A stretch of 64,000 nucleotides of DNA from Liolophura sinensis (taxonomy: Eukaryota; Mollusca; Polyplacophora; Chitonida; Chitonidae). The DNA is taken from contig NC_088299.1 in NCBI RefSeq assembly GCF_032854445.1, positions 18,221,608-18,285,607 of the forward strand. Reading direction: 5' to 3'. Below are positions 1 through 64,000 of this stretch, one piece after another (the stretch's first letter is position 1; the number at the start of each line of letters is the position of its first letter). Made by a program: the position numbers and the translations under genes. The notes below the pieces were generated by a model. The model worked only from the letters and a program-made list of their open reading frames with translations. It had not been told where the DNA came from and ran no database searches.

Positions 1-174
1 TAGCCTTGACGACCTCGGCCAAGTTTCACAAAGATGTCATACACGTACGATAATCACACATACAGGACAATGGTACCGTGATTACGTCGTGCAAACTATC
101 GTTCGACAAATGTACGTTTAAAATGTCGCACGCCACTTTGTGAAACTGGCCGCTGACGAGGTCAGCATGAGACA

Positions 175-375
175 AATTTTCCTAACACAGGAAAGTGGCA
201 TGTACAGTTCTAGGTACACACAGAGAATTTTCCTAACACAGGAAAATGGCATGTACAGTTCTAGGTACACATAGAGGATTTTCCTAACACAGGAAAATGG
301 CATGTACAGTTCTAGGTACACATAGAGGATTTTCCTAACACAGGAAAATGGCATGTACAGTTCTAGGTACACACA
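175..375. repeat. 51-bp minisatellite, 4 copies
   Basis: Four head-to-tail copies of a 51-bp unit containing 'TTTTCCTAACACAGGAAAAT', an imperfect palindrome (TTTTCCT...AGGAAAA). The unit length is a multiple of three and lacks stops on the minus strand, which explains the 84-codon antisense reading frame here. No gene is recognised nearby. Confidence 0.9.
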
Positions 376-535
376 TTGGCGAGGCTGAAAAGCTTATATA
401 CGAACGCCACCGCCACACATCTGTTGCAGATTCTTAGACATTGACTCGTATGTTCGCAGCTTACAGCTTCTCGTCTAAACTGAAAACGCAAAATGTGCAA
501 CAATATAGGTTTCCTATCTAGGCCGAAATAAAAAC

Positions 536-870
536 ATCAGCCCTTGTCCTGAGGATAGCGCCCATGTCCTGTCCTGAGGATATCGCCCATGCCCTGTCCT
601 GAGGATATCGCCCATGCTCTGTCCTGTGGATATCGCCTAAACCATGAAAACATCGCCTAAGCACTGTTACAAAGATACATTTTAAAGATCGCCTAAGCCT
701 TGTTGAAGATATCACCTGTCCTGTCATGAACATATCGTTTTGGCCCTATCATGAAGATATAGTCCAGGCCTTGTTGTAAATATAGCCTATGCCTTGTTGA
801 AGATATCGCCTATGCCTCGCTGAAGATATCGCATACGCCTAGCTGAAGATATCGCCTAGGCCTTGTTTTG
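536..870. repeat. Degenerate tandem repeat with 'GATATCGCC' core
   Basis: Two related blocks. The first (about 540-635) has units of about 25 bp containing 'CCTGTCCTGAGGATATCGCC'; the second (about 650-870) has more diverged units of 22-25 bp with 'GAAGATATCGCCTA'. Both share GATATCGCC. Spacing is irregular, suggesting an old array. Confidence 0.8.
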
Positions 871-879
871 CAGATGGCA

Positions 880-2839
880 ATGCCCTGTTACGCTTGCTGT
901 GGCTCGCGTCCGCTGACGCTTGAGTGCTTAAAGAAGTCTTTAAGTTAGCTGTGTCAGTGCCTCTAGTTTAAGCTCTTTGCCTTAAATGTGGCGCGCCTTG
1001 TGAAACATAATGACAATAAAGCCGCATCATTAAGCGTTATACACGTATCAAATCATTCAGTTTAAACAGCTGTTCTCAACGTTTGTTTTAAATTCATACC
1101 ATATAAATGCAATACTAAATTTATAAAGTTAAGGGTTAATTTATAAATTAGTATATAGTATTAATATGGAGTTATATAAGTTAATTACTACTTAAATGGA
1201 TAAGTTACAAGTCTTATTAACTGTACGGTACTTACCATACTTGCAATGCACATTGACAGCCGTTCACAATGCAAATTTAATGGAAGCTAGAGACTACTAC
1301 CACCCTAGGAACGTTGTCCCAGAATGCAACGGAAGTTAGCACATAATGGATATTTTCAGGCGTGAGAAAACGTGGCATTACAGGAACAGTTGTATAGAGC
1401 ACTAGTAAATGCATCTGTACTAATAAACAATCGCACAACTCCAGGAGTTAGCTCCCTTGAATCACCTAATACAAACAGCTACGGTAATCCAAAGAAAATC
1501 TACACATATGATCAGACGGTGATTGTTTGCGAAATACATAATTACACATACACACACAACAACATATCTACATTTACACAGTTCCAGTGCAGCCATCCAT
1601 AGTACTGAATAGCAAAGAAAAAGCCACTGATGTGAAGTGTCTTACGAAATACTACACTTCTTCCTGGGACCAGAAGTAGAATAGAGCAATACTGGTCAAA
1701 TCAATCACAAATGCCAACTCTCCACTATACACATGAAACGCTAGAACAACAACAGCAAAACGTCAAAACCATACCGAATGAGTCTCCCGTACAATCATGT
1801 CTGGAATTCTCATCCCATATAGTGCATACCTATAATATATTTTAACCAAAAATATTAACGGTTATATGTATGATGAAATTATAGGATGAACGGAATGACG
1901 GGTGTGAAAATGGCTTTATGTTCATTCACATACGAATGAAAGTCGGAACTTTTATGTAAATTTTCAGGTGGTGACAGACATTTCACATTTTTGTGAAGTG
2001 TAAATTTAAAAATAGCACATGATCATATTTGAATGAGATCGATCAAATTGAACAGACATGTATGCATCGGTATAATACTGTCTCTTTTTGCATTTTGTGA
2101 TGTCATTAAGACGAATAAAACACACGCAAACACACACTGATATTAAATAAATAATTATCGGTTGTACATAAGAAAATCACCAACATAACAATCCATTTGT
2201 CAGTGGCATTTCCTATTCAGATCTTGAAATGGATGAATTCGCTATCTGAAATGTGTTATTACATTAGCACAATCAATGTTCAATCAGTTTAGACAACATA
2301 AGTTAATATGAAGACAACAAAAACATGACTATACTCAAACAATCCGTGACATTAATTGTACATAGGCCCTACGCGGGCTTGTTTGCTTGTGTTGCGCATA
2401 CGTGTTAAGGAAATATAAAACGGTAATAGTTAGTCGAAAGCAGTAATATATACAGTTTGTGTTTTATAAGTTATAACACAGTAAATATTTTTAATTTTTA
2501 AAAAATTGCAGTCTTGTTAAAACACAGTTAAATCTCCTTTTATAGGTTGTAATACCCTAATTCTTCAGTTTTTTCAACCGCCTCTGCAGCCAATATTTTG
2601 AAACACTCTGATAAAGGTATGCGGTGCAGAGAAATAATCTCCACAGTTTTATGAAGCTTACGTCTTTGATGATACAAACACGTTATTTTAGCGTTTTTCA
2701 TAATAACTGTATGCATAAATTCCACTGCAGTGCTTTGGTGGTTGAAAAGGTTGAAGATTTACAGTAAATTAATATGCAACGGCTCCAAATTAAGCAGGTG
2801 TGCATGAAGTGTACCAGCAAACTCATCTATAGAAACAGG
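880..2839. other. AT-rich intergenic DNA, no gene recognised
   Basis: No exon with family resemblance was found here. A minus-strand frame at 2540-2725 ends about 120 bp beyond the stop of the SET/MYND gene and follows an acceptor-like 'AAAGCACTGCAG' (gene sense). It could be an alternative last exon of that gene, because a good donor (GTAAGA) lies inside the last coding exon at the final MYND cysteine codon. Using it would destroy that cysteine, so I do not include it. Confidence 0.5.
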
Positions 2840-2848
2840 TTATATGTG

Positions 2849-5800
2849 TTAACACAGGAAACGTTCAATTACGTATTCTGTGTCGTTAGGACAGGTAGTA
2901 GAAGAATGAGGTGTCTTACATATCTCCTTATGGCCCTTCTGCCACGATTGTTTCTGGCACTTCACTGAGCAGTACCAGGCTTTCTTGCACTTGCCACAGC
3001 CTGGGAACTTCTTGCCTGGTGGTGCTGTGGTGAAGCAGTTTGTGCACGTTTCCGGCTCGTCCCCTTCAAACTGGCAACGTCTACACTGGCACCAAAAGTT
3101 GAAGGACCTGTAGAGCCAAGCTCTTCGGAGTTTCCGGGGCATCTTTGTGTCGATATAGGTAGTGAAGAGCTCTTCATCAGCCCGAATGTCTCGCTTTGCC
3201 CTAACCCAGATGCCAGGTTTTCCCCGGTACTCTCCGTCCATCACTTCTACCGTGTTCAGACATGAGTGGTTCAGGCAGGCGTGGAGAGGAAATAGGCCTG
3301 TGAAAAGGGCTTCCTTCGGTTTTTCCTCTACCACCTTCAGCATGGTCATCGTCTTGAGGACGTCCAGGCTGTTCAGCTTATTGATGAACTCCTTGTAGCC
3401 ATTCAAAGGGGAGCTGAAGGACTGTAAATTGCAGGTGGCCTGGAAGTATCTACCATCGAACTCCTTCTCACTGATGTCATAGCGGACGACCGGATCACAG
3501 GTACTGAAGATCTCCTGCATAAGCTTCATTACTTCCGGGAAACGCCCAGAGGCCTCTGTAGCTCCAAAGGCAATAAACCTATTTAAAAAAACTTGTAATA
3601 TGGCAAGTCAGTTCTTAGAATGAAACATTAAAACACTGCTTACAGTGGCCTAATGGTTAGAGCGTCTACATCGAAGTTAGGAGACACGGGCTCAAATCCT
3701 GGTCAGGTGATGCAAAACACTTTAGAAATTTTACTTGTTTCTGTCTCATCTGGCATTTATCGAGAGTTCAGAGAAAGAAAAAAAAAGGAATTGTTGGCTC
3801 GATGTCAATATAATGTGATTCGGAGGGGGTGACATGTCTGGTGTCTTTATAGGCATGATACTTCAGTGGAAGAAGCGCTTTTGCCTCAAGAAGACACTAT
3901 ATATGTATAAACCCCTACATAAATGCATACGTTAAAGCACAACAACAGTGACAAATACTTCTCAATTTTTTCACCAAAAATCAAGTTTCAAGTATTAAGA
4001 CCTGGTTATAGGGATTAAGATCTATTGTTATAGGGATTAAGATTATTATTATAGGGATTAAGATCTATTGTTATAGGGATTAAGATCTATTGTTAAAGAG
4101 ATAGGGATACAGAGAGATAACCATAATATGGTTACGATAAAATACTTCTTAACAAAGTGTAACATTCATGTGACCGGGTGTCAAATTCATCGTCCATGAC
4201 ATGGTGGTTCAGAAAGGCAGAACAATAAATATGTCGACCGTGGAGCTAGCCTACACGATCGTGGTATGTCTAGCACTACCACCCCCAAAGGTCTGTCTTA
4301 CCTTCTGAGGGGAGCCTTAGCCTTGGCCCAGTGTTCCAAGCTGGGTTCCTCCGACCCGTCCTCCTTCATCAACTTCCTCACCTGACACACCACGAAAGCC
4401 CACATCTTGGCCAGGATGAAAGGCGTGAAGGCCGCTGCCCACACCTCTTTCCACGTCCTCGTCTGACTATCATACATCTTACCGTTATTTTCACATATTT
4501 CATACAGCTTACTGACGGCAGGGGACTTGGAAGGGCAGAGAACGGAGTGGAAGCGCTCCCAGGCCTCCTGGCGACAAAACGCGCTACAGTACACCTCTTT
4601 CTGGCAGAAGTCACAAGGGACGACTTCCACCTCAGGCCAGTTCTCCTCAACTACTTGGCGCTGGTGTTCGCTCAGATGGTTTGTGTTGCCGAAATAATCC
4701 ATCATCGTCATCAGGGACCTCCCGCAGTGATGGCACGCCGGTTGCTTCCAAGTGTCTAAGCTATTGCCACAGACAATAGGCTCGTCCTTCATCACAATTG
4801 TATCCTTGCCAATATCCGTCTTGGAATACACTGCCCTACCGTATACAGTAAACCTGACCCGAACGGGAAAGTGCACGGTCATGGGATCGTACAGACGTTT
4901 GACGCGCGCTTCCTGGAACATCATGGCGCATTCGTCATCGCCGTCTTCGCTGAGCCTCGTGGCACGACGAAGCCATAGTTCGGCCATCACCGGCAGGTGC
5001 AGATCTTGTAGGATAGTTCCTTAAAGACGAAATTAAAAAGCAAAACTGTGGAAGAAATATGGATCAGTGCTAACATGGGAAATCGCCGCCTGAAAGATAT
5101 ATTTACTTATGAAGCATTTCGGGTCAGCCTGGAACAGAGTAGATATTGAGCAGAAAAATGAGCCTTTAGTGCAGAGAACTGAACGAAATACATTGCCGGT
5201 ACAAAGTTTTTAAAACAAGACAACTGGAGACAATTCAGAAGATGTATTTATTTCTTTGATTGGCGTTTTACTCAAGAATATTTCACTTATGCGACATCGG
5301 TCGGCATTATGGTGGGAGGAAACCGGACAGAGCCCACGGGAAACCCACGACCATTCGCAGGTTCCATTAAAAAGAAAGAGAAAGTGTATTACCTCCTGAT
5401 TTCCAGACGTCTTTATGTCTTGCCGGTTTAGGAATAGCTATCAAATCAGCTATAGCAGACGGCGCGTCGCCATGTTGATGGTACGCCAAAGCCCTCAAAT
5501 ACCTGACAGAGATATTCGCCGGGTCCAGCACCACAGCATTCCCCAAGTGATGCAGAGCCCGCGGGTAGTCCCCACGCCGTCTGTGCTGTTCTCCTATCAT
5601 TGCCTCGTTTACCGCTACCTTGGGGTCACGCTTGTTGGTCGGTGCCATCTCTGTCAATGTTTTCGCCTTTCGTAGATGCTTCATATCAAGGATTTCCTGC
5701 TCCATAACCAGAAGGGCGTCGTCCCCGGGATAAGGATCTTGGGAGCAGAACTTCACGGCGTTGTACCCTTTCTCTGATCCTCTGGCTTCATATTCCTTCA

Positions 5801-6197
5801 CAATGACTTTCTGCATGTTTTTGAGATCGGAGGCAATCTCCTTGTTTTTGGGATCCACTTGTAGGCCTCTTTGATAAAACGACAAAGCGTCTTCGAATCG
5901 CTTCAGCATCAGGCATGATCGTCCTGCCAGCAAATAACCCTTGGGGTTAAAAGCCTCTACGCTGATGATCGTTTTGGAATCCTCAAGTGATTTGACCGGT
6001 TGTTCCAATTGCACGTAAGCAATGGCTCTGTTGATAAGGTACTGGACATTAATATTATTGGTCTTTAGTAGCTCTGTGTAGAGTTCAGTTGCATGTCTGA
6101 AGTCATTGTTGTCAAATGCCTCTTTAGCTTGATCGTGTGTTATCTCCCTTTGAAGATCGCTTAGCAGGCTAAGGCCATTTCCAGACTTGTCAGCCAT
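2849..6197 (-). CDS. TPR/SET/MYND protein (SMYD4-like), putative lysine methyltransferase
   Basis: Three coding exons on the minus strand: 6197-5393, 5019-4302 and 3578-2849, phases 1 and 2, 750 residues. The start lies in a strong context (CCACCATGG), 20-odd bases after an acceptor-like TTTCAATTTCAG, so a 5' UTR intron is likely. Seen: TPR helices at about 20-130 and 199-255; SET N-part with 'GRAVYSKTDIGKDTIV' near 329; first MYND finger C364, C367, C404, C407, C413, C417, H426, C430; SET core NHSC at 611 and TTYID at 647; post-SET cysteines 671, 673, 676; second MYND finger C686 to C728. The order TPR-SET-MYND-SET is known from SMYD4, which methylates lysines using S-adenosylmethionine. The C-terminal second MYND finger is an addition. 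The usual NHSCxPN reads NHSCLN, one residue short, so activity is uncertain. Introns carry SINE pieces and a small array. Confidence 0.88.
3645..3912 (+). mobile_element. tRNA-derived SINE, family B, diverged copy
   Basis: In intron 2 of the SET/MYND gene, opposite to the gene. The head 'GTGGCCTAATGGTTAGAGCG' resembles a pol III A box and 'GGGCTCAAATCCTGGT' a B box. The body shares 'AATATAATGTGATTCGGAGG', 'CATGATACTTCAGTGG' and 'AAGAAGACAC' with copies at 33440 and 46105. Diverged and without clear target duplications. Confidence 0.75.
4000..4095. repeat. 22-bp tandem repeat
   Basis: About five copies of a unit containing 'TATAGGGATTAAGATCTATT' in intron 2 of the SET/MYND gene, about 200 bp inside the intron from the exon 2 donor. 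Confidence 0.85.
5255..5372 (-). mobile_element. SINE family A, 3' fragment
   Basis: Reverse-orientation piece with 'CTCAAGAATATTTCACTTAT', 'GGCATTATGGTGGGAGGAAA' and 'AACCCACGACCATTCGCAGG', matching the body of the full copy at 46891. It lies in intron 1 of the SET/MYND gene, ending about 20 bp from the exon 1 donor. Confidence 0.8.
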
Positions 6198-6599
6198 GGT
6201 GGAAAAAGGGAGGAGCTGAAATTGAAAAATAAAACGAATTTATGTATGCGTTTATTAAATATTGTCTGACGGTACAAACTCAGCCTCACTTCACCGTGTC
6301 TTGACAGTGTCGCCTGATTGTGAGAGTTACCATGATATGGCTGAAGTACGGCTTCCTTTACTAAACGCTGTGAACATATATCAAAGTCACACTTCCCTCG
6401 CTAAAGGCTATATACATATATCAAAGCCAAGTTTCCTCTCTAAGCACTGCATTCATATATCAAAGCCAGGTTGCCCTCTCTAAACACTGTACACACAAAA
6501 TTATACATAAAAAACTATACGCTTACATTAGAAAACAGTTTTCCCAAATGCAGACTTATGTATGGCAATATCAAAGAACAATATTATCTGGACGGAACT

Positions 6600-7556
6600 A
6601 GAGAAACTTTTCCCTCTCTTTATACATGTGTCATGTATTAAGTGAACGTTTCCTTCTCTAAACACACCACACATCATAAAATGTCAGAGTTCAGCTTCCC
6701 TCTGTAGACACTGAATGATTGCACAGGAATGTGTCCTTAACTAACACAGCATGCTTATATCTATAGGACGTTTCCTCCCCTAGTCATTGAAAAGAAGCGT
6801 CCCATATATCTATAGAACGTTTCCTTTCTTAAAAACTGCATACTCATATCTATAGGAGCGTTTCCTTTCCTGAACACTGTGTGCTTATATCTCTTGGACG
6901 TTTTCCTTCTCTAAATGCTTATATATATATTGGATGTTTCCTTTCCTGAAAACTGTATGCCTATATCTATCGGATGTTTCCTTTCCTGAACTCCGTATGC
7001 TTATATCTATGGGACGTTTCCTTCTCTAAACACTGCATGCTTATATCTATGGGAACCTTTCTTTCTCACTATATGATTATATCTATAGGAGGTTTTCTTC
7101 TCTAAACACTGTATGTTTATGTTTGTGGGATGTTTCCTCTCCTAAACACTGTGTGCTTATATCTATGGGAACGTTTCCTTCTCATTGCATGCTTATATCT
7201 ATGGGACGTTACCTTTTCTAAACACTGTATGCTTATGTCTATGGGAACGTTTCCTTCTCTAAACACTGTATGCTTATATCTATGGGACGTTTCCGTCTCT
7301 AAACACTGTATGCTTATGTCTATGGGAGGTTTCCTTCTCTAAACACTGTATGCTTATATCTATGGGACGTGTCCTTCTCTAAACACTGTATGCTTATATC
7401 TATGGGACGATTCTGTCTCTAAACACTGTATGCTTATATCTATGGGACGATTCCTTCTCTAAACACTGTATGCTTATATCTATGGGACGTGTCCTTCTCT
7501 AAACACTGTATGCTTATATCTATGGGACGTTTCCTTCTCTAAACACTGTATGCTGT
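6600..7556. repeat. 40-bp minisatellite upstream of the SET/MYND gene
   Basis: Units contain 'TATGCTTATATCTATGGGAC' followed by GTTTCCTTCTCTAAACACTG. The part from about 7080 to 7556 is nearly perfect (about 12 units); the part from 6600 to 7080 is increasingly decayed, so the array has a young and an old end. It occupies the region 0.4-1.4 kb upstream of the minus-strand start codon at 6197. Confidence 0.9.
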
Positions 7557-7603
7557 TATGTGCATGTATGGGTTTATCTGCCTTTCCTTTCCTAACCCTT
7601 TGA

Positions 7604-7757
7604 GGCCTCCGTGGCTCAGTCGGTTAGCGCGCTAGCGCAGCGTAGTGACCCAGAAGCCTCTCACCAACGCGGTCGCTGTGAGTTCAAGTCCAGCTCCTGC
7701 TGGCTTCCTCTCCGGCCGTACGTGGGAAGGTCTGACAGCAACCTGCGAATGGTCGCC
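7604..7757 (+). mobile_element. SINE family A, 5' half
   Basis: Starts with the tRNA-like head 'GGCCTCCGTGGCTCAGTCGG' (A box) and contains 'GTGAGTTCAAGTCC' (B box), then 'TCTCCGGCCGTACGTGGGAA'. It stops after 'CGAATGGTCG'; the body and AAAT tail are missing. A tRNA-scanning program might be misled by the head, but no acceptor stem can be drawn. Confidence 0.85.
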
Positions 7758-8135
7758 AATGTGATATGGAGGTGTACTTGAAGTACATCTGAGATGTACC
7801 ATTGAGGTGTGGCATATTTATTTGAGGTGTGTCTGAAATATACTTGATATGTACGTGTGTGTGAGATGTGCTGGAAGTGTATCTGAGGTACTGCCAATTA
7901 TGCAAATTTATACTTCAAATACCAATGTACACCTCAAAGATATTAGAAATATATTCTTAGTGTTGATTGTTATCAAAGTTACTGAGGTGTACCTGAGGTA
8001 CATTACCTCATATCCAAACGCGTTCAAAGTTCCCGTGATATTACCTGATATATAGGCATATATATGTAGCTGAGGTGCACTTGAGGTACACTACATCCCA
8101 TATATACACCTCAGCTATACCTCAACCTGAGTTGT
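7757..8135. repeat. Cluster of direct and inverted TGAGGTGTAC-type motifs
   Basis: TGAGGTGTAC, TGAGGTACA and their complements (TACACCTCA, TGTACCTCA) recur about 15 times at irregular spacing, for example 'GTACTTGAAGTACATC' and 'TGAGGTGTACCTGAGGTACA'. A diverged relative may lie at 9905-10025. Long stretches could pair as hairpins. No terminal inverted repeats or coding capacity seen. Confidence 0.6.
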
Positions 8136-8244
8136 ACACATCATGCCTGTAAGGATAGTCACTGAACACTGTATGTTCATATCTACGAGAAGTTTTCACT
8201 ACGCTATTTGGCTCCAATGTTCACCGGTTGGGAGGGAAATATCA

Positions 8245-8433
8245 GATGTTATGTAGAATAAACACAGGAAAGCATTGCTGGATTCAGTATCACAGGTAAT
8301 GTAGAATAAACACAGGAAAGCATTGCTGGATTCAGTATCACAGGTAATGTAGAATAAACACAGGAAAGCATTGCTGGATTCAGTATCACAGGTAATGTAG
8401 AATAAACACAGGAAAGCATTGCTGGATTCAGTG
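8245..8433. repeat. 48-bp minisatellite, 4 copies
   Basis: Four almost identical copies of a 48-bp unit containing 'AATGTAGAATAAACACAGGA' and ending 'GTATCACAGGT'. The ATCACAG-GTAATG junction between units matches a 5' splice site consensus on the plus strand, as in the NACHT-gene array, but no exon is recognised here. Confidence 0.9.
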
Positions 8434-8439
8434 CAGGAG

Positions 8440-9705
8440 CAGGGAATCCAGCACACTCTAGACACAATGGTAGAGACAATATAGGATTACGCTCTCGCAC
8501 CTTCCCTATGCCATTATGTGGTATATCATGTGGTACATTTTGGCACATTTTTTACACAATGATAAGGACCACTGAGGTAAGTCAGTATTACATGGAAAAC
8601 CCACAACTACGAATTAGTACTACGTGTCAGACAAGTGGCCAGTGTAAGTCCTGAATTTAGTCCTTGCCCAGACAGCCTGATTTTGATAAAGTAACAATTT
8701 GCAGCCCTGGCATATCTCCATGACAAGCGGCTAGGATACTGTATATATATTCTAATCTACCAGCCAGTGTGTAGAGTTCGCACATGTAATTATACAACTT
8801 AATCTTAAGAAGCTTCTCAGAGTCTTTGCAGCAGAATTCTTAGGACTTTGTAAACACAAGAGTTAAACTTACCCAATACACATCTAGACACCCGCGACGG
8901 TTATACTGCAAGGTCAGTTCACATCGGATTTACGCCGCAGAAGAGATCCCACTCGTACATGCACATGTTGTAGCCGAACAGCACCATGCTCCGGGCAAGA
9001 CGCACGTGGCACGAAGACCCAATCCCAAAATAGACCATGCAGACGATACTTTATAGCAAAAGATGCCTTGAATCCTGTAGCTCCACGTCGCCTTCCTCTA
9101 ACAATCCCCACGCCCGCTCCTATCTCCCACACCATCAATTCCCCAGACCTGTATAGACAGCTGGAAATCTGAATCTCAGACAGCATGGCAGATAAAGGTC
9201 ACACAGCCACACATTTACATGCATGTTTAAGATGGTAACGGATATTAATAAGATGCATTTGTGGAGAGAGGACCTGTTTTAACATGGGTTTTACTATATT
9301 ATACATTTCATTATGTTCTGTGTTCAGGCTACACTATTATTCTTCCTTGTACGCAGATGTATGCGTACCTCTGCTTTCAGTGCCTTACACTGATATCCCT
9401 GTGCGACCAAAACACTGTCCAGAAACTGTACATTAGCCACTATCAGAAATTAGTCATAGTTTGTATTTTAAGACAATTTCAGCATTCATCGTAGTCATCG
9501 ATCGGGCATGTTAAAATTAACCAATTTCAGTACAGATATAAAATACTAACTGATATTTAATGGTTGGTTAAGCTTCAATTCTACGTTTCAGTTTAACAAG
9601 GTAGTTAAATGTAGTATTAAACTACAGTTTATATTACAGTTTTGAACAATTACTGTGTCCAGTCACATTTAAATCTTATTTGAAGCACTGTCTCAGTACT
9701 TAATA
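8440..9705. other. Intergenic DNA, no gene recognised
   Basis: A minus-strand frame at 8914-9186 (90 codons) has somewhat protein-like composition and GC content, and its stretch ending 'ATGFKASF' loosely recalls the end of a CUB domain. Nothing else supports a gene. The rest is AT-rich and featureless to my reading. Confidence 0.35.
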
Positions 9706-9711
9706 AATGGG

Positions 9712-9840
9712 AATACTGCGGATACTCATGGGTCTCCCCCGGGCTCTGCCTGGTTTCCTCCCACCATGATGCTGACCGCCGTCGTATAAGTGAAATATTC
9801 TTGAGTACGGCGTAAAACACCAATCAAATAAATAAATAGG
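9712..9840 (+). mobile_element. SINE family A, 3' half
   Basis: Begins at 'GGATACTCATGGGTCTCCCC', includes 'AAGTGAAATATTCTTGAGTA' and 'GGCGTAAAACACCAATCAAA', and ends in an AAAT tail. The tRNA-like head is absent (5' truncation). Confidence 0.85.
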
Positions 9841-10109
9841 AATATAGTCCAGACTAAGTTACCCTGAGCGGTGACCGAATACAGCAGTAATGAATAACCT
9901 GACGCAGACGTGGCTCAGATGAACATGTAGCTGAGGTGCGGCTTTCAAAGTTTGTAAGATGTACCGGAGATACATAATTTCTTTTTTAACTTTCAAAGTT
10001 TCTACAGTGTACTTGCGGTATATCCTAGCACTAAACGAAAGTTACGCCATTTCTGCGACAATTTTAGATTTGTGTTATCAACTGAGAGCTCAATATGGCT
10101 TCAGTACTT

Positions 10110-10432
10110 TAATTAATCCATTTGTGTGATTGGTGTTTTACGTCGTTGTCAAGAATATTCCACTTGTACAACGGCGGCCAGCATTATGGTGGGAGGAAAC
10201 CGGGCCAAACCCTGGGGAAGCCCGCGCCCATGCGCGGGTTGCTGGGAGGCCTTCCTACGTACGGCAGGAGAGGAGGCCATCGTGAGCTGGATGTGAATCA
10301 CGGCTACCCCATTCCTGTGGGATCCCTGGGTCATTGCCGCGCGCTGGCGTGCTAATCACCTCGGCCACAGAGGCCCCTGGGCCATTGTGGGGCGTTAGCG
10401 TGCTAATCACCTCGGCCACGGATCTCCCCTTC
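10110..10432 (-). mobile_element. SINE family A, near full length with duplicated head
   Basis: Reverse orientation: body ('CAGCATTATGGTGGGAGGAA') at the left and tRNA-like head complement ('CTCGGCCACAGAGGCCCC') at about 10360-10378. The last part of the head is repeated directly (10380-10430, 'CTCGGCCACGG'). Moderately diverged. Confidence 0.8.
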
Positions 10433-11760
10433 TCTCCCTGGAGTATAGACTAGAACTGGTTCCAAACTGATGTACACATCCTTGTATTTAGGTTAACTAA
10501 ACGTCTGAAAGACATTGAAGTTTATTGTCGTCTAGATTCAAACATATTACACACCGATTGAAATATATTTTCCCAAACTATGTTTTGTTTTTAACATGTA
10601 CGAAACACTGATGATGGGAAACGTTATGAGGCTGAACAATCCTGTTGAGAGTTATGCCGAAAGTCTCAGCTCCAGACTGTCTTGCCTATATGAGCAACCG
10701 GTCAGAACAACACCTGTTGCTTGACTAACCTCCTGGCTTTGGTACTGAGAACAATTTTTATTACGCTTCTATTTAAGTTATTGCGATTGTTTACTTTCGA
10801 ACTAAGAGTAAACTAACAAACTGAAAGATAATGTTCCGTTAAGTCGGGTTCACCGGGCTAGTCTAAAGTGTGATCGACATCTGACGTTGGTGACGTCATG
10901 CCGTGACAATTGATATACGTACGAATGAGTGCTTGACAAAACGCACCTTTTGAAATACGCAGGGTAAAGTTAAAACAGGTTTTTCAGCATTCCTAAACCG
11001 ACAAAGAAACAGACATTTTGTAGACAGTACCTAACATTTGGTACATTTTGTTCGTAAGTGTGACATACAGTGGCTTTGTACATAAAGTGACAGTGTTTTA
11101 AATCATTTCATACAAACTTTCAGCGAATTATTTCGGATGTCTGCTCTGGAGTTCTTCTTGAAAGGCAAATAAAACACTAACATGAATTATATCAATTCAA
11201 AGACAAATAAACACTGTCATTTAAATCACTTTTTTTACAATACTGAACTAGTAAAATGCGCTAGAAACTTTTTTGATGCGTTTTTTACCGCATAACACAA
11301 AGACAGTCAGACTTCATCATACAAAAATACATGTCCACATAGATCTATGAATGCATTCTTCGGACCTTGTTAAGCCGAAAATATGGATATGACGTCACTG
11401 ATACCCTATCGGTCCCAAAAGATCAACGTAGAATGTAATATTTTGAAGGCAGTCTACTTACTTTAAATAATTCTACAGAACTAGGCCTAAATCGAAAAAT
11501 TGTTGTGGACAATGTTGAGTGATCTTCCATCTGTGATATAAATCATTTTAGTGTTTTGACTTTAAACAAAGCTACTACTGACAAGTGAGCTACCAGCGAT
11601 AAATAACCAAATACTCGTAGAAATACTAAGCCATGGTTTATAGCAAAACAAAGGCAAAGCGCACTTTATGGGTTATTACATTCCATTTATTTATCAAATA
11701 CCATAATAAAGAGCAATTCAACAACATTCGTGTACTGTGTAAAACCCCATTTTCCCCATT

Positions 11761-11834
<74 letters not shown>

Positions 11835-12179
11835 TTGTGTGTGTGTGTATGTATATACATACACTATCCTTGTACCAACCAGTACCTGACTGAAGTCTTC
11901 TGTATCAAGGAGGCAATACCCAGGGAGACAGTATAACTAGGCGTACATGTGTATTAGTAGACCTACCCTGTCCAAACACTTGCCTCAAATGCACACATCC
12001 TGTGAAGTGATATATAACTTATAAAACTCCTTTACAGCTCTAAAGAAAAACAGCTCAATGGAGATTGTATACAGCCCCTGTGAAGTGAAATGCTGCGTCA
12101 GTCAATGTAATGGGCAACACGGAAGTTTTTATTCACGTTTTCAAACAGGAAAGACGATATACTGAACTTTTCACACGGA
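10433..12179. other. Intergenic DNA with a TA/TG microsatellite
   Basis: No gene recognised. Positions about 11765-11850 are a (TA)n run passing into (TG)n. The rest is AT-rich, unique-looking sequence upstream of the NACHT-WD40 gene. Confidence 0.6.
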
Positions 12180-12376
12180 CTTATGACCATGCATGGTTTT
12201 GCTTCGGCTTCTAATCCTTCTCTATCGATTGATATAGCGGTCTGTGAACGCAAACAAAGCAGGCGTCCTATAGCAGAGCCAGTGCTGTACTGTGACAGCC
12301 GCGGCCGTACAGACAGTCCAAGTGTGTGGCGTACGCAGCGCTCGTACAAGGAGTTTGCTTTCAAAATACAGGCGTT
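12180..12376 (+). promoter_or_regulatory. Likely 5' UTR/promoter-proximal region of the NACHT-WD40 gene
   Basis: About 200 bp richer in GC and CpG than the flanks (for example 'CAGCCGCGGCCGTACAGACA'), directly before the ATG at 12377. That ATG opens a short exon with a strong donor. No TATA box or defined motif identified; this is inferred from position and composition. Confidence 0.45.
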
Positions 12377-15300
12377 ATGAATTCGTCCAAACCAAGATCT
12401 AAGGTGGGGTAAGTAGAACATCCGTCTTTTTTTTCCTCACACGGTTAGATCAATACTAGAAAGATTCATCCTGGAATAGCATTTACATGTCAACGTCCAC
12501 GCTATCGCCAGGGCCAAGGTATTACCTTCCACAGTCCATGTTGCCCGTAGTGACGCATGCGGAGAAACAAACAAAACTAGACATCAATGGATCGTCGACA
12601 AAAGCGACAGGTAGAGATCTGTAGAAGGGGAAATAACTCTAGAAGGATCCAGTCCTCTCTTGAATGGACGATGTGAATGCCATTTGTAAGAGTTGAATTG
12701 CCTAGCATAAATGTGTTTTAAATTCATTGAAATAAAATTGTCAACCCACCAGTATGACTATGTGTAAAACCCTCTAGATATTTAAACACAGCGCTCGACT
12801 GTGGGTCTATATCATTTGGAAGATGTTATCTGCATCATGATGTGTGGTACTTGGGCGGATAAAGCTATGTGACATACAAGCGGACTGGGGCATGAGTAGA
12901 CATCAAAGGATTAAAATGTATCATACCTGGACGGATTACGTAGGCATTATTTATCCTGTAACGTCATTTGATGACCTATAGAATTGGCACACAGACTTAA
13001 CAATGGGGTGTTCCAGGTATGAGTTTTCACTACCTCAACCATCGATTACATATGTAGCCTTCTGTTATGTTCTCAGATTATCTTCTCAAACTGACACATA
13101 AGCCGTTGGAATATATTACTGTGTCTGTAAAAATTATCAAATACAGTATTCACTTCGAAACAATTTTTCATTATATGTGTGAATTGCAGGATCTAGTTTC
13201 AGCTATTTATTTCTCACATCTAAAAATCGATAAGCCGATAGTATACTATTTAAGTTATAATATCACATTAAATACAATATATTTTAAAAGTGTTACATTA
13301 ACACTTCAAAAACATTTATTTGGTGATTTATTTTATTGGTGTTTGATCATGTGCAATATTTTGGTATTGAACGTGGTGCGAGTTCAATACCAGCTCGGGA
13401 TACAGAAATAGTGGATTCCCCGCTCTGTGTTCTTGATCTCTTTGTACCGATAATGAACAATTTATTGCCCACTAATATGGTGTGCATACCTGTGTTACAC
13501 GTGGAAAAGTGCGTCAGTAACTTACACAAGGCTGATGTTAATCCCGAGTACTTGATCAGGAGTCTTCCGCCAATATGGTGTGCATATCTGTGTCACACGT
13601 GGAAAGGTGCGTCAGTAAGTTACACAAGGCTGGTGTTAATCCCGAGTACTTGATCAGGAGTCTCCCACCAGTACCGTGTGGATACCTGTGTCACAGGTGG
13701 GAAAGTGCGTCAGTAATTTACATAAGGCTGATGTTAATCCCGAGTACTTGATCAGGAGTCTTCCGCCAATGTGGTGTGCATATCTGTGTCACGTGGGAAA
13801 GTGCGTCAGTAACTTACACAAGGCTGATATTAATTCCGAGTACTTGATCAGGAGTCTCCCGCCAATACCGTGTGCATACCTGTGTCAGACGTGGAAAAGT
13901 GCGTCAGTAACTTACACAAGGCTGATGTTAATCCCGAGTACTTGATCAGGAATCTCCCGCCAATACCGTGTGGATACCTGTGTCACACGTGGAAAAGTGC
14001 GTCAGTAACTTACACAAGGCTGGTGTTAATCCCGAGTACTTGATCAGGAGTCTTCCGCCGATATGGTGTGCATATCTGTGTCACACGTGGGAAAGTGCGT
14101 CAGTAACTTACACAAGGCTGGTGTTAATCCCGAGTACTTGATCAGGAGTCTTCCGCCAATATGGTGTGCATACCTGTGTCAGACGTGGAAAAGTGCGTCA
14201 GTAACTTACGCAAGGCTGGTGTTAATCCCTATGTACTCGATCAGGAGTCTTCCGCCAATATGGTGTGCATATCTGTGTCACACGTGGAAAAGTGCGTCAG
14301 TAACTTACACAAGGCTGGTGTTAATCCCTATGTACTCGATCAGGAGTCTTCCGCCAATATGGTGTGCATACCTGTGTCACAGGTGGGAAAGTGCGTCAGT
14401 AATTTACATAAGGCTGATGTTAATCCCGAGTACTTGATCAGGAGTCTTCCGCCAATATGGTGTGCATATCTGTGTCACACGTGGAAAAGTGCGTCAGTAA
14501 CTTACACAATGCTGGTGTTAATCCCTATGTACTCGATCAGGAGTCTCCCGACAATAAAGCTGAGTGGTGAGAGCAGGGAATGTACAAATTTCTATGATTT
14601 ACACAACATGTTCAGATTTCAAATTCCAAATAACTACTTTATAGGCTTTATGGTTTATAGGTTCGTTTGGTCTCATTTTTCCTAACCCTAAATTTCGTTG
14701 CCTTAGTGTTGTATTTTATGGTCTTTATGGAGATCCCCCCCAAAATACATGGATTTTACAAGAAAAATATAGAATTCTTAATATGTTACATATCAGACAA
14801 GCATGCCTAATAGGTTAAATTTATCAACATATAAGCTTTCTGTTCCATACAGCTCCACGCCACCCAAGCCAACACCGGCTCCAAAACCGACCAGTGGACC
14901 TAAGTCAACCACCGGGGCTAAAATCACGAAGGGTCCAAACACCGGAAAGAATGGCGCCCGGAAGACCAGTGGTGTGTCGGACAATTCGATTAAGAGTCTG
15001 AAACCGCTGACAAAAGAATCACAAGTTAGAAGAGAGATTCTCAGAGGAAAGCTCGACTTAGACTGCCCATCTAATGCCAAGGTCGTCCGTATCTTCACCA
15101 GCAGTACATTCACAGGTAACGTCCACATCCTCACCAACTCTACATTTACAGGTAACGCCCACACCCTCACTAGCAGTATATTCACAGGTAACGTCCACGC
15201 CCTCACTAGCAGTACATTGACAGGTAACGTCCACACCCTCACCATCAGTACATTCACAGGTAACATCCGCATCCTCACCATCAGTACATTCACAGGAAAC

Positions 15301-18300
15301 GTCCACATCCTCATCATCAGTACGTTTACAGGTAACGCCCACACCCTCACGAGCAGTACATTCACAGGTAACATCCACATCCTCACCATCAGTACATTCA
15401 CAGGTAACATCCACATCCTCACCATCAGTACATTCACAGGTAACATCCACATCCTCACCATCAGTACATTCACAGGTAACGTCCACATCTTCACCATCAG
15501 TACATTCACAGGTAACGTCCACATCCTCACCATCAGTACATTCACAGGTAACATCCACATAATCATCATCAGTATATTCACAGGTAACATCCACATCCTC
15601 ACCATCAGTACATTCACAGGTAACGTCCACATCCTCACCATCAGTACATTCACAGCTAATATCCACATACTCACCATCAGTACATTCACAGGTAATATCC
15701 ACATTCTCACCATCAGTACATTCACAGGTAACATCCACATCCTCACCATCAGTACATTCACAGGTAACGTCCACATCCTCACCAACTCTACATTTACAGG
15801 TAACGCCCACACCCTCACTAGCAGTACATTCACAGGTAACGTCCACGCCCTCACTAGCAGTACATTGACAGGTAACGTCCACACCCTCACCATCAGTACA
15901 TTCACAGGTAACATCCGCATCCTCACCATCAGTACATTCACAGGAAACGTCCACATCCTCATCATCAGTACGTTTACAGGTAACGCCCACACCCTCACGA
16001 GCAGTACATTCACAGGTAACATCCACATCCTCACCATCAGTACATTCACAGGTAACATCCACATCCTCACCATCAGTACATTCACAGGTAACGTCCACAT
16101 CCTCACCATCAGTACATTCACAGGTAACGTCCACATCTTCACCATCAGTACATTCACAGGTAACGTCCACATCCTCACCATCAGTACATTCACAGGTAAT
16201 ATCCACATTCTCACCATCAGTACATTGACAGGTAACATCCACATCCTCACCATCAGTACATTCACAGGTAACGTCCACATCCTCACCAACTCTACATTTA
16301 CAGGTAACGCCCACACCCTCACTAGCAGTACATTCACAGGTAACGTCCACGCCCTCACTAGCAGTACATTGACAGGTAACGTCCACACCCTCACCATCAG
16401 TACATTCACAGGTAACATCCACATCTTCACCATCAGTACATTCACAGGTAACATCCACATCCTCACCATCAGTATATTCACAGGTAACATCCACATCCTC
16501 ACCATCAGTACATTCACAGGTAACGTCCACATCCTCACCATCAGTACATTCACAGCTAATATCCACATACTCACCATCAGTACATTCACAGGTAATATCC
16601 ACATTCTCACCATCAGTACATTGACAGGTAACATCCACATCCTCACCATCAGTACATTCACAGGTAACGTCCACATCTTCACCATCAGTACATTCACAGG
16701 TAACGTCCACATCCTCACCATCAGTACATTCACAGGTAACATCCACATAATCATCATCAGTATATTCACAGGTAACATCCACATCCTCACCATCAGTACA
16801 TTCACAGGTAACGTCCACATCCTCACCATCAGTACATTCACAGCTAATATCCACATACTCACCATCAGTACATTCACAGGTAATATCCACATTCTCACCA
16901 TCAGTACATTCACAGGTAACATCCACATCCTCACCATCAGTACATTCACAGGTAACGTCCACATCCTCACCAACTCTACATTTACAGGTAACGCCCACAC
17001 CCTCACTAGCAGTACATTCACAGGTAACGTCCACGCCCTCACTAGCAGTACATTGACAGGTAACGTCCACACCCTCACCATCAGTACATTCACAGGTAAC
17101 ATCCGCATCCTCACCATCAGTACATTCACAGGAAACGTCCACATCCTCATCATCAGTACGTTTACAGGTAACGCCCACACCCTCACGAGCAGTACATTCA
17201 CAGGTAACATCCACATCCTCACCATCAGTACATTCACAGGTAACATCCACATCCTCACCATCAGTACATTCACAGGTAACATCCACATCCTCACCATCAG
17301 TACAATCACAGGTAACGTCCACATCTTCACCATCAGTACATTCACAGGTAACGTCCACATCCTCACCATCAGTACATTCACAGGTAACATCCACATAATC
17401 ATCATCAGTATATTCACAGGTAACATCCACATCCTCACCATCAGTACATTCACAGGTAACGTCCACATCCTCACCATCAGTACATTCACAGCTAATATCC
17501 ACATACTCACCATCAGTACATTCACAGGTAATATCCACATTCTCACCATCAGTACATTGACAGGTAACATCCACATCCTCACCATCAGTACATTCACAGG
17601 TAACGTCCACATCCTCACCATCAGTACATTCACAGGTAACATCCACATCCTCACCATCAGTACATTCACAGGTAACATCCACATAATCATCATCAGTATA
17701 TTCACAGGTAACATCCACATCCTCACCATCAGTACATTCACAGGTAACGTCCACATCCTCACCATCAGTACATTCACAGGTAACATCCACATCCTCACCA
17801 TCAGTACATTCACAGGTAACGTTCACATCCTCACCATCAGTACATTCACAGGTAACATCCACATCCTCACCATCAGTACATTCACAGATGACATCCACAT
17901 CCTCATCAGCAGTATATTCACGGGTAACATCCACATCCTCACCATCAGTACATTCACAGGTAACGTCCACATCTTCACCATCAGTACATTCACAGGTAAC
18001 GTTCACATCCTCACCATCAGTACATTCACAGGTAACGTCCACATCCTCACCATCAGTACATTCACAGGTAACATCCACATCCTCATCAACATTACATTCA
18101 CAGGTAACATCCACATCCTCTCCATCAGTGCATTCACAGGTAACGTCCACATCCTCACCATCAGAGAATGAAGAAATTGGATAATCAGTCTATTGATAAC
18201 TCTTACTTCTTTAACTGCTTCCTGCTATAAACTGATCACTCTGTGTAGGTACTGCATTTTTCACACGTACCGATGGTCTTGTTTTGCTTTTTGACCAGAC

Positions 18301-21300
18301 TCTTCTCACGAGAGAAATGCATTAATGGCCCGAGTGTATCCTAAATTGAAGAGCCTGTGTCAAGAGGCAGGGTACGAGTTCCAGGTCGTGGACATGAGAT
18401 GGGGAGTACGAGACGAAGCCACTGACAATCACATGACCACGGAGCTGTGTCTACGAGAGGTTAAAAATTGCCAACGATTATCAACTGGACCGAATTTTGT
18501 TGTAAGATATATACCACGTCTTGTTAATATGTATTTGGACAGGCGTCTGTTTGATGAAAGCGATTTGTCAAGAAGGATTAAAAGAAAACATGCTACCGTT
18601 CAACTTTATGATGTTTTCCAAAGTTTATGATCTGAAAAGGGATCATTTGCTATAAGAAATTCACAGGTGGATTTGGTAGAAAATGGTGTTACGAATCTAA
18701 GGTATCAGAGATACATTTTGTCATGTATTTCATGAAAATTATTCTTACTTAGAATAATTCTTCACTACTGTATTTGTTTGAGATATGGATAGTCAGGCAT
18801 TACATACCGTATAACAGCAGTTGAGTAGTTTGTGTTGTAGTAAGATTTGTCTCGCTCCAGTCTAATGTCTCTCATCAAACTGTCACGCTTGACTTACGTG
18901 CTATGAATACGCATCAGCTGATTTTTTTTTCTCATTAAAGGAGTTTGGACTTATCGAATCTTGTGCTGCATGAGTCCCAAATTAATAACACATTTTATAT
19001 TTTCTGATTCCAGACGTTTTTATCACATAAGTATGGCTACAGATCATTTCCGAGTAAAATAGAAGCCAGGGAGTTCGAGAAAATGTTTGGTAAAATAGAA
19101 GGCAGTGAAGACAAGGAGCTGGTAAACAAGTAAGATTGTCACTCTTATTTTTGTGGTGTTTGCCAGAAAAACTGTTCAGATGCCAAACACTTTGTGATTT
19201 ATTTATTTATGTGATTGGTATTTTACACCAAAATCAGGAATATTTTACTTACACAACGTCTGAAAGCATTGTGGTGGAAGGAAGTTGGGCAGAGCCCAGA
19301 GAAAGTCCACGACCATCCGCAGGCTGCTGCAAGGTCTTCCCAGTTAATGCCACAGAAGAAAGCAAGACTTGTGTATATGTTGGAAAATTTTTGGGGCTGA
19401 TATACATTGGTTATAGATGTTGTAAAACCATAAGAAAATGAGAAAATATTAACTTTGTGAAATCAAAGTGTATATTGTGCATATTGATTCATTCCACTGT
19501 GATTGTAATCTAGGAAGGATCAGAAATGAGTGTAACATAGACATATTGAGTACAACATACATTTCATATTTGCTCTGCCATGATACTAAATGGTGTTTTT
19601 TTCCGTGTTTACTTCTAGGTGGTTTAAGAAGGACGACAACTCTGTGCCTTCATCCTACCTCTTCCTACCTGTCAGCACGCACTTTCCGGACTTCATTTCC
19701 AGTGACACAGACAAACGGTCAGCCGCCAAACAAGCATGGAACGAAGAAAGCATCAAAGTGAAGGAAATAGTTGTAAACATTGCTGAAAAGGTGCTACCAC
19801 CGAATGACCGGAACAAGTACATGATATCAGGTAACCAAGAACGTTTGTGTTCTCATATAAATGATGATATCTAAATCCGAACTGGTGTGAATCTCAGGAT
19901 ATTAAAATAATATTAGTACCTTTTTGCTTGATAGACTGGCAGTGATATATAAAAATATGTGTACATCGATTTGTTGGTATGTTCATGTCCACTGGTGGAC
20001 ACGTTATTTAAAATGGCAGTGTATTCTTGAGAACGGCGTAAATCACCAATCAAATATGTAAGCTGTCAATGTTTGTACTTTGCTACCAATAAACATATAT
20101 AGTTTGTGAACCGCTCTAACTAATGCCTCATTCTTTACGTCTCCATCCCTTCTATCCATCAGTGACCGAAGCGGAGATAAAGGCGGGGATTCTGTCAGCT
20201 GATGACGTGAACAACCATTGTGTCTGGTTTAAGCGACTTATACCGGAAATAGAAGACAAGGAAAAATCGGACCTGTTGACAAAGTATATTGGTGAGATTT
20301 CCAATAAAGCTGGTCAAGTTATCGAAATATATATAGAAATATAAGCATTGCAGTAGCTTTTTATGCCGCACAGACCATTACAGAAACGAAAGCTTCTAGA
20401 TGCTAATGCCAGTACTACAGTCATATCAAGGCCTTATAAGAAAACGGAAATAGGAAACGATTTTATGGATTGTTTGAAAAGGTAAACAATTTTTTTTGTG
20501 AAGATGTCAAAACTCAGTTTTCCAAAGTGGAAATCAGTGGTAACAAAGTTTCGTTGTTTCACAGATTTTTCGTCGTCAGAGAGGGAGCAGACTCAGAAAA
20601 GAGTTCTGCTGAAAGAACTAGCGCAGAAGAAACTACCGGCTGTGTTAGGGGCATCTCAGATCCACAGCCATGTTGTTCACTGGACGGAGAAAGGTCAGTA
20701 TGCTGGTTACGACACGGGTTCCCGCGCATCTGTTTTGAGGAAATAGGTAGAACAACCAAATGACTTTGCAACAGAACGTCACGGTTATACATATGGTTGT
20801 GTGCGTTATCGGTTGTCTTTCCTTCCGGTGAAACGCGACATTTGCCCTGGCGTGAGTGTACGTATGATTATAGCTTGGAGAACCCGCGCAAGCCCAGTTG
20901 TAGAAAATTACAGACATCACTCAATGAAATGTGATTCTCATTTGATCTAAAGCAAGGAAACCCAAATCTATCCACCTTTTGCCTTAACTGAGCTTTGGCC
21001 ATTCTTTATAGTGTGATATAAATAGTAAACTTCAGAAACATATATTCGACCGCTTTTCTCCGCACCTAAAGCAAAGAATGCAAAGGTTTGTACTTCATAG
21101 AATGGCCTATATACATTTACCTTTCCCATTCTTTGAATATTACATGTAGGTATTGACCCCGAAGGCAATGAAGATCATAAGAAATACATCGATGATCTTT
21201 GTGAGGACTTTGACAAGACAATTACGGATATGATCACGACTGGAATAGACGAGAGGAACAAGCACGCTATAGCTGATGATCTGTATGAAGAAGTTCTGCA

Positions 21301-24300
21301 GCACACGCGGTTTGCACAGGCTAAATGCCGAAGTTTCCATGGCAGGGACGAGATGCTGGAGGTATGAATGTCTGCGTTTTTACATATACACCTCCACTGA
21401 TCTGACAACCAAGATCGCCAACTCAAGCCAACCATCGGTGTCGTATAGCAATAATTTATGTTTTATTACTTTGGAGATTAACAACCTGCTGTCGTCACAT
21501 GACGTATGTTTCAGTCACACAGACTTGATGCCGCAAGTCTACTTATCGTTAGAGCTGGATTCCTGCAGTATCAGGGATCAGTTTGTTCAAAAGTGTTTTA
21601 AAACTTAATACCAGATTTAACTTAAACTTAAATGTTGTACTTAGCCTGAAGAAATGTCTACCAGTGTATTAAATATGAACTAAATATGTCGCTGTAAATC
21701 TTTGACTTTGGACAACTACATTGGCTGTTGAGTTTGGCTAAAATTTTGAATATAATATGTGACTCAATACCAGTATTAGCTAATACACTTTCGAACAACT
21801 GAACCCTAGGTTTTGTGTATAAGAATTGTTGCTATTACAAAAGCTGATATCTCAGTGCTACGGGACCTTGTATGGTAGGGCGGGGAATCGGCCCCAGTGC
21901 TGGAAACTGTGCACCTCTGAACACACTCGTAAGGCTATTTCTTTTTCATGTCTGTTATAATGGGTTTTTTCCTGTTATATAGCAAGAATGCATTGAAGCA
22001 ATTTAAAACTCATAAAACCGAAAAACTGGTAGCCTGCTACAGTTACACTGAAATATCTTTTTTGCATTTGACACTGTAGAATGGGGAAGATCACTGCACC
22101 ACAAATGTAGCTTTCTGAAAAGTTTTTGAGCACGCAGTTATGCACCAATTAATTAAAAACATGTATAACAAATGGTCAGCCTTATACTTCCGCATGTTAA
22201 TGTCAATGACAGCTAGAGGACCGCATATGCTCTTCACCAGGATTCACGTATGATTTCGCTATAGTGTATGTAACACCATGGCTTCATTATTATCGACTCT
22301 GTAAAACCTAAAACTCTGTAAACTCTTCCTCGAGGTAAAACCTGTTCTCTAGAGTGACTTGGTTCTTTCACTGTACTATGAAGGATACCTCAGAGACTGT
22401 GGCAGAAATACGGATTTTAAAGTTGTCAAAGTATGACTAAACTCATCACGTTATAAAGTTTATTTTTTACTTATGAAGACAAATGCTAACCAAAACGAAA
22501 CTTCGACAGCACGTGGAAACACACACAAGATAGTTTCGGTATTTTTTGGTTAACGTTGATCTTCGTACTGTAAATAAAAAACAAGTGCCTCGTTTGATCG
22601 AAAAATTGATCTAGAGGGAGAATTAAGCAACCTTGAGTGCTTCGACCAAGTTTTGTACTTCTCATTCGGAAATTTACAGAGCTTTACAGAGTTTGAAATT
22701 TGCACTTTCTAATCGTACCTCTCTGAGGTCGATTCTCCGCCTTACCATACCAGGTCCTTTGATGTCTAAATCTGGTCAGGTGTTGCTTTATTACCAGATT
22801 CCTGCTAAATTATGTTACCTCGATCTTCACCAAAACCGACAGATCTTAAATACGCTACAGTCAAATTTATAATAGAAAGTAGCCTTACAAATGCACGTGT
22901 ATCGTGTTGAGAAAATCAGCTTTAGAACATTCCTGGCTTCCATGTTTTCCGTTGGTCTTAGACAATCAAGGCTTACATATTGGGAACGAGTCGCTCACCT
23001 CTGGTTGTACACGGATCATCTGGAAGCGGGAAGACGTCAGTAATGGCCAAGGCTGCCATGTCGGCTAAATCTTGGGTGGACGGGGGGAGCAAAGGCGTGA
23101 TCATCCTGAGGTAACACTGGCACTGTAATTCCACGTCATACGTCACACCTCATGTTACAAATACAATGCTACCCGTGTTTTTATTTCAAAATACGTCAAT
23201 AATCCAAATGTGATACCCGTATCGCAGTTTAATAACGATCTAATTCGATTCATAGTTAGATTCAGGTTTAAGATGGTGGTCAGGTCTATGGGCCTAAACA
23301 TTCGATTGCGGTATAATAGGTTTCGGCGAGTTTGCCGCTGACGAAATGCGCCATACATACGATACGTTTGAAAACGTTCACATTAGAATATACAGTCGAA
23401 ATAGGAAATTATAGTCTCATCAGAATTACTAAGCTCTGTCTACCAGTTTCTGTGTATTTTATTTTGGAACTGGACGAGCAAATTTAGTTGTTTCATATTA
23501 GATTTTTTCTGATACTTATTAAACCGTCAACCAAGTATCATTTATGTATGCTCTTGGATCCGCAGAAAATTTTGTAATTTTGTTTTTGGCTTCAAATGGA
23601 TGTACATTATACACTCGTGTCTGTGATTACAGATTTCTGGGCACTACACCAGACAGCACGGATATTACAAGTCTACTCACAAGCATCATCAAACAGGTTC
23701 TGGCTCTGGCTAAGATAACCAACGACATTCCAACGGTAAGATGTCGCCAGAACCGACCGCGGCTTTTGTCAGTTATTGATGTTGATGTGCTATATTATCT
23801 TAATATCTGAAGGGAAGCCTTATGCTCAGTCACCTGTGCTATATAGGTCTTTCCTTGAACCTTAAGTGCCACTTTAGGAGTTATTCCGACCAACAATCAT
23901 ACAGCATGATATACTGAGTAATTCTAGACAAGTGACGTCTAATCAACTGCGATTAACATTGCATTTTCTACCTACTTCTGCTTAAGCCATGCTTCTGTGT
24001 GGCGTTTAGTTTGCTGCTATTTAAAAAAATATATGAACAGTTGGAATAAACCCAAATGAAGTAAACTGACAAGAGGCCGTATTTCACTGGTCATGTGCGA
24101 CCATTTGAAAGTTATCACTCTGTTGTCGCAGCTGCGGTTTTATTTTCAGTTGTACATTTTTTATTATATAGCGTCTTGGTATGGCAGTTGTTGCCCTTGT
24201 TATGTACATAGTACACCGGTATCTTCAGTGAACCGTACATGTAAATTAATCAATGAATCAATTTTGCAGGAATTGAAGGACATCGTGGAGTTATTTCACA

Positions 24301-27300
24301 AGACGTTGTCCAGTCTTCCACCTGGAAGCACACTCGTCTTGTTTCTCGACTCTCTTGACCAGCTGGATCCGAGCCACGGGGCCCGACAGCTTAGCTGGCT
24401 ACCCAGACATCTTCCTCCCCATGTCAAAATCGTGGTGTCAACTCTCCCAGAGCCGATCTACGAATGCTTCCCAAGATTGCAGGTAATGAAATATTGACAG
24501 GTGGTGTAAACATAATCAGGCAAATGTTGAAAATACGAACTAGATTGAATCAGCAACTTACTTAACTTCAAGTCGACTATGTTGTAGAAATGTAAAAGAA
24601 AATACAGCATGAGTTTGGGGAGTAATGGGAAGGTATATCTTTCGAGGACTTCAAAAGGATCTAGTACATTGCATTTATCATAGTGTATCATTAGCATATA
24701 CTGGCATCCCCCTGGGCGTAAAAGCCATTATACCTGGCTGTTGTGACAGGTGACTGTGAAGGACACAAAGCAGTTCCTGGAGGTGCCGACCCTACCTGAC
24801 AAGGACGTGAGCAGTATTCTGGACAGCTGGCTCACACTGGAGAACCGCCGACTGACCACTGACCAGAAGACGGCCGTGCTGGATGCCTTCAAACACTGCC
24901 CAATACCGTTATTTCTCAAGTTGTCATTTGACGAAGCCTGCAGATGGAAATCGTTTGAACGGCCTGAAGACGCCGTGCTTCAAACCACGGTCAGGGCTGC
25001 CATCAACAGTCTGTTTGACCGGGTAGAGATGCTGCATGGCAAGGTCTTTGTGTCAAGAGCTTTAACTCTGCTCACACTCTGTAAGTTCCGGAACGCTAGA
25101 AAAACTTTGATTAATTAAGATTCGTATGATCAAAATCATGCCCTGTAAATTCAAAAATATTATTATTTTTGTCAATAACCGTGTCCTGTTATAAAACTGC
25201 CCAGTTTCAAACACGTCCCTCAGTACATTGTTTATATTCCTAAGCACTTAGTTATTGTAAATTATACCAATTGTATAATGATTCAACCACATAACTGAAT
25301 GTAATGTTTGCAAATGTAAACCTTTATTTACATCCATATTAAATGGAAACACGATGCCCAATATCAGTGACGAATGTAGGCCTACGGTGTGTACCTCAAG
25401 CCAACATGTAACTGAGATATATGGTTGTTGTCAGCTGTGAGCGGACTTACAGAGAGCGAGCTGGAGGACATCTTGTCATGCGATGAGGAGGTGTTGAATG
25501 ATGTGTACCAGTATTGGCTGCCTCCTGTCCGACGGTTACCTCCCCTTCTGCTTGTGCGGATGAAGGCGGACCTAGGAGAATACCTTGGTACAGCTTTTGC
25601 CTAATTTTGTATACGTGTAGTACTCAAAAGGAAATCTCCACAATGAGTGCTATCAACGCTAATAAATAAATAAATAAATATAGAAATAAATAAATAAATA
25701 GAATTAGAATCGTAAGGCGTTCTGTCTATTCTTTTTCACTCATAATTTTGTAGTAACACCTAAGACAGTACGAAGCTGTGTCTTTAAAGCGGACTATCGA
25801 CTTTTAGCATTTCCATTTGGTTTGAATCTACATAACATTGCTGATTTCGACCCTTTGTTATATTTATTTGGTAATTAGCATTTATCTTCGGGTGTACAAG
25901 CCTAACTCAGCCATATCATGGCTTTCTGCTTCACAGTGGATCGGGGTGCGGACGGGGTACGAGTGTTCTACTGGTATCATCGTCAGTTTATAGAGACGGC
26001 TACAGACAGATACTGTTCAGACGAGCAGGTCAACACGAAAGTACACACCCTGCTGGCGGACTACTTCCGGGGAACGTGGAATGGTATGTTAATATGAAGA
26101 CTATATAACAAAGAGAGTAAAATCAATGTAGCGACATCAGTTAGGGTTCAAAGTCCAACCTCACACACCCCAATCACTGATGGAGAAATGCTCAAGGTGC
26201 TGTTTTGTAGGTCTATACCGAGGTACCCAGAAGATGATCAACAGTGAACAGGTGTTCAGTTCCAAACTTCGGTAGCGCTCCGAGCTCTTGATATGTTACT
26301 GTATTTCCTTGTAATTATTCTTGATAGGCGGCTGTAATGGCAGTGCAGATCCCACATTTAACACCGTGGTTTTCCCCATTTTTACAGGTGCAGCTAAGTC
26401 CTTCACGGACAGCACAGGTCAGGATGGGGAAGCAGACCGCTTTGTGGCCGCTCAGCCCCTCAGCTTTGGGAGCAATCCGAACATGAGGAAACTGAACAAT
26501 CTACCCCATCATCTGATCTGTGCCAATATGTTGAGTGTCCTGAAACAAGACGTCTGCCTCAACATGGAGTTTCTGTTAGCCAAGTTAAAGGCCTCTTCTC
26601 TCAGGTAAGACTTCCCTCAGGTAAAGGGTGACTTCATACTCGTACATCAAGCCAATATAGCTCCCCTTGCTTACGTACCGAATTCCCTTGATCACCGATG
26701 GTCTTATGCAATATAAAGACGCGAATAAAGACGTCATTCGTGTTTCGGAGAGCAAAATATCTTCGTTTCTAAGATATTTCATTTCCGAATGGATACAGTT
26801 GAAATAAGCCTGTTCGTTGTTCAGATTTGTACTCGACGATTTTGAGGAAGCGAGGCAAACATTTCCGGATGACGAGGACATCAACCTGGTCCTAGAAGCC
26901 CTGAGGTTGTCCCAAGATGCACTGCTGTATGATCCAAAGGAGTTGCCATGCCAACTGCTGGGCCGACTTCCTGCAGAGAAAGAGGTGCGATAAACGTATA
27001 AATATTACCTTTTGTCATTCCGAGGAGTCTCTTCTGTGTTTTTTTTTGAGGGGGGGGGGGGGGGGGCATGAATAACGCTTCAGTGGCGCAAGAAATTTGA
27101 ACATTTCTTTATTTATTCAGTTCTGTCAGCCGCCTAAAGCGTTTTTCCGACCACAGGCTAATTTGTTTATTTATTTGATTTGTGTTTTACGCCGAATATT
27201 TCAAGAATATTTCACTTATACGACGGCGGCCAGCATTATGGTGGGACAAAATCGGGCAGAGCCCGGGGGAAACTCAGGACCATCCTCAGGTAGCTGGCAG

Positions 27301-30300
27301 CTCTGCACAGAGAGGAAGCTAGCATGACTTGAACTCACAGCGACCGCATCATGGGTTAACGCTCCGCGCTAACGTGCTATCTAGCTCTCTGAGGTCACAC
27401 AGCAGCTGTCAGTAGTGGGGGTGTTTCAGATAGGGCCTACCTTGTGAAGAGCAGTGGATTACTCCTGTTTTCTTCACCCATGAAAACCTGGTCTTATCGT
27501 CTCGGTGAAAAATTCTGTAATAAAGAATTGGACGCCAGTTAAATAGGTAAATGTATGATTTTTTACTTTTAATTTCTTTTACTTTTTATTGCCAGCATAT
27601 TTTTGGCGATGTGTCCAATTTTCCCTGTCAGTATGTAATGCCAGATGTGAAGATACTGACTGCCCCTGGAGGACAGTTAATTCATTGTCTCGCTGGCCAC
27701 AGACAGTCCATAAGCTGTGTGGACATCAGTTCGGATGGATGCGTAGCTGTCACCGGTAGGCCCATCATCCTCTCGTTCTCTTAAACTACGTCCAAGGATT
27801 ACGACGTACATTATGATCGTATTTCACAGTTGTGTCTTCAATGACTCTTGTTGTTGATGTAATCGGATTCATCAGTCATTACTACATGTGTATCGTCGAG
27901 ATGTCGTGATGTATTTTACTTCTCTTTGAGACCGTTGACTGCATGAATATTCCTTCGTTGCCAACCCGTTCGGTGGACTGATATCGGATTTGGTTATGTT
28001 TGCACCACTTCAGAAACTCGACAAGGGGTTAGTTATAAGCATTCACCTCCAATACATCAGCCAGATATTCTACTGTTTTTCGCAGTATAGAACAATCTGT
28101 AGAACGCCTGTCCATGAATCGGCCAAGCCAGCAGCCAAACGATCGTGAATCACGTGACTGCAGCGAAAAGCTGGCGTAAAACAATATGTGGAACTGCATC
28201 TCTGCTGATGCCTACAAAGCTATTGGTTCATCTTGTTTTAAGTAATTCATTTTCTACGATTTCATTTAAAAACAACGAAGATTGGATCTCCAAAATCCGC
28301 AATATACTTATTACCTTGGTGCTGGTCTGCTCCCTCTTAGTGTGCTTTTTATGTCATGTTCCATCATTCATAATATTCAATGTCGATTGTCTTGTAGCAT
28401 CTGCCGACAAATCCGTCCGCTTTTGGAACGTACGAGACGGTAAACTACTCCAAGCGGTGGAGAACGTGGTGGAAGATCCAGAGCGAGTTCATATATGTGG
28501 TGGTGACAAAATTGCTGTGGTTAACTCGGAAAAATACCTCCTGGGCCTCCGAATGACCTCGGGGGATTGGGCCTACAAAATCGACAATCTCCAGGGTGAT
28601 AATATGATGAACTTTGTTGTCTGTGGGAAAGACAAAAGCATCCTGGTCGTCTTCGGAGAGACTACTGTGTACCTTCTAGACGCCATCACAGGCAAACAGC
28701 GAGCCCAAGTTACTCCCAATTCACCCATGGGATCGGATCATTTTAATGCCTATGATCCGATATCAGGTAATGACCTCTGGTACTTCCACACCATTCCTAT
28801 CCTCACAACATTCCTGCGTAAGACTTTGGAATCTACTTCTGTACAAATTGTCCAATACCCGCGACACAGAGGATTGGCAATTTAATGTTTATTTGACGAC
28901 AAAGCATCGTTCATGTAAAAACATTTCGCACATTGCCAGTGATATGTATATAGAATTGGTATCTGTTATCTGATTACTTTCTTTCATATTTGTGTAAATA
29001 TATCTGTTACGTACAGCCAGAGGACGGTATGTCGCCACGGCGCCTTCCAACTCTGCCATTTTGAGAGTTCTTGACGTCGTGAAAGAAGAGTTTATCCACA
29101 ACAAGCGGATGTTCCCGGCACCGAAAACAGACGATGATGACGAATTAACAATCGACGCCGTGGCCATATCATCGGATAAAAAGTCCATTTACGTCTCCAA
29201 TTACATGGACAATGACATTCATATCTGCCATCTGAAAACCATGGCCAAACTACGTGTCTTGAAAGGTAATCGTGATTCTTAAACTTCACAATTCAAATGG
29301 GACCATTAAAGTATTTTCCGATAAAAAAACAATCCTTTATTTTTAGAAAAGTTAGATTCATAGATCGTACATATTTACTACATAATCACCACTTAGCAAG
29401 CCCTACAAAACGGCGTCAAAAGTTATTTTAACCTAATAGTTGTATGTTTGATTTGAATTGAAGTCATACTTCTTGTCGTTTTTCTGCTAATATTCTAATT
29501 GTATTTGATAGGGAAGAAGTCTGATAATTGTGAAAAATTTCACGTTTCCCTGGATGGCACAACTCTATATTTCCCGAATTACAACACGATGTGTTACGTC
29601 GATCTAAAAACCGGCCAAAGGACAAGTCATATCAAGCACCCTAACTCCGTGACGGACGTGGCTACGGTCGACTTGACGAACGTGGTCAGTATATCCAGTG
29701 ATAGCGTTCTGCGGGTGTGGGACCTGTCAAGAGAAGACCCGCAAGCTAAACCCAAGGTCGTGAGCGAGGCCAAAGAGGGCCGTGTGAAGAGTGCCCGCAG
29801 ACGACACAACAAGGAGGAAGATATCAAAGAAGAGACCAACGATGGTGACCAACATAAGGAGGAGAAATTCACCTTCAGGTACATCTTGACGTTGAGGAAT
29901 ATAAGATGGCTCAAAACCTGAATGCTTGCCATTCCTGTATTTAACTGGAGTCTGATTTGTGAAATTGTACAATTGCTTAAGATATTTCCAGAATTTTATT
30001 CCAGGCAACAAGTCACATAAAGCCGGTACAGGACAAGCAGTGATGAACCAGTCGTCTTCCTTGCAAACCTATCAGAATATAAACAGAGTACCCTGAGAAT
30101 CACAGTACCAAGTTACCACTCAATGATCACACATAGCATCCGAGTTTTCCTGTACACAAGTGCAATCAGTAGACAAGCAGAATGCCATCAGAGTACCCAC
30201 GCAATACAGTTAGTCTACCATTACAATCCGCGTACCATCAGAGTACAATCAGAGCACAGTCAGGATTCGTGTACAATCTGAATGTTATAAGAGTGCCATG

Positions 30301-33300
30301 AGAGAACAATCGGAGTACCATGAGATAATAATCCTTGTACCGTCAAAGTACAATCCTTGCACAATCAGAGTTCCAGGAGATAACAATCCATGTACAATCA
30401 GAGTACAATCAGATAACAATCCTTGTACAATCAGAGTACCATTAGATAACAATCCTTGTACAATCAGAGTACCATCAGACAACAATCCTTGTACAATCAG
30501 AGTACCATCAGATAACAATCCTTGTACAATCAGAGTACAATCAGATAACAATCCTTGTACAATCAGAATACCATCAGATAACAATCCTTGTACAATCAGA
30601 GTACAATCAGATAACAATCCTTGTACCATCAAAGTGCAATCCTTGTTCAGAGTACCATCAGATAACAATCCTGGTATAATTAGAGTACCATCATATAACA
30701 ATCCTTGTACCATCAAAGTGCAATCCTTGTACAGAGTACCATCAGATAACAATCCTGGTATAATTAGAGTACCATCATATAACAATCCTTGTACCATCAA
30801 AGTGCAATCCTTGTACAGAGTACCATCAGATAACAATCCTGGTATAATTAGAGTACCATCATATAACAATCCTTGTACCATCAAAGTACAATCCTTGTTC
30901 AGAGTACCATCAGATAACAATCCTGGTATAATTAGAGTACCATCATATAACAATCCTTGTGCCATCAAAGTGCAATCCTTGTACAGAGTACCATCAGACA
31001 ACAATCCTGGTATAATTAGAGTACCATCATATAACAATCCTTGTACCATCAAAGTGCAATCCTTGTTCAATTAGAGTATCATCTGAATACCAAATCACAA
31101 ATCAATGACCCCCCAGGCCGTCCAAGTTTTCCTCTATACACGTCTACAACAAAGTGATGTACGATTTCAGGATGATAGAGAGGTTGCCAAATCCTCGTTA
31201 CATTTTCGTCCTCAACAGTCGAAGGGAGATGCAAATCTATGACTTGGTCAAAAAGGTGTATGTGAGATCCGCCAAGGTTAATGACGAACCGGTAAGTAGG
31301 GATTCCTCGTGTTCACCGTTGTAGTTGTGATTCAGATCAAATCTAGCAAGTACTTTCTTATATTGAAGTAAACACCACTTACGCCGAAAAATACACCTTC
31401 ATATTCAAGTCAATGGTGGATGTCAATTCTTTATGTACCTCGCTATCCATAGGTGAAGAATGTCAAATGGCACGTGATTGACCAGAAGATGGCAGTGGTT
31501 TTGACGGATGATCGCCAACTACAGCTCATTGACTTAGACCGGATGGAGCCGATCAGGATGCTGCAGGGCTACCTTCCCAAGTACAATTCGGAGATTGTCG
31601 TTCGGAAACAGGCCAAAGGTAGGGATGGTCACATGACTTGTGCGACAAGTGGTTCGCTGTTCGTCTGCTATGTTTCCTAACTACAGTGGAGGTAATCATA
31701 TTATCGTCATCTGCCATCTGACATACACCATAGATATTACAAGAAAACGGCCTTGTAATCTGACCCAAATAACGCACCTGGAAAGTAGAAAGTTAAAATT
31801 TAAATTAATCAGTTAATCCGTCCAATCAGTCAATTTAAACAACCTGCATCTCTACGATTCTGAAACTGACGCAACGCCTATCTGCATACATTAACGCACA
31901 TTTGATATAGAATAGAATTATTGAGCACAATTAGAAATGTTATAATGTTTTGCTCCATCCATTTGTCTGATGTCGGCCAAGTTTGTAGATTACGAATACA
32001 TGTATATCAAGCGTGGAAAAAATACTATTAGGCTACCATACACGTAATTATCCATATAAAATGAAAACAAGATGGTCGTGGGTTACCCAAACCCCCTTAA
32101 CCCCCCCCCCCCCCCCCCAGATAACTGTAAGAAAATGGAATGACAAGGTTTTTATTAAAGTAGCCCTGGAATTGCAAAATATCGTCTGCTTCTGACAGTT
32201 ACGATAGTATGGGTCAACTTTGGATGTGAAAAAATCTTTTGACATCTGATATTTTCCTCTCCAGAAATCATTACAACCACCAGGGGACGTAAACAACTCA
32301 AAATTTACAACATGGACACCGGATTGACGGTGAAGATCATGGAGACCAACCAAACAAAACCTGTCGAGGATCTTTTGGTGAGAATTGGAAAGATTTTCAC
32401 AAAATAGTACACAATATTTTAATGATCGCTGGAAACTGTTAAGGTTGTCGGTGTGTAACATGAACTAGATAACCAGGAATACACGAGCAGTATAACACAT
32501 TAGTGTAAACATTGCACAGGGATTACCAACATATATTTTGAAACTGTTTCTCCAGATGAGCAAGGACGGCAACTGGCTGGCTGTTACGCTCGACGAAGGT
32601 CCGTTGTTAATCTACAACCTAGCGGAGCGGCAATGTCGTCACGTGCTCAAGGAAGCCATGGTCGGCGAGTACCCGTCCCTGTCAGACGCCTTGTTTACTC
32701 CATGCAGTACCTTCTTCCTGATAAACTGTAGCCGTTCTTATCCGCACGAGGCTGACGTAGACGAGTATTATTACGTAGTAATTAATATAGAGACAGGTAA
32801 GTAATGCATTTCGCTATATTGTACTGTCCAGCAAAAACAAAAACCTATTTAGGCTGTCACCGTTTGTTGCTTAGCACCATTTCCAAGCAGACACTCACGA
32901 GTTCGCTAAAATATTATATAAGATTTCAATATTGTCCACATATTCTGCCGCTCTCACGTTCGCTTTACATTACCGTGACCATTTAAAATTTTGTACAGAA
33001 ACCTTGCACGACGTCAAGGTCACTGGAGTCACAGTGATGAGACAGGAACTGATGTCAGAAAACACAAACACTCTGTCTCAGTCTTTGTCTTTGTATATTC
33101 TCGATAAACCTGCTTTCTCTTTATCTAAAGTATCCACACCATGATTCCAACGGACAATTGAAATAATTTTATTTATGAATCGGTGGTGAGGTTAAGCCTA
33201 GACAAGCCAACGGGCGTGTAGCACAGGCCCAAAAGGTCAAGGTTTTCTAGTGATGGCACATACGCTGTAAGGAGTATCTATTGTCCCGCCAGATGCAAAG

Positions 33301-36300
33301 ATGTTGGATCACTGGAGGATTTGTGACCAGGTTATAGTTTGCGCCTGTCGTGTCCCAAATTGTAGCGCAGTGCTCGACATGCAAAAGTGGCTATTATGAA
33401 TATCACCAATACCTAAAGAAAAGTTTTGTATTATTTATACTTCGAAAACGGCCTAATCGTTCTCGAAGTCGGGAGACCTGGGATCAATCCCCGGTTGGGT
33501 CATACCAAAAACTTTAAAAATGGTACTTGTTGCTGTCCGGCTTGGCGCTCAGCACTGAGAAGTTAGAGCAAGGAAACAGGACTGGTTGGCCCAGTGTCAG
33601 TATAATGTGACTGGGAGGAGTGTGCAGCACTTTGGAGGCATGTACTGGCCCTGCTACAAGAAGACACAGTATGTGTACACCAACCTAATTACTCCTTGTC
33701 GTCATGAAAACTGAACAATTGTTCAGTACGACATGAAACGTCAAGCTTACATGCATATATACTTCAAAAACTTTAAGGGGCCGCCGTGGCCGAGGTGGTT
33801 ATAGCACACCAGCGCGGCTCATGGTGGCTTCCTTTCCTGCCATACTTGGGAAGGTCTACCTGCGGATAGTCATGAGTTTCCTCGGGCTCTGCCCGGTTTC
33901 CTGCCAGCATAATGGTCGCAACAGTCTTATAAGTGAAATATTACTGGGTACGGAGTAAAACACCAATCAAATAAGTAAAAAAATTAATTGAAGACTTTTA
34001 CTTTGTGAAGAAAAAATTTAGTTCTTGAACTTTGAAAATACTGCAGCTAAAACCCATTTGTGTATACCTCTTTACATTCCAGGGGAAATTGTCAACCATT
34101 TACTGGACATCGAATACTTGAAGAAGTACAAGGAGAAGGAGAATGACTGTAGTGTGGATGTTCAATGTAGTGCGTACTTACGGGACTTCTTACTCCTCAC
34201 AGGCAGTGACGACAGATTGATACGAGTGTGGGATGTCAAGTTGGGTAGGTGATAGGTGTCATGTTCAATAGCAGTCTGCCTATTTGCCGTTAATGTGTAG
34301 TTTGCTTTTCAAGCAAAGCGATGTCATAAGATCTAGCCATTTTGAGCGCATAATAACTCTGTAGCATGTACCACGGTTAGACTTAACGGATTTCAAAAGG
34401 TCGGATGAGAGGCGGCGTCGCTCAGTTCACCAATTTCTTGCTATGGTTAAGCTTACACTACCTGTCGTTCAACTCGTAGATTTTGCGTTTGATTCGCCCA
34501 CAGGGTACTCAAACACGCGCCTGTCACACCGGAAATAAATAGGCCTGTGCAATTGCCGTTTTGCGTTTGCATAGACGAAAACTTTGGGCTCAACCAGGCC
34601 GTTCTAACTGAGGCCACCAAAATTGGCGGATACAAAACAGGCGTAAGTGGAGCTGGCTTAGTTTAGGTCACATTGTTTCGTGAGTGTAAATGCGCGAGCC
34701 GTTCCGAGCCAAGAGTAACCACGGCAATGAACTCAAAACTATGTTAGCAAAATGGTGTAGAGTTTGTTATCTTATGTCGCAATCATGTAGATTTTTACTA
34801 CAGAATGTTCACATTTAACCAGTTGCTGGTCCGACTACACATCGCTATCGCTACCAGACGCCGTTGGGTTGTTTGGAAATTAGAATATAATATTGTGTTA
34901 TATTTAACAGAATAATCTGCTGCAATAACAAAAGACATTCTAGCATCACTCAGACAAAAGACTTTATGGTAAAACTAACAGATTAATTTTTTCAGTGCAC
35001 CAAACCCGGAAACATCTTACTCGATATCAAAGGACACTTTGATAGCGTATTTCTGCATAAACCAGGATTCTGCTGGTGGACTTAGCATCCCCGTTATGAA
35101 CAGTTAGGATAAAACCTTAAATAAGGTAAAATGACAAGAGCCCGTAATTCACCGGTATCGTGTGGCCACCTGCCAGCTATTACACTGTCGTCACTGCTCT
35201 TGTTTTACTCTCTATGCTGTACGTCTTTAATTATATTGCATTCCTGCATAAAACAGGATTTTGCTGGTGGATCAAGCTTCGCCGAGGCCTGGTCCCTACG
35301 CATGTGTTTTAATGTGATTGTGTGTTAAATTTGATGACAACACAGTATTTTGAGTATTTCTAGACCAGTGACGTTTATTAAATTGCAACTGCATTTTTTG
35401 GCCGAATTCTGCGTAAGGCATGGTCTGGGAGGGAGGGGGGGGGGGAGGGTAATCTGCTACTATTTATTGACATTTACGTGAACAGGTGGAATAAAACTTT
35501 GACCGAGGCCGTAATTCACCGGTATCGTGTGACCATTTGTCAGCTATAACACTGTCGTCGCTGCTCTGGTTTTACTCTCTATGCTGTACGTCATTAATTA
35601 TACTGGACTATTTGAAAATTCGACGCTGTAACAAACTTCAACTTTAGCATTTGGTCGATCCTTTAAACGACATATATAATTACAGCCCATCACACTAACA
35701 CGAGGCCAATTGATTAGTCATTCAGGGACCTTCTTCTTCCGCAGGTAAAATCCTCCATCGGTTGTCCGGTCACAGCCATGATGTCTCCACGCTTATGGCT
35801 GCCGAGAACGGGGGTAGATTTCTCAGCTACTCCAGTTACACCGAGGAAGAAGCTTTTAGACTCTGGGACGGTCACAACTTTACCTGTTTGGCTACATTCA
35901 AGGCAGATGATGACGTAAGTTAAAACAACCTGTGGCTCTCAGTACAGTGGCGAGTGTTACCACAAAATGCTGTGACTGGATGGAATGTCATGTCTGATGT
36001 CTACTTTATACTAGTACAGTGAGGCAGCTCCTGCATGTCAATTATTGTTGTGTGTGGTGTCAAACGCCAGTCTATTAAAGAAAGTAAATAGATTACTCTC
36101 TACGACAACTTGCCATTTTCAATAACCTGTGTTGTAGATGACCCGAATCTGTTTAACTCTGGACGGAAGTCGCGTAGTGGCGGGGAACGCGGCCAAAAAG
36201 GCTTTGGTGATCTGGCAGCTGATGGGGTCGGGCACCGAGGCTGAGGATGTTACGGGAGAGGAAGAGTTCGAAGGCGAGATGACGTCTTTGACTTTCACTC

Positions 36301-36536
36301 CCCTCGGTTCTGTAACCTTTGAAGAGCCTGACCCCGACACCGAGGTCGCCGAAGTGTCGGATGACGAAGACAATTCGACAGATGATGATGACGATCTAGA
36401 CAAAGAATTAGAAAAAATGAACTTTGATGATTTAGATCTCGATAAGGAGCTCAGTGACTTGAACTTCAGTGACTCAGACGATGACACCATGGACAAAACG
36501 AATACAATACCATCTGCAACAGGTAAGAAAAACTGA
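12377..36536 (+). CDS. NACHT and WD-repeat domain protein (NWD1/NWD2-like STAND NTPase)
   Basis: I joined 27 exons that keep one open frame, about 1,761 residues. The first is short (12377-12408: M-N-S-S-K-P-R-S-K-V-G) and ends in GG before GTAAGT. The second (14853-15115) follows TTCTGTTCCATACAG; phase 2 joins correctly and continues a Pro/Lys/Thr-rich tail into 'KVVRIFTSSTFT'. An ATG at 14803 is an alternative start. Order: basic N-tail, DUF4062-like domain (about 86-330), NACHT P-loop GSSGSGKT at 450, Walker B LVLFLDSLD at 538, helical linker to about 920, WD40 region to about 1650, acidic tail. Related STAND proteins oligomerise on nucleotide exchange; a sensing role is family knowledge, not shown here. 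The last exon ends in a stop at 36536, but a perfect donor ACAG-GTAAGA lies 15 bases before it, so further exons are possible. The second intron holds an exceptional array. Confidence 0.85.
13468..14555. repeat. 98-bp minisatellite in intron 1 of the NACHT-WD40 gene
   Basis: About 11 units of 98 bp sharing 'AAGTGCGTCAGTAACTTACA' and 'GAGTACTTGATCAGGAGTCT'. Two unit variants alternate (CCCGAGTACTTGATC and CCCTATGTACTCGATC), and pairs of variants recur together, showing multi-unit duplications. The array ends about 300 bp before exon 2. Open frames across it are a by-product of repetition. Confidence 0.92.
15091..18165. repeat. 36-bp minisatellite (about 85 units) carrying the exon 2 splice donor in each unit
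   Basis: The array starts inside coding exon 2 of the NACHT-WD40 gene. The last 25 exonic bases (15091-15115) and first 11 intronic bases (15116-15126) are the first unit. The conserved core is AGTACATTCACAG-GTAACG, where the dash is the splice junction. The whole array is open in the coding frame up to a TGA at 18169, giving 12-residue repeats like GNVHILTISTFT. Two minus-strand frames are open too. A few units have broken donors: CAG-CTAATA in some copies, CAG-GAAACG in some, CAG-ATGACA in one. Blocks of units recur at offsets of 648, 504 and 684 bp (18, 14 and 19 units), so the array grows by multi-unit duplication. It ends about 130 bp before the exon 3 acceptor (18299). Confidence 0.95.
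18299..20693 (+). CDS. NACHT-WD40 gene, DUF4062-like N-terminal exons
   Basis: Exons 3-7: 18299-18501, 19014-19129, 19619-19830, 20163-20291, 20565-20693; junction phases 1, 0, 2, 1, 1, then 1 into the next exon. Together with exon 2 they spell the hallmark series of DUF4062/NWD-type N-termini: 'VVRIFTSSTFT' then D-S-S-H-E-R-N-A-L-M, 'FQVVDMRWGVRDEA', 'HMTTELCLREV', and 'FLSHKYGYRSFPSKI'. The join between exon 2 and 18299 restores the family's SSTFxD..ER motif, which identifies the first donor (15116) as the ancestral one. Introns hold a diverged SINE (19197-19370) and a SINE tail (20024-20058). Confidence 0.85.
19197..19370 (-). mobile_element. SINE family A, diverged fragment
   Basis: Reverse-orientation copy with an ATTTATTTAT tail complement, 'AGGAATATTTTACTTACACA' and 'GGGCAGAGCCCAGAGAAAGT'. 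Strongly diverged, hence old. It lies in the intron after exon 4 of the NACHT-WD40 gene. Confidence 0.7.
20024..20060 (+). mobile_element. SINE family A, tail remnant
   Basis: About 35 bp, 'TATTCTTGAGAACGGCGTAA' followed by ATCACCAATCAAATA, matching only the 3' end of family A. Confidence 0.6.
21150..25080 (+). CDS. NACHT-WD40 gene, NTPase exons
   Basis: Exons 8-12: 21150-21361, 22962-23110, 23633-23735, 24270-24482, 24750-25080. The first ends 'FHGRDEMLE', the family motif before the P-loop. Exon 9 holds 'SPLVVHGSSGSGKTSVMA' (Walker A), exon 11 'STLVLFLDSLDQLDPSHG' (Walker B) followed by 'KIVVSTLPEPIYE' (sensor-1-like strand), and exon 12 begins the winged-helix/helical region with 'FLEVPTLPDKDVSSILDSWL'. 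Every junction keeps the frame. The 1.6 kb intron 21362-22961 shows no recognisable element. Confidence 0.88.
23895..24190 (+). repeat. Dispersed repeat family C, copy 1
   Basis: Shares an ordered series of motifs with 35130-35605 and 40265-40600: 'CTAGACAAGTGACGTCTAAT', 'GCATTTTCTACC', 'AACTGACAAGAGGCCGTATT', 'TCACTGGTCATGTGCGACCA' and 'CTGTTGTCGCAGCTGCGGTT'. About 300 bp, no coding capacity or tRNA-like head seen; class unknown. It lies in the intron between the Walker A and Walker B exons. Confidence 0.65.
25435..26984 (+). CDS. NACHT-WD40 gene, helical linker exons
   Basis: Exons 13-16: 25435-25587, 25937-26083, 26388-26604, 26825-26984 (junction phases 1, 1, 2, 0). They encode 'GLTESELEDILSCDEEVL', then 'VFYWYHRQFIETATDRY' and 'LLADYFRGTW', the region that follows NACHT in NWD proteins and in other STAND ATPases (resembling the F-Y-W-x-H-x-Q-F segment), then leucine-rich helices. 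No catalytic motif is expected here. Confidence 0.82.
27165..27395 (-). mobile_element. SINE family A, near full length
   Basis: Reverse orientation, from an ATTTATTTGATT tail complement through 'CAGCATTATGGTGGGACAAA' to a decayed head complement near 27390. Located just before the first WD40 exon. Confidence 0.8.
27596..36536 (+). CDS. NACHT-WD40 gene, WD40-repeat exons
   Basis: Exons 17-27: 27596-27755, 28398-28766, 29017-29265, 29512-29878, 31171-31291, 31453-31618, 32265-32377, 32556-32796, 34083-34244, 35745-35914, 36138-36536. WD-type strands are clear in 'LAGHRQSISCVDISSDG', 'ASADKSVRFWNVRDGKLL', 'SISSDSVLRVWDLSRED', 'LLTGSDDRLIRVWDVKLG' and 'LHRLSGHSHDVSTLMAAE'; others are degenerate. 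Exon 20 carries a Lys/Arg/Glu-rich insert; the last exon is very acidic (runs of Asp and Glu, about 100 residues). Introns carry an 84-bp array (30300-31075), SINEs at 33440 and 33780, and family C repeats near 35000. Confidence 0.85.
30300..31075. repeat. 33-bp minisatellite passing into an 84-bp higher-order array
   Basis: From 30300 to about 30640, units of about 32-33 bp contain 'ACAATCCTTGTACAATCAGA'. From about 30640 onward, five copies of an 84-bp composite unit containing 'GGTATAATTAGAGTACCATC' and 'AGTGCAATCCTTG' follow, so a local multi-unit segment was amplified again. The 84-bp period keeps both strands open, giving spurious frames of about 260 codons. It lies in the intron between exons 20 and 21. 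Confidence 0.92.
33440..33768 (+). mobile_element. tRNA-derived SINE, family B
   Basis: tRNA-like head ('GGCCTAATCGTTCTCGAAGT', 'GGGATCAATCCCCGGTTGGG'), then 'CATACCAAAAACTTTAAAAA', 'CAGTATAATGTGACTGGGAG' and 'CTACAAGAAGACACAG'. Better preserved than the 3645 copy. Immediately followed by a family A copy. Confidence 0.82.
33779..33985 (+). mobile_element. SINE family A, internally deleted
   Basis: Head 'GCCGCCGTGGCCGAGGTGGT', then a shortened middle and the usual 3' end 'ACACCAATCAAATAAGTAAA'. Part of the B-box region is missing. It lies about 100 bp upstream of the exon starting at 34083. Confidence 0.8.
34990..35605 (+). repeat. Dispersed repeat family C, copies 2 and 3
   Basis: 'CCGTAATTCACCGGTATCGT', 'CACTGTCGTC' and 'TTTTACTCTCTATGCTGTAC' occur twice, at about 35130-35240 and 35505-35600, with 'TCTGCATAAACCAGGATTCT' also duplicated at 35055 and 35245. 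Between them lies 'TTTCTAGACCAGTGACGTTT', shared with copies at 23930 and 40345. This looks like two partly overlapping insertions or a local duplication. A G-run lies at about 35430. Confidence 0.65.
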
Positions 36537-37174
36537 CCTCCCGTTGCAGGTGTCCTGCGTGAGGTGTATTTCGTGATGATAGAGTTAGGCAGCACTTAGA
36601 ACTTGGCGGCATGATCACTATCCTGGCTATAAAAGCTACACCGCCAGGATGAGAATAGAATCACCCACATAGTGACAAAGGTTTATTTGTGGCTATTTGA
36701 GAAGTTGTTTATGATATTGTTAAATAACTGCCCATGTTAGTTTTGCTTAATTAGTCTGGTAAGGCAAACAAATGCTAAAACTTTTCATATCGCATGCGTA
36801 ATGAGAAAAATTGTAATACTGTGATGTATAAAAGTCAATTTGGGATATTACTACGTAGTTAGGTAAGTACATACACTGAAAATACACGCTGCCTTAAGTA
36901 AAATACCAACTGGTGGTTTCATACCGAGCGTCTGTTATTCTTGACGTGCATAAACAATTCTTTTATAACCAGTCTAAAACTTTGTCGGGACGTTTGAAGT
37001 TTATAGAACACCTGAAATACCGAGCAGTTTTGTTAAGCGATGTGATTTGCGGATCTCTGTAGATTGAATAATTCTGTCAATTGCTGGGAGGGAAGACGAG
37101 CACACTAACCAAAGTCAGTCTTCTCTTTATATCTGACACGAAGCTTTGTCATAAAAACGTATTTTTTTTAAAAG
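36537..37174. other. Presumed terminal intron or 3' flank of the NACHT-WD40 gene
   Basis: No recognisable element. It is an intron if the donor ACAG-GTAAGA at about 36521 is used, and 3' flank if the stop at 36536 is used. Confidence 0.4.
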
Positions 37175-37458
37175 CATGGAATGTTATGGAACAATGCCAC
37201 ATTGCTGCAATGACAGGGCCGAGTCAGTTTGTAAACGAGGTCCACTTTTTCCACACTCAGAAATATATTCTGATTTCTTGTTAAATGATATTTAATTTAA
37301 AATATATATAAATAATTAAAAAAATATATTAAATGCTCTACATCCCGTGTCTATTCTTTACTGTTTAGAAAACAGATAAGAAAGTTGTGAGGACGGTGTT
37401 ACAGCCTTACAGCCTCCATTACTCGTATTATCAATACCTGTGTATTAACCCACGATAG
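37175..37458 (+). CDS. Candidate extra 3' exons of the NACHT-WD40 gene
   Basis: If the last exon is spliced at the ACAG-GTAAGA site (phase 1), an exon starting at 37175 after a T-rich tract joins in frame and reads A-W-N-V-M-E-Q-C-H-I-A, then 'FVNEVHFFHTQKYILIS', which looks like a further WD40 strand pair. A weak donor (TCTT-GTTAAA) at 37279 and an acceptor at 37375 would add 27 codons ending I-N-P-R and a TAG at 37456-37458. That stop lies in the first unit of the following minisatellite. Phases are consistent throughout, but the second donor is poor, so this is inference. Confidence 0.35.
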
Positions 37459-37980
37459 CACAGCCAGGGATGGGTTAACCCACGGTAGCACAGCCAGAAA
37501 TGGGTTAAGCCATGACAGCACAGCCACTGATGGGTTAACCCACGACAGCACAGCCAGAGATGGGTTAACCCACGATAATACAGCTAGGGATGGATTAAGC
37601 CACGACAGCACAGCCAGGGATGGGTTAAGCCACGATAGCACAACCAGGAATGGGTTAACCCACACTACCACAGCCAGGAATAGGTTAACCCACGATAGCA
37701 CAGCCAGGGATAGGTTAACCTATGATACCACAGCCAGGGATGGGTTAACCCACACCACAGTCAGGGTTGGTTTACCCAACATTAGCACTGCCAGGGGTGG
37801 GTTAACCCACGATACCACATCCAGGTATAGGTTAATCCACAATACCACAGCCAGGGATGGGTTAACCCAGGACAGAACAGCCCGGGATGGGTTAACCCAC
37901 GATAACACAGCCAGGGGTAGGTTAACCTACGATAGCATAGCTAGGAATGGGTTGATTCACGATAGCGCAGCAAGGGATGG
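37441..37980. repeat. 32-bp minisatellite with a perfect palindromic core
   Basis: About 16 units of 31-33 bp: TGGGTTAACCCA, a perfect 12-bp palindrome, followed by 'CGATAGCACAGCCAGGGA'. Unit variants differ mainly in the CGATAG segment. It is not telomeric repeat. Confidence 0.9.
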
Positions 37981-38997
37981 AGGAGTCAAATATTGAATAC
38001 CAGCGTTAACATGAGCAATACTAATGCGTTAAGACACCCTTGTTTAAATTTTGAACAAGGTCAAATTATGACTTCGTACACTATTGTTCCAGTTATCACA
38101 CAATAACAGGCAAGTTCATGGATTAAGCACCAAGATATGTTTGATGGCATTTGGGATTAAGATAGGCTTCATCTTAATCCAAGATGACATTTAACACTTT
38201 TTGAATACCCCAGCATAAATACAAACTCATCCCCCTGGTATCGTTAACTTTAATCTCAATATGACCACTCTTGGCACAGTATAAAAATACAGTAAGACGA
38301 TGACCAAGGACAGGTGGTACTCTTATTACGATAGGGAACTTGTACGTCGAATCCGACATTTTACTGTTTCACATATACATGTACAAGATAAACAGTACCG
38401 TTATCCATGGCTTCAATACAGAGATAATAAATCTTGATTTTTTAGTTTCACCTCGATGAACAATATCTAATTATATTCTTACTTAATTTACAGAAATACC
38501 AATAAATAAAATTTCACTATTTGGTAGTCATTTCCACATATACCTGAGAATCAAACAAGCGGATTGTCTATTTAACAATGTAAGTTGAAACACATGTCGT
38601 GGTGTCCGTTTTTTTCCACAGGAATATTCAGACAAGGAAATAAATGTACAACAATTAGAAACTTTTTGTAAACTGTATGTAAACTTTTATTTCATTTTTG
38701 TACACATCCGCTGGAATGAAAAATCGACAAAAAGAGGCCAGATTTACACTTAGGTGATATAAACTCAGCTATCGTCTGAGCATTTACCAAGGACTCTTAG
38801 TCACGTACTAAAGTCTACTCGAGTCACATCAACCCCGCAATGTGACCCCTGTAAGGGGCACAAACCCACTAACCCAGTTAGAATGAAGTCAATAAAGGTG
38901 ACTCGACAAGGATATAGAGACAAAATCGATCAAAGAAAAAAAAAAAGAAAAAAAAAAAAATACCTACATGATCTAAACGTACAGCTGCCGTTATATC
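37981..38997. other. Intergenic DNA, no gene recognised
   Basis: AT-rich. A poly-A/G tract at about 38935-38962 lies just downstream of the unrecognised minus-strand ORF. Nothing else found. Confidence 0.5.
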
Positions 38998-39407
38998 TTA
39001 CAGGCTTTTCCCCAAAACTATTAGCTTTAAACAGGACAAATCCTGGAACCAGTCAGCAAAACTAGAAGACTCCATGTCCATGCATGTTTCATAGCTTTTC
39101 CTATCGAACAAACGCCAGATGATGGAGTATGGGTCAGTCGGGTTTCCAGTAAATTTTTGAATGCTTGGTTCACAAAAAGAATCCAAAGTTATTTCTGAGA
39201 AATCCGCACAGAAATAAGCATTCAAACTGTGATAAATTTGTCTAAACACTTGTTGTGTGTTCTCGATTTCAATCACAGGCCGTTTAAACCACATTAAGCA
39301 TAAGTCAAATCTGGTACTGAGCTCTTGATTTGCGATCAAATTTAAAACTTCTTTATAACGCTTATCCTTTGTTTTCATGTATAAGCTCAGACATTGTGAT
39401 AGCTAAC
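38998..39407 (-). CDS. Unrecognised protein-like ORF, perhaps a terminal exon
   Basis: 126 codons from the ATG at 39378 to a stop at 38998. The frame stays open upstream for ten more codons to a CAGGGTTAG that could be an acceptor, giving L-S-Q-C-L-S-L-Y before the M. Composition is protein-like: amphipathic stretches such as 'KRYKEVLNLIANQELSTRF', several Trp, Cys and Phe, and no low-complexity sequence, unlike most chance frames here. I do not recognise the family. No other exon on this strand was found nearby, so it may be a single-exon gene, a last exon or a gene relic. Confidence 0.35.
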
Positions 39408-40134
39408 CCTGAACGTAACCTTTAAGTCTGAACATAGCCTTTAGGTTTATGTTCACATTGTTAACTTCTAGTCTAAACCTGAGCGTTAAAATCATACCTC
39501 AAAGTCTGACTTATTAGTCTAGTGAAATCTGTCTAGCTTGTGAACTCCGTCAGAGGTAGGCCTACATGTAGGCCTATCTCTACACTTTGCACCAAGTAAT
39601 GTGTTCTGCACAATATTGCCTTTTTATTTTTCTGACATTTTACAACGTGCTGAACATATTTCCCTTGTATAACGGTGATCAGGTTTATGGGTTGTAGAAA
39701 CCAGACACATCCCCCGGTGGCAAACCATCGCACCTTTAGTGTAAGTGACAAATCTCTTCAGGGACTAAATAGCTGCCAATCCAGCAATAAGTGAACTCGA
39801 AGTGAATGCGGCATAATAATGCTCTATAGTGGTCTTACCCGAGACTGACGATCACTCCGCACAGCAGGTTCCTCGATGTAGGACACTTACGGTAATATAA
39901 AGATAAGGCCTCTGAGTCATATTAGCGGTATCGTGGTAGATGAACCAACGAAATTCTAGTATCGAAGGCCTGTAACAGGAAGATGGGGCGCTACGTACAA
40001 ACGGTCCAACAGGTACAGTGTGCAAGCCAGCCAATTATAATCTGTCCTGAAAAGGAGAGAGTACAACGTACACATCGACCTGCTTCCAGAGTTCGGTGTT
40101 AATCCATCGGAAGAAAAAAAATCAAAGCAAAAAG
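39408..40134. other. Intergenic DNA, no gene recognised
   Basis: A short tandem echo of 'AACCTTTAAGTCTGAACATA' lies at about 39416-39485. Nothing else found. Confidence 0.4.
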
Positions 40135-40213
40135 ATTCCTAGCATAATACTGACCGCCGTCGTGTAAGTGAAATATTCTTGAGCACGGAATAAAACACCA
40201 AATAAATAAATCA
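40135..40213 (+). mobile_element. SINE family A, 3' end
   Basis: 'CATAATACTGACCGCCGTCG' followed by TGTAAGTGAAATATTCTTGAG and an AAAT tail; 5' truncated. Confidence 0.8.
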
Positions 40214-40264
40214 AAAGACGCATGTACATAAAACAAGGCAAGAGTATGATTTCTTCTTCGCGAG

Positions 40265-40600
40265 TGTCATCCACAAAACAAAGCTGCTTCCACTATAACC
40301 GTGTGGTAGTCCTACTGACAGCGCAGCTTTTTGTGTTACTCTTGACCAGTGGCGTCTAATAAATTGCTATTATCATAACTGCATTTCTGACCAAATTTGG
40401 CTTAAGCCGTGATGCTCGGGGCGGAGTGTAATTTCATAATATTTAAGCATTTACATGAACATTTAAAATTAAACCGAGGTAAACTGACAAGCAGCCGTAT
40501 TTCACCGGTCACGTCACGGATTGACCATTTGCCAGCTATCACTGTCGTCGCTACTCTGATTTTACTTTTCATGCTGCAAGTCTTTTATTAAATGGTACAG
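40265..40600 (+). repeat. Dispersed repeat family C, copy 4
   Basis: Longest single copy seen: 'CTTGACCAGTGGCGTCTAAT', 'GGTAAACTGACAAGCAGCCG', 'TATTTCACCGGTCACGTCAC' and 'CACTGTCGTCGCTACTCTGA'. A diverged piece of its left end (TGTCATC.ACAAA) may recur near 47995. Confidence 0.65.
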
Positions 40601-40689
40601 GTATATATAGCATCCACAACGGTGTGTCTGCATGTACACGCTAACAGATATACACCGATGATGAGTTTCCACCAGTCGTTTGCTGTTGA

Positions 40690-40942
40690 TCTGGATTTTT
40701 GACCTTGTGTTTCACGCCGTACTCAAAAATACTTCACTTATACGACGGCGGTCAGCATTGTGGGGGGAGGAAATCTGGAGGGAACCCACGGCCAACCGCA
40801 GGTTGCTGTCAGACCTTCCCACGTACGACCGGAGAAGAAGCCAGCATGAGCTGCATTTGAACTCACAGCGACCCCATTGGTGAGAGGCTTCTGGGTCATT
40901 ACGCTACGCTAGCGCGCTAACCAACTGAGCCACAGAGGCCCC
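40690..40942 (-). mobile_element. SINE family A, near full length
   Basis: Reverse orientation from 'CACGCCGTACTCAAAAATAC' to the head complement 'CAACTGAGCCACAGAGGCCC' at 40921-40940. The B-box complement 'TTTGAACTCACAGCG' is intact. Confidence 0.9.
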
Positions 40943-41884
40943 TGTTTATCTGGAAGCCCTGGACAAACCACTGCGGGTTTACTTGGCGAGCGATCAGGTT
41001 TTCATAGAAGCCATTTAATGTATTCCATAGCCTCTTATACATCACAATTACCGTATCAATTCGGTACAGAATACCACGTCTCTCCGTGGTGTATGGCCAC
41101 GTATGACAGAGTAGTATAGAAAATTCATGGTCTTCGTTCTTTACTAATTCCAACACAAACCTCCGAATTAGCTATAAAGCTACAGCGACACCAACGCTCT
41201 CGACCACAGAGCCGGTTAACATATAAACATCCACGGTGAAACGGAATAATACTCGTGAGCATCTCAATTTAGAGCTTCCCATTCTTTCTTCATTTATTTC
41301 CTTTATTTTGCAAGAATGGCCTCAGCCGAAAAAAAAAAATACTAGGTCAAAAATTGACTCAGTCCGTCTTAACAAAGTATGTCATTGCGATCTGTAGGAT
41401 ATATGCGTGTCGGGTAAGTATTTATATACACAACTTGTTCCCCAATATCACGGGACGACACAGTAACGTACTCGTGACTCTGACATAGACCAGAAAGCAA
41501 ACATGAGGTCATGAGGGAGATGCCCGACTCTCAGGTCACCTCAAACCCTGCCAGTCAGGACCGGAATGTCAGTACCACTAGGGTCACTTCAAACCATTCA
41601 TTCCATAAGTCATCACTTCACTAAGATATTGTCGTGAGGCTAAAAAATATTCTGTGGAGAAAACTGAAATGCAAAACGTGACAAAAATAACTTTCTTAAC
41701 AAAAATCACAATGAATTTAATACTCCCTGATTTGGCTGACTCAGTACACATATTTTGCTACAGACACTATATGGATTGTAACTGATAAATGTTCACAGAC
41801 TCCTCCATCCGTACACAGTACAACTGTCCTGTTGTAATTTTTGTCAGGCCAAAAAAAAATAAAATAAAATATGCCTAGCAACGT

Positions 41885-42056
41885 TTATTTATTTATTTAT
41901 TTGATTTGAGATTTATGCCGTACTCAAGAATATTTCACTTATAAATACGACGGCAGCCAGCATTATGGTGGGAGGAAACCGGGCAGAGCCTGGAAACCCT
42001 CGACCATCAGCATGTTGCTGCCAGACCTTGCCACCTACGGCCAGAGAGGATCTAGC
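41885..42056 (-). mobile_element. SINE family A, 3' two-thirds
   Basis: Reverse orientation with an ATTTATTTATTTATTTGATT tail complement, 'CAGCATTATGGTGGGAGGAA' and 'CTGCCAGACCTTGCCACCTA'; it stops before the tRNA-like head. Confidence 0.88.
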
Positions 42057-43503
42057 AATGTTCAGATAAACTTCCCTGATTTACAATCAAATTATACATA
42101 GCAGTGTCCAATGTAAAATTGTTTTAACATAAAGGGAATGTTTGAACACCCAGATATAACAGAGCTTAAACTGCCTTCATACTATAAAAATCCTTTGGTA
42201 CATTTTATGGCATGGTTTAATTTCACCACCAAAATGCATCTTGAATGTATTATGGTTGTGGAAGTAAAACATGCACTGCACACCAAGGTTGTGAAAATAA
42301 AACATCACAAAGGAGAACATTTGATGCTGCTCATATCACCTGTACACCAACAAGACTCAAATTTTCCAAAGAAGACCCTCCCCCATCCTTTTTTTCCCCC
42401 ACCTAAAAGATTTTCATTCCAAATTTACGTGACAAACAAAAATGAGAAAACAGGCCTTCTTAATATAAATGTTTGTCTCTTTGACATTGTGATATCACAG
42501 ACTTGCATCAGATCATTCACTGGAATCAATTCAGTAAAAATAATAATAGTGTTATGTACACAATATCTACAATCATGTGGTAAATAAAACAACAAAACTC
42601 AGACCATCAGTCTGGATATACAACAGTAAGTATGGACATTCACCTACCAGTAAAATGGTTATCAAAGCGATTTTCTTTTTGCTGAAGTTGCTTTGGCATT
42701 TCAAAGTGCTAGCATCTTCACCAATACAGTGTCATGGTGCAACCCAATCTAATCAAGTAACTGATTCACTCTACAGTAAAATACTCTTACCCCAATTCCT
42801 CAAAAACTTTCAGTGCAATTTATGCACATTTTCAATTTGATTTTGGTTGGGTTGGCAAATTTCAGGGGTTCACAAAAAGCATAATTTGTCTACATTGAAT
42901 AATGCTTTCAGAATAAACACCTTGCAAATCTGTGAAAATGTTGAGGAACTGCAGTAATTCATGGGACAGTTCTCTGCATAATGCTGTTTGCTTTGTACAA
43001 TTATATGATTATCGCACATATTAAGACAATACTACAGATATATGTACACAAATCCCACAGGCTACCTGGACACATCTGTCTCCAGCTACAGAATGAAAAT
43101 AAACAGTGCCCTGTTAAATATATACATCATATGCACATATATACTGTAGTTATCTTCCACACCAACACTCAACCAGTACTTCCATCACTAAACAAATAAC
43201 ATCAATATTCAGACTTCCTAAATACATGAATATTTAGCACACGGAGGAAAAGAAAACAAATAAATACAGCCGTATAAATCAAAATGACCCAGCACAGTCA
43301 AACAAACTACTGACTGTCATGATCCTGTTCATATACATATACATGTATACCTTTATATGCGAGAAAATACCTCGGACTGACTTCTCTTGGACATAGGTGT
43401 GTGTAACAATTTATTTTTTTAATGTAATACAAATGTACTTCTTAATCACATTAGCTTATGCACATGTGTAAAGTATGTATATATGTTACATGTGTAAACA
43501 TAC

Positions 43504-43544
<41 letters not shown>

Positions 43545-43690
43545 AATTACTTGAAGCTGTAAATGACTTGTAACACAGTTTATAATTCATATCACCTCAG
43601 TATCTGATTTTTTTCTCATTCCTCCACACACATATAGGTAAGCTATCTACATGACCTACTGAATAAATAAAAATGCCCCAAATTTGTTAA
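42057..43690. other. AT-rich intergenic DNA downstream of the F-box gene
   Basis: No exon recognised. A (TA)n microsatellite lies at about 43505-43545. The region probably includes part of the 3' UTR or 3' flank of the minus-strand F-box/LRR gene. Confidence 0.5.
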
Positions 43691-43699
43691 CAGACTGCA

Positions 43700-44153
43700 T
43701 CTTAGTTCAGTTACACGGCTCCTCCCATGGTTACAAAGCTCCTCCCATGATTACAAAGCTCCTCCCACGATTACAAAGTTCCTCCCAGTTATATAGCTCC
43801 TCCCATGATTACAAAGCTCCTCGCACAGTTACATGGATTCTTCCATGGTTATTAAACTTCTCCCACACTCACATGGCTCCTTCTGTGGTCATAAAACTCC
43901 ATCCCCCTAACCCCACCTACAGTAACATAGCTCCCTCCATGGTCAAAAGCTCCTCCCACAGTTACAAAGCTCCTCCCATGATTACAAAGCTCCTCACACA
44001 GTTACATGGATTCTTCCATGGTTATTAAACTTCTCCCACACTCACAAGGCTCCTTCTGTGGTCATAAAACTCCATCTCCCCAACCCCATCTACAGTAACA
44101 TAGCTCCCTCCATGGTCAAAAGCTCCTCCCACAGTTACAAGGCTCCTCCCACA
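43700..44153. repeat. 19-20-bp minisatellite overlapping the F-box gene's stop codon, with 190-bp higher-order duplication
   Basis: Short units contain 'AGCTCCTCCCATGATTACAA'. A segment of about 190 bp, from the CTCCTCCCATGATTACAAAGC run through 'CTTCTCCCACACTCACA' and 'ACAGTAACATAGCTCCCTCC', occurs twice in a row. The first unit in gene sense (GTGGGAGGAGCCTTGTAACT) contains the last codons V-G-G-A-L and the TAA of the F-box/LRR gene. Confidence 0.88.
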
Positions 44154-47100
44154 AGCCGTTTCTGTACAGACTTGAGGTGTTTAGCGTGAGCCTCCAATCT
44201 CTCCACTCCTTCCAATGACATCCCACCACACAAGGATACGTCCAGAGTCTTCAGTCGGTCACAGTTCACTCTGAGCAGCTCCAGGGAGTGGTCAGTCAGT
44301 TTGTCACAGCTCGACACATTCAGAGACGTCAACCGGGTCATGTTCTCGGTCACTGCTTCCACACCTTTGTCTGTGACATTGTAACACTGGGCCAAAGCGA
44401 GCTCTTCCAGACTGGGGTTGTTCTTGGCGATGGATTTGAGGCTCTCGTCTGTCAGGCTGTGGATCATGCTGAGGTGGAGAGACTTCAGCTCTTTGAACCG
44501 TATGGCGTTGATGATGCTGATATCAGTCAGCTTGGAGCAGGAGGACAAGTCTAAGGTTGTCAAACCTGAGATGTTGTTCAGGCTGTAGATATTCTTGTTG
44601 TTCTTCTTCAGGCTTTCCAGCTCCTCCACAGTGAGCTTCTGGCCGACCTGGCCGATGTACTGAGCGCGGAACATCGTGTTGATGTTGTGTTTCCGTGTAC
44701 AGCGACACTTGCCGTTTTCCCCATGCTGAGAGTGGTTGACAGTGTTGTCATCCCTGATGACACCCAGCAGGCCTAAATCTGTTACCTCTTTACACCAAGC
44801 CAGCCTCAGGTACCTCAAGTACTTCAGGTTTTTGGCGATGGCCTGGACACTGATATCTGTAATGGCAAAGCAGGATCCGAGATCCAGATGCTGCAGTGCT
44901 GGCAGACTCTTGCACAGACCCAGGACAACATCATTGTCCATTGAGGTGCAGCAGTTCAGGTTGAGGTGGGTCAACTGGGCACGACTAGAGGTGCAGAGCC
45001 CAGGATTGAAGGCTTTAGGTAACAGCTGATAACACTCAGACAGATCCAAGTTGGTCAGCGACGGTAGCAGGTGCAGTCGGCTTACAGACGTGTCCGTGAT
45101 TTGTCTGCACTTTGTTAACTTCAGTCTCACCAGCTGACTTAGGTTCTCCTGTATGGCGCATACTGCAGCATCTGTAATGTCAGCACAGCAGCTTAGGTCC
45201 AGTGACTGGACGCTTTTCTGCAGGTCACACATAGCCATGACGCCTTTCGTACTGATGTCCTTGCAGCCGACCAAAATCATCTCCTCCAGCTGCAAGCCTT
45301 CCACTTTGAAAATTTCAATGAGGGAATGATTTATAAGAGCTGTTCGGCTAAAATTCAAGGAAGTGATCTGCGAGCTGTTATCCCTGAGAAACTGCAAAAT
45401 ATTCCTGAATGAGAAGACGCTTTTGCTAGCTAGGATCTCTGTGCCTTGAGGATAGTATGCGTTTGAATTAAAGGTGATTATAGCAGAAGCCAGAGATAGT
45501 TTTTGAACTTTAGGGCACACAGAGGTAATCCTGTTAAATGTGGCATCAGAGAGGAAACGAATGGAGGCCAAATTTAACTCCTTCACATTTTTCAGAGCTT
45601 TCTTCAGAGCCACAATATCTGATTCCCTTTCTAAGATCTTGCCACTCATGAACAAACAATTGCAAGAGCTCAAATCTAAACTGACCAGGCTGAAGCAGTG
45701 AGAAGCAAATGACACAAAACTGCTTTCTGTAATATCCACGCCTTTCAATGACAAACTGGTCAGGTTTTCACACAGGTGTTCGCAGGACTTCAAGATAATT
45801 GATGACGGATTCATTGACGCATCAATCTGACTGAGAACAAGATTGGGACTTTTCCGTCGAGAAAGACCAGATAAACCTCTTTCCTCAGTGGATGAGGTGA
45901 AAAACGTGATGACCATGTCCCGTTGCAGAACCGGAGCCAGAGATGCTTCATACCAAAGTTTGTTCACCAGGCAGGCTTCTTTTCGATCAGACACACTGAG
46001 GAACCTCATTATGTACGAGATAACCTGCAATAACACAACAACAGTTAAAGCTTCCCAACTGTACCTCATTCTCATAATGCATTCAGTAACTCATTCTCAT
46101 CACTTCGGTGGCCTAATGGTTAGAGCATCAAACCCGATTTTGGGAGACCCACGATCAAACCTGGGTTGGTTCATACCAAAGACTTTAAAAATGGTACTGT
46201 ACTTCTTGCTGACTCTCTTGACGCTCACTTGAGGGCCACATGTCAGAATAATGTGATTGGGAGGAGTGTCATGCCTGGTGTCTTCGCCATGATATTTCAG
46301 TGGCGGCAGCATTTTGGCAGCATGGACTTGTCCTGCCATAAGAAGACACCTATAATGACTCCTTGTTGTCATAAGACTGAAAAGTTGTTAAGTACCATGT
46401 AAAACCCAAGCATGCATACATACATAACCCAATAAATAATTCTCATGCTGACCCCTGACTGGAGTTGGTACACCACAGATAATAGATTGGTAGATCCAAA
46501 TGTCACTTAAATAGCGGTCTTAAGTACAGGGTGGTAGTAATCTAGATAGTTATAGGGATTACACTTCCTGTACATACCACAGATACTAATGGTGAAAACT
46601 GCCCTGTATTGAGAATCTGGGATATATCCTGAAAGTGTAATCACTGAGATTAACAATAATTCTCTTACCACATAATACTTCACTTGTTTATTTCACAACT
46701 ATATACATAATTAACAAATCTAATATAGTTAGTTTAGCATATTGTTGTAATTAATATTGGTATATATAACTGTGACAATTAATGTTAACAGATATAAATA
46801 CTCTATAGTATAATAAACAGTCAGTATACTGGTAACTGCAGGAGGACATCAGTCATCTTTAGTAACTTAATATATCATCAATACTGAACAGGGGCCTCCG
46901 TGGCTCAGTCGGTTAAAGCGCTAGCGCAGCGTAATGACCCAGGAGTCTCTCACCAATGCGGTCGCTGTGAGTTCAAGTCCAGCTCATGCTGGCTTCCTCT
47001 CCGGCCGTACGTGAGAAGGTCTGCCAGCAACCTGCGGATGGTCGTGGGTTTCCTTCGGGCTCTGCCCGGTTTCCACCCACCATAATGCTGGCCGCCGTCG

Positions 47101-48350
47101 TATAAGTGAAATATTCTTGAGTACGGCGTAAAACACCAATCAAAAAAAAAAAAAAAAATCAATACTGAACAGCTAAAAAAAGCTGGATATGTATACAATT
47201 AATGGAAGACTCAAGGACGAACTACACAAAAGTCCAAATCACAGAAGAATACATCATTTTCTTTGGACACACTGCAGTGCTTGTGTACTTCATGTGTGCG
47301 TTGTGTGCACACATGTACACTGATAATACTTATTTATCTATTTGATTAGTGTTTGACACCGTACTTGAGAATATTTCACAACGCAACCGCATTGGTGAGA
47401 GGCTCTTGGATCATTATGCTGCGCTAGCATGCTAATCAGCTGAGCCACGGAGGCCACCCTACACTGATAATAGTGATGTATTAAGGGAAAGAATAAAAGA
47501 CAACAGCCTTGGACCTTTCATTACAGGTGAAAAGGAGTTTTATGAGCTCCACGATGGGAAGTTTTGAGCACACATTCTTCTGTCGCCAAGGTGAAAAAAA
47601 GTCCTACTTTCACATGAGGATCTTCAAAAATGTCAGGCAACTTCTGTTGACCTTAATTTACTGATCACCTGTCTTGCTGTGTTTGAGGCACAAATGACAC
47701 ACCTTTCCTTCAGAAACATATTAAGTTCATAAACACTCAGTTCTTCAATTTTCTACACTGTTCCTTTAATCCAAATAACTTTTCAGGAAAATTTTAAGAT
47801 GCCCATATTATAGTGCAGACAAATCATACATTACAAGAGGACTTTTCTTCCCGTTTAGCGATGAAAGAGAACAAAATCAACACTCACCTACTGCACTATA
47901 CAAAGCATACTCCTTCTACCTATGAAATTTCCTTTTGATTTATTGACTGATTGTTACTCACTCAAAAATATTTCACTTAAACGGCGAAGTTCTGTGTCAT
48001 CTACAAAAAAACCACTGGCACGTGGCTTTTAACACGAACTGCTTCCGTTAATTCCCCGCTGAATTAATGGTCATGCTGAATTAATGGTCATGCTGCATGC
48101 ATGTTGATTCGGTGTCATATGAAGCCAATTCCAACCCTATATGACTATTCTGATACGAATACTTAAGGTATTGTGGCCTACACTACAGTTCGCATAACCA
48201 TAAGCTCTACATGTATTTAGATCTCTTCAAATATGGCAAATTCAAGCACTGAATCGATCCAGAGATTAGACTGACATTTTATGTCTTGACACAGAACACA
48301 CGCCAAGAAATACTTCGGTAACTTACCTCCATAGGCAGCTTAGATGCCAT
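44135..48350 (-). CDS. FBXL9: F-box and leucine-rich repeat protein, FBXL9/LRRC29-like
   Basis: Two coding exons on the minus strand: 48350-48327 (M-A-S-K-L-P-M-E, donor GTAAGT) and 46024-44135 after TTGTGTTATTGCAG; 637 residues. Residues 5-44 ('LPMEVISYIMRFLSVSD', then 'ACLVNKLWYEAS') form an F-box, which in SCF ubiquitin ligases binds SKP1. From about 80 to 620 run cysteine-type LRRs such as 'LTKCRQITDTSVSRLHLL' and 'LDLSSCSKLTDISI'. From memory, the C-terminal part matches vertebrate LRRC29/FBXL9: 'LDLSSCSKLTD', 'PSLEELALAQCYNVTDKG', and the end 'SVQKRLVGGAL' against a vertebrate SRFVGGAD ending. A charged, cysteine-containing insert lies near 440-480. The stop codon falls in a minisatellite. 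The 2.3 kb intron holds three SINEs. It shares its promoter region with LONP2. Confidence 0.88.
46105..46432 (+). mobile_element. tRNA-derived SINE, family B, near full length
   Basis: Head 'GGTGGCCTAATGGTTAGAGC', B-box-like 'CGATCAAACCTGG', then 'CATACCAAAGACTTTAAAAA', 'AGAATAATGTGATTGGGAGG', 'CATGATATTTCAGTGGCGGC', 'CATAAGAAGACAC' and an end at 'ACCCAAGCATGCATACATAC'. The best copy of this family in the window; in the F-box gene intron, opposite to the gene. Confidence 0.85.
46877..47172 (+). mobile_element. SINE family A, full length with target-site duplications
   Basis: Element from the head 'GGGGCCTCCGTGGCTCAGTC' at 46891 to a poly-A tail ending at 47158, flanked by the 15-bp direct repeat ATCAATACTGAACAG (46877-46891 and 47158-47172). 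A box, B box (GTGAGTTCAAGTCC) and the 3' body are intact. It is the youngest-looking insertion in the window and a good reference copy. It lies in the F-box gene intron. Confidence 0.95.
47327..47457 (-). mobile_element. SINE family A, internally deleted
   Basis: The tail complement 'GTTTGACACCGTACTTGAGA' is joined directly to the head complement 'AACGCAACCGCATTGGTGAG' through 'AGCTGAGCCACGGAGGCC'; the central body is missing. Confidence 0.85.
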
Positions 48351-48518
48351 GCTTAATTTTCACGAAAACACTGCCTCAATCATCGGCTATCTGAGCGATT
48401 AAGCAACTACCAAATGCAACCGCTGCGTTTGACGTCTGACAGCAGTTCATGTGATTAACCTAGGGGGCGCTGCGAAAAAAAAGTCACATGACGCCGAGAC
48501 TTTGGCACTGTGGTCAAA
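48351..48518. promoter_or_regulatory. Shared bidirectional promoter of FBXL9-like gene and LONP2
   Basis: Only 168 bp separate the divergent start codons (48350 minus, 48519 plus). The interval contains an E-box/M-box-like GTCACATGAC (48483-48492), a CRE-like half TGACGTC (about 48430-48436) and 'CCTAGGGGGCGCTGCG' (about 48459-48474), whose AGGGGGCGCT resembles the core of a CTCF site. No TATA box is seen for either side. Motif calls are by eye only. Confidence 0.6.
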
Positions 48519-51500
48519 ATGGCGTCCACGCTGACGATTCCAAGGCGGCTGCCACTACTTTTAGTGGCAGATAATGTTCTTTTGCCCGGCTCGTCGATGC
48601 GCATCCCTGTCAGGAACAGGAGAAAGTAATGTCAATATGCTAAGTATAGCATGGTTGTGGAAAGAATCCTTGTAAAAATGCAATGTGATTTTATGTGATC
48701 GTATAAGCTGACGAGTTGTGGAGCTGTGTCAGCTGGTCGGTCCGTGAGCTCAGTGTCATTGACCTGGGCTGACACGGAGTGAACAGTTAAAATCGTCCAA
48801 ATGCACTTAAGATTGGTGTTTTGAAATTGTAGCTTTGAAAAGCAAATTGATACCATCTAGATGGACTGAGATGGATGGATATGATCTAGAAGTGACTAAG
48901 ATCATGGTGCGTTGTTTTTTGCGTCCTGTTTTGGGTAGCCTATCATTTGCTCTCATGGTTAAAGTTTTTCGAGTTTTGAAGCGATTTGGGTATCATTTGC
49001 TCTCGTGGTTAAATTTTTTCGAGTTTTGAAGCGATTTGCATATCTCTTGAGTGATATTTAAAGAAGGAGATGCTTACAGTGCTTCTTCATTCTTTATTGT
49101 TACTTTTGCACGGTTAATTTATTTCTGTTAGATGTTCTTTTTTTAGGACCCCCCACACCCACCCCAACCAACCCATTATAAATTACGCAACCTGACCAGA
49201 GTAGGCCAAGCCATCAGGAGGTATAATGTTGGAATAACACTTTTAGCAGAGGTCTTGGACTAGGTATGATGTAGATACAGGACCGATAACAAACGGCTGG
49301 TAAACATATATATTGTCAAGGACAGTGGTGGTGACACATACATTTTAGACTTGAGACTGTGTGTGGAAGGCTATGTGAAGGCTGGATTTGGACAACAGTC
49401 TACTTACATTGTATCTTCTTGAAAGCCTTATTAGATTCTAGCAACCTACATGTACTTCACATCACTTTTGTTAATCTGCTGACTGGTCTGTTTTTGACAG
49501 TATGAATATGGTGAAAAGTCGTTTGTTGGGCCGCAGTACCTTGAGCAGTACAGTTATTGGGGTCATACCAAAAGAACCAGGTGAAGATGAGGTGTGTGTA
49601 TATACAGAAGTACATTTAGTCTTTCAATGGAAGCTCCTTCAGTCTGCAATTTATTAATCATTTGATTTGAGATTTGTCTACTCTGTGCTAACCCATATCA
49701 CAAGTTCGATACGATCATTTTGTTTTTTTGATATCTAGTAATGTATTACTGTTTGAAGATTCATAATTCTGTGAGTGGTTAGTGCACTAGCCCAGCACAG
49801 GAGTCATATATGACCAGAGGGGAAGTCAGTCACCGAATAAGCAAGATGTTCGTGTGGGAAGGTCTGCTGGTACCCTGAGGATGGTCATATGTTTCCCTTG
49901 GGCACTGCCAGGTTTCTTCCCTGTATAATGCTGGCTGGTGTGGTGTAAGTGAAATATTCTTGGGTACGGCCTGAAACACCCATTCACAAAGATAAATCAT
50001 AATGCATTGTGAAAACTTTTTTGGGTATTAACTTATCTGTGTGTTTTTAAAAGCAAAATTTTTGTTCATTCAGTTGCAAGATTGATTATAGATACTATCA
50101 TAGATAGCATTTTTTTCACATTTCAAGACTGTTGTGGGCAGATGTTAAATGTTTACACAGTGTTTATCATGTTAACAGAGTGAAGACCTGACAGGAATTC
50201 ATCCCATAGGAACAGCTGCCGTTGTCGTTCAGGTGACGGGAACAAATTGGCCTAAGCCAGCTTACACTCTCCTGGTGACTGGATTGTGTCGGTTCAAAGT
50301 GGCTGACCTGTTGCAGGAATCACCGTATCCCGTGGCAACTGTCACTCAGCTAGACAAACTGCCTGGAGAGGAATCAGGTATCTACTCTTTTTGTTTTATT
50401 ACGGAAGTACCAACTGGTTAGTTTGTATCTTAAAGCAGAAGAAAATTTAAATGTCACTCAAATACCATTGAAAAGAGTATGCTTTTCCTTGCAAGTGCAT
50501 GCCATAAAAAAACTTCTAATGTGTACCTCAAGTCGGAAACCGCCAAAGCGTAGTTCGTACATTTCCAGTAGAACTCTTCTTCCCTGAAGGTAGCGAACCT
50601 TACTGTCTGGTTTCCTTTGGCCACTGCCTGGTTTCCCTTGGCCTCTGTCTGATTTTCTCTGGCCTTTATCTGATTTCCTCTGGCCTCTGTCTGGTTTCCT
50701 TTGGCCACTGTCTGGTTTCCTTTGGCCTCTGTCTGGTTTTCTCTGGCCTTTATCTGATTTCCTCTGGCCTCTGTCTGGTTTCCTTTGGCCTCTGGCTGAT
50801 TTCCTTTGGCCTCTGTCTGGTTTCTCTGGCCTTTATCTGATTTCCTCTGGCCTCTGTCTGGTTTTCTCTGGCCTTTATCTGATTTCCTCTGGCCTCTGTC
50901 TGATTTCCTCTGGCCACTGTCTGGTTTCCTTTGGTCTCTGTCTGGTTTTCTCTGGCCTTTATCTGATTTCCTCTGGCCTCTTTCTAGTTTCTTTTGGCCA
51001 CTGTCTGGTTTCCTTTGGCCTCTGTCTGATTTTATCTGGCCTTTGTCTAATTTCCTCTGGCCTCTGTCTGGTTTCCTTTGGCCTCTGTCTGGTTTCCTTT
51101 AGCCTCTGTTTGATTTTCTCTGGCCTTTATCTGATTTCCTCCATCATTCACTTGATTGTCTTTGTGTAAGTGAATTCTTAGGGAAAACTGTAAACTTCAA
51201 TGAAGAAATGAATGAATAAACATGCCGAGGTGGACGTAGCTTAATTTCTGTTGTTGTTAATCTGAAGTCTGGTTATTTGTGGACATGCAAATAGAAGAAT
51301 GACTAAAGTGTGGCTATTTGCTTTTAGTCCAGCCTGTGATGAGTTGTATGCGTGTGGCTATCTTGGTTGAAGTTATCAGTTATCAGATAATAGACCATGG
51401 GCCTGTTTCACAAAGGGCACCCAATGCTACGTTCACTTAACTTCCATGCTGACCAGTACTGTAAGAATTACGTCACCATAGCAGTTTGTGAAGCTAGTCC

Positions 51501-54500
51501 CAGAGTGGATTTTTTCCTAATGCCGGTGATCAAATAATTTCAGACCAGTCTCTAAAGAGTGATGAAGAGTTGGGTGTGTTGGCTGAAAACTTTCGAGAAC
51601 AAGCAGCCAAACTTGTGGAGATGCTGGATATTTCCATTCCAGTTGTGGCAAAATTAAAGGTACTTGTATGGAATTGAACTCTTATTTGACATCATTACAT
51701 AGCTTATTTAACATTAAATGTTTTGCCTGATTCATGTGACTTTGTTATGGTACAAGCTACTCAAAATGTATTTAGGGGGCCTCCGTGGCTCAGTAGGTTA
51801 GTGTGCTAGTGCAACCTACTGACTTAGTAGCCTCTCAACAATGCGGTCACTGTGAGTTCAAGTCCAGCTCATGATGGCTTCCTTTCCGGATGCAAGTGAG
51901 AAGGTCTTCCAGCAACCTGCCGATGGTCGTGGGTTTCCTTCCATCATAATGCTGGCTGCCGTCGTATAAGTGAAATATTCTTGAGTACGGCGTAAAACAC
52001 CAATCAAATAAATAAATAAGAAAACAAAATGTATTTATTTATTTGTTTAATTCAAGATTACAGGAGCTAAAAAATGTGCATGGTTTGATGGCAATATGGC
52101 ATGGTTTTTTTTTGTCATGTTTGTACTTGTGAGGAATTTTGTACTGAATGCTTTGGTTGATATTTGTTTATGAGCGTACATTGATCCTGTTGTTTTTTTC
52201 TTAAGTTTAATTGTATTCAACGAACAATGGACAAAAGTAGTTTTGTTGTATGACATTATTTTACAACACTGATTGATATACCTGAATTTTTCACATTTAA
52301 CAAATATTTTATGGGTGGAAGAAACCAGGATGCTTGGAGTAATCCGTCCTTTGGTATAAAGTTTTACTGTCAAACTTTTTAATATGTGACGTGCATGTAC
52401 TTCATATTGATGAGGTCAGGTGATCTGTTGTAAGCTTCATGTAACACTGCATGAAAAAACAATGTCGGTCACTTATTATGTCATCAGAGAATGTTATTGA
52501 ACCAAAGTTTTGTGTGACCGAGCAGTTGACCTAAAATGTATGTATTCTACAACCACCTGCTTTGTTTCCTGTAGTTATAAGTTCAAGTGTAAAATGAACA
52601 GTTGGTTATACCACTTACCAATTCCACTTACCAGTACCACTACACAGCCATAAAACCAGCAATTGCACCTTGTTGTGGTTGTTTGTATGACAGAGGATGT
52701 TGGAGAACCTACCTAGTGAGCACCTACCAGACCTGTGCGCTGCCATTGTTAAGGCCTCCTTCACAGAGAAAGTTCAGGTACTGGATGCGCTGGATTTGAC
52801 AGAGCGATTCAGGAAGACGCTGCCTTTGTTGATGAGGCAGATTGAGGTGAGGCTTTAACCAGGAGTGATTGTCTCGTATCTGAAGTCCATGTACCAGGAG
52901 TGGGTGTCTTGTATCTGAAGTCCATGTACCAGGAGTGGGTGTCTTGTATCTGAAGTTCATGTACCAGGAGTGGGTGTCTGATATCTGAAGTTCATATACC
53001 AGGAGTGGGTGTCTTGTATCTGAAGTTCATGTACCAGGAGTGGGTGTCTTGTATCTGAAGTTCATGTACCAGGAGTGGGTGTCTGATATCTGAAGTTCAT
53101 ATACCAGGAGTGGGTGTCTTGTATCTGAAGTACATGTACCAGGAGTGGGTGTCTTGTATCTGAAGTAGATGTACCTGGAGTGGGTGTCTTGTATCTGAAG
53201 TACATGTACCTGGAGTGGGTGTCTTGTATCTGAAGTAAATGTACATGTACCAGGAGTGGGTGTCTTGTATCTGAAGTAAATGTACATGTACCAGGAGTGG
53301 GTGTTTCGTATCTGAAGTAGATATACCAGGAGTGGGTATCTCATATCTGAAGTAGATGTACTAGGAGTGGGTGTTTCGTATCTGAAGTACATGTACCTGG
53401 AGTGGGTGTCTCGTATCTGAAGAATATGTATGTTGGCTTGAAAAGGAGGGATTAAGTTAATAACCATATTTGAGTCCACTTGTTCGCTATTGAAAACGCA
53501 GAAATGTGCCTGGTACTAATGTACATTGGAATTGAAACAAGTGTTAACATTATTATATTTGCTTCAGTAATATGTCAGAAAGAATGCATTCAAGTGAAAA
53601 ATAAAGATCATAAAAAATAGCTTTGGCTACTCAAACATTTTACCTGTAGGATTTCATATTACCTTCAAAGAAAACTGTTAACCACTTTTCAAAACTTTAT
53701 ATCAAATACAGTAATTTGAACTACTTACTTCTGTACCATCTTCAAAGTATTATGAGATACTCACCTATTGTTAGGTAAATTGTATGAAACAAATTAGGTG
53801 AGATACTCATCTATTGTTAGGTAAATTATATGAAACAAATCAGGTGAGATACTCACCTATTGTTAGGTAAATTGTATGAAACAAATTAGGTGAGATACTC
53901 ATCTATTGTTAGGTAAATTATATGAAACAAATCAGGTGAGATACTCACCTATTGTTAGGTAAATTGAATGAAACAAATCAGGTAAGATACTCACCTATTG
54001 TTAGGTAAATTGTATGAAACAAATCAGGTGAAATACTCACCTATTGTTAGGTAAATTGTATGAAACAAATCAGGTGAGATACTCACCTATTGTTAGATAA
54101 ATTGAATGAAACAGGTCTAAATTTACAGGCCTTCTGTTTTAAGGAGAACTGTCCAATGCTTTAATCTTAATTACACTCTAGAAAAAGACATAACAGAATT
54201 TGTGATTGTTTTGTGTCATTTTGATATCCGATATCTCTGTAATGCTGAAATGTCATTATGCTCATTGAAACATTCTGCACGTAAATGATAATCTTAATAC
54301 AGGGACTTAAGCTTCTACAGAAAGCCCGCAAAGAGAACGTGGAAATTGTGAGTCGCCGGGAAACTGGGCGACCAATCAACATGAAGAGGGTGTTCAGGAA
54401 ACTGTCCAATAAGGATTTAGAAGAAGAAGTAGATGAGGAGCAAGATGATAATCTTGATCTGGAACAAAAACTCAAGTAAGGACCTTGATCTGGTTATCAT

Positions 54501-54542
54501 TCTTCATGCTGAGTGTTGAAAATATCAAACCAAAATTCACAC

Positions 54543-54598
<56 letters not shown>

Positions 54599-57130
54599 GG
54601 TGAAATGTCAGGATTTCCTTCAACGGTAAGAGTGTTTTTTTCACATGTTAGATACCACTAGCATAGAGCAGCGTAATGATCTAGGAGCCTCTCACCAATG
54701 CGGTCACTGTGAGTTTAAATCCAGCTCATGCTGGCTTCCTTTCCGGCTGTATGTGCGAAGGCCTGTCAGCAACATGCAGATGGTCATGGGTTTCTCTAGG
54801 GCTCTACCTGGTTTGCCTGGCACCATAATGCTGGTGGCTGTCATTTAAGTGAAATATTCTTGAGTACGGCATATAACACGTATCAAATAGATAATTAAAT
54901 ATCATAGGTTTTATTACATTTTGATATTTTAAACCCAGAAAAGTGTTATTTCACACATTAAATAACACTGGTGTTATTGCATTTCATATGTTTCATGTTT
55001 CATATTACTAGTGTAATTACATTTTGATATTTTACATGTTAGATATCACTAGTGTTATTACATTTTGATATTTTACATGTTAGATATCACTAGTGTTATT
55101 ACAGTTTGATATTATACATGTTAGATATCACTAGTGTTATTACAGTTTGATATTATACATGTTAGATATAACTAGTGTTATTGCATCTTGATATTTTACA
55201 TATCAAAGAGTTCATGTCTTCATATATGTTACTCTATATGCACTATGGGTCTGAAGGTTTATAACCATTGGTTGATATTACAGAGCAGCACAGCTTCCTG
55301 AACATGCTCACAAGCACGCCATGAAGGATCTGAAGCGACTCAAGCAGATGAGCTCTCACATGCCAGAGCATGCTATGTTAAGGTGAGTCACTGTAGTGGC
55401 TGAACAGATGGACTGTCTTATGCCAGAGCATGCTATGTTAAGGTGAGTCACTGTAGTGGCTGAACAGATGGGCTGTCTTATGCCAGAGCATGCTACGTTA
55501 AGGTGAGTCACTGTAGTGGCTGAACAGATGGACTGTCTTATGCCAGAGCATGCTATGTTAAGGTGAGTCACTGTAGTGGCTGAACAGATGGGCTGTCTTA
55601 TGCCAGAGCATGCTATGTTAAGGTGAGTCACTGTAGTGGCTGAACAGATGGACTGTCTTATGCCAGACCATGCTACGTTAAGGTGAGTCACTGTAGTGGC
55701 TGAACAGATGGGCTGTCTTATGCCAGAGCATGCTACGTTAAGGTGAGTCACTTAGTGGCTGAACAGATGGGCTGTCTTATGCCAGAGCATGCTATGTTAA
55801 GGTGAGTCACTGTAGTGGCTGAACAGATGGGCTGTCTTATGCCAGAGCATGCTACGTTAAGGTGTGTCACTTTAGTGGCTGAACAGATGGGCTGTCTTAT
55901 GCCAGAGCATGCTATGTTAAGGTGAGTCACTGTAGTGGCTGAACATATGGGCTGTCTTATGCCAGAGCATGCTATGTTAAGGTGAGTCACTGTAGTGGCT
56001 GAACAGATGGACTGTCTTATGCCAAAGCATGCTACGTTAAGGTGAGTCACTGTAGTGGCTGAACAGATGGACTGTCTTATGCCAGAGCATGCTACGTTAA
56101 TGTGAGTCACTGTAGTGGCTGAACAGATGGGCTCTCAAACGCAAGAGCATGTTGTGTTAAAGTGAGTCACCATATAGCGGCTGAACCAGAATGGCTCTCA
56201 TATCACTTCAGTGATAATGTCATTGTGACAGATTTACTAACAACTCACATATCTGCACATATTCATACCAGGAAAGTAAAATTAATATGAATAAGGGCTG
56301 TGTTGGCAATGTGTATAGGCTCTTTCATGTGTGCTTTCCAATTACCAGCCAAACAGCCAAACTGGCCTGCAGAGCATGGTCTGGAATGTGTGATATCACC
56401 AGTTGAGAGCTGATCAGACTCTACAGGTCTTCATGTAGCAAAGTGGAACTCATCCATGTACTAGTGACTCGTATAGATTTTGGCATGACAAAACTTGCCT
56501 TACTGAACATGAAATGTTGTCAATCCATTGATATTCTTACCAAAAAGAGCTTTTTATTCAACTTTGGATTGTTGTAAAAAATATTTTTCCGTTTGTTATA
56601 GTGGCATACAAAATTTTTTAGGGTCGCTAGTCAAGAGCGGTAAGAGTTTTCTGTGTTGTGTGTATAATTAATATACACCTTCCTCAGTTGTCTTTCATCA
56701 TTCGGGAGATTTTGCTGTACACTGTATGTATTTCGTACTAGAGGTCATCATTTAATAGCAACATTCATATTGCCTGTGAGCATCAACAATGTGATATTAC
56801 TGGGACATCAACCAAAACACGGCCTTTTTTTTCTCATTATAAACTCTTGTACCAATCACTAAACGCCTACTACGAGTTTTACTATTTTAAAATCTTATGT
56901 CTGATTTTCAGTTTTGGTGACATGATATTGTTCCTTAATTGAATAGATTGATGTATGATGTATAGTAAATAAAGATAGCCTACTGATCACTTTTCCTATT
57001 GACAGTGACCTGGATAAGTATTTCTATTCTACTGGTGTTTTTTATGTATAAACAGGAATTACCTGGAGTTGATGGCGGAGTTGCCATGGTCCAAAAGCTC
57101 CAAGGATACCCTGGATATTATCCAAGCCAG
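48519..57130 (+). CDS. LONP2: LONP2, LON substrate-binding N-domain exons
   Basis: Exons 1-8, residues 1-337. The start reads [14 protein letters not shown], matching the short N-terminus of peroxisomal Lon, with no cleavable signal. The LON N-domain covers about 10-220. Exon 6 carries an acidic linker ('[18 protein letters not shown]') where the family has a variable acidic segment. Exons 7-8 give '[20 protein letters not shown]' and '[20 protein letters not shown]', the helical neck before the ATPase. The exon 7 donor is GTGAGT at 55383, inside a tandem array. Confidence 0.93.
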
Positions 57131-60100
57131 GTAAGTCTTCATACACATACACACACACACATACATACACACACATACATGCACAGGTAGTGTGGAAGTT
57201 TTCCAGGTGTTTTCCAGCTCAGGGTTAATTTTCCACTCAGGGTTCAAATCACCTGAGGGTCATTCCGCCCCTAATCACCCAAATTCAGGATATCTAACAG
57301 TTCAGCCATCTCTAATTTTCCCGAAATTGTAACTGCAGGTAGCTACATGTAGATATAACTGATGAACACGTGTTAAATCTAAACTTTTGACTCCCAGTAG
57401 TTTATGCCCTCTTAATCCAGTGGTAGGTACATATAAGTATGCACCTCTTACTCCTCTCACAAATGAAGTTTTAACTTTTTCATGTTTTCAGAGAGCAGTA
57501 TCTCAGCACTACTTTTATGTACAAGGTTGAAGGCAGTATTCTAATTGGTGCAACATGTACCTTTCATTTTTCACCTGAAAAATTCAAAACTGAACAAAAA
57601 ACAGTGTTCATCTAAGTAAAGATTGACAAATACATCTAGTGTTGAAGTCATAACTTAGTTTATACAGCTCTTAGTCACCAAATAGTGCACATGACAGATT
57701 TCAACCTTGTGAGTAAATGAGTAAAGGTGTAACACTTTGCCTGTTTTCTTCAGACATGTGTAGGTACCTGCTGTTATAATTGGAGATGGCCACCCGAGAA
57801 GCTTTGGGCGATTTTAATCTGGAATGTACCCAACTCCCCACTGGGATAATGATTTTATGCCCATTATACAGGTGTATAAGATTGTGTGAATGTACTGGTA
57901 TGATCATTCCAAAGTCAACAAAGACAACTTACTAATTCACAAACGTTCCTCCTCCCAAAAAAGTTAACCACGATCGAGTGTTTAAGTGACAAATTCTTGA
58001 GTCTATGGCCTGCTACAATGTGGGTTTCCACTGGGCTCGGCTCATTTTCTTCCAACCATAATGCTGGTCGCCATTGTAGAAGTGAAATATTCTTGAGTTT
58101 ATGGCCTGCTACAACGTGGGTTTCCACTGGGCTCTGCTCAGTTTCCTCCAACCATAATGCTGGTCGCCATTGTTTAAGTGAAATGTTCTTGGAACAGCAT
58201 AAAACACCAATCAAATAAATAAATAAATATATTTTCAAATGACCAGGAAATATTTTATATTAGAAAAGATCTGGATGAGGACCATTATGGGCTGGACAAA
58301 CTGAAGAAGAGAGTGATTGAATACCTGGCTGTGCGACAGTTGAAGAACACCCTCAAGGGCCCCATCCTCTGCTTCGTAGGTCCCCCAGGGGTAGGCAAGA
58401 CCAGTGTGGGGAAGTCTATCGCCAGGACACTGGGCAGGGAGTTCCACAGGTAACAAAGGTTTGAATAAATTAGATAGAAATAAAGGTTGAACTGTGAATG
58501 TTTGCCAACTGTGCATTTTAAGGTCTTTGTCAGTGTGACCTATGCTCTTTAGAGTGCATTGTAAGGTCTTTGTCAGTGTGACGTGTCCTCTTTACTGTGC
58601 ATTTTAAGGTCTTTGTCAGTGTGACCTATGCTCTTTACTGTGCATTTTAAAGTCTTTATCAGTTTGACCTGTGCTCTTTAGAGTGCATTCTAAGGTCTTT
58701 ATCAGTGTGACCTATGCTCTTTACTGTGCATTTTAAAGTCTTTATCAGTTTGACCTGTGCTCTTTACTCTGCATTCTAAGGTCTTTGTAAGTGTGACCTG
58801 TGCTCTTTAGAGTGCATTGTAAGGTCTTTGTCAGTGTGACCTGTGCTCTTTACTGTGCATTTTAAGGTCTTTGCCAATGTAACCTGTGCTCTTTACTGTC
58901 CATTTTAAGGTCTTTGTAAGTGTGACCTGTGCTGGGTTGGAAATTTCATTTCTGAATTTTCAGTTTGAACTCGTCTATCGCTTAGAGTAACAAAAAAAGA
59001 AGGCGATGTCCTTTGTTCCTGTGGAAAACATCGAGACAGATGATCGGTAAATTTACATTATCGAAAGCTGCCTAACATTCTTGGCAAGTCATATGATGCA
59101 GTAGGCCTTCTTTTACCTTTGACAACAAAAGAGTTTGATCTCAAAACGCGTCTATTGTGTTGTGTAACCCACTTCCCTGTCCCCTCCTGTATCTCAACTG
59201 GAACTAATATAACACATGGAATGTTTATCTCATCTTGTTGATTATCAGAATAGCCCTGGGTGGGTGCTGTGACCAGTCAGACATCCGCGGTCACAGAAGG
59301 ACGTATATTGGGGCCCTTCCGGGGCGCATCGTCCAGGGGCTGAAGATCGTGGGTGTGAACAACCCTGTCTTCCTGCTAGATGAAGTGGATAAGCTGGTAA
59401 TGACCATGAAGCTGTGCAGTTATCTCCCTTTACGCTTGTACCGGTACACTGTGCATTTATGTGGCAGTGTCACAGTTTAGATTGGGACATGTTTCTGTTA
59501 ACTTGTTTTTGTCGCTTTATTGAGGCCATCGCTAAAAACTTCTTTGTTATGCATAAAAAATAGGGTAGGTTGGTGGGGAATTTATTTTTTGGATCTGGCT
59601 AATGAAAAGGATAGGGCTTTTAATTTCCATTACAAGAAAAAATATTTTAAAAATTGTATTAAAAGCCCAATAAAGCCTTATTTTCAATGGTGGATTTATA
59701 AGGGTAGTTGCTAGTCCTAAAACCTAGTCTGTCAGATCTGACCACAAGGCACTGACCACAAGATACTGACCACAAGGCACTGTCCACATACAACCGGAGA
59801 GAAAGCCAACATGAGCCAGACTTGCACAGCAACTGCATTGATGTGAGGCTTGTGGGTTATTGTGCTGCCCTAGCACACAAACCTCTGTGTCACAAAGACC
59901 CCCAAATTGGAGACTGTTCATATTGGTATTTGTGTTCAGCTCTTGTTTAATTCTAGCCTCAGGGAGAAATTTCTGAGATACATGCACCTGACAAGGTGTG
60001 GTGCTTTGAGTCCATATTATTTGTGTTATACTACTGTATTAATGAGTCCAGTGTGTTATACTACTGTATTAATGAGTCCAGTGTGTTATATTACTGTATT

Positions 60101-63100
60101 GATGAGTCCAGTGTGTTATATTACTGTATTGATGAGTAAGTTAAAGCACCAGTTTTAATAATACATTAATAAATTTGTTCATTGGGTGTTTGGTTTGTGG
60201 TTGAATTGTGCGTGTTTTATTTCATCTCTCAATCGTTTAAAGAATGTGTATAATTCTTCATTACAAAGTTAACATCTTTAACACACTATACAAACATTTC
60301 TTTGCCACCAGGGTAAGAGTTTCCATGGCGACCCAGCAGCAGCCCTCTTAGAGGTCCTGGATCCAGAGCAGAATAACTCCTTCACAGATCAGTATCCTTC
60401 ATGTACAGTATCAACTACTTTACAGGAGCACAGCCTGAGCAGTGCAGCACAGCCTGAGCAGTGCAGACTGAGCAGCACAGCACAGCCTGAGCAGCGCAGC
60501 ACAGCCTGAGCAGCGCAGCACAGACTGAGCAGCGCAGCACAGCCTGAGCAGTGCAGACTGAGCAGCACAGCACAGCCTGAGCAGCTCAGCACAGCCTGAG
60601 CAGTGCAGACTGAGCAGCACAGCACAGCCTGAGCAGTGCAGACTGAGCAGCACAGCACAGCCTGAGCAGTGCAGACTGAGCAGCGCAGCACAGCCTGAGC
60701 AGTGCAGACTGAGCAGCACAGCACAGCATGAGCAGTGCAGACTGAGCAGCACAGCAAGCCTGAGCAGTGCAGACTGAGCAGCACAGCACAGCCTGAGCAG
60801 CTCAGCACAGCCTGAGCAGTGCAGACTGAGCAGCACAGCACAGCCTGAGCAGTGCAGACTGAGCAGCACAGCACAGCCTGAGCAGCACAGCACAGCCTGA
60901 GCAGCACAGCACAGCCTGAGCAGTGCAGACTGAGCAGCACAGCACAGCCTGAGCAGCTCAGCACAGCCTGAGCAGTGCAGCACAGCCTGAGCAGCTCAGC
61001 ACAGCCTGAGCAGTGCAGACTGAGCAGTGCAGACTGAGCAGCGCAGCGCAGCCTGAGCAGCACAGCCTGAGCAGCATGTTATCTGCCATCGGGATGGACG
61101 GTTTGTTATACATACACTTTAGAGGCTTTCTGATTAATAATGCTGTCAAATTGTTGAGGGTACTACATACAGTATATCAGTAGTTTAGAAAAGTGAACAC
61201 GATGAGGATTCGTATTTAGTCCAGTGATACCCAGACTGTCTGATAAAACAGTCTGAAATTTGTCACATGCAGCTATGTCAGTTTGACTGTTGGGACTTGA
61301 AGTGAGCAAACATGATGTTTTGTATTTTTTTTTTTTTGTATATTTATTATATTGGTTGTTTTGCACAATGCTGAAGAATATTTCACATTTATGATGATGG
61401 CCAGCATGCTGGTTCGGGGGGGGGGGGGAGGGGGAACCAGGGAGAGCCTGGAGAAACCCCAACGACCATCTGCAGGTTGCTGGCAGACCTCCTCATGTAC
61501 AGCGACAGGGGAAGTGTGAGGTACAGTGTATATGGATAAGGTTGTTTGATAAATACTAGTACATTTTATACATAAATGTGGCAGTTTGAATACTAAAGAC
61601 GATAGCTACAGTGTACATGTACCTGTAAATGGGTTGGGTAATTTTGGAATTTTGACAGTTTATTTGTAGAGTGTAACTTCAGGAAAGTTTTGACCCAACT
61701 TCCCCTTATAAAGTTTTTGTGTTCTCACTTCTTTAACTCCACATTTGGTCAAGCCTTACCACATTTTCACAATAATGCATAATAGGCTTACATGTATTGT
61801 TCAAGGTGCTTAGAAAACAAGACCAAAGCCCTCTGTTACCAGGAAACAATGTTGTTAAACTGGGGAATTTGAAGAGAGCAACCACCCAAAGCCCTCTGTT
61901 ACCAGGAACCAATGTTGTTAAACTGGGGAATTTGAAGAGAGCAACCACCCAAAGCCCTCTGTTACCAGGAAACAATGTTGTTAAACTGGGGAATTTGAAG
62001 AGAGCAACCACCCAAAGCCCTCTGTTACCAGGAAACAATGTTGTTAAACTGGGGAATTTGAAGAGAGCAACCACCCAAAGCCCTCTGTTACCAGGAAACA
62101 ATGTTGTTAAACTGGGGAATTTGAAGAGAGCAACCACTCTACCGCATTGTTTGTTATATTCATTATATGTTCATAATAATGCTGCATATGTAAGAAGAAG
62201 CCGTGCCTGATAAACTAGGTTATTATTAGCTTATGAAGTCTCTCTGTGATGACATAAGACCAATACATTTGTTTGATTTCTGTGATGCTCCACCTCTTCC
62301 TTGACCTTGATGTCAGTTACCTGAACACGCCCTTTGACCTGTCTCAGGTCATGTTCATCGCCACGGCAAACAACATGGCCACGATCCCAGCGGCACTATT
62401 AGACAGGATGGAGATGATCTACATACCCGGTTACACGCAGGAAGAGAAAGTTCACATCGCCTCTCGGTACCTGATGCCCAAACAACTGCGGGAACACGGG
62501 CTGACGGAGGAACAGCTGCAAATCCCAGACGATACCATCAAATGCATCGGTACAGCTATAGGCCTGAAGTGTATTGACTTATGTAGGGTTTTCAATAAGA
62601 AATGGTGACATGTAGTGTATGTTGTTTGGTAAAGGTTACAGGCTGCTCTGATCTATTTTGAAAGCTTCATATATCTATACAGAACAATAACCCAGATAAT
62701 GTGAATGTTCATGTATTGGTCACTACATCCACCCAGATAACGTGAATGTTCATGTAGTGGTCACTACATCCGCCCAGATAGCGTGAATGTTCATGTATTG
62801 GTCACTACATCCACCCAGATAGCGTGAATGTTCATGTAGTGGTCACTACATCCGCCCAGATGACGTGAATGTTCATGTAGTGGTCACTACATCCGCCCAG
62901 ATAACGTGAATGTTCATATAGTGGTCACTACATCCACCCAGATAACGTGAATGTTCATATAGTGGTCACTACATCCGCCCAGATAATGTGATAGTTTGTC
63001 TGGTTGTTTACAGGATGCTCGACCATTTGCAGATAGTCTGTTTACATTAAGATGAGTTCATGTAAACCCAAAACTAGCATTAGATTTTATGGAAGAAATG

Positions 63101-63793
63101 TTCCAATTTAGTCTAATCTTTGTTCATAAACTTTTTTTTAAAAAGATGATATACCATAATTCCTCTTCAAATTCCACCTGTCATTTGTAGCTTTGAATGC
63201 AGTTCGTGTTAAGGAGTTTGAAGACTAAAATGTATCGTTGAGGTCTGGTCACATATTCGAACATGTCAAAATTGTCTCTCAGGTCAGATAACATTCTTCT
63301 AATACGCCAAAACATAGACAACACTGGAGTTGTGGTTGAATTGTTCAGCAGTTAAAGAGGGTATAGGTAGAAAATGGTGTATTATTACCGTGACATGAAC
63401 CTCAAACAAACCTTAAAAACTACATGTAAACTGGCTGGCAGTGTTGACGAACAGACTGAGATGCATAGGTATCTGTACACACTTTCAAGTGTACCACTTC
63501 TGTGTGTTTTGTCACTGTTGGTGTTATTCTCCCCACCAGTGGCCCGGTATACCCGTGAGGCCGGTGTCAGGACCCTGGAGAGACGGATTGCCGCTGTGAG
63601 CAGGGCTGTAGCTGTCAAGGTAGCTGAGTCCAGAACCAAACATGATCCAGAGAAGCCGGTGACGCAGTCAAGCCCTGAGAAGAAGACTTTAGTGGAAGAT
63701 ACTAGTCACAACACCCACAATGTGTCTGAGCTAGCCCACCCTCCCGAGATGCCCATTGTCATCGACGAGGCCGCCCTAGAGGACATACTAGGG
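48519..63793 (+). CDS. LONP2: Peroxisomal Lon protease homolog 2 (3' end outside window)
   Basis: Thirteen exons joining in frame give 638 codons: 48519-48625, 49501-49591, 50179-50377, 51544-51659, 52694-52846, 54303-54475, 55284-55382, 57056-57130, 58264-58449, 59249-59396, 60312-60391, 62317-62549, 63540-63793. LONP2 is an ATP-dependent serine protease of the peroxisomal matrix that degrades misfolded or processed matrix enzymes. Characteristic stretches: '[20 protein letters not shown]', '[17 protein letters not shown]', 'LVEMLDMS'-like '[16 protein letters not shown]', and '[17 protein letters not shown]'. The Ser-Lys catalytic dyad and any C-terminal peroxisomal signal lie beyond 64 kb. 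Many introns carry minisatellites close to their donors. Mitochondrial LONP1 is excluded by the absence of a presequence and by the sequence match. Confidence 0.95.
49776..49995 (+). mobile_element. SINE family A, diverged
   Basis: In LONP2 intron 2: 'TAATGCTGGCTGGTGTGGTG', 'TAAGTGAAATATTCTTGGGT' and a decayed head near 49776. Old copy. Confidence 0.7.
50590..51145. repeat. 20-21-bp pyrimidine-rich minisatellite
   Basis: About 25 units such as 'CCTCTGTCTGGTTTCCTTTG' and 'TTTATCTGATTTCCTCTGGC', forming two alternating variants. In LONP2 intron 3, starting about 210 bp from the donor. The plus strand is T/C/G-rich with almost no A, giving strong strand asymmetry. Confidence 0.92.
51776..52020 (+). 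mobile_element. SINE family A, near full length
   Basis: Head 'GGGCCTCCGTGGCTCAGTAG' to an AAATAAATAAG tail, with part of the central body deleted ('GGTTTCCTTCCATCATAATG'). In LONP2 intron 4. Confidence 0.88.
52857..53425. repeat. 35-41-bp minisatellite at the start of LONP2 intron 5
   Basis: About 15 units with 'ACCAGGAGTGGGTGTCTTGT' followed by ATCTGAAG and a TACATG-type spacer. The array begins only about 10 bp after the exon 5 donor. The exon itself is not included. Confidence 0.92.
53754..54112. repeat. 46-bp minisatellite with inverted-repeat core
   Basis: Eight units contain CAGGTGAGATACTCACCTATTG, an inverted repeat (AGGTGAG-ATA-CTCACCT) that is donor-like on both strands. Odd and even units differ (TCAGG or TTAGG, GTATG or TATATG), pointing to two-unit duplications. 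Second array of LONP2 intron 5. Confidence 0.92.
54545..54600. repeat. (TA)n microsatellite
   Basis: About 50 bp of TA dinucleotides with one interruption (ATAATA), in LONP2 intron 6. Confidence 0.95.
54655..54896 (+). mobile_element. SINE family A, 5' truncated
   Basis: From 'AGAGCAGCGTAATGATCTAG' through 'CAATGCGGTCACTGTGAGTT' to 'AGTGAAATATTCTTGAGTAC'; the first part of the tRNA-like head is missing. In LONP2 intron 6. Confidence 0.82.
54897..55175. repeat. 41-bp AT-rich minisatellite
   Basis: About six units with 'TTACATGTTAGATATCACTA' then GTGTTATTACA. In LONP2 intron 6, nearer the acceptor of exon 7. Confidence 0.85.
55347..56180. repeat. 60-bp minisatellite built across the LONP2 exon 7 / intron 7 junction
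   Basis: Fourteen units of 60 bp (one of 59). The first unit consists of the last 36 bases of exon 7 (55347-55382) and the first 24 of intron 7. Each unit repeats 'GCCAGAGCATGCTATGTTAA' followed by G-GTGAGTCACTG. Donor dinucleotides fall at 55383, 55443, 55503, 55563, 55623, 55683, 55743, 55802, 55862, 55922, 55982, 56042, 56102 and 56162; most keep AAG-GTGAGT (55862 is GTGTGT, and the last two lost the exonic G). Only the first donor keeps the reading frame; any later one gives R then TGA. Confidence 0.95.
57985..58232 (+). mobile_element. SINE family A, two tandem 3' fragments
   Basis: Two direct copies of about 88 bp, each with 'GAGTCTATGGCCTGC'-like start, 'CAACCATAATGCTGGTCGCC' and AAGTGAAAT.TTCTTG, then a shared AAAT tail. 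The duplicate arose by tandem duplication inside the element. It sits about 30 bp before the LONP2 exon 9 acceptor. Confidence 0.82.
58264..63793 (+). CDS. LONP2: LONP2, AAA+ ATPase exons
   Basis: Exons 9-13, residues 338-638. Walker A GPPGVGKT at 377-384, '[16 protein letters not shown]' pore-loop region at about 412, Walker B FLLDEVDK at 441-448, sensor-1 strand 'VMFIATANN' near 487, and the alpha-helical lid with '[16 protein letters not shown]'. The exon 13 donor is GTGAGT after ...I-L-G. All residues needed for ATP binding and hydrolysis that I can check are present. Confidence 0.93.
58510..58935. repeat. 43-bp minisatellite in LONP2 intron 9
   Basis: About ten units with 'GCATTTTAAGGTCTTTGTCA' then GTGTGACCTGTGCTCTTTA. 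It begins about 60 bp after the exon 9 donor. Confidence 0.9.
59735..59910 (-). mobile_element. SINE family A, 5' half, diverged
   Basis: Reverse orientation, 'ACAACCGGAGAGAAAGCCAA' to 'ACACAAACCTCTGTGTCACA'. Preceded by a short tandem 'AAGGCACTGACCACAAGATA' repeat. In LONP2 intron 10. Confidence 0.72.
60020..60140. repeat. 30-bp tandem repeat, 4 copies
   Basis: 'TGTGTTATACTACTGTATTA' followed by ATGAGTCCAG, four copies, in LONP2 intron 10. Confidence 0.92.
60425..61075. repeat. 33-bp/15-bp composite minisatellite in LONP2 intron 11
   Basis: Built from GAGCAGTGCAGACT, GAGCAGCACAGCACAGCCT and similar blocks; the CAGC-rich plus strand is GC-skewed with almost no T. It begins about 30 bp after the exon 11 donor. 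Long antisense frames rich in Leu, Cys and Ala result from the repetition. Confidence 0.93.
61340..61515 (-). mobile_element. SINE family A fragment with G-run
   Basis: Reverse orientation: 'GCTGAAGAATATTTCACATT', 'GATGATGGCCAGCATGCTGG', a G-run at about 61417-61430, and 'CATCTGCAGGTTGCTGGCAG'. In LONP2 intron 11. Confidence 0.75.
61825..62145. repeat. 63-bp minisatellite, 5 copies
   Basis: Five nearly identical 63-bp units with 'AAAGCCCTCTGTTACCAGGA' and 'TTAAACTGGGGAATTTGAAG'. 63 is a multiple of three, so both strands show open frames; not coding. In LONP2 intron 11. Confidence 0.93.
62690..62992. repeat. 41-bp minisatellite with palindromic core in LONP2 intron 12
   Basis: About seven units with 'ATAACGTGAATGTTCATGTA' followed by GTAGTGGTCACTAC, a perfect 14-bp palindrome of the form GTAGTG-GT-CACTAC with mismatch-free arms. 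Starts about 140 bp after the exon 12 donor. Confidence 0.9.
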
Positions 63794-64000
63794 GTGAGTA
63801 GCACCTGTCATGTACAGTTATTCATTGTGTTGATCAGTAATTAAGGCTGAGCTTATGTGACTGCAGTCATGTATGTGTGTAGAAGAAATTGGTGTATCTG
63901 GAGTTAACCATTGACCTTGTCAGGTACCTGACAGACGTCTTGACTTAATAAGACAACAGCCAGATTTGAAAACACAACTATCTTAGGCAAGGGTTGATAG

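What the first reader, a model, noticed from the sequence alone, without database searches (positions are those of the whole stretch)
15091..18165. A minisatellite that copies a 5' splice site about 85 times, always in frame
The 36-bp unit consists of the last 25 bases of coding exon 2 and the first 11 of the intron. Nearly every unit thus carries CAG-GTAACG. Because 36 is a multiple of 3 and the array has no stop in the coding frame, splicing from any unit to the acceptor at 18299 keeps the protein in frame. It would insert n copies of a 12-residue repeat (like GNVHILTISTFT) between the SSTFT and D-S-S-H-E-R parts of the DUF4062-like domain. This could generate protein length variants both by alternative splicing and by repeat-number change in the germline. 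That any downstream donor is used is inference.
Basis: partly seen in the sequence, partly recalled or inferred. Interest (0 to 1): 0.93.

Follow-up and report, generated by a model that had tools for sequence, protein, structure and literature searches.

The report
Repeat array grown from splice site
In a chiton gene, the short sequence that marks the end of an exon has been copied about 85 times in a row into the intron; similar arrays sit at other exon ends in this genome, and here the copies happen to stay readable as protein, so the cell may be able to add a repeated peptide, though that has not been shown.

Summary
A 36-bp unit (25 exonic + 11 intronic bases) repeats 85 times from 15091 to 18164; 76 of 85 units keep AG|GT, 39 of 85 the exact CAGGTAACG. 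The array starts at a real 5' splice site: joining 15115 to 18299 rebuilds a DUF4062 domain that aligns without gap to TEP1, and three paralogs have the same phase-1 intron.

The genome matches Liolophura sinensis, a chiton. Exon-intron minisatellites are known as "mirages" in amphioxus, and human IFI6 uses downstream repeats as donors. Here they recur: LONP2 in this window, one NWD paralog, and 11 of 35 sampled donor-bearing arrays start at an exon with Pfam or PDB homology; control edges gave 0 of 25. I did not show that donors are targeted.

"Always in frame" is no evidence of function: none of the 108 single changes to the unit makes a stop, an antisense frame is equally open, and 12 of 17 such arrays hit a stop within 25 residues. 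Best reading: a neutral mirage spliced mainly at the first donor, with minor in-frame variants possible. No RNA data could be consulted.

The parts
14853..15115 (+). Coding exon ('exon 2'), ends ...VVRIFTSSTFT + first base of the next codon (phase 1)
   Evidence: open frame; acceptor CATACAG before 14853 read by eye; end supported by three paralogs and TEP1
15091..18164 (+). 36-bp minisatellite, 85 whole units, 25 exonic + 11 intronic bases per unit
   Evidence: TRF; unit table
15116..15121 (+). First donor, CAG|GTAACG, taken as the ancestral 5' splice site
   Evidence: same residue and phase in L003, L004, L008
15116..18298 (+). Intron (3183 bp) holding units 2-85
18299..18500 (+). Next coding exon, DSSHERNALMARVYPKLKSLCQEAGYEFQVVDMRWGV...; acceptor TTTTTGACCAG|ACTC; its end (about 18500) was set by eye
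   Evidence: Pfam DUF4062 on the joined product; TEP1 3.2e-10
55285..55383 (+). LONP2-like exon end ...MPEHAMLR, donor AAG|GTGAGT
   Evidence: by eye; no Pfam hit for these 33 residues and only a chance PDB hit; other Lon exons of the gene are supported
55345..56186 (+). Second donor-derived minisatellite in the window: 60-bp unit, 14 copies, 11 perfect AGGTRAGT; read-through meets TGA at once

Best explanation
This is a mirage-type minisatellite: a short tandem duplication that straddled the donor of an older intron in an NWD/TEP1-like gene grew into the intron by repeated unit and block duplication. The first donor (15116) stays where it was, so the exon is unchanged whatever happens downstream, and the gene is mainly spliced at unit 1. 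Shown: the anatomy, an intron shared with paralogs of which two lack an array, block duplications inside the array, and that the zero-repeat product is the conserved domain. Inferred: that unit 1 is the main donor, that downstream units are used at most as a minority, and that the stop-free 12-residue frame is a by-product of a unit that is a multiple of three and at least two changes away from any stop codon.
For: Zero-repeat join gives Pfam DUF4062 E 4.7e-6 and a gapless match to TEP1 11gz_A across the junction, E 3.2e-10. Same intron, same phase, in L003 and L004 without an array (introns 670 and 328 bp) and in L008 with an unrelated 21-bp array at the same donor. Copying in blocks: a 17-unit run (units 11-27) recurs as units 44-60; 28 distinct units among 85. 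No single change makes a stop; variant spectrum not different from neutral. Same anatomy at LONP2 and at 11 homology-supported exons among 35 sampled donor-bearing arrays; 8 of those 11 meet a stop within 25 residues on read-through. Amphioxus mirages are reported not to interfere with regular splicing (PMC3087553, passages).
Against: Unit 1 has no visible sequence advantage: 76 of 85 units match the U1 consensus in 7 of 9 positions, unit 1 among them. In human IFI6 a comparable repeat does supply used downstream donors (PMC4526556, passage). Ten of 17 array periods are multiples of three (p = 0.027, uncorrected, set chosen by me). The intron is not universal in the family: L010 and L012, more distant matches, read straight through this point.
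Confidence: 0.68

Rival explanations
1. Downstream units are used as donors at an appreciable rate, giving a ladder of mRNAs with n x 12 inserted residues (n small), without the ladder being selected; as in IFI6.
For: 76 of 85 donors score the same as unit 1 or are unit 1; frame open for all n; IFI6 precedent.
Against: Sister arrays that would truncate the product suggest that donor 1 usually wins; insertion would split a conserved motif. No RNA data.
Confidence: 0.25
2. The ladder is functional: repeat-number change and alternative donors diversify the protein of an NWD/TEP1-like gene and are kept by selection.
For: 36 bp keeps phase, no stop in 85 units; a coiled-coil-like gene (L092) has an open 36-bp donor array too.
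Against: Openness is automatic, antisense frame 0 equally open; no significant excess of silent variants; the class as a whole does not keep frame.
Confidence: 0.06
3. Each unit's CAG|GT works as a recursive or zero-length splice point, so the array is removed stepwise or yields 36-bp mini-exons.
For: Each unit reads ...ACATTCACAG|GTAAC with a G-poor, C/T/A-rich upstream part; mirages were proposed as a source of new introns (PMC3087553, passage).
Against: No branch-point or lariat evidence; CAG|GT is what many exon ends look like.
Confidence: 0.05
4. Exon 2 is not part of the working gene (transcription starts downstream of 18299, or the gene is dead).
For: No transcript evidence was available; I did not build the whole gene.
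Against: Junction conserved in position and phase in three paralogs; domain intact across the junction.
Confidence: 0.05

Closest known systems
Amphioxus 'mirages' (minisatellite-like tandem duplications of exon-intron boundaries; Adh3, globins, PGBD5, troponin C)
   Same: Unit spans an exon edge and the intron; many but not all units keep AG/GT; several unrelated genes; unit lengths of tens of bp or more (passages of PMC3087553 and PMC3902484)
   Different: Mollusc, not a cephalochordate; 85 units here against 6 and 3 for the two BflGb6 haplotypes; whole array open in frame. Amphioxus has them at acceptors too; I looked only for donors
[quoted passage not shown] 1995)
   Same: Repeat units that can act as donors beyond an exon end (PMC4526556, passage)
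   Different: In IFI6 two downstream units are used as donors; here use is unknown. That its unit is 12 bp with 26 copies is recalled, not read; the 1995 paper is not held
Internal tandem repeats at exon-intron boundaries of human genes in segmental duplications (PMC2812944)
   Same: Minisatellite units at exon-intron boundaries that can alter splicing (passages)
   Different: There the variable repeats lie in exons or create new introns between recent paralogs; here an existing donor is multiplied into the intron
Ordinary intronic minisatellites, e.g. 27-bp repeat in intron 3 of abalone TSSK1-like, variable between individuals (PMC6905558)
   Same: Tandem repeat in a mollusc intron (passages); about 20% of this window is tandem repeat
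   Different: Here the first unit is the exon's coding end and donor; the abalone passages do not say that its repeat spans a splice site

Membership tests
Mirage-type minisatellite | Tandem unit comprises the exon edge and adjoining intron | tested here: met
   25 exonic + 11 intronic bases; exon edge supported by homology
Mirage-type minisatellite | Many units carry AG/GT splice signals | tested here: met
   76 of 85
Mirage-type minisatellite | Present at several unrelated genes of the same genome | tested here: met
   LONP2-like gene, NWD paralog L008, and 11 of 35 sampled donor arrays with a homology-supported exon
Mirage-type minisatellite | Regular splicing is not disturbed | not testable with these tools
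   no RNA data
Mirage-type minisatellite | Length instability between alleles or somatically | not testable with these tools
   one assembly; only internal block duplication seen
IFI6-like multiple-donor minisatellite | Repeat resembles the donor consensus and begins at an exon end | tested here: met
IFI6-like multiple-donor minisatellite | Unit is a multiple of three and stop-free in frame (feature recalled) | tested here: met
IFI6-like multiple-donor minisatellite | Downstream units are used as donors | not testable with these tools
   no RNA data
NWD1/TEP1-like DUF4062 protein | DUF4062 domain in the joined exons | tested here: met
   PF13271 4.7e-6, 27.1 bits over the 24.7 cut-off; TEP1 11gz_A 3.2e-10
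NWD1/TEP1-like DUF4062 protein | NACHT-type ATPase and WD40 repeats downstream | tested here: inconclusive
   AAA_16 4.8e-4 and WD40-type profiles (best 7e-5), all below their cut-offs; several other exons had no hit

The most novel reading that the evidence does not exclude
The array is a working donor ladder: the spliceosome picks among some 76 equivalent donors, so one locus makes a graded set of proteins with 0, 12, 24... extra residues between the first strand and first helix of the DUF4062 domain, and unit gain or loss shifts the set between individuals. Chitons would carry a genome-wide population of such ladders, out of which in-frame ones (this gene, the coiled-coil-like gene at L092) are kept.
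Probability: 0.1. Interest if true: 0.85.

Novelty: new member of a known kind. Interest (0 to 1): 0.45.

Why it matters
How the spliceosome chooses among several equal 5' splice sites is, to my knowledge, mostly studied with a few copies in minigenes. This genome offers natural cases with 11 (LONP2) to about 76 equal donors in one intron, in several genes, some frame-keeping and most not. It also carries the amphioxus mirage phenomenon to a mollusc: searches of the paper library listed no report of exon-boundary arrays in molluscs (listings only; one search listed 12 of 132 papers). And it gives a place to test the proposal that such arrays seed new introns or exons.

Tried and rejected
In-frame openness as a sign of selection: rejected. 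Donor targeting of array formation: not shown. Triples of the donor motif are the most frequent per single motif of six 8-mers tested (29.1 per 1000; its reverse 13.4; two shuffles 19.9 and 23.3; acceptor-like 8.2; its reverse 4.1), and the stricter AAGGTRAGT gives 218 against 103 for its reverse. But match counts are swollen by long arrays, and some AGGTRAGT sites are real donors anyway (6 lie outside arrays in the window; at least the one at 32795 looks like a coding end), so finding exons at donor-bearing arrays is partly built into the choice. Array density from the listed places (about 2.3 against 0.3 per Mb) rests on capped lists of one chromosome; on the forward strand alone the first 13 Mb hold 7 donor arrays and 6 or 7 control arrays. 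Structure of the repeat peptide: AlphaFold gave a confident all-beta model (pLDDT 96.1, but 41-68 in the other four models); the antisense-frame control also gave a beta model (81.5), so I give it no weight. LONP2 exon against PDB: only a chance lectin hit. A Pfam CRAL_TRIO_2 hit at L023 is in the wrong frame. Amphioxus origin of the window was my first guess; mitochondrial gene order, 632 contigs and 609 Mb speak against it. Acceptor-side arrays were counted but not examined.
Full report
Observation. The array is real and at the stated place: TRF gives 15091-18164, 36 bp, 85.4 copies, 0% indels. Cut in register it has 85 whole units of 25 exonic plus 11 intronic bases; 77 of 85 have GT at the donor position, 76 of 85 AG|GT, 39 of 85 exactly CAGGTAACG. 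The exon's last base is 15115 and the intron begins at 15116. The unit is private: a 20-mer of it has 41 exact matches in the assembly, all here.

Where it is. The window lies in G000:C5:18221608-18285607 of a 609,464,459-base, 632-contig assembly. The mitochondrial contig has cox1, cox2, atp6, cox3, nad3 and nad2 on one strand and nad5, nad4, nad4L, cob, nad6 and nad1 on the other (my reading of the frames), which I recall as the ancestral molluscan order. The number of scaffolds (632) and the longest one (96,433,062) match the published chiton assembly first called Liolophura japonica and since corrected to L. sinensis (PMC11068029, passages; PMC12441733, whole text). The published total is 609,495,693, about 31 kb more than G000. 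That assembly used HiFi reads of mean 8,347 bp at 14x, longer than this 3.1-kb array.

The gene. Joined at 15115/18299 the two exons give Pfam DUF4062 (4.7e-6, above the curated cut-off) and match TEP1 in PDB 11gz_A without a gap across the junction (3.2e-10). Downstream exons show AAA and WD40-type matches below their cut-offs, and several have none, so NWD1/TEP1-like is the likely class; I did not build the full gene.

The intron is older than the array. A search with the joined exons gave 15 matches, the window among them; 12 loci were fetched. In three paralogs (L003, L004, L008) both sides of the intron could be read, at the same residue and phase: SSTF-x-G| ... |A(C/T) for Asp; in L002 the acceptor side only. 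L003 and L004 have no array there (introns 670 and 328 bp). L008 has a different minisatellite, 21 bp with CTCAG|GTAAAC, starting at the same donor. So two of the four readable donors carry arrays, with unlike units. Against a family-wide intron: L010 and L012, more distant matches, read straight through this point. L005, L006, L007, L009 and L011 did not settle it.

How it grew. There are 28 distinct units; a run of 17 units (11-27) recurs exactly as units 44-60, with shorter runs at other shifts. This is growth by blocks, as in unequal exchange or slippage.

The frame. Stops are absent in the coding frame, but also in antisense frame 0; of the 108 possible single-base changes of the consensus unit none makes a stop in the coding frame. 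So a length divisible by three plus this unit is enough. The 31 distinct variants are 21 nonsynonymous and 10 synonymous, against 83 and 25 possible (p = 0.21).

Donor strength. By match to CAGGTAAGT, 76 of 85 units score 7 of 9, unit 1 among them; one scores 6 and eight have no GT. Nothing in the nine bases favours unit 1; exon length or enhancers in the exon body would have to.

Is it alone? No. In this window the LONP2-like exon ...[14 protein letters not shown] leads into a 60-bp array (55345-56186) with 11 perfect AGGTRAGT; read-through meets TGA immediately. The gene's Lon identity rests on other exons; the 33-residue exon itself had no useful database hit.

Genome sample. Arrays with three AGGTRAGT at periods of 16-46 bp give 1485 matches, against 644 for the motif read backwards, with near-equal single counts (50,973 and 47,894). 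I took the 15 distinct arrays that I counted in the 100 listed places and the 20 new ones in the list, and fetched the upstream side. Open frames at that edge were listed and scanned with Pfam (31 ORFs; 38 ORFs). By the fixed rule (E < 1e-3) 11 of 35 arrays hit: ankyrin (L017), Core-2/I-branching enzyme (L021), fucosidase (L028), iron-only hydrogenase family (L029, which I take for CIAO3/NARFL), 7tm_1 (L077), signal peptide peptidase (L082), CAMSAP CH (L084), TARSH (L087), sideroflexin (L093), sulfotransferase (L095), and CRAL_TRIO_2 at L023. Eight of these exceed Pfam's own cut-off; fucosidase, sideroflexin and CRAL_TRIO_2 do not. The CRAL_TRIO_2 hit is in the wrong frame, but L023's right frame matches a Mot1/BTAF1-type 'Helicase-like protein' in PDB (3.8e-11; the Mot1 name is my recall). 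L028's edge was set by hand. Without L023 and L028 the count is 9 of 35.

Do the units span the boundary there? Compared with the TRF unit in phase, the exon end matches in 10 to 25 of 25 bases and the intron start in 10 to 12 of 12 in ten of the eleven; the weakest exon match is L028 (10 of 25). L082 was set one base off in that script; its first unit starts 18 bases before the donor. At L021 and L077 TRF's own array start lies 49 and 26 bp beyond the exon end.

Controls for the sample. Both edges of 15 of about 17 listed arrays of the reversed motif: 25 of 30 edges located (one piece was all array), 112 ORFs on both strands, 0 below 1e-3 (best 0.0022, cytochrome P450). Downstream edges of the first 15 donor arrays: 11 of 15 located, 17 ORFs, 0 hits. 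11/35 against 0/25 gives p = 0.0016, against 0/36 p = 0.00016, against 0/15 control arrays p = 0.021; 9/35 against 0/25 p = 0.007. Four donor arrays with doubtful or unresolved edges (L020, L031, L086, L094) count as misses. By eye, further coding exon ends lead into arrays at L030, L080, L089, L091, L092 and L096; these have no homology support. At L027 and L022 an exon lies just upstream but the join is unclear.

What the sample says and does not say. Arrays that start on a coding exon's donor are a recurrent class in this genome. It does not show that donors attract arrays, because I chose arrays that carry donor motifs; other 8-mers of like composition form triples at 0.46 to 0.80 of the donor's rate per single site.

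Consequence for splicing. Of 17 exon-end arrays that I followed (14 with homology, paralogy or Lon context, 3 by eye: L030, L080, L092), the exon frame read into the array meets a stop within 25 residues in 12. Longer are the present gene (1018 residues), L021 (66), L023 (64), L028 (58) and L092 (open to the end of the piece, more than 46; 36-bp unit, VSVVTSELEAHK). In the twelve a downstream donor would tend to truncate or alter the product, which suggests that unit 1 is normally used; this is inference. Ten of 17 periods are multiples of three (p = 0.027 uncorrected), yet seven of those ten are among the twelve with early stops, so frame-keeping does not explain it.

Known precedents. Amphioxus mirages: PMC3087553 (passages) and PMC3902484 (passages). 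IFI6: PMC4526556 (passages) states that two downstream repeat units act as donor sites; Turri et al. 1995 is known to me only by its reference and by recall (not held). Human repeats at exon-intron boundaries: PMC2812944 (passages). An abalone gene has a length-variable minisatellite in an intron (PMC6905558, passages), and earthworm metallothionein genes have repeats in intron 1 (PMC12783039, passages); neither set of passages says that a splice site is included. A C. elegans study links minisatellites near alternative exons to splicing decisions (PMC4039745, passages). I saw no report of the kind in molluscs in the listings of searches (12 of 132 listed) and 92.

Verdict. A true and well-described feature, of a known kind, in a phylum where I saw no earlier report, unusually long and open. 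The protein-diversity idea is possible and untested; I put appreciable downstream-donor use at about one in four and selected function at about one in sixteen.

Noticed in passing
L092 (G000:C6:77354828 on): 36-bp donor array after a coiled-coil-like exon (...KMKAELEAHK|), in frame and open over the fetched piece as (VSVVTSELEAHK)n: a second candidate for a 12-residue ladder.
   Followed up: partly
L083 (G000:C3:2904682, minus strand): The first unit after the apparent exon end reads CAAAG|ATAAGT, GT lost, while later units keep GT: a possible natural case of forced downstream donor use. Coding status by eye only.
   Followed up: no
L008:614-1184: Paralog with a degenerate 21-bp donor array at the homologous intron; read-through stops after 23 residues.
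   Followed up: yes
window, all: About 20% of the window is tandem repeat (23 merged arrays).
   Followed up: partly
window 53753-54113: 46-bp array whose unit has donor-like sites on both strands (CAGGTGAGA, TAGGTAAAT; antisense TAGGTGAGT), within the stretch of the LONP2-like gene.
   Followed up: no
G000:C99: Contig with seven cox1 matches about 15.5 kb apart, as if made of head-to-tail mitochondrial genomes; C632 is a 15,209-bp contig with one. Possibly an assembly artefact.
   Followed up: no
G000:C1:1416335-1421099: Very long 45-bp array (GATGAAGTYACCACAG...) of nearly 5 kb.
   Followed up: no
17 exon-end arrays: 10 of 17 periods are multiples of three although seven of these meet early stops; unexplained, may be chance.
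   Followed up: partly
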